Source: Dictyophora rubrovolvata (Eukaryota > Basidiomycota > Agaricomycetes > Phallales > Phallaceae). From it: 64,000 nt of DNA. Position numbers and translations under genes: made by a program. The stretch lies in contig CP114126.1 of assembly GCA_029959195.1 (NCBI GenBank), positions 868,001 through 932,000 on the forward strand, written 5' to 3'. Below, in pieces: positions 1 to 64,000 of this stretch (positions within the stretch are counted from its first letter, which is position 1; every line of letters starts with the position of its first letter). The notes below the pieces were generated by a model, which had not been told where the DNA came from, ran no database searches, and was given only the letters and a program-made list of their open reading frames with translations.

Positions 1-1258
1 AACATCACCCGCTCTCGTCCTATGAAATAACCCCATTGTTGCGGCCTGATAAATTCCATAATGAATACGGTACCGGACTCCGGTAAGAAGAGACAGAAAC
101 TGCATACCCATAACGTCGACGTGAAAAGCAACCACCACAAAGAAATGGAAACATTGTCAAGAAAGTGGACCAGCCAAGCGCGGATCATTAGGGCGTACAT
201 AAACCCAAAGAAAATTGTCCAAGCTGACGTTCCTGTGCAATAGTAAAAAAAAAAAAGACAGTCAGCTCAATGTTGAATACGCAAAATAATCTCAGAGCGG
301 TTTACAACCCATGGAAACAATCAATCTGTCGACCGAAAAAAGGTCCGTACACCGAGTTAAAAAAGATCATGAAAAATTAAATAAAAAAAACATAAGACTA
401 CAAATTATGATACTCGACTCCGGTGAACGAATGGTCTTGCACGTCCTCGTTGAACAGAAAAACTGTCAGGATCAATTCGGCGATAGCGACGATTGCTATA
501 AGACAATAAATGGAGTAATGCAAGGAAGCGGACATCCCCCCAAAAAGAGTTTTTGGAAATGTAAGAAAGAGCGACCAATACCAATTGACGTCGCGATGGA
601 AGAATCAAATCACCGAGTATGGACCTACTGAACAACTGAAAGGAGGGTGGATTGGGACGTAAATAAGCCAACCAGTCTGAGGATGGTACCAGTCACGATT
701 GTGCATAGATGGCAGCATGGTGAATTGATAAAAGAAATAACAAAGGCGAGGAGATGAGAGGCCGAAATCTTTCCTCAAAGTGAAAAAAAAGGAAACAGGC
801 AGTGACTGTGCCCCTTTCAACGGAGCAGCACGAGATATACTTTAGTTGAAAAACCTTACACCAGTGGCAGACGGGTTTCACGACTTGAAAGTTGATAAAA
901 TGTGTAATAGTTTAGCTGCTGGACATCGTGAGTACGCGTTTCAAGATGACTCCCGGGGCCCAAGGTAACCATGTGATATATCCGAAAAAGAAAGGAGCTA
1001 CAGCTTTCAGGAATACGAGAATTCGATTCGTTGAACGGAGGAAGAAGACGAGAACAAGATCCGAGTTTAGACGTAGGCTTAGACGCGCACCAACTTGCAA
1101 CAACCTTGTCGCATACGCGTTTTACACTTCTTTTTTTTCCTCAGTTGAGTAAGAGATACAGGTTCCTGCTGGTTCCTGGTACAGTAAGCAATTATATCGG
1201 AACAAACAATAATAATACAGCAGTTTATAAAATTACATGGTACACAGCGCAAATGAAC
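1..1258. other. No gene recognised at left edge
   Basis: This stretch holds only short open frames on both strands with no recognisable protein motif and no convincing chain of splice sites. It is rich in A-tracts. It may be intergenic DNA or the distal end of a gene lying to the left. I see no tRNA or other RNA gene in it. Confidence 0.5.
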
Positions 1259-1915
1259 TTATGTAAGAGATTTCATATCACTGTCCACCATCTCCGAGTC
1301 AGACTGTTCTCTTCTCGTGGTGATCGTGATCATCGAGGAAAGATTTGTAAGTGACAACTTCTCCCGATCTTTCTTTTCGAATACTTTCAGGTCTAGTCCA
1401 TCTAATAGAAGAGAATATTTAATGAATGCCCTCCCCGGGAAAAAAAAGGAATGGGGTATGTATGTATTTCTGCACACCTGTGAGAGTACTGATGCTGAGG
1501 CAAACCGGACGCGTCTTTTCTAGGCCCTAAAGACATACCAAGCTTGGGAGTCTGATCCTGAGAAATCGTATTCCATGGTGTAGGATTCTCCCTGGACCAA
1601 ATAACTGAACAAGCGAGATGATGGGTTAACCAATCGTGAAACAAGGGCGAAATCTCATTCGTTCGTACCATCAGGCCCAGAGGCAACACGTCTGAGAAAA
1701 TACCATATTCCAATTCCGGGGGTAGCGAGGACAACGAAGTATCTAGTCACCCATACTGAGTAATCCGTAGAAAGAAAAGAACTGGCAACTTACAAGGGAA
1801 CAGCCTATCAACACCGGCTACTCGTCAGTAACCCAAAGGGGCAGATTTTTCCCAACTGCCGCACCTCAATAGCGAACCAATTTCTTTTAAACATCCTAAG
1901 AGGCCGCTTCAGCAT
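1259..1915 (-). CDS. NDUFA4-like mitochondrial membrane protein, paralogue 1 (longer tail)
   Basis: Five exons on the minus strand: 1865-1915, 1794-1804, 1669-1742, 1539-1604 and 1259-1401, summing to 345 bases (114 residues plus stop) in one frame. The protein opens with a short basic stretch and NWFAIEAVPLY, continues through one membrane segment (VVLATPGIGIWYFLRR) and carries the family signature IWSRENPTPWN. This matches the NDUFA4/B12D family, small single-pass inner-membrane proteins attached to cytochrome c oxidase (first described in complex I). The second exon is an 11-base microexon encoding A-V-P and two bases of Leu. After the usual end (about FEKKDREKL) this copy has roughly 35 extra residues rich in Ser, Thr, Asp and Glu. 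The last splice junction is inferred from alignment to the family, so the tail is the least certain part. A second family member lies at 4005-4488. An internal Met at 1894 is another possible start. Confidence 0.78.
1794..1804 (-). other. 11-base microexon of NDUFA4-like paralogue 1
   Basis: The exon reads GCTGTTCCCTT on the coding strand, preceded by an AG acceptor and followed by gtaagt. Joining it to the flanking exons restores Glu-Ala-Val-Pro-Leu-Tyr, the expected family sequence at the start of the membrane segment. Without it the two flanking exons do not join in frame. Confidence 0.8.
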
Positions 1916-2186
1916 TTTAAAGGCATTGATAGGACCCGGAAGCATGATGAAAATTTTAGAAAAAGAAAATAATAGTTAATCTGATGGCGGAGCAAGGTTG
2001 TTTCAAACAGAGAGCGGGGGAAGTAGTGTGTTCAATGTGATGTCATCCATTGTCGCGTCGGAACCGGATTCGGTCTCAGAGGGAATGGTCACTGTCAGAC
2101 AAAATTTCTGTAACACGTTTTCATAGTAAAACAAAAAACAAAAAACGATAATCTCCGACCGCCAAGTATTATGTATAATGTGATGT

Positions 2187-3741
2187 CTACTTCGACGACG
2201 GAAGGGGCGGAGACTGCCACGAATATCCATAAAACCCAGTATCCCTGAACAGCTGAATAACAGCCTGTTCTTTGGCAATTCGCAACTCTGCATCATCCCT
2301 CGTTTTAATACGATTCCAAGCTTTCATTGCGGCATGAACTTCAGAAGGACCGCTCATACCAAGAACGCGAGGGATGTTACCTATTCTTCCTTCCCGCAAG
2401 TGATAGCCTAGCGCCAAATCCGGAAGCCCACCCTCCCAGTCCTGACACATCTCCAACGCTGAAGATTTGGCTTTCAAAAGCTCAGGAGATGCCGGATGCC
2501 ATGGTGGATGATTTGGGGTTAGCAAACCCATCGAGAAGGCTGATGCCGTGACGAGTTGTCCAACTTTACCACGATTTGTAAAGTGTGTAACATAGGCTTC
2601 GAAAATGTCGTTTTGTAAGGTGTGATGAGAATATGAAAGAACGACGTCTAAAGGTTGATATGGAGGTTGGTTCAATACTAGTATCGCTATTCGTAGTAAT
2701 GTCGGAAGAGGGTATCCTACACAATGCGAAATAAACGTGAGGATGAGCGGAACCCTTTCTCTGCAAAAAAGGCTGACCTGTTATTCCAACCGCTTTAATC
2801 TTTCCTTCATTTTTCATTTTAAACATTTCCCTGAGGGCTTCAAGAACCTGTCCATCGCCCTGACCCCAAATCTTCCCTTCATCTCCCTCTGCCAGTCCCC
2901 ACCTTTTAGGCTGTTCTAGAGCTTTCAAATGATCTCCGACAGTTGACCCTTCGGGAACACGCGTGGCCATGAACTCAACATCGTGCAAGTATGTCACATC
3001 GAGATGATCAGTCCCTAAACGTGATAGACTGCGGAGAACGCTGTTTCTTATCGTTGTTGGATTGTAATCAAATGTGCCTCCATCAGGTCCTGGGTACCTT
3101 CCAGTCTTGGTAATCTAAGAGCACAGCTTTTTGTTAAAATCAAATACACATGCGGCAGCAAGCAAAAAAACCCAAAACAGGGATATGGCATACGAGTTTA
3201 TACGAAGTCCGGGGAAACGTCCCGGACAAGGATTTTAAAATGGCACCTAGTATTATCTCAGAAGAACCATAATAAGGGGCTGTGTCGAATGCAGAGATGC
3301 CGTATCTCCCAGAAGAAAACGTGTTAGATCAGTTACTTTTTCCTTTAAGATAAAAAAGGGAAGGAGGAGGGCGGGGGGAGGAGAAGAGCGGAGGATCTTT
3401 GAGAGATTAAAGAAAAGAAGCAAAGTGCTGATAATTACCTCAACGCAAGACGGACTGCTCGAAGCGGGGCATCGCTGTTTAGGAAAGAATCTTCATTATA
3501 TTGGCTCGCGAATGTCCCGGTTCCGTATATGATGTATGGAAGTTGTTGCGTTCCAACAGTTGACTGCAAGAAGAAGAAAGAAGAGGAAGAAAAGATAATT
3601 TAGGTCGTTCTTTTGCGGTTTTGGTTTGAGAATGGGACTTGCCACTGTAATACCTGGGATGGGCTGGTCCTCCTCGTTATCGGGCACATCGTCGATGGGA
3701 GGAGGGATGTACAACTCAGTGACTTCAGTAAGATCGACCAT
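2187..3741 (-). CDS. ARA2: D-arabinose 1-dehydrogenase-type aldo/keto reductase
   Basis: Multi-exon aldo/keto reductase. The first exon starts at 3741 with MVDLTEV; further exons carry PYIIYGTGTFASQYNED, FDTAPYYGSSE, ITKTGRYPGPDGGTFDYNP and DVTYLHDVEF, and the last coding exon ends at 2187 in SWQSPPLPSSK. The Asp and Tyr of FDTAPYYG, the Lys of TKTG and the His of YLHD match the AKR catalytic tetrad. The overall pattern fits the yeast Ara2 / plant L-galactose dehydrogenase group, NAD-dependent cytosolic enzymes that oxidise D-arabinose (or a related sugar) to its lactone for erythroascorbate synthesis. Introns are short and end in cag or tag; one has a long pyrimidine tract on the coding strand. 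Substrate identity is inferred from family. The gene sits between two NDUFA4-like paralogues on the same strand. Confidence 0.85.
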
Positions 3742-4004
3742 AAGGAGTGATGAGAAAGGGAAAAAGAAAAGATAAAGATGGACCGTCCGGAAAGAGAGTG
3801 ATTAGTCAGATCGTCATCACTTTGGAGTGTCTATTAGCGGAACAGCGTTCCATAATTAAATGATTGGCCAACACAGGAACAAGTTCGGAAGATGTTACAC
3901 GGAGAGGGAGAAAAATGAAAGTGATATTTGGTTATAGAGAAGGGGCAATATATTCAATTTCTTTTCTTCCTACAAACAAAAAGAAAAAAAAAAGGTGCGA
4001 CGGT

Positions 4005-4488
4005 CTAAAGTTTATCTCGTTTCCAGCTATGAAAAATGTCAAATGTCAATATTGCTGGCAGAAAAGAATTAAGAACGGAGATACGAACGACTTATCGAAT
4101 TGATGAGTTCCTGACATTAATTTAACGTTTTCGTTCTGACCGACACTGTTCCATGGAGTGGGGTTGTTCTTCGTCCAAATGACTGGAAGAGGTGATAAGG
4201 GTTCATTGTTCCTGAAATTGGGAGAGAACAAAACATACTGTCTGGACGAGTAGCAAGACGAGTCATGTACCAGCTTGCACCTCCAACTGCGATACCGACT
4301 ACAGCATACCTGTTTTGGAGAAGAAGGTGAGCGAATTTCGGAGGGTGGCGGAGAGAGAGGTGCGGTGCATTACAAAGGAATAGCCTAAAGGAGTGAAACA
4401 AATAAACAAGACATTTCGTGGAATTAAACGACGGACATACTTCAACGGCTAGCCAGTTTCGACGGAATATCGAGAAGATTTTAGACAT
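4005..4488 (-). CDS. NDUFA4-like mitochondrial membrane protein, paralogue 2
   Basis: Five exons: 4441-4488, 4374-4384, 4239-4309, 4089-4182 and 4005-4026, total 246 bases or 81 residues plus stop. The product starts MSKIFSIFRRNWLAVE, continues AIPLYAVVGIAVGG into the single membrane segment, then has IIWTKNNPTPWN and ends DKSWKRDKL. Length and both ends match the usual NDUFA4/B12D family (about 80 residues) very well, so this is probably the ancestral-type copy. The final junction uses a gttcgt donor and a catag acceptor; reading through it instead gives a tail unlike the family. The family acts at cytochrome c oxidase in the inner mitochondrial membrane. The start is 642 bases from the divergent transcription-factor gene. 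Confidence 0.85.
4374..4384 (-). other. 11-base microexon of NDUFA4-like paralogue 2
   Basis: The exon reads GCTATTCCTTT on the coding strand, with a ctttag acceptor before it and a gtaatg donor after it. It supplies Ala-Ile-Pro and two bases of Leu between NWLAVE and YAVVG. Same length, phase and position in the protein as the microexon at 1794-1804. Confidence 0.82.
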
Positions 4489-5130
4489 GATTGGGATACT
4501 TTAAAGGCTGAGTGCTATGCAGAAGGAACGCCGTGGGAAAGTGAGTTAAGGAACATGTGTGACTAGGTGTGACAGTTACGGATCCATTTTTTGCGAAGAT
4601 CGGAAGAAACGAGAGGGGAATTGACTAGGAACTTCCTTTTGGGGTAAATGCTGAATTCCTTTTAGCCGTTTCTTGTTGAATTTTTTTTTTGGCGAGACGG
4701 TGATTTTTTTCGCAGATCACTGTCGTTCGAATTCGAACAAACTCCTCTCATTGAGAAATAAATGCAGATGATGATGGCGATTTGGAGATTGGAAATTATG
4801 GAGACTAAAGACTAAAACGTCGTCTCTGCCGAAGCCGATCAAATGGTCCCGACCAGTTTTCGGACTGCGCATACAAGTGAGATGTCGGTGGGCGGGAGGC
4901 GAAGAGACATTGTATATATAATATGTTTTATGTAATGCAACATATAAGACATAGACATCATACCGACATATTTCTCTCTTGTCACTCCCGTGTCTCTTTC
5001 TCTCTGCCATCACCGTCGCCGTCGTTCTTGCCGTCGTTCTTGCAGGGTCGTCCAGAACAGCATCCTTAAAGTGTTTGCCTATATTTGTTGTCCCTAATTC
5101 ACGGCGATTGTCGGTCTCGAAAATACCAAA
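4489..5130. promoter_or_regulatory. Divergent intergenic region: NDUFA4-like gene / Zn2Cys6 regulator
   Basis: The two flanking genes diverge, so both promoters must lie here. The region has a T-run near 4680 and an AT-rich tatatataatatg stretch near 4914. Pyrimidine-rich sequence such as tctctttctctctgcc precedes the transcription-factor start. No coding evidence. Confidence 0.5.
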
Positions 5131-8100
5131 ATGCGGTCTCATACGGCTATGCACTATGCAACCCCTCACCACCTTGCTCTTGTCTCAATGAACTCCATCC
5201 CCGTCTCTTCCATCCCCCACCAGTCCCCCCCTTCAATGCCGACTTCAAAGCCAGTAACAAAACGCGCCAGAAAAGCCATTAATTGTGAGCCATGTAGAGC
5301 TTCCAAACTCAAGTGCGATCGGTGAGTAACTAGTCCTCTGTAAATACATAGTCATGTCTTTCTAACTAGTCCTTAATTAATCGTCTAGTGCCAGACCATG
5401 TTCGTCTTGCGTCCTTCGAGGTAATGTCCTACTTTTTATTATTGCTGCATGGACGGTTTCGTTGTGTGGCGTTTTTTCTTTTCGGGTCGGTGGCTGATGC
5501 GTCTTTCAACAGGCACTGCCGCCCTTTGCTATCAAAACGATTCTTCTCGCTCAGATACTGATTCAAGAAAGCATGATGTTTCGTACGCATATTTTCTTTC
5601 ATTGTACATGATATTTCATCGATCTAATAACCTTTTCTTTCAACTTTTCTTTCCCACCCTTTCCTTCACACCGCCATCAGATCGAGCCATTTCGACCCCC
5701 ACCAGGAAATAGTCCGCATCAGAACTGCCCTCTCCTTACTCGAATTTCACATGGGTCGAAACACAGGCACCAACCCCCGGACTTTTACATGTAGTATCGA
5801 CAATGAACCTTTCTCAGCCATAGCCTCCTCATCGTCTCTTGCACCCTCTGGAGGAATCGTTCCCGCAAGCTTAGCTCAACGATACACAGGCGATGGAGGC
5901 TTATATGCTGGTCCCACCTCTGCCGCCACTTTCCTCACTCTGTTCACCAACGAAGATTATAACAGTCAACATCACGATAAGCTTTCCATGTTAACTGACA
6001 GTGCTCGTGGTTCCCCAGCCTCCTCCTCAGAATCAGCAGTTTCTGCTGCTAGCGTAGGCCCGCGTGATCTCGACGTGTTGGCTTTACTACCAGACTTATC
6101 TATCGTTGATGGTTTGATTAATTTCTATTTCGAGTCGAGCACTTGGGAGAATAGATACCTCGATTACGTATCATTCACCAATTCTTGGTTTAAATTCAAA
6201 GAAAATCCCAACGTCACCTTCACTAATGGTGACGACAGGCTATTCCTTGCCACCGTCTTTGTAGTCATGGCTGTCTCCATCTTATATCTCCCCTCCCGCC
6301 ATCAGCTTATCGCCCCCCTGAACACCAATCCCAACGACCTTGCTGAGAGTTATTACAATCACAGCTGTACAATTCTGCGGCGATACCGTACCGAACGACA
6401 CTCCTACAACCTCGAATTCGTTGAATTAATACTCCTCCATACTCATTTTTTGCTCGTCAACAAGGATAGATGCGAGGATTTATGGGCTCATCGAGGGGAG
6501 CTAATGAGTATCGCCTGCGCAGTGGGTCTTCATCGTGATCCGAGCATGTGGAAGATCCCCAAGGAAGAGGCAGAACGTCGTAGATGGGCTTGGTGGAATA
6601 TACTTCTCACCGATCGATGGTCCGCATTTCTGCTTGGTCGTCCATTAGGAATATCCAATCATCATTTTGATACTTGCATGCCCGGACCCCTCGACCCCTC
6701 CATTGACCCTTCCCAACGCCAACATCTTCCACTAGTCCTCATATTCCGTCTTGTCGAAATTCTAGGCGTAATGATGGACGACGTCGTATCTGTTCGGCCC
6801 GTTCCTCACGAACGCATAATGGCTCACGACAAAAATCTTCAACAGTGGTTCGAAAGCTTCCCGGAAGAATTAAATTTCGACGACTATCAGATGGCCAAAG
6901 CTCTCTCCTCGGATATTTTGTCCGTTAGGAGAGAGGGTCTTATATCGCTTTGCATGAGAGTGATGTACAATCACATCCGATTTACTCTCCACAGGCCGTA
7001 CGCCAAACCGGCGAAATACGCAGCTGCAGAGTGTAGTACCGGACAGGGCCGCGGTATAACCGAGGCCCAATTCGAAATCTCACTCGAAATTGCGATTAGT
7101 GCTGCCGACCGAGTTCTCCACCACGCTACGCAGGCGAAACACGATTTCGTTGCTAACAAAATGCTTCTCGTTCCGGGTCATTTAAACTGGGGCATGGTAC
7201 ACATGTTTAACGCCGCCATGTTCTTCGTGAACCAAATTCTTGCGGACCCCGAGCAACCTGGTGCGAATCTGTTCCGCGGGAATGTAAAACGCGGGATTGT
7301 CATGGCTGAGTCGTTGAAGGGACTTCCAGTTTCGGATAAGGCGTTTTCGATTTTGGCCGCTCTGGCTCCTTTGTGTGAGGAAGTTCAGAACATGCACAAT
7401 ATGAGCGAGCACCAGCTCGAAGAAAGGGAGAACAAGAGAAAGAGAATACTGAGCTTCGTTCAACGACTCTCGTTTCCTTGTTTCAGTAATCCGGTTCATG
7501 CTCCCGTCGTTCCCTCGCTGCCAATGACTTCGTTGAGTAATAACAACAATTTGATGCCGTTTTCCCTTGGGGGCTCGTCCACTTCTGCTTCTGTATCTAA
7601 TCATCCAGGCCAGAATAGTGTTAGCAGTGGCAGGAATCGAAACAACCACAGCACCAGCGCCAGCAGCAGCCATGGCTCTTCCACTAATGAAATGTATCAC
7701 TCACGGAGCTTTGGATCTGCAAGAGATCTCTTACCCGGCGGCAGTGGTGGTGGTGGCGGATATGCTCAGCCTCAGTCTCACCCTTCTCGATCGCCTTCTC
7801 AGAATCCGAACGCAGCTCCCAACGACGGCAACCTTACTCGTTCCTCCGTAAAAACGCCCATACTCCCACCGCTTTCGCAGTCGAATTCCTCGCTTTCTAT
7901 GCTAAATCTTCAGCTTTCGTATCAGTCTCAGCAGCAATCCCAGTCTCACGGGTTATACCCGTTACAACAGAACGAGCACTCGCAGCAGATGAGTTCTTCA
8001 ACTTCCGGTGCAGCACATAATACCCATGTTCACGCTCCTCCTTCTAATTCCAACGGACATGGTCATAATAACCTCATGAATCCGAACCTCATGAACCCGT

Positions 8101-8267
8101 ATCTCATGAATGGTCCTTCGCATCCCAGTCATAATGCATCTTCTTCTCAAGGGCAACGACATTCTGACGTTGGTGGTAATGGGGAAAGCGGAGCAATGTG
8201 GGGAACGTCCATGGAAGTCGATTCGTCGTGGGATGGGTTTTTGAGCGTAGTTCCTCCGACAGAATGA
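5131..8267 (+). CDS. Zn(II)2Cys6 transcription factor with fungal TF (MHR) domain
   Basis: Four exons: 5131-5321, 5389-5420, 5513-5582 and 5681-8267; the three introns restore one frame. The zinc cluster is split across exons and reads C-x2-C-x6-C-x5-C-x2-C-x8-C, starting at INCEPCRASKLKCDR and ending GTAALC. A heptad-like segment (HQEIVRIRTALSLLE) follows. The middle homology region lies around LSIVDGLINFYFESSTWENR and on through HRDPSMWKIPKEEAERRRW and LTDRWSAFLLGRPLGI. The last third is low-complexity, rich in Ser, Asn, Gln and His, probably disordered activation sequence. Function: nuclear DNA-binding regulator; targets cannot be read from sequence. A second in-frame Met at 5188 (MNSIPV) is an equally possible start. 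Confidence 0.88.
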
Positions 8268-9061
8268 AAGCGGGTATGTGGTCCTTGTTTTCAGCCTGTA
8301 GTCTCATAATATATCTAGTTTTTTTTTCCCTAGGGGTATACATAAAACCTTTTCGAGCCTTCGGTGCTTTGACAATTGTATCCTCCTCGGAAGCCGATCG
8401 CTTATAAAAATGTAAAAAAAAAACCTGTCGTTCGACGGAGAGAGACGGAGCGCGAGGAATTAAGATCAAGAAAAGTAATCTCCGGGGGAGGAAAGGGTAC
8501 TTCCATTTATGAGTGATTTTCATCCCGTTTGCCTGTATAGCCTCGGGGCTGGCTTTTACATTTACATCTACATCTTTCTCTCATCATTGTTATGCCAAGT
8601 TTATGGGGTTGAACGTCGATTAGTTTGAATTGACGTTCTGACGGGTCGATATCTCTATGCTCAATCATTTCGTGTTCTTTTATGTCTCCTCTATTGTATT
8701 GTAGTTACTCATATATCAATATTATTTATTTAATAGTACATACTTATGCTAAATTCGTGTTCACTTCTTCCCGACTCGCTTAGAACAACGGGAATCCCTA
8801 TCCGAGCCCGCGGACATGATCTACCCGGGACCATCCCCAGGCTTATCCTTCTTGAGACATGAGCAGCAATATCCAATATGTAAACATAATCAAATTACAA
8901 TATAATTCTATTAAATACTTTTTTCTTCCAAGTATACTACATACAAAAAAGGGACAGCAGAGCGATCCATACAAAAACGAAACGGGACCGCCGGAGAGTG
9001 AGAAAAACTATGCAAAGCCCATTTAACCGTTCGGCCCTCCCGATCACACTACATATTTTTT
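8268..9061. other. Convergent intergenic region, no gene seen
   Basis: This lies between the 3' ends of the transcription factor and the nucleoporin gene. It becomes strongly AT-rich after 8690. I see no protein or RNA gene. Confidence 0.55.
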
Positions 9062-12000
9062 TTACTTGAAAGTTCCTAAGACCATGGGAGCGGGAGTGGG
9101 AGTGACGCCATTCGCCGGACTCGAAGAAGCAGTACTCCATTTGTGCATAAGTTTTATTCGAGCACTTAATTCTCCCCTCAACTCTCCGATTAAATTATGT
9201 GCTGTCGGATCCAGGTTCCTAGAACTCGACGCAGTGGAAATTACGATTTCGAACAGGTTATACGGCAACCATGTCGCCCCGGCCACCCGCCGCGGGTTTC
9301 GGGACATATTAGCATCACTCTATGTACTCCGAGGTAATAAAGAGAATTCTTGATTAGGAGAGGGCAACATCGAGAAGAAGGAAGCAAGGATGGAGATGAC
9401 TCGCCTTTTGTGCAAGGGTCAAACTATGCCTCAATGCCTCGGAAATAAGCTCAAACCGCAAAAACGTCCGAATGAGGAATTCAGGCTGATTTTCCTGGAA
9501 AAACGACACAAGCCAAGATGGCAAGGAATTTGATCGATCGAACTCAAGTATTCTCTCCGAGACTGCTTTGTAATATCCATAGTCGTTGTTGAGGCTGTCG
9601 TATCGTTCCAGAGACGTTCGAAGGTAACGCCACCCCCGTTCAGCCGAGGTTCCCGGCCACGACGAGACCTTCTCCGAATGTAACCAGGCTGTCCCTTCCT
9701 CGGAGCTGTCAAATATTGTTCAAGAAAATTGGCTAAAGGTATTTCCGTCGAGGAAAAGGGATACATACAGGTATGCTTCTCCGCGGCGGGTTAAACGCAG
9801 GCATTGTATTGTTAAACGTTCGAATGTTTCAGTCATGTTAATTCCAACGATTTGCGCCACCGAAAAGGCATTGTCATACGACCCTTCTTGTGCGTATCTA
9901 GAAATAATTTGTTGCTCCGTCAAATGTTGCACTATTTTGTCCCATAAGGAAATGTTTTTAGCAAGGAGCCCGTAACACTTCCGGATGAAAAAAAAAATAC
10001 ACACAAGTAGTAGCATTAAGGTCCGAATGGCGTTTCATTAAATCTAAGCGAGAATTCACAAGTGTGTATTCACGCTGCAGGTCCTGCAAATTTACTACTT
10101 CGACGTCTCTCGCATCTAATTGATATTTTTCCGCGGGTACATGTTTTGAGAGTCTTCGTTTATTGATCTGTAGGTTAAGCAGAAATTCTGGCAAGAGACC
10201 GGGAAAGAAAAAGAAAAGAAATACCGATAACGATGCTTCGGGAGGATTAGGAAGTGTTATCCATGAATTTTTAGGATCAAGCAATGAAAGGGCATTCATC
10301 GCTACGAGATATGCTTGTACTTGCATTTCAGCGATCGCGGAAAATTGCGGGGATTTTTCCATCAGTGGTGTGAGTCTTCGTGCGAATTGATACATTGTCG
10401 CAGCCGCTGTAAAGAATATGTTCGTATCACTCCGGAACAAGTGCTGCCATTTACTCACCGTTACGGAAGTCGCCTCTGAAGACATACCACGCATACAAGA
10501 CTTGTGGATACATTGGCCGAGAAAGTGGATCAGCATTCCGGACTTTGAAAGCCAGGGCGGTCTCAACTTCGTTGGGTAGACCAACAAAATTGAGGGATAA
10601 TAACTGATCGACAGCATTCGCCTCGCACATAGCTTGAATAAGTTGGCTAATAGCTTCTCGTTTTCTATGGCAGGGGAGTCAGTATGAACGGACTGAAATT
10701 AAAATTTGAAGCACTAACATATTCTCATATGGTGACGTTACTAAAGCCATATATGCATCTTCAAACATTTCGAGCTCAATATATCCCGTTATGACCTTAC
10801 GCCATAGATCGCTGACATCAATATCCGGAACGCCACATTCGATAGCCAGGGCGTAAAATCTGACCGCTTCTGACAAGTAGCCCTCTTCTTCGAACATAAT
10901 TGCAACCCATTTATAATAACTATACTCATCATAGTTGGTTGATATTTTGGGCAGGACATGCCTGAGGGCAGCACTGTCTTCTTCCGAAAGAACTGCGCCG
11001 GGTGCTTGGGAGAATCCATTAAACAACGCCAACAGACGATAGATAGTATACAACATACCGAAGCTAGCACCGACACGCTGTAGCAAGGACGCTCCATCTT
11101 GTGGCCTCCCAATTCGAACAAAAATCAAGCCATGAACATAAGTAATTCCAGGACTTCGTGCCATTTTACCAAGTATCTCCAGAGAAATATCACGATAGCC
11201 AAGATCTAATAGCCATTTACATAGTGACACTTCATAATGAGTTGTCTCGGCCACATCATACGATGTTAAGAGACTCATCATTCGGAAATGAGCAAATGCA
11301 GCCTCGGGAAGAGGGCCTTCGGCAGACTTCACCTCGTCCATTAAACGATAAATAAGCGAATAGGTCGGTGGAGATTGAGATGCTAGATTGCTACGGTGTC
11401 CATTCGATACAGTCATACTCTGTATGCCTCGAAGGACAGTAAGATCTTGATCTATAGTTGCGGAAGTCGTTCCATCTGGATCACCTGCTGGCTGCCATGA
11501 CAAGTATCGTGAGATGCAAATGTTTCGGAACACAGCAAAGAAACGGCTAAGAAGGGCGGGTGACAATTCACGTCGGCGATCTCCAATTTGGAATATAAAC
11601 AGCACGAGACTTAGGCAAAGTTCATATCTAGCATCGATGCTAACGTTGATATAAGTCGTCACGACCCCACGCTCCCATCGAGTTGCTGGCGGTGGTATTA
11701 AATTCCCATCTAGAGAAGAACCTGAATCTTCCACTTTCACTTCTGAATCGACAGTTGTAATAATATCCAAGGCGCGGTCTAAAGGTAGGTTAAGATCTTC
11801 GGTTTCTGATATTGCATCCAGCGCATAGCGCGTTACATCCTCCCGGGAATCGTCTATGGAAGCGACACAGTGTTCCAAAGATTCAGCATAGGAATAACTA
11901 TGTTCCTGTGAAACCATCATCTCGAATTGAGCTTCTCTTGAGTGAATTTCAGCATTTGAGAGTTTTTGCCGAACAGAGGTGGCGATGTTTAACACATTAT

Positions 12001-13773
12001 AAACTTGAACATCTTCCGCTTCGTTTAGGTTGCCACTCACACGCAAAGGCCAATCCGACACAGCAATACGGCCTACCCTTTCTCTCTCCAGAAGGATGAT
12101 GCTATCCGGTCCACCTCCCAGGGCAAGAGGCCATCGACCACTTCGTTCGATTTCTCTGCAACGAGCGATGAAACCTTCCCAATCTCGTTTCAGCGCATTC
12201 CAATAATTATCACGCTGGGGTATACCAGTACGAGGATCTGTGGTCAATTCAACAGTGCAACCCACAACAGCCGCAACGTGTTCCGTTAATGTGATATAGG
12301 ACTGCTTAAGAGCAGGAGGCGGATTTGAAGGAGTGGAGAGTAAAGTATTGGTATACTGTTGAAGAGCGGTCTCAATCGTGAAGTGGGAAAAAAGACCCGG
12401 ACGAAGTAAGATAGATATGAAGGTGTCAACTAATGAGCCACCTCCAGAGCGTAGAAGCAGTTCATCAAGGTAGTCGGGTGTCAATTCGATTTCTGATGGG
12501 TACGAAGAAGCCTGCCATATTTCTGGTTCAGGGGTGTCTTCGTCCGGGTCAAAAGATATGCGTTCAACAACAGAAGTCCCTTGTTTATCCCATAGGGCGT
12601 AAAGCGTAGATGGTGACACTTGAAAATCACGCAGATAGGTTCCGACCGTCCTTGTAGGGGCAGGAATTGTTTTCAAGTGTGTAAAATCTTTGTTGCTCAC
12701 TGACATATGGAATAAATGGAAATAACCGCCCGTTTCTGGAGAAGCCGGAGATGGTAAGAATACGAGAATACGGAGGTTCTCGTCCACTTCCATCTCTTCA
12801 TTCGAGGTTGGCAGAACCCGAAGTAAATTGGGGGATTCAAGACCTGTGAATATTTTTGGTTCCCCGGTGGACGTTTCTCCGCGCATAGGAGAAAAAGTCG
12901 AACGGGCGAGGTTTCTAAAGGAATAGGACGCGATGCAGGTGCCTTGATTCCAGGCTCGTAGGGTATAATCACGAGACAAAGTAAAAACAAAGACAGAGTT
13001 AGTGGGAGGCGGATGTGAAGCAAACGAGACGACTTGAGAATCTTCAGACCCAGACAATAGGTAGGACGACCACGATGATTTAACACGGTGTATACTCTCG
13101 TGCCAGGAGCCTAATTCGAGAAATAAGTAAGGGTGGTATGGTATGTAATTAAACGCCGAATACCATGGTCTTGTCCTATATCTAGTCTCAAGAACCGTCC
13201 CTTACTCAAGCCAACAACTACGCAATCAATGTCCTTGACATGCGCAGGCCCTTCAAAATCTTCCGCCGGCGTGTTTATAATATATTCTTTGCACCATCCA
13301 GTTGTCGATGGAACATCAAAGACAGGGATGCTTTCTTCTGTTGAAACCGGGAAATTGAGGGTAAAGAGTGAACCAGACGTCGTGACGGCAAAAATATAGA
13401 GCTCGGAAAGCTGGTGCAAAAGCACGGCAGGCGCGGGTAATATTGGTGCAGGAAAGGTAAAGTGAGTTATTTTTCCGGTCGATAGAGTTATTAGTTCCAA
13501 AATAAGGCCTCCATGAATTACTCGAACGAAGATTGTGCCAGTCTCTTCGGAAGTAAATGTAGACGCGAAAGACGCATGTTCTTGGAGAACATTTGGATCA
13601 GCTTCGGATAATGGAATGTCCTGCCTCGCCGTGTCTATGGATATTACTGTCGCGTTGGAAGGAGCATAAACTGAGGAGACATGCACCGAGGCTAGTATAG
13701 TGCGAGCCATATGGTGGAACAGTGTCACAGAGTACGTCCACAGTGGTCCATAACGCGAGAATCTCAATTGCAT
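9062..13773 (-). CDS. NUP120: Nucleoporin of the NUP120/NUP160 family
   Basis: Large multi-exon minus-strand gene. The N-terminal half is a beta-propeller-like region: CVVVGLSKGRFLRLD, then across an intron HGSWHESIHRVKSSW and VFVFTLSRDYTLRAWNQGT, the region where Nup120/160 proteins are best conserved. The C-terminal half is helical: ALAFKVRNADPLSRPMYPQV, AWYVFRGDFRNAAATMYQFA, LLDPKNSWITL, YKAVSERILEFDRSNSLPSW and a last exon starting RNPRRVAGATWLPYN. Nup160/Nup120 is a scaffold of the Y (Nup107-160) complex of the nuclear pore. The start at 13773 leaves only 15 bases to the upstream cyclin C stop; an internal Met at 13710 (MARTILASVHV) is an alternative, or an upstream exon may be missed. 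Short introns occur near 13100, 10670, 10440 and 10170, and several more lie before the 3' end. Confidence 0.82.
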
Positions 13774-13788
13774 GAATATGGGACAAGG

Positions 13789-15242
13789 TCAATACGAAGT
13801 GTGTAGATCAGCTCGTTCCAAGAATTTATTTACAAAGCCTGAATTATTAGCATTATTCGACTGCGCAATACTAAGCTCTCTGGATTCCTTCATGGACTTC
13901 CACATCTTGATCAACGACAGCGAATTCACTTTTTTGAGCTGGCTGTAGTCCTCTTCTTCGGTCTTCACTTGCGTAGATAGCATCTTGCCTCTTCGCGCGT
14001 GGCCGAGACTTCCTCGAGCTGTGTCAGATGTGTTATCATCGCTAAACCGATCCCATAGACAATATAGACTGATAATTTCTTGTGCTATTGTTGCAATGAG
14101 CAACATGTTCACATTCAACGCAGCCAACCACCCAATTATATCGACGGGTTTATCTTTTCCCTTGCCCTTTGATGATGGAACCGCAGTTATTTGGCGTGCA
14201 GAACGACGAGGAGCAGCAGTATTCGAGGTGGTATTGACCGTTAGCGCATTGGTGCCCGAACGGGAAGTCAACTGCGTGTGAATACTGTTTCGCGTGGAAG
14301 GATGAATTGTGCAGGTAAGGTATATAGCGGCTATGGCTATGGTGTGCGGTGGATATAAAAGGCAGAGGTCGGATCTATATGTATCATTGATAATAAACCT
14401 AGATGTGTTTTTATTATGACGATTATTTTAGGAAAGAGAGTGTAGACCTACCATGCCATCTGGAGAGCGGGCTCTGGCAATTCTAACTTCCCTTGACCAG
14501 TACCCCAATATCTAGGATCGTCACCACTTGCACTGACTTCCCCAGCCTCCGCTTCTATAGAGCCATCCTCATTCTCTAACCCCGAATCACCTTCTTTACC
14601 GCATAACGTGAGCAAGGTGCGGTACGGGTGAAAGATCGTTAAGTCGCACTCCAAGTCATCAATAAGGTAGAATTCCATTTCGGCTAATTTGGAATTATCC
14701 GAAGGAAAAGTGTTTATGTCGTATTCATCACCTAGAGAAAATAATTTCCTTTGTTGATAGAGGACACCGCAGTAACTTGAAAGGACCCGACTCACTGTTA
14801 AACAAAACCCGAGCCTCCATAACTACATTCTTAATGTGAACAGGGGTTTCCTCAGCTTTGGCAGCTACATAGCAGCACGCAGCAAGCACCAAAAAAGGAT
14901 CAGTCTCGCAATATGAATTCTTGAGGTAAAATCGACGAAAGAACACTGTAGCGGTTGCGATCACACGTTGACGGAAGTCCAATTTTTTACCAAGTTTCGA
15001 GATAACTTCATTATCTTAGTGTATGATATTCCATAAAAACATATCACATACGATTCGCAAAGAACAGGCCTAGTAAAGCCAGGTGTTCTTCGCTAGCATA
15101 ATAACTGTCCTCCCGACGAGCTTGCGCCAGTGTTGTCCTATCCACGAGCCAACGTCTACTGCAAGAATTGACGACCATTAGTATTAGGATTCAATATAAT
15201 CGAAACATACTAATGAGACGAAGCCCAAAAGTCAGTGGCCAT
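13789..15242 (-). CDS. SSN8: Cyclin C (RNA polymerase II Mediator kinase-module cyclin)
   Basis: The first exon, 15211-15242, encodes MATDFWASSHY, a cyclin C hallmark, followed by RRWLVDRTTLAQA. The cyclin box continues with FRQRVIATATVFFRRFYLKN and SYCETDPFLVLAACCYVAAK, then EMEFYLIDDLECDLTIFHPY. The second cyclin fold follows (LLYPPHTIAIAAIYLACT, after an intron). The 3' portion contains a basic, Ser- and Thr-rich insertion around TSRSGTNALTVNTTSNTAAP. Cyclin C pairs with Cdk8/Srb10 in the Mediator kinase module in the nucleus and, in yeast, regulates stress-responsive genes. At least four introns split the gene. The stop lies only 15 bases ahead of the likely nucleoporin start. Confidence 0.9.
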
Positions 15243-15670
15243 CGGTTTTCGAGCGAGATGTGGAAGTGGTTAGGGACTCAGTACCAGTTATTTGAGTCCG
15301 ATGCGCTCGACATACTGATCACGCAATTAATCCCGCAATCCGGTATATGGAATTTCGTACAATCTCATTGAATGATATAACTTATGCTAAAAAGAATTCG
15401 AATTGTTCAATATTAACGATGAAATAAATTAGCGAAGTGCAAAGTACTACTAGGAGATTAAAATTGCTGAATAAAATCGGCTCTGGTTCAAATATGCGTC
15501 ATTCTACAAATACACGAGTCAAACGTTAAATATGAATCATCTCATTCACCGTGCTTAAGTCTAGAGTGACAAAGCTTAGTGCCAGCCTGACCCTTCTATA
15601 TGTAATACTAAATATCTGTGTCCAACGGGAGTCAGGTTTCCAGCAGTGGAACAGCACGCCGCCAACAAAA
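15243..15670. promoter_or_regulatory. Intergenic region, probable cyclin C promoter
   Basis: A 428-base gap between the 3' end of the cap-binding gene and the cyclin C start. It is AT-rich, without a convincing coding frame or RNA gene. Confidence 0.4.
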
Positions 15671-18600
15671 TCAATCCTGATCAATTGTAGCAGACCAAAA
15701 CTTCCTTAACAGCGATGTTGCATCGTTTTCTTCCAATTCGGCAAAGCAGACTGATTGGAAAGTCATAGAATGAGTCCTCAAATGATGAGAATACTGCAAA
15801 ACCACATAGTTTTTAGTGACGTTATTTCTTCATTATTTCCGTACTTACCGCTCGAAGGAAGTGTCGATACCATCCCCAAGTTTCCCATTGTGACCATTCG
15901 CTGTCGCTCCATTGCGACCTTTTATCCCAAGCAGATTCATTTAAAATCGCACTTGAGTTCTTGAGAGATGAGACAAATTCGGTTATGACGCGTGAAAGAG
16001 TATTCTTTTGCTCAAATGTGAGAGCGTTGTAGCCTTTTAACGCGGTGGCCACGGCCGGCGAGCTGTCAATATTAGACTCATCTAAATAACAAACTTTAAA
16101 TGGAGCACAGACGCAAGGACAAAAGAACTTCAGACCTCGGACTTCGCTTTCTACATCCATACCAGCACCTTCGGCCTTCATTCTCGCCCGTGCTTCATCC
16201 TCTTCTTTGCGTAGAAGTGCTAATTTCCGTTTTGAGATAGCTACTCTTCCAATAGCTTTATTAACAGAGGCCCGAATCAATTGCCACTCTGATGTTGTTA
16301 AACCAGTTGTACTTCCTTTCCCGCTACGAGGAGCAAAAGCCCAGATGACTACATCAATAGGTTCGACGACTTGATATTGCATCAGTTTATCAAAGACGAT
16401 GAGAATCATCTGCCAGCTTTTGCGCCAGAAATCTCCAGCGGCTTCTAATATATCAGCTTTCCCTCCGCCGGTAGATATTGAACGTAGTAGAGGAAGATAT
16501 CGTTCCATTGCATTTAGAAAGTGCGAGAAAGATCGAGACCCAATGGATAAGAGCGACTGTATGACCATGGAACGGATAATGCTGGAAGCGCGGTGTTCTG
16601 TTTCACTTTCTGTGAGATTGTTTTTCAAGGATTCTACGTGAACCACAACATCGTTGACATTTGATCGACCGCGTAGAAGATTTAAAAGAGCTTGTGCAAC
16701 GTCGTAGTGCGGGTGGGCTACAATACCAATGTCACCATAAGATATGAGTAAATACCGCTCGACTTACAAGGGTCATCGTAATCGTATTCTGGTCCAGGAG
16801 CTTGAGCAGGCATAACATTGACTTCAGGAGCATGCATAGCCTCTGGTAATGTTTTCAAAATCCTCTCATAATATGACAACCTAATTTCGTATGCGACAGC
16901 TCTACGCATGAAAGTCCGCTTGGGATGATTGGACGAAAGACTCAGATCAGGAATCCTGAAAACAAGGGGGAAAGTCCCGAGGTATTACAAAGGAAAATAT
17001 AAAACCACCATACCATTCCTTCCAGACCCACAGGAAGTTGAAGTTACTCATATGGACAGCGAACCATTCCGAGAATTTGTCAGCCATCTCAACATCCAAA
17101 CCGTCTCCAAGCAAAGTATATAACTTCCGAATAGATTTTCCAACCGCCGGACCAATAGTGGGAGGAGAAAGTTTGCAAAGTTCGGTTATTAGTGCATAGT
17201 AATATATTGGTTTGTGCTGGGACTCTGGAATTAATAGCCCTGTTGACAAGATTGTCTAAAGAAAGGTCTAAAATGAAGGCAATAAAAATTGACAAAAACC
17301 AAACTAACTTCGATCACGGTGCTCTCAATTTGCCAGGATTTTTCATATATAGCTTGATCGGCGTCGTTCGCGACGGTCCCTGGTTTGGGCTTGAAGGTAC
17401 CCTCAGTAAACCATTTGGGTAATTCTAATAAGAGACGGGCGCATTCTTTCCGATTCACTTCGAAGATATCAACCATATCACGCAGCATACTATAGATGCA
17501 ATAACCTGAAGGTGTGGTTATATCAGGCGTGATCTAAGTATATGTTAATCATAGAAAAGGACAGCACAGTGTGAACGCGCACTTCATTATCAAATAACGA
17601 TAGATAATATTGAGGAAATTCGTCTTTTTTCCCAGCAGCTTTATTGTCTTCGTATAAATTGCCTGCGAGATCCATACTTTCCATTTCCATAACCTCAGGT
17701 GGAACCAATATAGAGGGAAGTACAAACGACGTGACCTCTGAAGCGCTTGGACCGATGAAATCCGTGAATGGCTGAGGAAAAATAGGGATATCATTTGAGA
17801 AGCCCGAATCCATAAGTTGTTGTAAGGCCGTTAGGACGCTTTGAAGTAACTATGCGGACTTAAGTATATTTCAATGAAAGTAGAAAAATCATATACCTCA
17901 TTCGAACGGGTCTGAACTTCTCGCAGTGTATGAAGTTGGGCAAGCGGACGCACTAGCGTCTTAGTGGAGCTGACTGAATCCGCGAAAGCTGTTATAGATA
18001 CAATCATATCCCTAACAGTTTGCGACCATTCTGGATACAACACGCGCCCTGCCTGAGACGATTATTAATATATACCGACTCTAGGTTAGCATTCACCATA
18101 CCCTCATAAGCGCTTCAGCGACACAAAGACCAGCATTCAAACCACGTCCGTATGATACACCGGGCTCATCCAAGACAACGGCAAAAGATTGTAGGAGAGA
18201 TAGCATAGAAGGTGCATCTACGACCCCAGCAATTGACAAATGTGCGAAGAAGTGTATCTGAGAGCCGACAGGTGAGAACCTAGAAGTCGTGGAGCAATTG
18301 AATGCGTACACATAAACGCAGCTCTCGCCAAGCTTGTTTATCGAGGAATGCTTGAAATCCCCTCCAGAATTCCTCTAGAATCGTTCTTCCTATTGGCTCA
18401 TAGTCATGGCTGACTATCGTTTCGTCCCCGTCGTCTGCAGGCAATGTTGGTTGATGCAACAAATACAAAAGAGCAGCATAATAAGGTATTTTATAGGGCT
18501 GTTCGGTAACCCTAATTTGAATAAGACAACAGCTCGTGAATTTGCTTGATGATTACGTACGAAACTTTGAAACCGTCCGTAATAGCTTGAATGCTCTCCC

Positions 18601-18881
18601 GTTGCTGGACGATTGCCCTCGCGGTACGGCGTATATCTTCTGAATCAAATGCCTGCGAAAACCATACGCATTTGTCACATTTTAAAAAACTGCCAGAGCT
18701 CCAGGGCTTACTGGAAGATCTCCCAGCTGTATTATGGCTGTTCGCAATTTCTGCTCCGGTGTCTCTACAGGGGGAGGCTCTCGATAATCATCTTCCGCTC
18801 ACAAGTTAGACATAGTGTACGGCTAACTAAGCTTTTAAGCGAACCTCTGTATCTTCGTCTGTTATATCTTTCGGGTGCCAT
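15671..18881 (-). CDS. CBC1: Nuclear cap-binding protein subunit 1 (CBP80), MIF4G family
   Basis: Multi-exon gene with at least ten introns. The start at 18881 gives MAPERYNRRRY, then EDDYREPPPVETPEQKLRTA, KIPYYAALLYLLHQP, IGRTILEEFWRGFQAFLDK, FFAHLSIAGVVDAPSMLSLL and the CBP80 signature RNRKECAR-like VNRKECARLLLELPKWF. Downstream are FMRRAVAYEIRLSYYERILK, then the third helical domain with VVIWAFAPRSGKGST and a C-terminus YSHHLRTHSMTFQSVCFAEL ending in WSATIDQD. CBP80 binds CBP20 and the m7G cap of RNA polymerase II transcripts and recruits ARS2 and export and decay factors. The three MIF4G-like helical domains appear complete. An ARS2/SERRATE homologue is present in the same window (40065-43319). 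Confidence 0.9.
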
Positions 18882-19121
18882 TTATAATTTCTTTTTTGTT
18901 TTTTTCGTCTTTAAACTTAGACAGCTCGGTGGTCTCTAAACAACTTACGCTGGAGCTTAGGTAATAATAGTCAGTCTTACGTAAATATTTCGTTTTTCGC
19001 GTCCTCTTTGAAGGACTCGATAGCGAAATAATAAAGGCGTGTAAAGGTATGGCACCAGGTTATATCAGGACGAAACACTAATAACACCAATAAGTTTCCG
19101 ACCGCTTGCTATGTTATATAC

Positions 19122-21797
19122 ATGCTAGTTGCTACGTTCCGCATTCAACAGAAACAGTGGAACTGGCAGCGTTTATCGAATTTCTCGTCCCAATGGCGGT
19201 TTAGAGATGTATATATTCAGAGAGGGTATCATACCTCTCGTATTTCGAAATCTGGATCAACTTATATAAATCCTGGAGCACCCGGGGTAGCCGAGAAAGC
19301 TAGGAATGCTGCTTCGATTATTCGGACGGCGGTAAAGGCCAAAGACAACCCGAGAGCCATAGAAACCACATACTCGACACTCGATTATACTGGAAAGATG
19401 AGACGGTCTTCAAACCCCAACCGGCGTTTTCCTTCGCGACTGGTCGCTCATTCGCTGGTGCACGCTCTTTTGCGGGAGGGACAAGTCATGGAAGCTGCCT
19501 ACGAGATGAGGAAAACTATGTCTTTGGGCATCACCTTTCACCATAGAACCATGCAGACGAGTATTTCCTTGTTGTGTTCAATGCCGTTCACAGCTAAAAT
19601 TGATCAAATGACCGGGTCGAATAAGCTGGAAAATCAGGTGTATCCCGGTGATACCGAAAGTGGCTTCCTATTGTCCGCGTTGCATTCTCGACTACCTCCC
19701 CCAACCCGGCTGGCGGCGAGTCTTTTAGTCACTGGACGAAGATACCGGCAAAAACGAACGGAGGAAATGTTTGACAGGCTTATTAATGCATGTCTGCTTC
19801 AGGGAGAAATAGTCATCGCCGCGTTACTCTTTGTTCTTTTGGTAAAGGACTGGCAAGTTCGATCTGTTTTACGAGCCTCCGGAACCAAGGTTGAAGCAGT
19901 GGTTCACGACTCAGAAATACAAGAGCGACATTCCGAGCTAGGCTTCCCCACACCTCTTTTTGCCAAAACAATAGCTTTACACCGCCTCCATATCCCTTAT
20001 CCTGAGTTGACGATCCTACAAAAGATTTTGCAGAGCATCAAACACCATCTAGTATTTACCAATACGCCAACAGACGCCCATCTGGATTCCGTTGAATCAC
20101 TTGCATTGTTGGCGAATTTGGTAGAAGAAGGAAGTCTCCCCTATGGGAACATCTCATCTCTTCTTCGCGCTATTCAGGACTGTCCTCGTGAAGCTATGCA
20201 TTATCCAATCACGATCCGTCACAATGATTGTGTCCAGACTTTGCCCATCTACCGATATCTTCATGATGTTCTTGCTGACCTTTGCGATAATCTGCCATCT
20301 CAATCTCCTAAACAAGCTAATCTTTCCGATCCACGTATGCTACCTTGTCTGGACTTGCGTTCGTATAATACTCTGCTCCACTATGCTCTTCGACATCGTT
20401 TCTCCCCGTCAATGGCCAATCAAATACTTGAGCACATGGTGGTCCAGAGGAAACCACCTTTAAAGCCTGATATTGTCACATATAATATTCTTCTGCGCTC
20501 TGTTAGTCTCCTAAGACGAAATGACATTGCTTACAGCGTTTTGGAAAAGCTAAGAGAAGATTTAGGCGATTCTGACGATCATTCGTCTCACATACCGGAA
20601 CTCAGATCGATGGAAAAGCGACCCGGGCGTAATATTCCTAAACGAATTGCCGCTGAGAAACTATCCGTTCCGTCGCTCGAGAATGCAGCTTCTACCGTGG
20701 CCGATAATTACACCCTATCGAGTTATATCACGCATCTTGTTTCCACAAGTCAACTTGACCTTATGACTGAGATTTTACTGGAGCTGTTCCCAATCTTAGT
20801 CGACTCTCCCCGTTTATGGCAAACAGATTCTCTCGTGTTCCAACAGTCCGTTGAGCGTGCTGTATTGTTCGGACCTTATGTACTGGCAGCATTGCTGAAT
20901 GGCTGCCAGAAGTCAGGGAAATCTGGTTTAACAGAGAAGCTGTGGTTACTATCTAGAGAAGCTGAACTTGCTAGTTGGAAACCGCCGGCCAATTCGCAGA
21001 CCTATGCTCCTTGGTGTCTATCAGTCGAAGCCTATACGTCAGTCATGCAATGTTACGCTAACGAAACCAAGAAAGGGCTGAATGCTATCAGGGGGAGCCA
21101 ACATTTCTCTCTTTCGTCGGAGTCCTATTATAACGAAATCGCCCGTATGAACAAGGCTAGGCACGTCGTGAAAGGATGGGCTTGGTCTATCATACAATCA
21201 CAGGGAGAAAAGGCTCCTACTAACCTTCGTCATGAAGCTTCGAAGATCATGGCGTGGTATTTATGCAATTCCATGATCAACGTTGCACTCAATGTTTCAA
21301 CCCAATGTGGAATCTTGAAAGAAGATATTCCTGCTGAATGGCGTGCTCAACTAGAAGGTTTGCAATGGCCCATTCCTGACGCACGGTTTTTTAACGCTCT
21401 TTTGAATGTCTTTGGGCGTCGTTGTGGAATGCAATATAGGAGACGGGCCTCCTCAAAACGTAGCCGGTGGAATAGAATATTGCGTGTTGCACTTGAGAAA
21501 CATTGGCGCGGCGAGCCAGCGACAACAACTTATGATCCTCGACTTGTCGAAATCGCTTCTATCCTTGCTAACTATGGCTACGCTCTTCCTCTAGCCTTTC
21601 GGAGGGTGCTGATAGGTCGTCAACCAGTCATTGTACATCAGGACATTATTCGTAAACGGGAGATTACACCTGAAGCCAGTCCACCCCTTCGCGTAACATT
21701 CAACCCGTTTGCACTTCCAGTAATTAAAACTCGTGGTCTGACTTTTCCTCAGAGATGTAAATTATCAAGAAGACGACGGGGACGTTGTAAAAATTAG
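19122..21797 (+). CDS. Mitochondrial PPR-type protein, intronless
   Basis: One uninterrupted reading frame of 891 residues, unusual next to its intron-rich neighbours. The N-terminus is basic and lacks acidic residues for its first 25 positions, with RGYHTSRISK shortly after, typical of a mitochondrial presequence. PPR-like helical repeats are visible: RSYNTLLHYALRHRFSPSMA and KPDIVTYNILLRSVSLLRRN, and an arginine/lysine-rich C-terminus. PPR proteins bind single-stranded RNA in organelles and act in RNA processing, stability or translation. The RNA target is unknown. The gene converges on the mtIF-3 gene, with only 11 bases between the two stop codons. Confidence 0.75.
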   Translation: MLVATFRIQQKQWNWQRLSNFSSQWRFRDVYIQRGYHTSRISKSGSTYINPGAPGVAEKARNAASIIRTAVKAKDNPRAIETTYSTLDYTGKMRRSSNPNRRFPSRLVAHSLVHALLREGQVMEAAYEMRKTMSLGITFHHRTMQTSISLLCSMPFTAKIDQMTGSNKLENQVYPGDTESGFLLSALHSRLPPPTRLAASLLVTGRRYRQKRTEEMFDRLINACLLQGEIVIAALLFVLLVKDWQVRSVLRASGTKVEAVVHDSEIQERHSELGFPTPLFAKTIALHRLHIPYPELTILQKILQSIKHHLVFTNTPTDAHLDSVESLALLANLVEEGSLPYGNISSLLRAIQDCPREAMHYPITIRHNDCVQTLPIYRYLHDVLADLCDNLPSQSPKQANLSDPRMLPCLDLRSYNTLLHYALRHRFSPSMANQILEHMVVQRKPPLKPDIVTYNILLRSVSLLRRNDIAYSVLEKLREDLGDSDDHSSHIPELRSMEKRPGRNIPKRIAAEKLSVPSLENAASTVADNYTLSSYITHLVSTSQLDLMTEILLELFPILVDSPRLWQTDSLVFQQSVERAVLFGPYVLAALLNGCQKSGKSGLTEKLWLLSREAELASWKPPANSQTYAPWCLSVEAYTSVMQCYANETKKGLNAIRGSQHFSLSSESYYNEIARMNKARHVVKGWAWSIIQSQGEKAPTNLRHEASKIMAWYLCNSMINVALNVSTQCGILKEDIPAEWRAQLEGLQWPIPDARFFNALLNVFGRRCGMQYRRRASSKRSRWNRILRVALEKHWRGEPATTTYDPRLVEIASILANYGYALPLAFRRVLIGRQPVIVHQDIIRKREITPEASPPLRVTFNPFALPVIKTRGLTFPQRCKLSRRRRGRCKN

Positions 21798-21808
21798 AAA
21801 AGAATATA

Positions 21809-22423
21809 TTATAATTCGCCAGTACTTTTCAAATATACAGTCAAGACCGACCTTTCGAACGTCCTCTCTTTATATTCCTTTGCACAATCTCGCAAGGATT
21901 CAATAATATAATCCACCTTGCGTTGTCGCTCGGGCAGAGACAAGACTGGTGCATTCTTTTTGGGTGCAAGAATTACATCCACAAGATAATCCTTCTGTAA
22001 ATGTCGCCTGACTTCCTTGAGCTTAACCATCAAATCATTTTCATTGACGGTCCAGGTCATTTGAACTTCCTTCGGCTTTCGAGACTTTTTGGCATTTTTC
22101 TTGTGTGTTTTCTCCCGGATATACGCAGCTCTTCCGTCAATTACTTTGACAATACATTCTTCCTTATTGACTAATTGGACGAAGTGGGTCCTCCGGTCTA
22201 TGCTGGCAAGGACGTACTCAAGCAGCACTCGTCGCGAGAGCTTGCCTTGATCGTTGACCACGTGGACTTTGCGGCAACTTGGTCCGATATCTTCATTGCG
22301 CCCAAGGTCGTTACTTGCATATCTAAGGAGCAGAGGACCCAAGTTGGGCAGAGAAAGCGGAATTCCGGCTCGACAAAATGTCCATGACCTGGGTGATTTT
22401 AGGTAGTTCCGACGTAGTAGCAT
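21809..22423 (-). CDS. Mitochondrial translation initiation factor IF-3 family
   Basis: Single exon, 204 residues. A short N-terminal presequence (MLLRRNYLKSPRSWTFCRAG) precedes the IF-3 N-domain region RRVLLEYVLASIDRRTHFVQ and IVKVIDGRAAYIREK, then a basic linker THKKNAKKSRKPKEVQM. The C-domain includes VKLKEVRRHLQKDYLVDVIL. The pattern 'vnkee..vKvid...a..re' is the usual IF-3 start. IF-3 keeps the mitochondrial small ribosomal subunit free and checks initiator tRNA pairing; yeast AIM23 is the counterpart. Head-on with the PPR gene, so the 3' untranslated regions must overlap. Confidence 0.8.
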   Translation of the reverse strand: MLLRRNYLKSPRSWTFCRAGIPLSLPNLGPLLLRYASNDLGRNEDIGPSCRKVHVVNDQGKLSRRVLLEYVLASIDRRTHFVQLVNKEECIVKVIDGRAAYIREKTHKKNAKKSRKPKEVQMTWTVNENDLMVKLKEVRRHLQKDYLVDVILAPKKNAPVLSLPERQRKVDYIIESLRDCAKEYKERTFERSVLTVYLKSTGEL

Positions 22424-22898
22424 GGCGGTGTACTTTTTACTGAGTAAAATTTAAGGTTAGACAAAGCGGTATAGTAGGATAGAGCTTACTGGATGTACTA
22501 GCGACAAAATTTATCTGGGCCAGCCGACATTGGTTATGCGTGTGACGTGTGACATGTTTTCTATATAAAAAGTCGCTTTTTTTTCCCTTCGCTTCACGCG
22601 ACATCTGTCTCTTTCCTCAACTTATGTAGTAAGTATCACGTCAATTTTTCTTTGGGAGATGAAAAAACCGCCTTATGAAAAGTAAGGAACCATTTGGTTC
22701 CTTACGATGCTTTCTATGTTGTCATAGTTAAACTGACATCCCTGTTTTCATCTACTGGTCGACACATGCTGACGATTTTTCAACACAGATTCCATGCTGT
22801 GGATTACCACACTCAGCCTTATTATCTCGAGTTATCATTAGGAGTCATTATATGTTTCTACCAATATGAAACTTTCTAGTTATGATATGTTTGTTTCC
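22424..22898. promoter_or_regulatory. Intergenic region, probable mtIF-3 promoter
   Basis: 475 bases between two minus-strand genes. Contains tatataaaaagtcgc near 22563 and an 8-T run after it. No protein or RNA gene seen. Confidence 0.4.
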
Positions 22899-24174
22899 CT
22901 AACCTTGTGCTCGTCGCGCTGCCGATCTCCGAAGAAGCCATGCAATATTTTCATAGACAACGAATGTCACGCATGTTCCGGGCAAGATGCGCACCAAATT
23001 AGTGCCCATTCCACGATAAAAGCCAACCAGCCCTTCCTTCGCCCATGTTCGCTTAACTGTTGTTCTTATGTTTGGATACAAGTGTTCCGCGGCATTGTTC
23101 TAAACAACTGATAAGAGAAGAATTACCACGTAGTGTTATGAAATGCAGAGCACCTGAATTCTGGATCGTACCACTTGGTATGGGTATGTAGCCGCTAGCG
23201 CGCCAACTTTGGAAATTCCCGACATGATGGTATAAGTTGTGTTAGACTGTAAACGGGTTGAGATGACGGTCGCGTTGCTTAAGAGCATTGACCTACCAGT
23301 CGTTCGACTTCAGGAGTCCAGGGCTTATTGGCTTTGATATACTGTAGTTTCTTCCGTCGAAAAGCCCATCGCTTCATTTCTTCGTATCCCATGAATTGCA
23401 GAGCACCATTGCTCACACCAACTAGAGCCAGTAAAGTTCCTTTATACAAGCCTCGCATACCCTCGTATCGATAGATTTCCCTCAATCCATCTGAAGGATA
23501 TTCAATATGTCAACAGAAAGCTGGAAATGCCACGTACGCCATAAGCCTCTATACGAATTCGGAGTATCGCTGTTCGTCGTGAACATACGCACTTTGACCA
23601 CCCATATGGGATTTGTTAAAAGAGCAGTAGCAGCACCTTGTTAAAAACATTAAAGTGCATGATAAAAAACATAGGTGCGAATGACCGAACTTGCTTCAGC
23701 TGAGCATAAAAGCGTCCCTAGGGGGCGAGCTCGATCTGAATTATGGCCAAAAGGTTGCCTTCGGAGGATAGTGTAGCTGATGAAGAGTCGGGGACATTAT
23801 TATTAAATTTATTCATTAAAACTTACAAAAGAAAGTACAGCCCCCAACTTGACGCATTGCCAGCAATGTTCGGTCCAACTCCCCGATACAATCCTTTGAT
23901 GCCTTTAGCTTGGTAAATATCTTTCAGCGACGTGTAAATCTGGCGTCCTATTCCTCCGCTTGGTTTAGATGTGGAGACTTGATACTTGATTTTTAGTAAA
24001 TCTAAAGGGTGCATGCACAAGACAGCGACGACGCCAGCTCCAGTACCTGCAGCAGCTTGATCCTAGAAGTATCGTCGCTCTATCTTATAGATCATATGAA
24101 GTATTTTTTTTACGCACTATTGCAGGATTTGAAAAGAAACTAGGCGCATCTTGCACATTTTGGCTATGTGCCAT
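22899..24174 (-). CDS. FLX1: Mitochondrial carrier, FAD/folate (FLX1) type
   Basis: Split by several introns. The start [20 protein letters not shown] leads into the first carrier repeat [20 protein letters not shown] followed by LKIKYQVS. The second repeat has [19 protein letters not shown]; the Trp in NPIWVVK is typical of the FAD/folate/pyrimidine-nucleotide carrier branch. The third repeat has [14 protein letters not shown], ending [20 protein letters not shown]. Three PxxxxK/R signatures indicate a complete six-helix mitochondrial carrier of the inner membrane. FAD or folate import is a family-level inference. It is one of four adjacent genes with mitochondrial products. Confidence 0.85.
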
Positions 24175-24287
24175 AAATCGAGCAAAGATGACTCAATGAG
24201 GTCACTGCTCGAAAATTGTACACATACCAAACTAGTCAACTTCAGCTGACTCAGCCTCGTTGAACGTCCTCACCACCTTCAAACGAT

Positions 24288-24753
24288 ATGGCCTCGAGTC
24301 TTCCCGGTGCCGTCTCAAAACTCCTCGCTAAACCGAACCCATTCGCAAAAAAAGGTCAAAAAAGCCTATTTGAGACGCTATCATCGTTACCCAACGATGG
24401 CGTGGGTTCGCGCGTTGCACAAACAAGATGGGTAAAGCAAGGGATTCCAAGTTCGTTTTGGGAAGTTACAAAAGTCAAACTTAAGCATGAAGGGCAGCAT
24501 GGAAAAGCTTGGGGAATATTGCATTGGAGGGGTAAGTTTACAGATACTAATTTTCTCCTAGTAGCCTTTCTCACCGTGTTCGCCAGGTAAACCCGCTGAA
24601 ACTATAAAAGGACGCGCTCCTGAACATGAAAGACTCATTCGTGGAGGATTAAAATATGGATGGACTGCCCTTCAACTGCAGAAGCCCCCAAACTCAGATT
24701 CCGGTCAACATTCCGTACCTCCAAACCCTTCGCAGCCTACATCATCAGACTAG
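24288..24753 (+). CDS. Mitochondrial small-subunit ribosomal protein mS34 family
   Basis: Two exons, 24288-24531 and 24587-24753, 136 residues. The conserved core is GVGSRVAQTRWVKQGIPSSF followed by WEVTKVKLKHEGQHGKAWG and ILHWRGK. The G-x-G-x-x-V, the W and the HGKAWGIL-(x)-GK block match the animal MRPS34 family, a component of the mitochondrial small ribosomal subunit. The N-terminus (LAKPNPFAKKGQ) is basic, as expected for mitochondrial import. It diverges from the carrier gene with 113 bases between start codons, suggesting a shared promoter. Confidence 0.75.
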
Positions 24754-26602
24754 ATGTTCGCCTTCACCACAAGCAATGTTATCATATCATATTTTTTTGT
24801 TTCAATAAATTTCCAACGGCCTTCTTAGTAAATTCAGCTATCTTGGTCAATTGGATTAGAATGGAAAGAAACCTGGTCTGGTTTTGAATCTCTCTCGCAA
24901 CGTCATTTTCGGAGTAAGCAACATCGATTATGACCGCAGAGTTATTTCCTTACCAAATAAACACGCCAACAGTGTATACATTGCTCTAATGCCTGTTTTC
25001 ATCGACGATTTACTGAAACTGGATTGATACTATATGACATGTTCCAAACTTCATAGATGTGACTTGCCCAGGCTCATCGAGTTTAACATTGGCTTATAGG
25101 GTTAATCTCGCAATTGTGAAAATACCTATTGCATGATTTCAGGCTAGTTCTCTGGGAGTGACGCTGTAACGCCTTCCCCGTGTATATTGTTATGCTCGGA
25201 GATCCCCGCTTACGATTTAAGTGCTATCCCAGCTATCAACGTATTCCATGAAAGTGCATCTCATAAATCTTTTCGTGAAAACTTATTACCGTTCGACCAT
25301 GTTTTTCCATCTCTTTGCAGGTGATTATTCTCAGCGTCCGCAACGCCCGTGGACATACATACATCAGGGCCATCATTGTACTGTCTTCAGGTCCGAGTCT
25401 GAGGTAAGTAATGGATATTTGAGCTATTTCGGGCTTACGGATTAGATTCCATTAGTTATCAACGGAGGAAGCATACTCCTTCTTCCTTGCTGTTCCATGT
25501 TTCGGCCAATGAATATCAATTTCAGCAACCCAATTTCACAGTGTTTTGTGAAGGGCTGTATGCCGCTTTTGCTCATTTCTAATAACCAACTTTGGATGAT
25601 TATATTGTTTCGAACATAAGCTTTATTACACGAATCCTTGCGTATCGCATTAAACGGTCTGTGCATACGATAGCGCGCTTATCAGGACTTCCGTGATCAA
25701 ACTTTTTTCAGCGGTGTTCTGCCCAGCTGCGTACGTTCAGTTTTTCGAATCACTATATATACATATCAGTGGATCGTTGATGGCTTAGTGATACTTGAAA
25801 CCCCACTGTTTCGTCCCCACTGTTCCTACCTTCAGCTCAAATAGGAGGGAGGGGTGGCCTTCCATCTTTTACATCTACTAATTTCTGCTTCTAGAAACGG
25901 CCATCATGACTTCAGCGAATTTCCGGTGCCTGCGATCAATTCCTTTGGAGTGTAGAAACTAACGTTTGTTTACATGGTTACTGGCCCCGGGAATCGTTTA
26001 CTTGACATGACGCATTTGGAGACTAATACTATTGACATCTGTCAATCATAATGCATATCGCTTCATGTTATGTAGGGATGCCATGTGTAGGCATTCTTTG
26101 GTCGTCATCCTTCCAGGTCTTCCGGCGCTTGTGTCTCATAGTGGCTTTCTTGTTTTGGTAAGTTGGAAGATTCAAACTGTTCGAGTCCCAGCTCTGAATT
26201 GGATCCGAGTGATAGAACGTAGCGTGAAAGAGGTTTAGTGGCGCTCCCAAAAGATCGGCAAGAGTATTCTTTTATTTTTATCCCATATGTACACATAGCT
26301 TTGGCGGTATGAAAGTGAGTAATATCATTTTCTATGATGGAAGCACTGCGTCCAGAGATGGCTATACATAGATTTAAAAGCGATTGGCTATGTTCTATTC
26401 AATGTCGCGATTTTCGGGTATACGTGCCTATATGCTTTTTTCCTAGATCACACGCCCGACTTACGAAATAACTACGGTCTATTTCAAAAAAGGAGTCCAC
26501 AAATCCTTACGCAATGAGTGATTTTGAATATAAAGTTTCGCGAATCAAATCGATACTGAGCTCTACGTTCAGTCACGTAAACCCGCAAGCCTTGTCTATC
26601 CG
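24754..26602. other. Long gene-poor stretch, nothing recognised
   Basis: About 1.85 kb of AT-rich sequence with many short open frames, no recognisable motif and no chain of exons I can support. A single exon-like segment bounded by cag and gtaagt occurs at 25321-25403 but leads nowhere. It may hold long untranslated regions or an unrecognised gene. Confidence 0.4.
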
Positions 26603-28410
26603 ATGGACAATAGCACCCTAAGCAACAATACCATGAGCAATAACACTGTAGGTGCTCTTTTGCCCTCGGATATATCGGGTCTTTATCAAGAGTACGTCTA
26701 TCGCTTATGATCAAATATAACGCGCTGATACAAGTATGATAGCTTCATCACCGTCTTGGTGCTTTTCAGCAGCTTAGGTAGATACAGTTCACGTTGGTCA
26801 CCATAGTTCTATCTCACTTAATCGTGCTTCATAGCGCTGGTGGTCTACACAACCATCATAAATCTCGACGACGAAGTCGATTGTATATGGTCCAGGCGAT
26901 TCAGCCTCCCCGCATTTCTATATTGCCTATCCCGATATAGTGTGATAATATCCCAGTCGCTTCTCGTTGGTCTAACTTTGTTACCGGACTCAGTGGTATG
27001 TTACCATTCAATGCATTCTGTCGACATGAGGTCAAAATTCGTGCAATGTTTTACTAGTCGCTGAGGTAGGTATCAGATAACGATAACTTATGTTTCTAGC
27101 GGTGATCAACTGACAACTTGATTAGTACTTGTAATGCGATAGGCAATACGTATAATGCCATCTCATTCCTTCCTTATATCGGTGTTCAAGGTTGCCAGTG
27201 CTGTCCCTCATTCAAAAGGTTTTTCAATGTTGAATATTACTACTAGGTCTGTTGGTTGCTAGGGGATACTCTCTCTATCCCGGAAACATTTGGGTTGCTC
27301 TAGGACTAGGGGTATCTTTCTTCATCGGTATTTTCTTTGGGATCTATAGTAAGTCGTTCGAACTGCGCGAGACAAGTCTATGCCCTTATGTGTACCGTCA
27401 TAATAGTTCCTGCGGCATTTCCTGGATGTTCACCTGGATTAACGTAGGATATTTCACTCGCTTTTCAAAGAACTCAAAATGTTTTAACCAATTCCAATTC
27501 TTCAGTCGTAAGCTTGCTGCTTGCACGATATCGTGTCGGTTGACTCCAACCCCCCACTACAGCCCAAGTCAAAGCATTTAATCTGGTTGAAATTATTTTC
27601 ACGGTTCTAACTGACACTTTGGTATTCCTGGTCACTATCTACAAAGTGTGGGGAATGTGGAGATTGAGACGGCAATTGAACTTGCGTGACTCAGAGTCAA
27701 ATATTGGCGGCTTATTATTATCCCAGGGTGCGTTTATTTCAGAACATTTCTCTTACTTTTTCTTGAAATTAATTTCAAAAGGTGTTTTGAGATACTGGTT
27801 AGTCTTAGCACAGCTTTCTCTACCAATTATTTCCATTATCCATAAATCACTTCAGTTTCGTCCTTTTGGTTACTCTAACAGATGCAATACTTGTGGAGGT
27901 GGGTTCATCTCATTTGACACGAATTCATTTATCTTAACAATTATCCTCAGAGAGGACCGGTAGGATCTTCTTTGATCTCATTTATTTCATTTACCAGCAG
28001 ACTAACCAAATTCAGCTTGACGCTACGAACAATTTTAGTTACATGCAAGAAGCGTAAGCTCTTCTACTTTGGCACATTGGCCATTACGATTCAAATTTTC
28101 TGCTCGTAGGCTCTCCATTATTATATTGTGTCGATTCTCCCTCGATCTTCGTAAACGCAATCAACCTCAAATTGATGATGTGGAGTTACCAACATTGTCA
28201 TTTACAGTGCAAGGGGCCCGGAGTGTAATGAGATATGTCCACGAGACATTCTTGACGGAGTTAGGAGAGCCTACTGATGACATGGAGGAGACCGATGATA
28301 CTCCGGAACAAAATATGGAATTTGAGACCATTGAACTACGGTGTGGGAATGGGGGTACTAACTCGGATTCTCAGACCAGTCCGGTCGACTCTTCGAAGGA
28401 AGCAGTATGA
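26603..28410 (+). CDS. DUF6533-type multi-pass membrane protein, copy A
   Basis: Multi-exon gene. The likely first exon, from 26603, encodes MDNSTLSNNTMSNNTVGALL. After one or more introns I do not resolve comes VVYTTIINLDDEVDCIWSRR followed by LYCLSRYSVI, the N-terminal DUF6533 signature ('D...tfd.Ev..iW.r..', then '.l..l.RY'). Further hydrophobic exons follow: ARGYSLYPGNIWVALGLGVS, LTDTLVFLVTIYKVWGMWRL, YWLVLAQLSLPIISIIHK, and a cytoplasmic tail LDLRKRNQPQIDDVELPTLS ending in EAV. The layout is a seven-helix-like orphan membrane protein, a family greatly expanded in mushroom-forming fungi with no known function. Exon ends are uncertain. It is the convergent partner of copy B. Confidence 0.65.
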
Positions 28411-29453
28411 AGATGGGCTTCTTTCTCCTCTCCCCTCCTCTTCTCTTCTCTTCTCTTCTTCCCTTCTGTTGTATTATTATTCAAGCTATTCTATTTATTT
28501 GTCTGTTTCGCTTGTGGCATGCCGCACTGTATGTTATGTAAGTATGAATCAAAAAGAGATGTTATCTTCCAATCATTGATCCTGTTTCGGGGGATGCCGG
28601 TGTCTCAACTGTCAATAATAAATTTTAGCTGGGTACAACAAATATACGGAACACGCGCATTACTCACTTCTAAAGGTAAAATATATCCGCATCCCCGAAA
28701 TTCAGACAACTAATCCGGATGCCCATGGTTTCATGCTGTGTAACACAACACGAAGCTATGGGAATCATTATTAATATGCATTGAGAATTGGACTCATCAG
28801 CTCAAGGGTTGACTAATAGTACCAGTCACCGTACTGTTCATCAGAATTCATTTATCCCCGAATCCGAGTCGACGCTTATTCTATAAAGGCTGCATTTACG
28901 CTGTACGATCATCGAATACATGACCATCAAAAAATCGATAATTGATACCGTTTTACTGCTTCAAGTTATTAACAGAACATTTATTTGAGCGGTCCCTACC
29001 TATCAGCTGGCTGACTTGCAAGAGCAATCTGTATATCGAAAGAGCTGGTAAACCTTTTTTTCGGCAATGATCTATCACTTTTCTCAGAATTGATCTCACA
29101 AAGACCCGGCGAACTGAAGTCACCTGAACATTTTTTCTCAACGGCTCAAGTATGAGATATGTATACTAGTCCAAAACGGGGCTCACTGGCAAGCTGTGCA
29201 TGATGAGAGACTGATTGCGTCGTAACCGAGGCTTCATTCCAATTGATGGCATGGTGCTTGTCCTTATTTCATCTCAGCATTGTACAATTCCATCCGTTGT
29301 ATTCGTCGACATAAAAGTCATAATAACGAAATGAAATCAATAAAGTTCTTGGTCTCTATGCTCAGTGATTTATGAAATTCCCTCGAGGAAATTTTAAATC
29401 GGCGGTGATACATGTCCTAAGAAAAGATAACAAGTCAATTTGCTGCAAAAAAA
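28411..29453. other. Gene-free gap between convergent DUF6533 genes
   Basis: About 1 kb of AT-rich sequence between two 3' ends. It starts with a CT-rich run (ctcttctcttctcttc near 28439). No coding or RNA gene recognised. Confidence 0.45.
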
Positions 29454-31230
29454 TCAAACTGTGGAGGAATTTTTAACTTCGTTCCGCATGCGTTTCTGAT
29501 TCATGATTGATGGCGCAGGCAACTGAGGTCGCGTCTCTGAATCCGCAGCCAATCTCAAGGTGGACATCTCCATTGCTGTCATTGAGGTTGGTTCGTTGAT
29601 AAGGACGCCCCCTTGACGATCATTTGGATCCAAGTTAATAATACCATTCTGTGGATTCTCCCCCAATTCGTTTGGGATGCTCTCATGCAAGCCCTCTGCT
29701 ATCTGTCTCACAGACTGTATTATTCTGGCTTCTTGGAATGACAGATTGGGCATTTGTAACGAGGCCTGATGGCTCTTCTTAGAATTTCGTTGGCGAAGTT
29801 CCAATGTGAACTCGCAAATGAGTATCGTGGAAAGCCTAAACAAGTCGTCAGCGAGTCACAGGTATAAACTTAAACGATTGGGTTCATCATACACGTTCTG
29901 AAAGGCACCGAAACCGCTTGCCGCAGAACTCTGAATGGCATATAATTAGAAATCGGACTGGTAGAAGAGTTATCCTTACCGAGGCTAACTGAGATGGGGT
30001 TTCAGAAATAGCTTCGACTAAGTTCAATTGATAAAAATTGCTCACGTTAGCCAGCAATGTGGATGCCAACGCATAAAAAATATAAAACTTGTAACTTGAG
30101 CGCGAGCATATACTTTGGAAAAATAAATGACAAACCAAAATCGAAAAAATCCTACAAATTTAGAAAAAATCAATATGACCCTGCGGAATTGAATAGTAGA
30201 TTAGTACCTTGCTGAAGAAGTGAGGTAGCAAGGTCCGTATTGCCTCGTAAACCAACACTTCGTTTCAACTTCCGAACACCCCAAGCATGATAAATAACGA
30301 CAACAAAGGCAATAAAATCCTGAAGAATAATAGAGACCGATTGAAGAATCGTGGAAATGAAATAACCCCGTGCTACAGACGTTTGGTAAAATGAATGCAT
30401 TCATTACTTCCTTTTCTAATTATTGGTTCTTACGACTAAGAGAGAGAGAGAGAGAGAAAGAGTTAGCAGCCATTGAGGTATTGGTCATGTCATTCTTACA
30501 ATTGTGAACCACAGGATGGTACCGTCGATCCTACGAAAACTCTTTGTAGTTCAATCAGGTGGGATGGACTAAGAAACGTACTGTAGATGTTCGGAGCTAG
30601 ACCTGCAAAGAACAGTACACCCAATGTTATGACTCTAGTCACTGGTTTTGATCCGCTGTACAGGGAGTATGTTCTAGCAGCAATCAACCTTACGCTACGC
30701 TTCAATTAAAAAGTCCCACAAGCTTCAAAATTAAATGTGCTACTACCTTGTACTCCGATAAAAGGAACGCTGAATAAAGTACCCAGAATATTGCATGTCC
30801 TAAACCGTGAGCCAAGAACTACTTAGTTTCTTTGCGAGTGATATAGTTTAAAGGGGGTTACCGCAAAGACTATGGAGCGATGTTAACAAATAGAGAACGA
30901 ATCTAGCGGCCTACCGATGATCTGCAAGGCTAACACGGGGTACTTTGAGAGCATGTAGAGGACGGCTGGTAACGTAATCTTGCGTTTCTGGCATATGTAT
31001 TCAATTTCATCATTAAGATGTAGGAGAGGGGTAAATGAGTATTGCTGTGATGTTATAAAAAGGACAAGAATAATTTAAGTCGGAAGAACCGACAGGTTGT
31101 GGTTTACTTACCCGTCGAACTGAGAAGCAGCTGAGTTTGCGTAACCCTGTACCATTGGTTTCAGTTAATGAATGTTTGAAGAGCTCGTCAGGACGTACGT
31201 GGAGTATACTATGGCAGCAGCGTTGTCCAT
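29454..31230 (-). CDS. DUF6533-type multi-pass membrane protein, copy B
   Basis: Minus-strand paralogue of copy A. The probable start at 31230 encodes MDNAAAIVYST, also beginning M-D-N. The DUF6533 signature reads LLHLNDEIEYICQKRKITLP followed by AVLYMLSKYPVL. Later segments align with copy A: LIAARTYSLYSGSKPVTRVI against the ARGYSLYPGN exon, FVVVIYHAWGVRKLKRSVGL against VTIYKVWGMWRLRRQL, and ICEFTLELRQRNSKK with LPNLSF-like MPNLSFQEARIIQS in the tail. The cytoplasmic tail is about 95 residues, polar, ending SSTV. Function unknown. Exon borders near the start are unresolved, and I cannot exclude that the 5' part has decayed. Confidence 0.6.
30439..30456. repeat. (AG)n microsatellite
   Basis: An AG dinucleotide tract inside an intron of copy B of the DUF6533-type gene. 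On the coding strand it is a pyrimidine tract. Confidence 0.8.
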
Positions 31231-32496
31231 CCAGAATGCAGTCTGGATGAAGTGGAGGGGTTAGTTCTGGCCCATTTGAGGTATCTCGACCTATATATAC
31301 GTTTCATGATAAAAAAAAACCTTGAATACCTACTTCGCCCCCACCCCAAAGATGAATCAAACAAATAAAGGATCCCGATGGTCTATTGTTATCCTAACCA
31401 CTCCCTCTATGTGTACCATGTGTATCAGACCATAAACGGGACCGACTGATCAATTGGGATGTTGAGCAGTGAGATCTAGTGAGATGTCAACGACGTCGAG
31501 ATTGAGACGGTGTACCTAGTCGAAAAAAAATGCATGAGAGCACTGATTTGAACTTAATTTATGGGCTGACTGGGTTTTCTGGATGGACTTTCTCGCATTT
31601 ATGAGCTTTTTCTGTATTCAATTGATTGCTAGTCGCTTTCCAAAGCTGTCTTCGTGAGTTACTTGAACAAGCCCTGACGTGATCAGTCCCATATAATAAC
31701 ATGACTGTGCCGCTCACTACTGGGCAGTGAGTTGAGGCCTTGGGGGTCCTTCGGAAAACCAACTTTGAACTGATGGCACCAGCAGTTGAGGCTCCTCATT
31801 AATACCCGCATAAAGGTGCAAGCCTTTGACCAGTGAAAGGGCCCCGAAACTGTCTCAAACTCAATTAGTTGCAAATCAATTGTGGGGTCCACTGCTCGGT
31901 TCCGCGACATGTTTTTTTTCTTTTTGAGAATCGTTTGCTTCCCCGGAATCGTCGGCCCGTTATCTCTGGATCTTGAAAGTTGAAATTCGTCGGTTCGATA
32001 TGAAGTGTTTATGCATCGATTCCGCCTAATTATCAGCGTGCAGCATAATGCAGGTGAGCTGTTTCATTGGTTTGCTAAGGACCAATTTTATTGCTTCGCT
32101 TAAATCGTCGCATGCCATATTCGAACTTGCTGACGCTATTGAGCCCCGTTGACAACTGCCACTGACTCTGTCTCTGGACCAGGGTGATTGACACTTCAAT
32201 TATGATTCATCAACTCCTTGAAAATCTCGCCAGCTCTGTTTTTTGCAGTGACATCGCCATCAAAAGGCTGTACAACTGCGATATACAGAGCCCGGATATG
32301 TTGATTTTGAGCAACAAAAGTTTAAAGCGAAAGACCGCTGACTAGCGATTATGTAATTGATACCTGCTGGAATAACACGATTGGTTGATCAACGTCAATT
32401 GGTTAATCTTCAATCATTTGTGGCAGAAAACAAATAAACGTGGCCATACAAGAATACATACGCTCACTGACTCCTGACTACTCCACCGCACTCATA
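31231..32496. other. Gene-free gap, probable promoters
   Basis: 1.27 kb between the start regions of a minus-strand and a plus-strand gene, so both promoters should lie here. No coding frame, RNA gene or repeat recognised apart from short A- and T-runs. Confidence 0.4.
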
Positions 32497-33333
32497 ATGA
32501 GTACCTTTGATCTAAAAGACCAAGTAATGTTTTTCTACACTTTTCATCGTGTTCTTCACTCTTTTAACAAGTTAATTAGCTTGTTTTCTATGGCCAATAT
32601 CATTCCAACAAGTACAATATAGCCGTCCATATGTGTTTTGTCCCACTGATCTTATGGTGAGCGCAACTGCAATATCCGAATCCAAGTTTGCATCGACTCA
32701 AAGGTCTCATCTCATCGGCACTATAGGACGGTTTTCGCAATTCTCGCATCACTTTCTGTCCCTGAATTCTTTCCTTCGCAAACCCTACTCTACATATCTC
32801 CGTATGCCTATTTAGAATGGACGTGGGCACTTCCATTGGCGGTCATCGTGGCTACGTACTACTTGCTTTTGGAACCCATTGCAGCGGTACGGCGCCCAGT
32901 ACAAAATTTTACCAGTAACCAGCCTTTGACATGGATTTCCTATAGATAACTTACCTGCCAATTCTTTCGACGATGATAATGACCGCCAGTCCCATTGCTC
33001 ACAGCCCCTCCGGGACTGAAGCAGCGATAGGACTGTTCGTCTTTTCCTGGATCGCACAGTTTACTGCACATGCAGTAGCAGAGAAGAGATCGCCTGCATT
33101 GCTGGATAATCTGGCAGGAGGTAAGACCCTCTTAATTTATCCCGCCTTCCGAACTTCATCGACTCAACACCCGCACAACAGCCCTAATCCTGGCCCCGTT
33201 CTTTGTTCATTTCGAACTTCTCTTTGCACTTGGATACAGACCTCAGCTACAGAAGGAGGTCACCAATGGCGTTGGCGTTGAAGTGGCGAAGTTTAGAAGG
33301 GAAGTGGCAGAGAAAAGTCGCAAGAGACAGTGA
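32497..33333 (+). CDS. MPO1: Mpo1/YGL010w-like (DUF962) ER membrane dioxygenase
   Basis: Five exons, 32497-32523, 32580-32656, 32727-32886, 32946-33120 and 33182-33333, total 591 bases, 196 residues. The product begins MSTFDLKDQLVFYGQYHSNK then YNIAVHMCFVPLILW, the classic start of this family (a Tyr-x-x-x-His block and a second His two turns later). It has about four hydrophobic segments, then AQFTAHAVAEKRSPALLDNL and a basic cytosolic tail GVGVEVAKFRREVAEKSRKR. Yeast Mpo1 is an ER Fe(II)-dependent dioxygenase for alpha-oxidation of 2-hydroxy fatty acids from phytosphingosine. The histidines expected to bind iron (YHSNK, AVHM, TAHAVAEKR) are all present. All exons join in frame. Confidence 0.88.
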
Positions 33334-33793
33334 TCACGTCCGAGTCAAGAAATTTGACACAATAAAATTAACCACGACTCATCGAAAACATACCCCAGCT
33401 CCTACTGTACCTTACTGACTTAAGATTATCACGTGCCCTAAGAGTCTAGTGCGGCGGAGTGGTTATGGTTAGAGGGAAGGAAGGAACTCCAAGAATGGTA
33501 CCACCCTGAAAGGAACGTGTCATTAAGACGAATTGACCGGAATTGACTCGGAATGTATTATATAGATATAATGACCCTGGACAAATGTGATTCAACTGGT
33601 AAACCTTTGCTGTCAGCTTCTCCGCTTTTACATCAGACTCAAATATGTCAGACACCAAAACTAACACTGAGATTGAACAACTATAGTGTTACATACACGG
33701 TGGCGCGATTCTGTAATAAGAGGATTCTCACACATTTGAAAGAAAAATTGAATTGGCATATTGGAGTATGTGTGTTGTGTTGAGGTTTGAAGT
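33334..33793. other. Convergent 3' intergenic region
   Basis: 460 bases between two gene ends pointing at each other. It contains a tatatagatataatg stretch and no coding or RNA gene that I can recognise. Confidence 0.45.
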
Positions 33794-34631
33794 TTAGGGA
33801 TTGGGAGCGGAAGGGTAAGGAGGATCAGGAGCGGAAGGATGGGGAGGGGAATCAGGAGCCGGGGGATAAGAAGAGGGAGGAACCGGGGGATAAGAAGGGA
33901 ATAGGGGAGCTGAGGGATGAGAAGGGAATGGAGGGGGAGGGGGAGCCGAGGGATAAAGAGGTGGTGGAGGGGGGGCCGAGGGGTAAGAAGGCGGTGGAGG
34001 TGGTGGAGACGATGGCGCAATTGCAGTTCGGGGTGCAATGGGAAACTTCGGCGCAACTTGTTTTGCAACCGCGGTCTGTCGTTTCTTCTTGTGTTCCGAA
34101 AGTCGCATAGCCCATATATCGCGATGCAAAACATATCGTTCATGAGTTGGTTTGGGAGGAGCGGAGACTACGGGCATCGGTTTAGGGCCCGGAGGTGTTG
34201 ACTTGGGTTTAGGAATCGTTTCTTTGCTATCCACCTTGTCTTTGTCCGTATCTTTGTCTTTGTCTTTATTTTTCTCCTCGCTTTTGGCCTTCTCTTTGAG
34301 TCTTTGTTTCTCCTCCCATTCCTCTTTGACCTTCTTGATCTCTTCATCGGACATTTTGGGTTTATCCTCTCCCCCAGAAGGCGGGCTGACCTTGGACCCA
34401 AATCCAGGGTCTTTCAAATGTCCATCACATACATAGAAAAAGTCGACGGTGTTAATCGTCGCAAGGACAGTTGTCGTTGGACGATAGCATATAAAGCATG
34501 ACTTTGCAGTTGCCGCAGTCTGTTAGGGAATGAAGAAAAAGCTGCATTAAAATATCAGACGTTATACTATCATGAAATAAGGATCTGACGCGCTTGTAAT
34601 ACGTATTCTGAAAGTTTGAACTTGCAGACAT
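33794..34631 (-). CDS. VFA1: Vps4-associated protein 1 (Vfa1) family
   Basis: Two exons, 34590-34631 and 33794-34519, 255 residues. The N-terminus reads MSASSNFQNTYYKR then TAATAKSCFICYRPTTTVLA and TVDFFYVCDGHLKDPGFGSK, which is the Vfa1 zinc-finger-like domain with C-x2-C and C-x2-H pairs. A highly charged coiled segment follows (VKEEWEEKQRLKEKAKSEEK, then a Lys-Asp repeat). The C-terminal half is a proline/serine/tyrosine repeat tract with units such as PPPPPLYPSA. Yeast Vfa1 binds the AAA ATPase Vps4 and modulates ESCRT-III disassembly at endosomes. The long Pro-rich tail is unusual and could bind SH3, WW or EVH1 domains (inference). The donor gtcaga is slightly atypical. Confidence 0.82.
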
Positions 34632-36855
<2,224 letters not shown>

Positions 36856-36990
36856 TCGGTCCCAGCCTCTACAAGAAAATACGATCGCAAATGAAATTAT
36901 GTTTATATAAACGATGTGATTCTCCTGCTTTGAACAATGCAAAATGAAAAAAAAGTTATTTTCAAACACAAGACAATTACCAGTGGTGAG

Positions 36991-39073
36991 TTAAACACCT
37001 CGGTCCACCATCACCCGCGCCTTCCTCTCGCCACCCAATATCGACCTCCACACCATCCCAACAAGACTATAAATAAATTTCCTTCTGAGGCCTGTCCTTT
37101 TCCACACAAACCTCACGAGACCAAGAAATGCGAATATAAAAGATACATCAAGAATGAGTCGTCGGATGATCAACAAGATGGATAGTGAAGGAGATGAGTA
37201 TCTTCTTCGGGCATATGGGTAGGATCGATATCGAGGGTCGCGGTCCGATCGAGCTTGCGAAACCAGGTGTGTTTCCTCGATAGGTACGAAGACTAAAAAG
37301 GCTGCTACGGACCGTAATGAGTCAACTACGCGTGAAAGAGGTCCGACTAGATTGGACCATAAGCCTATTTGTGTAGGGTCCCATACGTGATTTGAATTGA
37401 TCGAAGAACCGAAGAGTAAGGAATTCATCATCATGAGCGAAGACGAAGAGAGTGATGCGTTTCGACCTGCGCTCCCACCTACACCAGAATTCATACTGCT
37501 AGATAAGCCGTGCGCGTTTGTAATAGCTTCGAGCATTTCGACACGTTCTGATAAAGCGGCAATATGTGCTTGAACATTCTCGAGAGCTCGCTCAACAGGC
37601 GATGGGCCACCACCACCACTGCCACCATTGCCACCGTTAGAACCACTAGGTACTGAGGAGTCAAGAGGCGAACGCGGTACGTATTGTCGAATATAACGGG
37701 CTTGTGGGGGTAATGGAATGGTATTATGCGGTAATGAATTTCGTCCATGGATTAAGTTCAATCCGTCACTTAGCGACCTGAGACGTGAACTTTCGGTTTG
37801 CGCTGAAACTGATAAAGGTGAAGAAATAGGCTGCTGGTGGGTATATGGATGAGGCTGTGGATATGGTGCGCCTGGCATAAACGTCGAGGCTGACAGGGAT
37901 TCGGAGCTTGAGGGGGGAACAGTTAGAGGGGAATGTATCATTGGTTCTCCACCGAATGCGGAGGGTGTTGTATAGGCGGGCATTGGTTGCGTCGGGGGGA
38001 CAGCACCACCTGAAGGAGCAATTAAATTGTTTAGCATACTGGATCCTAGACCGCCAGGCACCCCGGGAGTTACAGACAATATTGATCCCGCCATGGGGGT
38101 ACGGTATCGCATCAGAGTCTGCGACGATAGTGAAGATGGCGGTCGGAATGAAGGGTCCATCCGTGTAAGAGTATGTGTTGAGGGACGTAAAGGTTGTACC
38201 TGTGTGTTTTCATGGGCATATTTATCTTTATCATTGGAATACACTTCCACTCGGTCCGCGTTATGTTCGTAATCTTCAGTATTGTCATCGTCGTCCGTTG
38301 TTGTTTCTTCCTCTTCTGAGTCGGGTATGTGTTCTGCGTTTTGCGTCGAGTATGAACTTTGTCTGCGGGCGCGCACTGCCTCCGCGGCTGACTCTGAACC
38401 AGATGAACGAGGAGATTCTCTTCCAGATGTTGAGTTTGAGAGATGATCAAACGATCCTGCCATAACGAAAAGCAGGTGAATTGTCGAGGCGGGGAAAGCT
38501 CACGACAAAGGAAGGCAACATACCACCTAGATTGCCGTACGACTCCAATTCGCGAACCAGGTCTCGGGCAATCGTCTTGTCAGAATATTTTCGTAATACC
38601 TACAGGAACAATTGTACAAAAGTTCAGTTGACATAATGACCAGTACATACTTTCAGGAGTGTTTCGACGTATAACAACTTCGCCTCATATGAGGGTAGCC
38701 CTTTATGTGTCGCCCATGCATCCCTGGTTATAATATTAGGAGAGAGAAATAATAAGTGGGTATGACAGATACCATTTAGCTCTTCCGAGCATATCCCAAA
38801 TTCCCGGTCGAGGTGGTTTGACATTGCCAACGGTCGCTGAAGCTCGTCATTGGGACTAGTCACGGGGGAGATAAATTCGACAAACCTTGCTTGTACAAAC
38901 TAAATCCAGTAATCCATATTTGTCGTATATCACAAAATTCAACAAACTAACCTATACATATCCAGCTTCTCCTCATAGTCTGTCTGAATTGGTCCCGTTT
39001 TGGGCAGACTTTGTACTACTGAAACGGCTTTTGAGAATTGTGCGTCGATGAGGTCATGGTCACTGTTGTTCAT
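36991..39073 (-). CDS. Tail-anchored acyl-CoA-binding protein, Atg37/ACBD5-like
   Basis: The start MNNSDHDLIDAQFSKAVSVV leads into an acyl-CoA-binding domain: QSLPKTGPIQTDYEEKLDMY, then AWATHKGLPSYEAKLLYVET followed by LLKVLRKYSDKTIARDLV. Three or more short introns split this domain. A large exon (about 36991-38455) carries a long acidic and Ser-rich linker, Gly-rich tract, predicted coiled coil (ALENVQAHIAALSERVEMLE) and near the C-terminus a hydrophobic segment SILLIIRRLILDVSFIFAFL in a basic context. An N-terminal ACB domain, coiled coil and C-terminal membrane anchor are the layout of ACBD5 and fungal Atg37, peroxisomal membrane proteins for very-long-chain acyl-CoA handling and pexophagy. 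Peroxisomal location is inferred. Confidence 0.8.
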
Positions 39074-40064
39074 GAACTGAGGGGTGATGAACTTTAGTGT
39101 TAATTTTGAGATTCGCTTTGACGTTGCTGGAAAAGCCCACTGACCCGACAACCGGTCGTGACTCGCAAGCGCTTAGCGCAATCACGCGCTCGTTACGTTT
39201 CGGAGACTCAGACCTGGCTAATACGGACGGATGTCATACATATTCTATGGCAGAACATTTCACGCGATTTTGATTTTAAAAAATGTTGAATTTACACGCG
39301 TAGTTCGTAGTAACATGTCTTCATCCACGGAATTTGAGGTTCCCCGATGTATACGTAGGCCCTTCTGCACTTGGTTTCCCTTAGACCTTGCAGCGGATGT
39401 GATGAAACGACCGCAGTACTTATTATCAGCTTCAACAGGTTTGTATCGTCAATTGGATGGGAAATTTATCCTATATATATATATATAGGAAAGAACCCTT
39501 AACTTGTCTCTTCCGATCTTTTGTTGCATCACTATGCATGGCATGGCGCATTCACGAGACATCACCAAATGAGGTCTGCCGAAGTTAAATTTCTCCTTTG
39601 TTCAGGCAAAACTTTCGGAATAAAATCAGTTAATGTACATGAACGTCTTTTTTTTTTACTTTCGCAGTGACGAAGTGGAGGAAAAGCTTGAACAGAATTT
39701 AGAAATTAGAGGCAGAAGTGCCTTTAGTCAGGTGATGAACGGCTCGTGCCGGTGTGCGCGTCACAGTTTGAGACTCCGCAGACAGCGCTGGCAGGGAACC
39801 GTTCTCCCCGACCAACACAGTCGTCCAAGGCCGCCAACAGACTGTGTGCAAGATTATATATTTCTCCTTTTCGAGGTCTGTTGTTCTCTCTTCTACTCAT
39901 CATGCTTGCTTCGTTGCATCTCCTTCTTTCTCATTATTCTTTCTCAAAACCTTCTTCCTGATCTATGCTTCCCTCTATTTTATCAACTTGAAACTTATGC
40001 GCTCTCCTCCACAAAGGGTTATATCTTCTTCTGACACTTTTTTGCTATCTCACTGCGCCCGTTG
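39074..40064. promoter_or_regulatory. Divergent gap between ACB protein and ARS2
   Basis: Nearly 1 kb. The left side borders the acyl-CoA-binding gene start. The right part is a long pyrimidine-rich leader before ARS2, with ttcttttttttttactttcgcag-like splice-acceptor sequence near 39645-39666, so ARS2 may have a 5' untranslated exon. A TA dinucleotide run occurs at about 39472-39486. No protein motif found. Confidence 0.4.
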
Positions 40065-43000
40065 ATGACCTCGTGGGCCCCCACAAATCAGAACTCTGAT
40101 TATAATCGTCGCTCATCACGTTCACACAGCCCCAGACGGAGAGACAAGGACGGCGATATGTCGCATGATTATAATTCCGCACATAGCGGTTATGGCCAAG
40201 ACAGAGGCTGGGATGATTACTACGAGAAACGTGGTAGAGGACGAAGTCGCAGTCCAGGTGATGATTGTATGTCGCAAAAAAAAAACCCTTAAATATTTCG
40301 ATGCTGACTTGGCCTTGTTGTTTAGCTGGTCGCAAACGACGGCGATCTCACTCACCTTATGAAAGAGACAGGTTTGAACCTCGGCCACGGTATGGTGATG
40401 ATTATGGTATGATCTTATAGAATCTGTCCATCACGACTAAGCTGTATAAATTTCGATTTACTTTGCTAGACACACATTCAAGAGCACATGGATATTCCTC
40501 CCCCAGGTCCAAGAATGGGGGTCATTACTCACTTCAGCAGCAGCACTCACCTACCATGACCCGGTCCAACCGACCTCCGCTGGTGGACCCCTACTTGCAC
40601 CAACCTCAAGCCGTCAGTTTGAGACAGTACGCAGATTGGTTCCGTGCTACCTATCCCAAAGAAGCCAAAGAAGAAGACGAGGCTGATAGGGCGGCTGAGA
40701 AAGAAGCCGGCAGAAAAACCAGAGATGGTATCCGTGCTCGTTGGGAAAAATATAAGAAGAAACATCTTTCCATGCAGGTTAGCCGTGTTCCTTTATCCCT
40801 TCCATTATCGTACGTTACGGGAAAGTTGATATTGTCTCAAGCTCCAAACCCTTTTTGATCATCATAAGCGCTCGCCTTGGTTTTCAGAAAAGTATAATCC
40901 TGCTCCAGAGTGGGTAAATTTGCGGAATCGTGTAAGGAAGCAAGGATGGAAAGGTAGACCAGAGCAGTTTTTGAAAGACCTTGAAGAGGGAAAATATGAT
41001 CCCAAACGAGAATCTGATTCTGCTGGAAAGGATACTACTGTCCTGGCTGATGAGAAAGCACCGCCTGAGGATGTAGACGTTCCAGATGAGGATGCTGCTG
41101 ATACCCCCTTTGAGACTCCGGTTAAGACTGAGATAAACGGCAAACAGGGTGGGCAGAATGGTCGCCAATTTCGTGAAGACGATGTTCTGGTGTACCCTGA
41201 TGGCAATCAGATTGCCATTCGTACTATCCCCCCAGATATCGGACGTCAGAAAATTGAGGAGGTAAGTTACATATCCCTCGGTATATGTTAAGGATACCCT
41301 AATAAGCGCTGTCTGCTAGGCATGTCGAACTACTCCAGGGTTTATTCACTTGGCTCTGGGCGACCCTCTTCAAAAAAGGCAATATTATCGTGCTGGATGG
41401 ATGAAATTCAAAGATGACGTCGATATGACAAACACTATAGCTTTAGTCGGAGAAAAAAAGGTTCTGGTTTTTCGTCGCTGTCTTTTGCTCCCTTATGTTA
41501 AGCTTTGATTCAGATTGATGGTTTTAAACTCCATGTTTCTCATGTACCTCGACCTTATTATGGACGTTTACGTCAGGCCCCTACGACACTTCAGCGTATT
41601 GAGAAAGACCTCCAGCAGGTTAAACAGTTAGCCAGTATCCTTGAGGATGAGTATGCAATGCTTCGTACGATGAAAAGTGGCGCACCTGAGCCTAAACCCG
41701 ATGAATCGAAGAGTGCGAAAGATGGAGAACAGGATTTTGCCATGGCAGAAGAGCAACCCGCTTCAACCAATGAGGTTGAAAACGCGGAGCCTGAACCGGA
41801 TGTCGATTCCGAGTTGTTTGAAAGAGGTAGCGAGGCTGTCGAGCGCCGAATTGAAAAATTAGCTTTAGAGCTGTTAACTCAACAGGAGAATGGTGATGGG
41901 GATGGCTCGGACTCCAAATTTGAATCGAATAAGGTGCGCCGACTATGTTATGTTATCGTCACGTATATTTTGTTTATTCCATCATCCGTGTTTCTATATT
42001 TTCGCTGGAAAAAAAACATTTTTAGTCGATTATTGCACTGGACCTATATGTGGCTTATGTTCGAGCGGCCTTCAATACTTGTTACTATTGCGCGGCCGTG
42101 TGTGATCATGTAGAAGAACTTAATAGGAAATGTCCGAAACACGTAAGAAAAATGATTTTAGAAAAGGTGCCTCCCTCTGGTGCGGATGACACAATGGAGC
42201 CACAAAAAGACGATGAGGATAAATCGATGAAAGATCAATCCAAGGAGAAAGACAAAGATAGAAGAGAAAAAAATGGTGTGTAATTTTGTGATTAATTAGT
42301 TGAATTGAAAAATCATAGTCCACGTTTAGATGATGCTCGCAGAATGGAGATGCTCGACTCGAAAATTGCTTTGTTGATCAACCGCTTTGGGATAGACCCA
42401 CTCGATTACGGCGGCAAAAATTCTGAAGAGTTCGTCAAATTTAGCGCTTCACTAGGATATTCTTTTAACACGTATTTGATATCTTACTAGGGAGCTAAAA
42501 AAGGTTGTGGAACCTCATATTAAACAGGAAGAAGAGGGTAAATTCCGGTGCAGGACATGCACGAAGCTGTTCAAAGCTGCTTCATTTGTGGAGAAGCATA
42601 TTTCCAACAAGCATCCGGAACTTATCAAGCAAATTGACGATGTCAGTATTTTTTTGCTTATAGTTGATAGTATCGGTGTTAAGTGGATTGTTTAGCTGCC
42701 ATTCTTCAACAACTTTGCGTTAGATCCCAATCGTGTCCAGCCATTTACTCATCTCCCTCCTGCTGTTGGCAATAACATCCCAAATCCGCATGCTTATGGG
42801 TTACAAGCGCCACCTGTACCATATCCCATTGATTACGCTCGACCTCCCGTTCCGGGATTTTACGGTGGTTACCCACCACCACCCTATGCGCCCTATAGTG
42901 GTCAACCGGGAACGTACGAGTACTACTTGCCTACAACTTGGCCCCCTCCCCAAGGGCGAAGGGACGACCATCCACACTCTGGACGACGTTTACAGGAGCG

Positions 43001-43319
43001 AATGGGGGGGTATGCGTCGACTACCCATTTGACATTAACGGGTGTCGAAGGCTTGCCGCCTAAGCCTGTGGCTGCCATTGAATCGAGTGGCCACGAAATG
43101 GGTGGCGGAAACGGCGGTGGTATAGGAGGAAACGGCGGTGGAGAGAAAACCGGAGGTGGCGGTGGAGGCGGAAGACGACGAGGTCGTGCGTCTACGGGTG
43201 GGCCGCCACCTCCGCCACCTCCAGATGCGAAAGAGGATCCTCGAGCCGCGGCTGGAAGGAAAGTTAGCTATCACGATATGGACGATGTGGCCGAGGGAGA
43301 TGTTGAATTGACATATTGA
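40065..43319 (+). CDS. ARS2/SERRATE-like RNA effector protein
   Basis: About ten exons. The N-terminus is an Arg/Ser/Asp-rich disordered region (SRSHSPRRRDKDGDMSHDY). The conserved SERRATE/Ars2 N-domain reads QYADWFRATYPKEAKEEDEA, then RARWEKYKKKHLSMQ and EWVNLRNRVRKQGWKGRPEQ. The middle has an RRM-like core (FIHLALGDPLQKRQYYRAGW). Then CDHVEELNRKCPKHVRK and the diagnostic C2H2 zinc finger FRCRTCTKLFKAASFVEKHI followed by SNKHPEL. The C-terminus is Pro/Gly-rich and ends YHDMDDVAEGDVELTY. ARS2 binds the nuclear cap-binding complex and directs capped RNAs to processing, export or decay. The translation start at 40065 follows a pyrimidine-rich leader. Confidence 0.88.
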
Positions 43320-43534
43320 ATTTTCCTTTTTTTCGTGGATCGATCGTGTTGGCATTCTGCCTCGTTCCTTAAGCTTGTTATTTGGCAATTTCTAAGTTTG
43401 ACATTCTTTTTTTTTCCTATCTGAATCTACCCCCTTGTAGTATGCACTATTCATCAAGATGTAAAGAACTTTGCGTATATGCAGATTGATCAAAAATATA
43501 AATAGATCTATTACTTGAAACAAAACAATACGTC
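43320..43534. terminator. Convergent 3' region of ARS2 and NVL/Rix7
   Basis: The two genes converge with 215 bases between stop codons. It contains T-runs and aatataaataga near 43494, plausible polyadenylation signals for one or both genes. Confidence 0.35.
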
Positions 43535-46196
43535 TTAAGCTACTTTTTCTTCATCTTTACTATCATCCAAGGGTTTGCTGGCCTTGACGGGTAGACCAGC
43601 AAATTTCGACCGCAGGGCTTCGTATCTGCGCCGTTGAGCAGGACTAACACTAGGTCCAAGGTTGCTCAGTGCATCTTCAAATTCGGGTAGACCGATTGCA
43701 AGATCACCTCCATCCCCATTCATTTCTAATGTAGCTTGTGCACCTTCCAATAGCTTTTTCAAAGTACAAACAGCCGCCTCTCTAACGAGCGCTGCCAAAT
43801 CCGCACCGCTATACCCATCGCACTTCTCGCGAACCAACGTTTCAATAACAGACAAAGAGGTGTCCGGTATTGGCATTTTTCTTCGACAAATCATGGTTCG
43901 GACAATTTCGGCACGCTCGTTGGCGGAAGGAAGGTCAACGTATAAGAGCTTATCTAGTCGACCGGGTCGACACATGGCTGGGTCTATCATGTCTGGTCGG
44001 TTTGTGGCTGCTACGACATAGACTGCTTTTCTGGCATCTAGTCCGTCAAGCTCTGTCAAAAGAGTGTTGACTACACGAGCGGAAGATTCGGACTAAAAGA
44101 GTAAAGGACAAATGGGATTCAGGAATTTTACGGAAAACGTTTGGACTTACGAGACTGTCGTCTCGTCGTGGAACAAGAGCATCGAGCTCGTCAAAAAATA
44201 TAACACAAGGCGATGATGCACGTGCACGCGTAAAGACTTGGCGGACGGCTCTTTCGCTTTCACCGACGTACTATAGAGGTAGTCGTCAACGAAGTAGCTC
44301 TTTCACCTTGTTTTTTTTTTACACCACATACCTTATTTAACAACTCAGGTCCTTTTACAGATATGAAATTCGCTCTACTTTCATTGGCTACTGCCTTTGC
44401 CAAAAGCGTCTTGCCACATCCAGGAGGTCCCCACAGCAAAACACCACAAGGTGCCTCAACCCCTACTCTCTTGAACAACTCAGGATGACGAATGGGCTGG
44501 ACGATGGCCATTTGCAGTTCAGCACGCGTGGCATGTAATGCGCCGACATCAGCCCACGTGACGTTTGGTACTGTCGCGAATCCTTCTCGTGTTGATGATG
44601 GCTGGACTTCAGATAAGGCCGCTATGAAGTCTTCCGGGGTAATGTGGAGAGGCTCAAGTTGTTCTTGAGTTAAAGCGATAGGATGCGCACGTAAAAACGA
44701 CGCGATAGACGGATCGGGAATCGATGAGAAGGGTATGTGTGTTGTTGAGATTATGGACGGTGGATCCTCATTAGCTTTGGGAGGGACGGTTTGATCGATT
44801 TGCATAGTGATATCTGCATCAGTCGAAAAAGGATTTTGAGGAAGAACGAGCGTTCCATCCGATAATTGTTGGAATATTCGCTTGACAGCTATTACGCCCG
44901 CCGCACCAGTTAGTGCAGCCAAGTCAGCTCCGACATAGCCTGGGGTAGCCTTGGCAAGGGATTTGAAATCAAACTCTCCAGACAAACGAAGTTTAGCGCA
45001 CAGGACGTGTAATATTCTAGACATAGTAGTTAGTTACCGGAAAGTAAGGCAAGCCTAATCATTCTTACTGAGCACGCGCTTCGTCATCTGGGACACCCAT
45101 ACCAATTTCATGGTCGAACCTTCCCGCGCGACGTAAGGCAGCATCGAGAGAATCGGGTCTGTTTGTCGCCCCTATGACAATTACCGGTTTATTATCCGTT
45201 TTGTCCCAAGAAAGGTCTATTGGGAGAACATAAGCTTTCAGCCAAATGATGGCGCAGCAAGACATTGACATACCATCCATACAAGTTAAAAATTGGGCTA
45301 CAATTCGACGCTCCATTTCACGCTGAGCACTTTCTCGTTTGGGTGTAATAGCATCGATTTCGTCAATGAATAAAAGACATGGGGCGACTCTCTTTAAGGA
45401 TGAACTGAGACCATATGATATAGACAATGTATAGACCCGACGAAAGGCTTACCTTTGCCTCTTCGAATGTTTCACGGAGTGTTTTTTCGGATTCACCGGA
45501 CATCCCGGAGACTATTGAAGGAGCCGAAATGCTAATGAAGGGCAGCCCAAGTTCCTAAAGATACAGAGCATGTCGTTAAGAATTCTGATGCAAGCCCTAG
45601 ACTGTAAAACTCACGCACGCCAGCAATAGCATTGGCTAGTAACGTTTTACCACACCCAGGAGGCCCGTGCAATAAGACACCTCGTGGAGGTTGGACACCA
45701 GTATGAATGTACACCTCTGGATGACACAGCGGCATAGCGACTAGCTCAAGCATTTTTTCGACACAAGGTTGGATGCCTCCTAAGTCAGACAGTCGCGTCG
45801 GAGGCGGCGTGTAATCTTTAGCTATAGAGCTAGGTGTCGTCTTCGGCCGTTTGACTGTACGTTCAGAATCGGCACCATCCGCTGCACTTGTCCGTGACGA
45901 GCGAACTTTGCGTTTTGTTGGCGGGGGTGATTGTAAAGCTGAAGCCAATTCAGTTGACTTGACTTCGTCTGCGGGAGCGGTTGTGTCTACGTTGGCTGCC
46001 TCTGGTACAGCTGTCGTTTTTTGAGATTCTTCAGCGGGTACAACTAGGACTGGCGCATTCAAGTTGAGTTTCGTCCGTCTATGGTTGGTCCATAAATTTT
46101 GCATGCCTTTATTTAAGGCATTTCCTGACTATGAAAAGATAAGTTAGAATACGCATAGGAAGAAGAATCAGCAATGTATCCACCGAAATTTCCATC
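43535..46196 (-). CDS. RIX7: NVL/Rix7-type AAA ATPase of 60S ribosome assembly
   Basis: Two AAA modules. D1: [20 protein letters not shown], Walker [18 protein letters not shown], Walker [21 protein letters not shown], then [21 protein letters not shown]2: [20 protein letters not shown], Walker [21 protein letters not shown], Walker [40 protein letters not shown]. This is the type II AAA layout of Rix7/NVL, which strips assembly factors from nucleolar pre-60S particles. Both ATPase sites look intact. The N-terminus is the weak point: the smallest model begins MEIS at 46196 with a 12-base first coding exon, while the open frame extends upstream to about 46273 ([13 protein letters not shown]), so more 5' exons may exist near the decayed repeat. 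Confidence 0.9.
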
Positions 46197-46273
46197 GAGT
46201 CAGAAATTTGGCCAAGTTTCGCTGCTGTGTGACCGTCACTGTCACACCGAAAACATAAACTTCTCAAGATGAA

Positions 46274-46388
46274 ACTAGAAAGTGCTCATCCCTATTTCAC
46301 TTGCTTGAATTTCGGTTTCTCAACCCGTTAGAATAAAGGGAGAATAATTTAAATGTTAGAAAATCGAAGTTATAATAACGCTTCAGTC
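46274..46388 (-). repeat. Decayed partial third copy of the SUA5 3' end / U6-repeat flank
   Basis: Read on the minus strand, this segment resembles the outer part of the inverted-repeat arms at 46795-46895 and 47610-47708. Shared blocks include ACTGAA...TTA..ATAA, CGATTTTCTA, ATTATTC and ATAGGGATGAGC followed by ACTTTCTA. It starts with what looks like the last codons of SUA5 (Thr-Glu-x-Leu, then TAA). It does not reach the U6 sequence and is diverged, so it is an older duplication than the two arms. Its inner end coincides with the 5' part of the NVL/Rix7 gene. Confidence 0.6.
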
Positions 46389-46401
46389 GCATCTGTTATG
46401 C

Positions 46402-46474
46402 GGTCGCGTAGCGTAACTATACACAACATCTTAGTTTGTTGAATTGACCCCCGGTTCAACTCCGGGCGTGGCCA
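46402..46474 (+). tRNA. tRNA-like gene, unusual D region
   Basis: The 73-base segment has a seven-pair acceptor stem (GGTCGCG with CGTGGCC, two G-U pairs), discriminator A, and a perfect five-pair T stem around TTCAACT with a consensus B box GGTTCAACTCC. An anticodon-like stem CAACA/TGTTG is present. A five-T run at 46479 could serve as the RNA polymerase III terminator. However, the D region (GCGTAACTATAC) lacks the usual GG and the D arm is too short, while the variable region is about 8-10 bases. A CTT (Lys-like) anticodon is the best reading, with low certainty. It could be a tRNA pseudogene. Confidence 0.45.
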
Positions 46475-46794
46475 TACCTTTTTGTGCATGTAAGTTTTAA
46501 ACCTTTGTCGATGTCAACTTACCTACTCACACAAACCTCTCTCTGTCTTTCCCAAATTTTTAAAAAAACTCAATGAGTGAACTTCTCCAATAATCGGAGT
46601 CATTCTGCAAGGAAATTCATCCATCGGGCTATAAGTGATTGGGGACTCTAGGCTTGAAGTGTTGGTTGAATTGTACAAGGCTCGGACAAGTGAATAACTA
46701 CAGTATCTCTATGCTTTTATATAATCGGGGTTACAGCCGAGTTAACATGAAAGAGAGTATGTAGGTAGGTTGAAATTGGGTGTATCCACTGAGT
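46475..46794. other. Spacer between tRNA-like gene and U6 palindrome
   Basis: 320 bases with no protein-coding signal, containing a run of A/T near 46556. No known RNA family recognised. Confidence 0.4.
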
Positions 46795-46939
46795 CCATAA
46801 TTTCGATTTCGATTTTCTACAATGAGATTATTCAAACTTTATTGAATTCTAGCCAGTGAAACTTGAATAGGGATGAGCCACTTTCTATGTTTGCCTTCCT
46901 CCACTTCCCTTTTTTGAATACCACACTCTGAGTCAAGTT

Positions 46940-46993
46940 GGCGCCCGGAAAAAGTCGACACGCCCACTCAAATGCATTTGCACAAATGGCGCC
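46940..46993. promoter_or_regulatory. Paired GGCGCC sites and CAAATGCATTTG palindrome upstream of U6
   Basis: Between 25 and 80 bases ahead of the left U6 gene are two GGCGCC sites (46940 and 46988) flanking the 12-base palindrome CAAATGCATTTG (about 46969-46980). No TATA box lies at the usual -30. The mirrored arrangement stands ahead of the right U6 gene. A role as the polymerase III upstream promoter is inferred from position only. Confidence 0.4.
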
Positions 46994-47017
46994 CCTTTGA
47001 TGTGACGATAACTGTAT

Positions 47018-47041
47018 GTCCTCTTCGGAGTGACACACGTA

Positions 47042-47073
<32 letters not shown>

Positions 47074-47134
47074 GGCCCCTGCACAAGGATGACACGCTAG
47101 TACAGAGTGGACGACCTTCGGGTCGCAATATTTA
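47018..47134 (+). ncRNA. U6 spliceosomal snRNA, copy 1
   Basis: The sequence contains the near-invariant U6 core: a 5' stem-loop (GTCCTC-TTCG-GAG-T-GAC), AAAATTGGAACGATACAGAG, AAGATTAGCATGGCCCCTGC and AAGGATGACACGC. The ACAGAGA box, the AGC triad and the internal stem-loop are intact, so this copy looks functional. The 3' tail carries an extra hairpin CGACC-TTCG-GGTCG at 47112-47125 before a run of eight T residues (47135-47142), the polymerase III terminator. U6 pairs with U4 and then U2 at the catalytic centre of the spliceosome. The exact 5' and 3' ends are estimated. Confidence 0.93.
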
Positions 47135-47137
47135 TTT

Positions 47138-47365
47138 TTTTTCGCTTTTCCAGTTATAGTTACTTACTGCAAATTCTCACTAAAAAATTACAGCTAATCG
47201 GTACAAATTTTTCAAGCATATCGATCGTCTCAATCTTGCAAACACAATATATTTACTCCAAAAATTTATGCAAGAACTTGAGACTTGAAAGCTGGTGCAT
47301 TGTTTAACTTTTAGGTTTTCCTTGTTGCGGTGGAAATTTTGCAATCTGTCTAGGAGCAAAAAAAT
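47138..47365. other. Spacer between the two U6 genes
   Basis: 228 bases of unique AT-rich sequence between the inverted arms. Both U6 genes terminate into it: eight T at its left edge, and seven A at 47358-47364, which are T on the right gene's strand. No coding or RNA gene recognised. Confidence 0.6.
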
Positions 47366-47429
47366 AAATAAATATTGCGACCCGAAGGTCGTCCACTCTG
47401 TACTAGCGTGTCATCCTTGTGCAGGGGCC

Positions 47430-47461
<32 letters not shown>

Positions 47462-47708
47462 TACGTGTGTCACTCCGAAGAGGACATACAGTTATCGTCA
47501 CATCAAAGGGGCGCCATTTGTGCAAATGCATTTGAGTGGGCGTGTCGACTTTTTCCGGGCGCCAACTTGACTCAGAGTGTGGTATTCAAAAAAGGGAAGT
47601 GGAGGAAGGCAAACATAGAAAGTGGCTCATCCCTATTCAAGTTTCACTGGCTAGAATTCAATAAAGTTTGAATAATCTCATTGTAGAAAATCGAAATCGA
47701 AATTATGG
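47366..47708 (-). repeat. Right arm of 343-base inverted repeat with U6 gene
   Basis: Mirror of 46795-47137. Its outer end runs six bases into the SUA5 coding region: the last sense codon and the TAA stop of SUA5 (47703-47708) belong to the repeat. This shows that the right side is the original location and the left arm the copied one, or that the arm was copied from this side by conversion. Confidence 0.88.
47369..47485 (-). ncRNA. U6 spliceosomal snRNA, copy 2
   Basis: Identical to copy 1 as far as I can see and on the opposite strand, so the two genes point toward each other. All conserved U6 elements (ACAGAGA, AGC triad, internal stem-loop) are present. The terminator is a T-rich run interrupted once more by A than in copy 1, then seven T. 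It lies downstream of, and on the same strand as, the SUA5 gene, whose stop is about 220 bases upstream of it. Confidence 0.93.
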
Positions 47709-49001
47709 TAATGTTTCAGTAGGATTGATCCAATGCACTTCACCAGCAGCTTTTTTAACTCTATTCATCACAGCAAGCCCCTCTCGAGTTTCTTCAATGC
47801 CCTCTACTATTATCAAGTTTGCTCCATTATGTTCTAGAGTCAGCAAGCCATCAAATAAACGTTGGGCGGTCACTGAAGGATCGCCAATTGTCCCAAGAGG
47901 GAAGTAGTCCCACTGAAGTTCTACTTCAGCATGCTTTTTCAAGTTAGAAGGGAATAAAGCGAAAGAGGAATCAGAAGGAGCGAGGAGACCTATTTTTACG
48001 GGTGCGGTTGGTGGATAAGAGGAAAGTATTATGGAAAATGTTTCGGAGATAGATAAGGCGGTTTGGTTCGCAGGAGGCGTCGAGGTTAGCAATAGGACGA
48101 CGGGGATTGAAGGGGAGTAGTGCTGATACTTCATTCCAGGCGTTGTTGGCGCGTTTTCTAGGTCCTCGTCATGATAATCACGTCGATGTACCAAAATGCG
48201 AGGTGGCGTTTGGCCTTCGACGGTTAAGACCCTTTCCATGTCTTCAACAGTAACACCACCTGGTCTCAAGATGCGTAGTGTTCCGTCTGAACCAAGTCCA
48301 TCAACAACTGTGCTCTCCACGCCGACGTCGCAAGAGCCACCGTCCAATATGACGCGAACTTTGCCTGACAAGTTACGAGATACGTGTTCTGCTTTAGTCG
48401 GACTGGGAGATCCCGAAGTGTTTGCACTGGGTGCTGCAAGGGGTACATTGCACATTGCAATCAGAGCTCGTGCTACTGGGTGTGACGGCATTCGGACGGC
48501 TACGGTCTCGCGACCTGCGGTAACAATCGATGGGATTTGCGGTGACGTTGGAAACAATAATGTAAGAGGACCGGGCCAGAATGCTTGCATCAATGAATTA
48601 TACGAGGAAGGAACAACAAATGTCGGGGGTAAAAGCGATCTGAGCATTTGTAGAGAGGATACATGGACGATCAGGGGGTTATCGGCTGGACGGCCCTTGG
48701 TGGCAAAAATCTGAGATACAGCAGAAGAATTCAAAGCTGATGCTGCCAATCCATACACAGTTTCGGTAGGGAGTACAACTGGTACATTTAGAGATACAAG
48801 GTCGTAGGCGGCGGTTTTTAAGGACGCGAGGGTTCCTTCATTAGAAACAACGGGTTGCGAATCCGAGGCTGAAAAACTAATCGATGAAGGATCGCAAAGG
48901 AAAACTTCCGTTGTAATCGTCGGTTGGTTCATGTTGAACGCATTTAAATAACGTCGGATGGGGCTGGGAGACCGAAAGAGCCTCGCGAGGAAAAATGACA
49001 T
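47703..49001 (-). CDS. SUA5: Threonylcarbamoyl-AMP synthase (Sua5/YrdC)
   Basis: Single exon, 432 residues. The YrdC domain shows VVLPTETVYGLAASALNSSA, FATKGRPADNPLIVHV (Lys-x-Arg substrate site), WPGPLTLLFPTSP, TVAVRMPSHPVARALIA, PLAAPSANTSGSPSPTKAEH, GVESTVVDGLGSDGTLRILR and PGG. A C-terminal Sua5 domain follows (PGMKYQHYSPSIPVVLL and on). It makes threonylcarbamoyl-AMP for the t6A37 modification of ANN-decoding tRNAs. The start at 49001 gives an Arg-rich, acid-free leader (FLARLFRSPSPIRRYLNAF) that looks like a mitochondrial presequence; an internal Met at 48932 (MNQPTITT) would give a cytosolic form. Confidence 0.93.
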   Translation of the reverse strand: MSFFLARLFRSPSPIRRYLNAFNMNQPTITTEVFLCDPSSISFSASDSQPVVSNEGTLASLKTAAYDLVSLNVPVVLPTETVYGLAASALNSSAVSQIFATKGRPADNPLIVHVSSLQMLRSLLPPTFVVPSSYNSLMQAFWPGPLTLLFPTSPQIPSIVTAGRETVAVRMPSHPVARALIAMCNVPLAAPSANTSGSPSPTKAEHVSRNLSGKVRVILDGGSCDVGVESTVVDGLGSDGTLRILRPGGVTVEDMERVLTVEGQTPPRILVHRRDYHDEDLENAPTTPGMKYQHYSPSIPVVLLLTSTPPANQTALSISETFSIILSSYPPTAPVKIGLLAPSDSSFALFPSNLKKHAEVELQWDYFPLGTIGDPSVTAQRLFDGLLTLEHNGANLIIVEGIEETREGLAVMNRVKKAAGEVHWINPTETLP

Positions 49002-49287
49002 ACATCATCTGGAGAAATTTTTGTCACGCTGTGACAAGATAAATCTCGCTATCGGATTGGAGTCATTCACTTTGACCGATGAGCCCGAATGTTTTCATGG
49101 CAGTCATCCTCAGACCTCACTTTGTTGGTCATGGCTGTCCTAAAGGCCCGATTTGTGAATGATGAATGACAATATCTTTGATGATATAGATACAATTAAT
49201 GATTTCGTGCCCGTCATAGCCATAGAAGAAAGTTTCAAGAAAGTCGGAGCATAAATAATAAAAGCAGCTGCGACTTAAACCGAGTTC

Positions 49288-49875
49288 CTAATCCTTTACT
49301 AATTTGGGGGATTGAACCAAGTAGTAACCATCTTGGCTCTTGTAAGCCCGGTTCATTAGTTCTCTTCCTTCCGGAGGAGTGGAGCTGCTTTGCTTGTCAA
49401 CCTCGTAAGTTGTGTAATCACGAAGGTCTATACTCCTTCCTTCTGGCCATATTCGTCCATCAGGCTGTTTCTCCGAGGAGTCATGGGAAGAGGTCGACGT
49501 CGGGGACACCGGTGCTATTCGGACAGCTTCCACCAATTTAATAAGGTTCGCCATATCTCTTTTGATTTTTTGGAAATCTTCGGTATCTCTTTCAGGGGGA
49601 AGAAGAGCCGCAGCGTTGTGCAGATGTGACAATGTTTCGTCCGCCAGTTCAGCAGGTGGATAGGAATTCAAAAGGTCATTGACGGACCACGTCGGATTTT
49701 TCGGTAGCCCTAATTCATCTGCATCAAAATTGGTGGTAGTGGTGGTATTAGGCGTTGATGTTGAGTATCTTGAGCAGTGGGATGTCGTCGTCGACAAAAC
49801 ACGTCGTGAAAGACGAGAAAGCATGAATGAGCTGGCTAGACGCCGGTCACTGAAAGCACACATTTCGCGACCCAT
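49288..49875 (-). CDS. GatC-like mitochondrial amidotransferase subunit
   Basis: Single exon, 195 residues. The N-terminal 45 residues are basic and Ser/Thr-rich (LSRLSRRVLSTTTSHCSRYS), a probable mitochondrial presequence. Then GLPKNPTWSVNDLLNSYPPA, SHLHNAAALLPPERDTEDF and MANLIKLVEAVRIAPV fit the GatC pattern, with a helix carrying LHxxAAL and a second helix followed by the V-x-x-V/T-x-P turn. GatC stabilises the GatA-GatB complex that converts Glu-tRNA(Gln) to Gln-tRNA(Gln) in mitochondria. Similarity is partial, so the call is moderate. A shorter form from Met at 49824 (MLSRLSRR) is possible. Confidence 0.6.
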   Translation of the reverse strand: MGREMCAFSDRRLASSFMLSRLSRRVLSTTTSHCSRYSTSTPNTTTTTNFDADELGLPKNPTWSVNDLLNSYPPAELADETLSHLHNAAALLPPERDTEDFQKIKRDMANLIKLVEAVRIAPVSPTSTSSHDSSEKQPDGRIWPEGRSIDLRDYTTYEVDKQSSSTPPEGRELMNRAYKSQDGYYLVQSPKLVKD

Positions 49876-49931
49876 ATAACTTGGAAAATGGTAAGAAAAT
49901 GAAAGATGTTACATAGATATATATATACAAG

Positions 49932-50914
49932 CTAAAAGAATCTCCAATATATTACGATGATCAATATTAGGAATATAGCACCCAGCGGAGCATACTGCCT
50001 TAGCATGGCTTCAAAGTTAATTCTTTGTGCTGCTTTTCGATACTTTTCTGATTCGGAGCGCAATGAAGTCGAAAGATGGGACATCCCTGTAAGGAAGTAA
50101 AAAAGTAAATAAAAAAGGCGAAATTCAATACAACGTGTGTAATGTTTGTAGACAAATGCACGTACGGTCTAGCGAATCGCCTCTCCAAAGTAGCTCTTCC
50201 ATGTTCTTAGTCATTATTCGAGTAACGTCTTGTAGTTCGCCATTCAGCTGTTCCAGATTCGAATCAGCAGCACTAGCAGTCCGCGTATCTTGATACAGTC
50301 GAGCAGTTTTCGCCATGAATGTATCTGAATTAACAAGTTAGTTAGAGAGTAAAACCCCAAAAATACAGGTTCAACTGCGTTTTGCTTTTATTTTTTTCAG
50401 AAGAAAATGCTTATTTACCGAATCCTACGAAAGCATAGGGCTTGCGAACTGAATCAACTTTGGCACCATACGATTGAGCGAATTCCTTTGATAGTTCGTC
50501 AAGGTACGAGAATGCCAGTTTTCGCGGGTACGACTTTTCAGCAATTGTAAGGTAAACGACGTTGTCCGAGATAAGGTAGCTAAAAATTGTAGAGAGAGAA
50601 AATTTAGTTCCAATGCCCAGGTTATGTTACATAACATAACATACTGAAGTGTATAGGGACCGCTCTCTATCGAGCATCGTGGCTCCGAGTTGGGTGTGAT
50701 GCGTCGAAAAATGAGCTTTGATTGCTGCTTGTACTCTTGTAATGTTTGCTCAGTCTACAGAAAAGCATCATAGTTGAGAGAAGAAAAAATGGCCTTCAGC
50801 GTGAGCATGATGCCACCAGAAACCGTCGGAGTTAGGACTCACTTGTTCGTCGTCGACGCTGGCGGCAAGAGGTAATGCGTCTGAGGCACGCACAATAGTT
50901 GTAGATCTAACCAT
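49932..50914 (-). CDS. SEC22: ER-Golgi R-SNARE Sec22
   Basis: About five exons. MVRSTTIVRASDALPLAAS starts a longin domain, with DNVVYLTIAEKSYPRKLAFS followed by YLDELSKEFAQSYGAKVDSV and RKPYAFVGFDTFM. The SNARE motif is NLEQLNGELQDVTRIMTKNM followed by EELLWRGDSLD, with the zero-layer arginine. It ends in a C-terminal anchor APLGAIFLILIIVIYWRFF. This is the complete Sec22 layout: a v-SNARE cycling between ER and Golgi. The stop at 49932 lies 56 bases before the GatC-like gene's start. Confidence 0.92.
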
Positions 50915-51531
50915 GTTTTGTCTCTTTTTTTCAGAAAAACTATGGATATTTGGACCAGTGCTGGCTAGCCGAACGGTAGGTTTGGTCCAAGTTTTCTTGC
51001 TAGTTCAAAGGCTGACGAGGTTGACGTGTTAGTGAATGTCACGTGGCCCTGGCTGCTCGGCTTGCGACAATGCGAAAATCAAGCGAAAATCAAATATTCT
51101 GAGCTATAGTATTCAATCTTTCTGCTTTACAAGATGCTCGGAAAAGAGGATTGTATCCTGCACTATTAATACAGAATAGTATTGAAAGTCGAAGATAAAA
51201 AGAAACCCGATCCCCATTTTGTCCCCATTCTAAATACGTCCTCTGTCTTCTTGACATGCTTATGTACTTTTGGCTTCAAATGTTGGTTGAACTTCTCGCA
51301 TTTGTTTTTTTTATATACGGGTGTGCCGGAACTAAATCCTTCCATGCCGAGGCTTCAGACAGGCCGGGACATACGAAACCGTTCGTTACAAGGTTCATCA
51401 TGAATTCTCCGAGAGCGTATTAGAATAATGGGTGAATCAAATGACGAGAACGAGCCTCACACTAATTAGATTCCAAAGGTTCAAAATACTTTTTTGCACA
51501 CATCAGTGTTACGTCGATTTTTATTCAAGCA
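50915..51531. other. Gap between SEC22 start and YTM1 3' end
   Basis: 617 bases holding the SEC22 promoter and the YTM1 3' untranslated region. A T-run occurs near 51306. No further gene recognised. Confidence 0.4.
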
Positions 51532-53128
51532 TCAGCTCCGGCCACCCTCTGCAATCTTCCAAACTTCAACTCCATCCTCACCACCCAAAGCACCTAACCC
51601 ACCCCTCTGCCAATCTACACTCAAAGTTTTACCACCTTTTTCAGATTTAAAATGCGCCACTGTAATCTTAGGACTGCGCGTATCCCAAATGCGCACAATC
51701 CCATCGTAAGACCCACTCATAACGCGATAGTCATCTGTAGGGTGAGATGCTAACGAACTGGGTAATGAGGAGTGTGAAAAGGTCATTAAGGCTGTGGAGC
51801 TTGTGGTGGAGAGGCGGATATCGAAGACAGATACAGTCCGGTCTGTTGAGGACGCCACGATGGTGTTTCCGTTCGATTGGATTGCGATATCGGTGAATGG
51901 TTTTTCACTCAGTGTCTGAAAAAAAGGAAGGTGTGAGCTTTAATTAAGAATCATGAACGTAGATAAGGTTAACGTGCCATAGTGGAAGTACACAGGGCAG
52001 TTGAGGCATCCCAAGTTCGAATCGTAGAGTCTAGACCGCAGCTGTAGACTAAGTTGTTTGAAGAAGGTAAAGGAGACAATAAAGCACGCATAACGCGGTT
52101 GGTATGCGACCTCATCACCTCTTCAGGTCCCTTGAACCGATTTAGTCAAAAAATTCGCAAAAAAAGGAATAGCAATTCCACGCAACGCACCTTTCTCACC
52201 GGTCGCTCTTCCTCCCCAGTTGTGACTTTTCTTCTCTTCTTACGAGTCTCACTGACTTCTTCAAGGGGTACTTCATCGGATTCAGGTATACTAGTATTCC
52301 AAATCCCAATAACCGTATCCCACGAAGCCGTCACGAGCATCGTCCCGTCCCTATTTGCTGCGATGCTCGATAAGGGTGCAGTATGCAAATGAAGAGATGC
52401 CAGGGTTTTTGTCTGGTTTGTGGATTCTAATTCTGGTTCTATGTCCGGAACGCGAGTAAGTCGTGCCGTGCAATCCTGAGAAGCAGATGCGACGAGTCGA
52501 TCATTGCCGACCCAGCAAACGGAAGTGACGGGTGCGGTATGACCCGATATAGTGTAAACAGGCTTTTTAGAGGCGTCGAACACGTATACGTTAGAATCAT
52601 AAGACCCTGCGAGAATATTACTAAGAAAAGAGAGGTTTGAATTAGTTTACAGAAACACGAGAAGGCCACATAAAGGCATACTTCACGACTTGACATGAGA
52701 CGGAGGAAATCCAATCTTCTTGTGGGATACAAGCCATACGCTGTGGAGGCATCAAACTTTCAATATACTCAATCTCCAACGTTTCCTCCTATACTTGTAT
52801 CAGTAATCTACGCTCAGACTTAATTTCAAAGGAAAAAAAGAAAGAAAGGAAAAAGCAAATTCACCTCCCCAACGATACCCTTCTCCGCACACCACTCTGC
52901 AATACTTCCTGTCAAAACATCGCCTCGTATTAAGAAATCGAAAGGAATGGGTTGATCTAAGGAAAGAACTTTATTGATTAGTTGCGAGAGTTGGTATCGC
53001 CGCCATGAGGATGGTATGAAGTATTTTTGAGGCGGTAGGACATATTGGGTTTTTGTAGTGAAAAAAGCGGGGTGGAACACGATGGTCTTGGATAATGTCG
53101 ACGGTTCTGTAATTTCCGCGTTTGCCAT
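51532..53128 (-). CDS. YTM1: Ribosome biogenesis WD40 protein Ytm1/WDR12
   Basis: Several exons. N-terminal NLE domain: FFTTKTQYVLPPQKYFIPSS, then WRRYQLSQLINKVLSLDQPI and FDFLIRGDVLTGSIAEWCAE. Seven-blade WD40 propeller pieces follow: ILAGSYDSNVYVFDASKKPV, ISGHTAPVTSVCWVGNDRLV, SQDCTARLTRVPDIE, ANRDGTMLVTASWDTVIGIW, TDDYRVMSGSYDGIVRIWDT and GEDGVEVWKIAE near the end. Ytm1 joins Erb1 and Nop7 in the PeBoW complex of the nucleolar pre-60S particle; its NLE domain is the hook for the AAA ATPase Rea1/Midasin. A basic KKRRKVTTGEE stretch within the propeller is a possible nuclear signal. The product ends IAEGGRS. Confidence 0.9.
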
Positions 53129-54435
53129 GATGCAAATTCACTGAGATTTTGGCAAAGGGGAGAAGAGTGTAAAAGAAACAAAAAATTGGAAAAAATTGAG
53201 CAGAGGAATGAAATGACTAAGCAGCCTTAGGGCGTCACGAGCCGCTCCAGTTCTAAACTTCTCTCTTTCAAACGCCCTTTTGACGTTCTTGTCAGTCCTC
53301 CCTGAACCATCATGCATATGTCTGTAATTCACGGACTCTCCGGAGATGCTGAACGGCCGACGCCAGAATAATGGCATCGAACATCCGAACACAGCTCCAA
53401 GAAAACAAGCCGCTTGATCTGTGGGTCAACTACATACACTGAGTAACATCGCCATCTGTTTCTGAGTTATCTGAAAGATCTCAACCCTTATCCTCAGGTT
53501 ACTTTAGAGAAGAGCGTTCCGAAAATGCGAGTGTTTGATGGAAATTTCAGTATTCATTCCATCTTCTCCGTGACCATCCCGAATGAACCGGCTAAGCTTA
53601 GATTTTTTCACAATCAAGACTGCAAGTATGAGTTGGAAAGGAATTAGTAGTATGTCATTAGTGATTGTCAGGACCTGGAGAGACTTTCAGCTTGGGAAAT
53701 TAACCAAAGTAAGCGGCGTTTTTCCATGATAAGGCGAGTTGTCCTCCGCTTCGTCCAGTCCTGATGTTACTCGCATTATGCATTAAGATTTTCCCGCGTT
53801 TTCATAGAAAATTAGATTAATCCACCAAATGACATTCTCGACCTTTCACAACTCGGTAAACACAGGAGGATCCCCTCCCGGCCCGCTTCAAACCCGGTCA
53901 ATGACCAGGTAACAAGAAATTCTCAGAGGGCAAGAAAGAATCAAATACCCGGATAGTTTGATATGGTTACCTTGATGAGAACTGGGAGGTTTTTGCTTCG
54001 TGCTTCGTGAGATCATATGGTTTACCTCCTGCATCTGGCCTCTTCATTGTCTATGGGAGTACTATACTAAATTCTGTTCCAGCAATTGACATAAGAAAAG
54101 AACGGTAATTGTTATGTGCATGATGTTTGACATCAATGTGTTAAGAGATGCGAGAGATGGTGTTACATATGAGCATTTATGAACGCTTTACCTTGAATCA
54201 ACGCAAGCATGACGTGCCACATGCTCCGGTATTACCGTACTACATGGGTGTTCGCCAGTGCTATGCCAGACATCCTATTTACATACGAACCCGGCGTGTT
54301 CAAAACTCCTAGATATATTTGTACTGCCTTCAAGGGACGCATCGAACCTTTATTTTGGCATGATTATTAAAATACAGAAATAGAACGAAGAAAACGTTCA
54401 GCCATTACTGGGGGCAGAAATTGTTGATATTTTTT
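53129..54435. other. 1.3 kb without recognised gene
   Basis: Lies between the YTM1 start and the ESF2 3' end. One minus-strand open frame of 84 residues (53138-53392) has an Arg-rich sequence (GSGRTDKNVKRAFEREKFR) but no known motif. No RNA gene or repeat recognised. Confidence 0.4.
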
Positions 54436-54594
54436 TTAAAACACATTGCTAATTACATCCGAGATATCCTTTTGTTCGCTACCTAATCCCAATGTCGAAT
54501 GTTTTGGTCTTCCCTTAAACTCCCCGGCCCTTTTTTTGGCAGGGTGAAGTACTCCCGACGAATCGTTTTTGTCCTGAGCCACGTTCGAGTCCGT

Positions 54595-54628
<34 letters not shown>

Positions 54629-55423
54629 GTGGATTTTCGCTTTCGCTCAGCCCGTTTGTCCAATACTCGAGCGAGTTCGACGTTCTTTAAATAATCGTGC
54701 TGTTCCGTACGAGATTGTGACAATTCGATTCGTAAGCGAGCTTTGTGAATAGCAGCTTCGTGTGCTACAGAAAGGAAAATCAAACGTCGTTTAAGAAAAG
54801 AAGTTTACGCAGCCTTTAAAAATGAGAAGAAAAAAGACCAACCGATTTGTTCAGTAAGCATGTGCCATTTAAATCGGGGGAGGTATTTCATTGTCCACAC
54901 GTCATCTCTCCATCGAGTTCCTTTCTTCCCTCCAACGGGTTGAGCGTTGAGCATGTTCGCTACCGATCGCGCCACTTTCTTATCTTTGAATTCGACCCAT
55001 CCCTCCGTATATTGTGTTTTTTTACTTGTGGTATATTTTTTGCGTAAATATGTCCTCTTTGGATCTAAAGAAAGTCATTAGAATGTGCGTGAAAGAAACG
55101 CTGCGAAGATGATCAACTGACACACCTTCTTGCTGAAGAAAGACTCGACCGACATCTCCATAGACACTCATGAGGTGGCGCACCTTTGTGGGACGCATTC
55201 CGGGAGGTATTCGAGAGATGTAAATGACTCCAGTGCGTTCTTGTGCGGCGTTGAAGGCTTCGAGAGCCTCCTTCGTCAGAGGTTTGACGATTTTATTGTT
55301 TACCTCTCCGTCATTTCCGTCATCGTCAGTATAATAATCGATCTCTGAATCAAATGCACTCCCTTGTGAAAGCAGTGCGTCCCCGACGAGTTCAGCAGGT
55401 GGAGGAGAATTTGGATTGGACAT
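54436..55423 (-). CDS. ESF2: Pre-rRNA processing protein Esf2/ABT1
   Basis: About four exons. The N-terminus is acidic ([17 protein letters not shown]), followed by the family [58 protein letters not shown] and [20 protein letters not shown] followed by [16 protein letters not shown]. Then comes a charged coiled segment ([20 protein letters not shown]), an Asp-Ala repeat and the conserved end GRPKHSTLG. Esf2/ABT1 associates with the U3 snoRNP and supports small-subunit pre-rRNA cleavage in the nucleolus. The Asp-Ala run derives from the microsatellite at 54595-54624. Confidence 0.9.
54595..54624. repeat. Hexanucleotide microsatellite (GTCTGC)5 in ESF2
   Basis: Five perfect tandem units plus a partial sixth. 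On the coding strand they encode an alternating Asp-Ala run of about 12 residues in the C-terminal linker of Esf2. The unit is a multiple of three, so length changes keep the frame. Confidence 0.9.
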
Positions 55424-56183
55424 GTATCCGGAGCTGGTCAGAGGTCACGCAGTCACGGCCTGGCGTCGCCGTAAGCACTGGAAACCACAGTCACAGTGCT
55501 ATTACGCTCATCAACACACGTCGGGAACACCGCGCACTCATAAAAAAAGTTGCTGTACATACTAAGGGATACTACCAGCCCCTATGTATGTTGCACGGGG
55601 TGACATCGAGGGTTTGTTCGTTGTCGACTCCGGACTTGGCGTCCCTGAGCAGCCCCAAAGCCAAAGAGGTCCACTTCAAGCCCCACTTCCGACCAATTCT
55701 ATGGATGGATAACAAAATGAACACTGCACTTTACAACCATCAGAGGGTTGTGTGATGTTCAGCTACCGAGCAGGAGAGCCATATATTTGCTTGCCAGTCT
55801 TCGAAGATGTTTAGACGGTAAAATCTCCTCGGGTTTACTTTTATAAACGTGGCCCTATATGTAGGGAGTGTAGGTAGCCTACGTATGGTATTGCTCACTG
55901 CCTTTTTAATAAGCAAGAAATTTACGGCCTGCCAACGCCGCTCTATTCACACCGGATGCCACGGAAGAAAGCTTTATGCACATGGTTCACTATATGGATG
56001 GTAAGAATGAGAGTTTTCTCGGTAGGCTGATAGCTTGTCATATTTTACATGGAGCTTTGAAAAATCAGAGCAAGAACCTATCCAAGCTCTGGATGGCACT
56101 ACATAATAAAATTAGCCGTAAAAAACACTGTAGTGAGACCCGTGGTGACCCTTGCAGTCCAATCAGGGTCGTTTTATTTCATC
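55424..56183. other. Divergent gap between ESF2 and ferritin-like gene 1
   Basis: The region contains a plus-strand open frame of 133 residues (55354-55755) without recognised motif, partly antisense to ESF2. No other feature seen. Confidence 0.4.
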
Positions 56184-56191
56184 TATAAAAG
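56184..56191 (+). promoter_or_regulatory. TATA box of ferritin-like gene 1
   Basis: TATAAAAG stands 130 bases before the start codon and is followed by a long T- and C-rich leader, as in the second copy. It suggests a strong, possibly inducible promoter. Confidence 0.6.
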
Positions 56192-56313
56192 AGGCGTCGA
56201 CATCGAATTTTTTTTTTTCTTTCAACATTTCCCTTTCTTTTCTTCTTCTACAGGACCTCGCTCCATCTTTTTTTTTCCTATCTTACAGCTTTTAATTTAC
56301 ATATCATTCTCTT

Positions 56314-57687
56314 ATGCGTTCCTCAACTATTTACACTCTTGCCACTGCTGCTGTCCTAGCTTCGGCCGGTCCAATTAACAGGAATTACCCCACTGTCTTT
56401 CCCCGTCAGAACTCGACAGTGGATCCGAGTGTCGGTACGACTTGCGCTTTACCCCTGAAATTGCCTTTTACAGTCTCGCTTTGTTTTCTAGTACTTGCAT
56501 TTGCTTTGGAAACGGCATTTAAGTCATTCTACAGTCAAGTCGCCGACAAGTTCACCGCGAACGACTTTGAGAATGCCGGGTTTTCGAACGGAGACGCTGC
56601 AGTAGAAATCGTAAGGTGTATAGAATCTCTGCAATACTTTCTCAATTTTATACTGACATCTTTATCTTAAGCCAGATCCTGAATGTTGAGATAGGACACT
56701 TGAAGGAGTAAGCCCTGGATCACATTTTCCTCTGTATGCCCTTTATTTGATATTTATGTATAATATTCAAAATAGAGTTCAAAAGGTAAGCTTTGGTTTC
56801 GCTTTTAACTAAGAATCGTTTCTTATCCGGGTCGTAAAGCTTTCTCCCGACTCTTTACCCAATTGTTCTTTTGACTTCTCCAACGCACTCACTAATCCTG
56901 TTACGAGCATGGTTACGGCACGACTGGCGGAAGTTATAGGAAGTGGTGCAGTATGTATTACTTTTTTTTGGAACAACCCGTTTTTATTCTAAGAACGATA
57001 AGTATATGGGCGCATTAGCAACCGAAACCAATTCTAAATCTACCGAAGTTTTCGCTCAGATCATGGCAGTTGAAGAACAGCACTATGAGTTAATCAACGC
57101 GATACTAGAAGGAAATTCTACCGCCCAGTCGTTTGGCCTGTCCATGACGCTGGACGAGGTTTTGCTATTGGTTACGCCCTTCGCGCCTAGCTGTGACCCT
57201 CCGTTGCCAACTCCACGTAAGAGGTTTTCTTTTTCAGGTTGATCGGTAATAAAACAATAAATCATATTCTCGCAGCGAACATTGCATTGAATATTACCAA
57301 CCCTCCTCCTTACACTGAAGCCTCGATTTTGGAGTTGGATTTGAGCAATACGGCTTGCGCGAACCTTCCGGTAGGTTTCTTCTTTTATGTATAATATTCG
57401 TGATAATGAGGTAACTCGTCCAATTTTTGCAGAACACCTTCTGTCAATTCTTGACCGGAAATAGTGAAGTTTCGACGTCGGTCCTCATTAGTAATAATAG
57501 TTGCTCAGTCGCAGATACTCAAGGCCCTGCTCTCCTTTACGTTACGAACAGTAGCGTTCCGGTATCCGGTGACGTAACCTCAAGAGAAAATCTCCCTTTC
57601 AACTATTGTGCTGGTCCAGCTCTGATTATCGTTGATCCTACTGTCCCAGCCCCGCTTCCACTCCTAAATGCAACCAGTTCTGCTTGA
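56314..57687 (+). CDS. Secreted ferritin-like domain protein, copy 1
   Basis: Multi-exon gene. A signal peptide is clear: MRSSTIYTLATAAVLASAGP. The ferritin-like (Rds1-type, PF13668 family) four-helix domain follows: VLAFALETAFKSFYSQVADK, FTANDFENAGFSNGDAAVEI, VEIGHLK, then PVTSMVTARLAEVIGSGAY, MGALATETNSKSTEVFAQI, MAVEEQHYELINAILEGN. Glu in the first helix and two E-x-x-H motifs (EIGH, EEQH) resemble diiron ligands. The C-terminal region is Asn/Pro-rich with many N-glycosylation sites (NISN, NATS types). Fungal relatives are secreted or wall-associated stress and sporulation proteins with unknown chemistry. It belongs to an array with the genes at 61189 and 63258. Confidence 0.8.
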
Positions 57688-57770
57688 GCTCTATGTAGTT
57701 ATGTAACATGTACATAGATAAACTTTGGACTCGACTGCCGACAGCAAGCAATTGAATAGGCATAGTGTAG

Positions 57771-59629
57771 TTATGAATTAGGGACATTTTTTATTATAAA
57801 AAATAACGAGTTTTTATTTATACAAAAAAAGTTTGGAAAAAGGGATTCTCTTTTCCAGCCTCGTCGGGCGCACCGTCGCTGGCAGGGGGGGGACCCTGTG
57901 TGGGGAGGAGCCCAAGGGTTTGGTGCGTGGGATGTGATGCGGGGACCACTGGTCTCGGCGTATGGGTAATATCCGCTAAGCAGCCGGGAAGGAGATCCAG
58001 ATAATTCATATCTCGAAGAAACCCCCCACCGAGTGTTTGGAAAGTCGTCAGAATTGATGCCAGCGTTGATTGATGCGTGAAAGAATAGTTCTTTTAATAT
58101 GGAATGAGTCTGATCCCGGTTTGGGAGCTGTGCAGAATGGGCTGATGGGCGTGTTCTAGCGAATATGTACCTGTTAGCCGCTTGGTTTAGTCGAGAAGGA
58201 TTATGGTTGGGAAGTACAATAGTGTGACCGGGCGGGGCCGAACTTGAAAATGCCCACGTCAAAGCCTACGCTGAATATATGTAACCAATCTTGAAAGTAT
58301 ATCTTTATCAACATATTCACATTAACAGGTGTGGCTCCACCCGTCTAGGATCTTCCTGGGACGGCTGCGCACTTGAGCGCTCCGTGCGAGGAATCCCTGC
58401 AAATGGAACAGACATGCTCGCTGGTGCATCTGCTATATTTGCATGAAGAGGATGACGACCAGTTGAAGCAGACGGGTTTGCCACTCGCTGTGCTAAGTGT
58501 GTTCTTGCCTTTGCCCCCATAGAGGTCGAGACAAGGCTTCCCTGCGACTGTAGAAGACGTTCTACAGGCTGAGGGGAGGTGCCCCGCGTTGCCGCATCGA
58601 AAGCACGTTGGCACGGAATCCAACTTCATTCTCTTCTTTGAAGAGCCTCCATTTTGCCCATCCTGTAGATTTCCGTATGCTGGACGCTTTTGTGCCGTCC
58701 CTCGCTTTTGACACAATTCCAATGTCAGCCGGAATGAGATATCTGACAAGGCCTCCTTGCATAGTATAGAAATGTCTAACGACGGGTCGAACTCGACAGC
58801 TTTCCTCATGAAAATGTCGTATCTGACTGCAATCGGCCAAGTGTACGTTAGGTGCACCATCTCGACGACCTCGTGGTGTGCTGCTAAGCTCTCGGCGCGC
58901 TCTTGCCCCCAGTGGTGCTGGGTCCTTTCAATGGCCTTCTTGGCTGCCATGTGCCATGCCCCCACAGAGATAGACAGCTCTTCTGATGAGTCGATGAGTG
59001 CTAAGGACGCGGGGTCCTTTTCGGTTATTGGACTCTCAATGAAACTAGGTACGAGCCGATTATATGGTACATAACAGAAGTCTCTGAACAGATCCTCTAT
59101 TTCTTGAGGTAATGCTACTTAGGGCTATCAGCGACTTGGTTCATGGACAATGAAGCAAACTGGGACGGGAGTTGGGTTGCGCTTACGGCACGCCGACACA
59201 ATTTCCGCCTGAGTTTGAGTTACTGGGCAATCCCTTCTGCCCTCAAGCAGACTAGCCCATGTCCCACAGCTGCTCTGTCCCGTTGTGGAGGGGGCAACTC
59301 ACCGTAGTTTCGAAGGCTTGGCTTGCGACCCGGGATTATGTCGGGTATGACCCTCTTCGCGGGTTTTGCCGTTGACGCTGCCAATATGGCGTCAATACGA
59401 CGCGACAGGGGGTCGCTCTCTTCACTGGCGGTATCTAACAACTCCAAGAAGGGTTGGATTGACACTGCTGGAGCTGGTTGTGTATAGAGGGGGGGTTCAT
59501 CGTGGTGCGTTGGTACCCTTCGCGCAACTTCGGATCTGTCTTGTTCTTGCGTCGCCGGTGTGCTTGGAGCATGTGGCTTGCGCCTGGAGGAAAAAGGCGG
59601 GATGGTGGTGGGAGTGTTGCCAATCATAG
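57771..59629 (-). mobile_element. Retroelement gag-like fossil (family uncertain)
   Basis: The minus strand encodes a gag-like segment (58345-59627) with a zinc knuckle CFRCGNAGHLPSAC (C-x2-C-x4-H-x4-C) and a second Cys/His cluster ending CSICRDSSHGALKC. Ahead of it is a proline-rich region and a segment with RYDIFMRKAVEFDPSLDISI. This gag type is common in tyrosine-recombinase (DIRS-like) and LTR retroelements of basidiomycetes. A further related-looking segment lies at 57771-58262. No reverse transcriptase, integrase or terminal repeats are seen here, so it is an incomplete, broken copy. Long readable stretches suggest it is not very old. It sits between ferritin-like genes 1 and 2. Confidence 0.6.
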
Positions 59630-61061
59630 CGTGAAATTAAGAGGGTATAGCTAGATAATAAGGTCTCGGGACATGAAAGGAGAGAGGAAAAAGAGTTGGG
59701 AATATAGAAATCGAAGGAATGCCTGTGTCTCTGCTGTGGTGGATAGAGACGAGAAAGATGACGCGTTACGGCTCGATGTCACGCTGCACTCTGCTCAGAA
59801 AAACGCGTCTAGTGGTCGCAACTTACGGTCAGAGACTGAACCTCGCCGAAAGAAAGTCCGTGCGTAAATCATGGATTCAGCGCAATCAATTACCTTTCAT
59901 TATTCAAGAACGCAAGTTCGTGATGCTGTAGTACAGGTTCGAGAAACCAGTCCTAGTCATCGTCGTTGGGCCCGGCGCCGCACGAGAGGTTCTTCAGTAA
60001 TATTTGTGGGATCAACTCTGCGCTTGCGACTCGCATCCCGATATTGCGTTGTACATTTTCACAAAACTCTTCAGACATGCTATTTATTGATTACATATCT
60101 AGATTTTCGAATGACGCGCCTCCGGTTGAAACCCCTCCATGCATGGCAAATTTTAACGCTAGAAGCACTCATGAAGGCATGTTTGAAAATCATCGGGTCT
60201 CATCTACAAAATCTGTAGTACCATAACCTTAGAGGCACGTCCCAATAAGACGATCCTCAACCATGAAACTTCGCCGCTCCAAATTTGTTCGCCTTTCTTT
60301 TTTGTATAGTGCATGAAGACGACACCTCGGCGCAGTCAACATCCGATCGTCACTCCAACTTAAAGGGTTCTACCGGGCTATAAAAAATTATATTCTGAAT
60401 ACCACGACACCGTGCCAGACCACCGACGGTAATCTCGGACTCCCGGTTGTATGGATCCCCGTTGGTGTTACGCATAGATTCTTCTCTGGCAATGGACTCC
60501 AGATATTCTAGGCCACTTCACAAGCCATTTCTGACGGTTTTTGCCATGGACTACGCATGACGTTACAAAGCATCAGAGACTGAAGATGAGGTCACAGTGG
60601 TCGAACTGATGGATGCGTTATCAACCCTGCTCGCGGCTTGGTAACGGTAAATCACCTTCCTAATTTCTTTGATTATCTTTCTAATTATACGTTTAGTTGC
60701 GCTTGAAGTCTTCACGACGCGTGTATCTCTTTTTTTTTAATCAGCTTGGAAATGCAACGCACCGTTCAGTGGCACACCAACCCTCGTGCCACATGGCTGA
60801 CACTACAATTTCAATGCTTGGCCTGACCTTCATCTTTAATCATTGAAATAAATCACTGCATACTAAACTTACTAAACTGTTACCCCTTCCAAGCCAACAT
60901 TCCGTAATAGCCAACCAAAACGTCAGCTCGTCAGCGGTAATCACAAATTTTCCTTAAACGTCGAAATTGGAGACAGCTCCGAAACCAATCGCTTGATCAG
61001 ATTCTCTACGTATCAAATAGAATTCATACATAGAACTCCGACCAGCGCTGTTCTTTGGCTA
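59630..61061. other. Gap between gag-like fossil and ferritin-like gene 2
   Basis: About 1.4 kb with only short open frames on both strands. It may include the outer flank of the element and the promoter of the next gene. No recognised gene. Confidence 0.4.
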
Positions 61062-61069
61062 TATAAAAG
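61062..61069 (+). promoter_or_regulatory. TATA box of ferritin-like gene 2
   Basis: TATAAAAG lies 127 bases before the start codon, followed by a T-rich leader and tcataATGCG around the start, closely like gene 1. The shared core promoter supports a recent common origin of both genes. Confidence 0.6.
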
Positions 61070-61188
61070 ATGGTCCAATCTTGGATGCTTCATCAACTCT
61101 TTTTTTTCTCTCAGCTTATTTCGCCTCCCTACTTTTGTTTTTTTAACTATTTTATATTCCTTTTATTTACATTTCTTACAATCTCATA

Positions 61189-62551
61189 ATGCGTTTTTCA
61201 ACTCTTTACACTTTCGTTAGCGCTGCTCTTTTAGCTGCTGCTGGTCCAATCAGAGTTCCCCGCCAGACCCCACCAGTAGATCCAGGCCTAGGTACGACAC
61301 CTTATCTTTCCCCCAGATTCTGGCACTATTGATACCATTCCTTTTTCTTAGCCTTCTTAACTATTCTCGAGTTTGGGGCTACAGGATTTTATCAGGAACT
61401 CGTTCAGACTTTCAATGGGACCGATTTCCAGAATAGCGGATTCGCGGACGGACAAGCTGTGTCCGATGTTATCAAGTATATTAGAGCCTGTCCTAGGTTC
61501 TCGAATCTTGTATTGACGATCTTTATTAGCGTTATTGCGGCTAGTGAGGCAAGCCATTTTGCGGTGTAAGTCTTGAACCTCGTCAACCCTTTCAATAGTC
61601 TTTTCACTCACAACTCGCCATAGACTTCAGGGGGTAAGTTTAGCTCCCATAATCGACTACAGATTTCTTTCTCAAACGGGTACAATAGCTTTCTGGCGGC
61701 GGCCCACCTCCAAATTGCACACTCGATTTCAGTCCTGCCCTCGTTAATCCTATGACAGCACTCGCTACAGCTCGCACTCTGGAATATGCAGCGATCGCTT
61801 CGGTAAGGAGTATTGCTTCCAAGAACTCGTTTCAGTTCCCTAACGTGATTGTACATTAGTACGTCGGTGTGATAGCAAGCGAGCCTTCCGGGAATAACTC
61901 TGAAGTATTCTCCGAGATCATGGGTAATGAAGCGCGGCACGAGGGCTTTTTGGGTATGTTACTACAGGCGGATCCCTTCCCTCAGTCTTTTGAGATTGGC
62001 ATGACGCCGTCGGAAGTCTTGACGCAGCTTTTGCCATTCAACCCCAGCTGCAACCCTGCACTTACTCTCACGCGTATGTTTATCTCTCAGACAATTGATC
62101 GGTAGCGAACTAGGATAGTAATGTTCCCACAGCGAACCCACCTCTGACGATCACTAATAATGGTTCTTTCACTAACACTACGACTCTGACGTTTGATTTG
62201 GGCAGTACTCCATGTGCAAACCAGACAGTAGGTTTTGTTTTCTTGACGAAGTGAAAGACAGAGCGCTTACTACGCCGTATACAGAACACCTTCTGCCAAC
62301 TCCTAACGGGCGACGACACACTTTCCGCAGCAATCCCGTCGCAGAACTGCACGCTGGCTGGTCTGGATGGCGGTGTTTTAGTTTACGTTACGTCGGATAG
62401 TACTCAAATTTCCGCTGACCCACTTCAGCGCGGTAATATTTCCAACCTCTGCGCTGGTCCGGCGGTGATCTTTGTTGATCCTGTTACATCTCCCCCTCTG
62501 GATGCCCTTCTGTTACAGCCAGCTTCGACGAGCTCAAATTCCACTGCTTGA
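61189..62551 (+). CDS. Secreted ferritin-like domain protein, copy 2
   Basis: The signal peptide MRFSTLYTFVSAALLAAAGP is nearly the same as in copy 1. Exons then encode LTILEFGATGFYQELVQTFN, GTDFQNSGFADGQAVSD, IAASEASHFAVL, CTLDFSPALVNPMTALATAR, VGVIASEPSGNNSEVFSEIM, GNEARHEGFLGMLLQADPFP and GMTPSEVLTQLLPFNPSCNP. The end runs TFCQLLTGDD, ...DPVTSPPLDALL and SSNSTA. The first-helix Glu and two E-x-x-H motifs (EASH, EARH) are kept, so a metal site is plausible. Seven or so short introns, at places matching copy 1. Exon ends near 61630-61680 are inferred. Confidence 0.78.
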
Positions 62552-63048
62552 GCTTGGTACGTACATAGTAGTTGCCGGGAAAACGCTCATGTAAAAAACT
62601 TTCTTCTTCAACAAAGATTTTGCGTTCTTTGTTTCCATTACATGATAACCTCTTCTTCGCAAGGAGTTGGAAGTGCTTTGAAACCGTATCTGAGGTGCCA
62701 TGAGGACTCGATCGACACCCATTGTTTTGTCAAATCAATCCACCATGTCGGAGAGATGATTGCGAATACCGTATCGATCTTTGATTCAACCCCGAGCTCA
62801 CCGAGTTCGTCGAGTGTGACCTAAGTTCCCCGACTTTTTTTATCAGCTCGATACCGCTTACTTGCGACAACCAAGTTGGCAACAACTTGACGGCTCGGGG
62901 CAATTTTTCCAAAAATAGATTTAATAACCTTATTAGGTAAAATCGATATCAAGCGCGACCCATTCCGACGGATCCCATCGACCGCGTGTGATTTCAGTCC
63001 TTATGGCAACGCAGCTTGGATATGACTTGCCGTCGCAGTCGCAGAACA
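62552..63048. other. Gap between ferritin-like genes 2 and 3
   Basis: Intergenic sequence of the tandem pair, holding a terminator and the upstream promoter of copy 3. No other gene seen. Confidence 0.45.
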
Positions 63049-63056
63049 TATAAAGG
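63049..63056 (+). promoter_or_regulatory. TATA-like box of ferritin-like gene 3
   Basis: TATAAAGG stands 209 bases before the start codon and is followed by a CT-rich leader containing the microsatellite at 63144. Confidence 0.5.
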
Positions 63057-63143
63057 GAAACAGCGACCGAGTCTTCCCACCTTACGTTCGGTTTTTCCCT
63101 CCCCACCCCCTTTTCCTTGTTATTTAGTTTGGGCAGTGCCCTT

Positions 63144-63165
63144 TCTCTCTCTCTCTCTCTCTCTC
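63144..63165. repeat. (TC)n microsatellite in the leader of ferritin-like gene 3
   Basis: A run of about eleven TC units in the probable 5' untranslated region, about 95 bases before the start codon. Confidence 0.85.
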
Positions 63166-63257
63166 GACTTTGTCTTCATTTCTTTTCGGTGTTCGTCTTT
63201 AAATACTCTCCTTTATTTCCCTTCTTTTTTCTTGCGCTTGAATCTTGAATCTTGAAC

Positions 63258-64000
63258 ATGCACGCACCACTCTTCGCTTGGGCACTGGTCTCTGCTCCTA
63301 TCTTGTCTTTGGCTGGTCCAATCAAGTACACTCGTGATGCCAGCTCAACCGATGCGACCAGTCTTTTGGTTCTCCGTATGTATCTCCATTGTTCTGCGAA
63401 AGAATAGCGTATTTAAATTTGGGACTATTAGAGTTTGCTCAAGTATTGGAAAGCTTGGAGAGCGAGTTTTACTCTCAGGCGCTTCAGAAGTTCACCGACG
63501 AAGACTTTGTGAATGCTGGGTTTTCCTCGTCTTCTGTTCCTCTTCAGATCGTGCAGTACGTGCACCTCGTAGTGTATAATATACTCGTTTTTGATTTGAT
63601 TCTTTCCAGAGGGATTTCTACGGACGAAGCGAGCCACTTAAAATTGTGAGTTTCTTTTCATTGTTTCAATCCCAATTCATATTAGCTAAAAAACGCGCTT
63701 TTACAGCTTAAACGTAAATACACCCATTATCCTGAAAAACCGAGTTGCATTGACGTTTCATTTTAGGGAGGAATTGCAGCTCTCGGAGGGACGCCTTTGT
63801 CGTGCACTTTCAGCTTCGGATCCGCCCTAGACAGCGTTGACAATATGGTTACTGTTGCTCGTGTTGTCGAAAATGTTGGAGTGGCTGCTGTAAATATTTA
63901 TTTTTTGCTTTGTCCTTTAAATGTCGATTCAAGCGCAATAACGATTATAGTATCTCGGTGGTGCTTCAATTCTGACAGACCCTGATGTCGTTGCCGAAGC
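63258..64000 (+). CDS. Secreted ferritin-like domain protein, copy 3 (cut by window edge)
   Basis: A signal peptide MHAPLFAWALVSAPILSLAG is followed by PIKYTRD. After an intron come LGLLEFAQVLESLESEFYSQ, ALQKFTDEDFVNAGFSSSSV and ISTDEASHLKL, the ferritin-like first two helices with Glu and the E-x-x-H motif EASH. A later exon encodes GTPLSCTFSFGSALDSVDNM followed by VTVARVVENVGVAA, matching the region after the second helix in copies 1 and 2. The gene runs off the right end within an exon beginning YLGGASILTDP. Copy 3 is more diverged in its signal peptide than the other two are from each other. Confidence 0.78.

Follow-up and report, generated by a model that had tools for sequence, protein, structure and literature searches.

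Two convergent U6 snRNA genes in a perfect palindrome, probably an inverted duplication homogenised by gene conversion, with an upstream element also found before U5 genes

How two complete U6 snRNA genes come to lie in the arms of a perfect inverted repeat, whether both are likely to work, and what keeps the arms identical are the questions raised by this locus, which lies within a 64-kb window (the whole stretch of DNA that was analysed). Upon reverse-complement comparison, the two arms exhibited 0 mismatches over 343 nt and enclosed a spacer of 228 nt (Table 1); a repeat finder returned a length of 348 nt by extending the arms across a mismatch at their inner end. The palindrome was the sole inverted repeat listed in the window (14-nt seed, 30-nt minimum), and chance is therefore no explanation for it. 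An identical layout was found in the host assembly (28,239,528 bases in 11 contigs), at C10:914795-915142 and C10:915361-915708. Read from outside to inside, the right arm contains the last codon and stop of a SUA5 gene, 3′ flanking sequence, a promoter region and a U6 gene, and the left arm is the inverted copy of this arrangement. Homology between the outer flanks, beyond the arms, was without significance (32/300 controls). The central claim of a preliminary description, a perfect 343-base palindrome with a full U6 gene in each arm, was borne out, each gene matching RF00026 at 79.1 bits (gathering score, 44) and covering positions 1–105 of the 105 in the covariance model. Its title had called the genes “head-to-head,” a wording which is wrong and which its own text contradicted; since the U6 3′ ends face each other, the pair is convergent, i.e., tail-to-tail.

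Table 1. Features of the U6 palindrome and adjoining sequence, in window coordinates
Feature	Position	Strand	Remark
Diverged third copy of the outer part of the arm (SUA5 tail), without U6	46272..46401	+	Direct orientation to right arm
Left arm, perfect inverted repeat	46795..47137	+	0 mismatches vs reverse complement of 47366-47708
Upstream element, PSE-like by position	46955..46977	+	Begins 63 nt before left U6
U6 snRNA gene, left copy	47018..47133	+	RF00026, 79.1 bits; 116/116 identical to other three full copies
T8 tract, likely polymerase III terminator of left U6	47135..47142	+	Crosses edge of perfect arm
Spacer, possibly decayed palindrome continuation	47138..47365	.	Moderate evidence; depends on control and scoring
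T7 tract, likely polymerase III terminator of right U6	47358..47364	-	Outside perfect arm
Right arm	47366..47708	-	Outer end is last sense codon of SUA5; inward, SUA5 stop codon 47705-47703 (from ORF)
U6 snRNA gene, right copy	47370..47485	-	RF00026, 79.1 bits; identical to left copy
Upstream element, PSE-like by position	47526..47548	-	Begins 63 nt before right U6
SUA5-type threonylcarbamoyl-AMP synthase ORF	47703..49004	-	Stop-to-stop ORF; PF01300 and PF03481; ends in right arm

Four full U6 copies were found in the genome, a count which is a lower bound: the two at the palindrome, one on contig C7 and one on contig C4. The RNA is identical at 116/116 nt across all four. U6 CAGAGTGG can pair with U2 CCACTCTG, near the U2 5′ end, over 8 bp in 6/6 U2 genes found, and two further 8-bp matches connect U6 with U4, namely GCACAAGG/TCTTGTGC with one G-U and GATTAGCA/TGCTGATT with two G-U, each present in 2/2 U4 genes found. 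We take the U2 match to be U2/U6 helix II and the two U4 stretches to be U4/U6 stems II and I. Other U6/U4 matches of 7–8 bp were also listed, so pairing length alone is weak evidence. In the left gene, U6 CAGAGTGG is located at 47103-47110, with the same placement in the other copies, and is followed by a hairpin-like CGACC-TTCG-GGTCG, most of which is an insertion in the Rfam alignment.

At their 3′ sides, the palindrome genes are followed by a T8 tract beginning 1 nt after the Rfam 3′ end of the left copy and a T7 tract beginning 5 nt after that of the right copy, and T9 and T10 tracts follow the two other full U6 genes. Within the U6 gene itself, no T run of ≥4 was present. The position of T8 and T7 directly after the genes makes the termination signals strong, and the weak termination which the preliminary description had put forward is unsupported. 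Both palindrome genes are complete and probably active, each with an external promoter region and its own T-tract terminator, and we infer that both are transcribed.

Multiple copies are the rule for the spliceosomal RNA genes found in this genome (U2, six; U4, two; U5, three; and U6, four). U1 and RNase P gave no match in the genome, and the same search was equally blank in control genomes, so that the blank is no evidence of their absence. Truncated U6 3′ ends were detected by BLAST on contig C11 and ∼2 kb downstream of the C7 U6 gene, neither with an Rfam match even at E up to 0.5; their flanks are related to the flanks of the C7 and C4 U6 genes. These truncated ends are probably fossils of further U6 copies, and their occurrence with related flanks indicates turnover in the U6 family, with copies both gained and lost. 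As for the earlier expectation of one or few U6 copies in fungi, four full copies were found here, and three each are reported for two mushrooms in the available portions of the respective papers (PMC9441760, PMC13117603). Multicopy U6 is thus common to this genome and the two mushrooms, Poria cocos and Stropharia rugosoannulata, and a palindrome goes unmentioned in those same portions (PMC9441760, PMC13117603).

The 64 nt upstream of U6 exhibited 0 differences between the arms, 3 in comparison with C7 and 4 in comparison with C4, with a range of 0 to 7 over all pairs. The 25-nt part of this region nearer the gene (≤3 mismatches) was found at four places, only before the four U6 genes, and at 0 in a reversed control. 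At the same tolerance, a 23-nt element lying farther from the gene was found at 17 places (reversed control, 0), comprising the four U6 genes, three U5 genes and 10 others. In 4/4 U6 and 2/3 U5 genes, the element starts 63 nt before the Rfam gene start, and in the third U5, 64 nt before it. In local alignments, the U6 upstream region scored 49–51 against those of the three U5 genes, a level reached by 0/200 shuffles each. In contrast, similarity to the U2 and U4 upstream regions was not significant, and the 23-nt element was absent from the six U2 and two U4 genes found; these (6/6 U2 and 2/2 U4) carry, as judged by eye, RGTCYGTGC together with a TATA box, while no TATA box was seen by eye before 4/4 U6 and 3/3 U5 genes. 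Two promoter classes are present in this genome, one comprising U5 and U6 and the other U2 and U4. B-box-like motifs were sought in the 400 bases after each full U6 gene, with none at the two palindrome copies and one distant match each at C7 and C4.

A similar grouping was observed at the 3′ ends of the genes. T runs of ≥7 (T7, T8, and T9) follow 3/3 U5 genes, starting no more than 19 nt past the Rfam 3′ end, as compared to a frequency of 0.0082 for such a run in a random 40-nt stretch (three fetched loci). None of the six U2 or two U4 genes has a T run of ≥7 within 40 nt, and two U2 genes have one at +44. Because U5 has a U6-type upstream element, no TATA box and T7–T9 after the gene, it may be made by polymerase III in this organism. 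The internal T4 and T5 runs of U5, which are also found in U2 and U4, count against this hypothesis, U6 having none of ≥4.

The 10 remaining element places all fall in copies of a single dispersed repeat; each of them matches the others around the element and carries it with 2–3 mismatches, and Rfam gave no match in these ten loci at the gathering threshold. The repeat unit is ∼1.5 kb, with three copies 98% alike, and at least 43 matches to the repeat body were found in the genome, a count obtained with a query downstream of the element and therefore not one of element-bearing copies. A broader interpretation, which we advance tentatively, is that the spliceosomal promoter classes cut across the textbook polymerase split. 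U5 and U6 would both be polymerase III genes with a common TATA-less element 63–64 nt upstream and T tracts of ≥7, U2 and U4 would have a TATA box and another motif without a close T tract, and a subfamily of the transposon-like dispersed repeat would have acquired, or would share, the U5/U6 element. The common promoter element of U5 and U6 is the more surprising by-product of the analysis; the palindrome is ordinary in kind.

In animals, the PSE is common to all spliceosomal RNA genes, and in vertebrates, polymerase III snRNA genes have a TATA box near −30. The present arrangement resembles the metazoan type of external snRNA promoter (PSE, SNAPc-dependent) in having one element at a fixed distance before U6 and U5, and the element is PSE-like by position. 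It differs from that type in that U2 and U4 are without the element and have another motif and a TATA box, whereas U6 and U5 are without TATA; by eye, no vertebrate-type TATA box near −30 was seen before U6, and TATA stands before U2 and U4 instead. Among mushrooms, the available text on P. cocos describes three putative U6 genes with the RNA conserved between copies and diverging upstream regions, a TATA box before each of them and no evident PSE (PMC9441760). In contrast, the four U6 copies here have ∼64 nt upstream in common, with no TATA box seen. For S. rugosoannulata, three U6 genes are described with a TATA box in one, and U6 promoters of Ganoderma lucidum and Flammulina filiformis are likewise given as without a TATA box, according to the available portion of that paper (PMC13117603). 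Transcription of all snRNAs by polymerase III is described for trypanosomatids in the part available of another report (PMC4950102). Among the titles and abstract openings returned by searches of open-licence literature, none named a U6 palindrome or a fungal U5 made by polymerase III.

We consider the palindrome, at a probability of roughly 57%, to be an inverted duplication of a segment comprising the SUA5 tail, promoter and U6, with the arms kept identical by gene conversion. Duplication of this segment in inverted orientation would have produced the two convergent U6 genes, at a date earlier than the perfect identity of the arms implies, and conversion between the inverted copies would since have held the arms identical. 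Conversion would end at flank mismatch, which on the outside is the last SUA5 codon and on the inside the terminator T tracts. Beyond the 64-nt promoter region, identity between the arms extends over the next 159 nt upstream. Matching to the arm begins at arm position 160 for the C7 locus and at position 143 for the C4 locus; since the outer 142 nt match neither dispersed full U6 locus, no U6 constraint is evident there. “Very recent duplication or continuing gene conversion,” as the preliminary description had it, is a fair pair of options, and we favour conversion on account of what looks like a decayed continuation of the homology just inside the arms. When compared with its own reverse complement, the spacer scored 31, a value attained by 1/1000 dinucleotide shuffles and 0/2000 clean low-GC genomic segments. 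When one spacer half was compared with the other under four scorings, 10, 14, 18, and 15 of 5000 shuffles did as well, as did 1/3000 clean genomic segments, and extension anchored at the arm edge reached 17 as compared to a maximum of 11.5 in 300 controls. Removal of the 12 nt beside each arm, in which the T tracts lie, raised the frequencies for the spacer halves to 98, 62, 114, and 176 of 5000 shuffles and to 10/3000 genomic segments. With local scoring, 25/1000 shuffles scored as high as the spacer, and with stricter local scoring, 679/1000, the signal being gone. A decayed continuation of the arms into the spacer seems indicated at moderate strength, dependent on control and scoring. The left terminator lies in part, and the right one entirely, past the perfect arms, and yet the two are alike, which fits an old duplication with homogenisation confined to the arms.

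A recent inverted duplication, for example by replication template switching, in which one arm was produced from the other and no conversion is needed, would also account for the zero differences in 343 nt; we regard this reading, the main rival, as possible, with the odds somewhat against it. Absence of differences in the 159 nt upstream of the promoter region sets a 95% upper bound on divergence of ∼1.9%, consistent with recency. The surroundings provide a further argument of this kind. The SUA5 tail is present in triplicate, in the order direct, inverted, direct, its third and diverged copy lying to the left of the palindrome; alignment of 46272-46401 with 47611-47736 gave 94/109 ungapped positions identical (147 columns with gaps), and 0/2000 dinucleotide shuffles scored as high under either of two scorings. 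Replication template switching can yield the order direct, inverted, direct, and the triplicate may be such a product. The stricter spacer test was not significant and the trimmed test was weak, which also favours a recent event. Set against this are the resemblance of the spacer to a decayed continuation of the palindrome and the left terminator, which crosses the arm edge and has a similar partner opposite, a coincidence for which a single recent insertion would need luck. Inverted repeats that are long and perfect carry a known risk of misassembly, and the same appearance would result from a spurious inverted copy or from polishing that had removed the differences between two near-identical arms. 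We judge such an artefact very unlikely, given a highly contiguous assembly of 11 contigs for 28.24 Mb and differences between the two copies in spacer ends, outer flanks and T tracts, which place the arms in distinct contexts. Still less probable is selection for the palindrome itself, whereby convergent read-through would generate an RNA that folds back on itself and acts in regulation or silencing. The geometry alone suggests it; the T8 and T7 tracts directly after the genes speak against it, as do the two dispersed full U6 copies, which have an equal promoter region and gene and no inverted partner reported nearby.

Other features were noted in the neighbouring sequence. To the left, a gene at 43535-46128 (-), split into three or more pieces with Pfam matches to AAA and AAA lid, encodes an AAA ATPase; it is presumably RIX7/NVL-like, Pfam indicating AAA only. 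A tRNA-like remnant at 46402-46473 (+) has acceptor- and T-arm-like ends and a reduced D region. It received no ARAGORN call, and that program listed no tRNA anywhere in the window, whether or not introns were allowed. The remnant is common only to C11:1370534-1370551 (-), a locus which also holds a truncated U6, and a 125-nt match between the palindrome region and C11 lies at a near-equal distance from the U6 tail (886–1009 as compared to 892–1005). The sole addition from a permissive Rfam search around the locus was WT1-AS_5, at a chance-level E of 0.53.

Inverted duplication homogenised by gene conversion would place this locus beside other inverted duplicate genes kept identical in this way, with which it has in common perfect arms, diverged flanks and a gene in each arm; here, the argument for conversion comes from one genome only. 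The likely effect would be a higher dosage of U6 genes, in a genome where every spliceosomal RNA gene detected is multicopy. The palindrome is real and correctly placed, and its best reading is a pair of working U6 genes produced by an inverted duplication of an ordinary kind and probably homogenised by gene conversion. As such, it offers a compact example from nature of an essential RNA gene in inverted duplicate, apparently kept identical. The U6 pair also serves as an anchor for recognising the upstream element common to U6 and U5, which would serve for guide RNA expression in this organism, and the question of a lineage change in the polymerase of U5 is directly testable in one culture.
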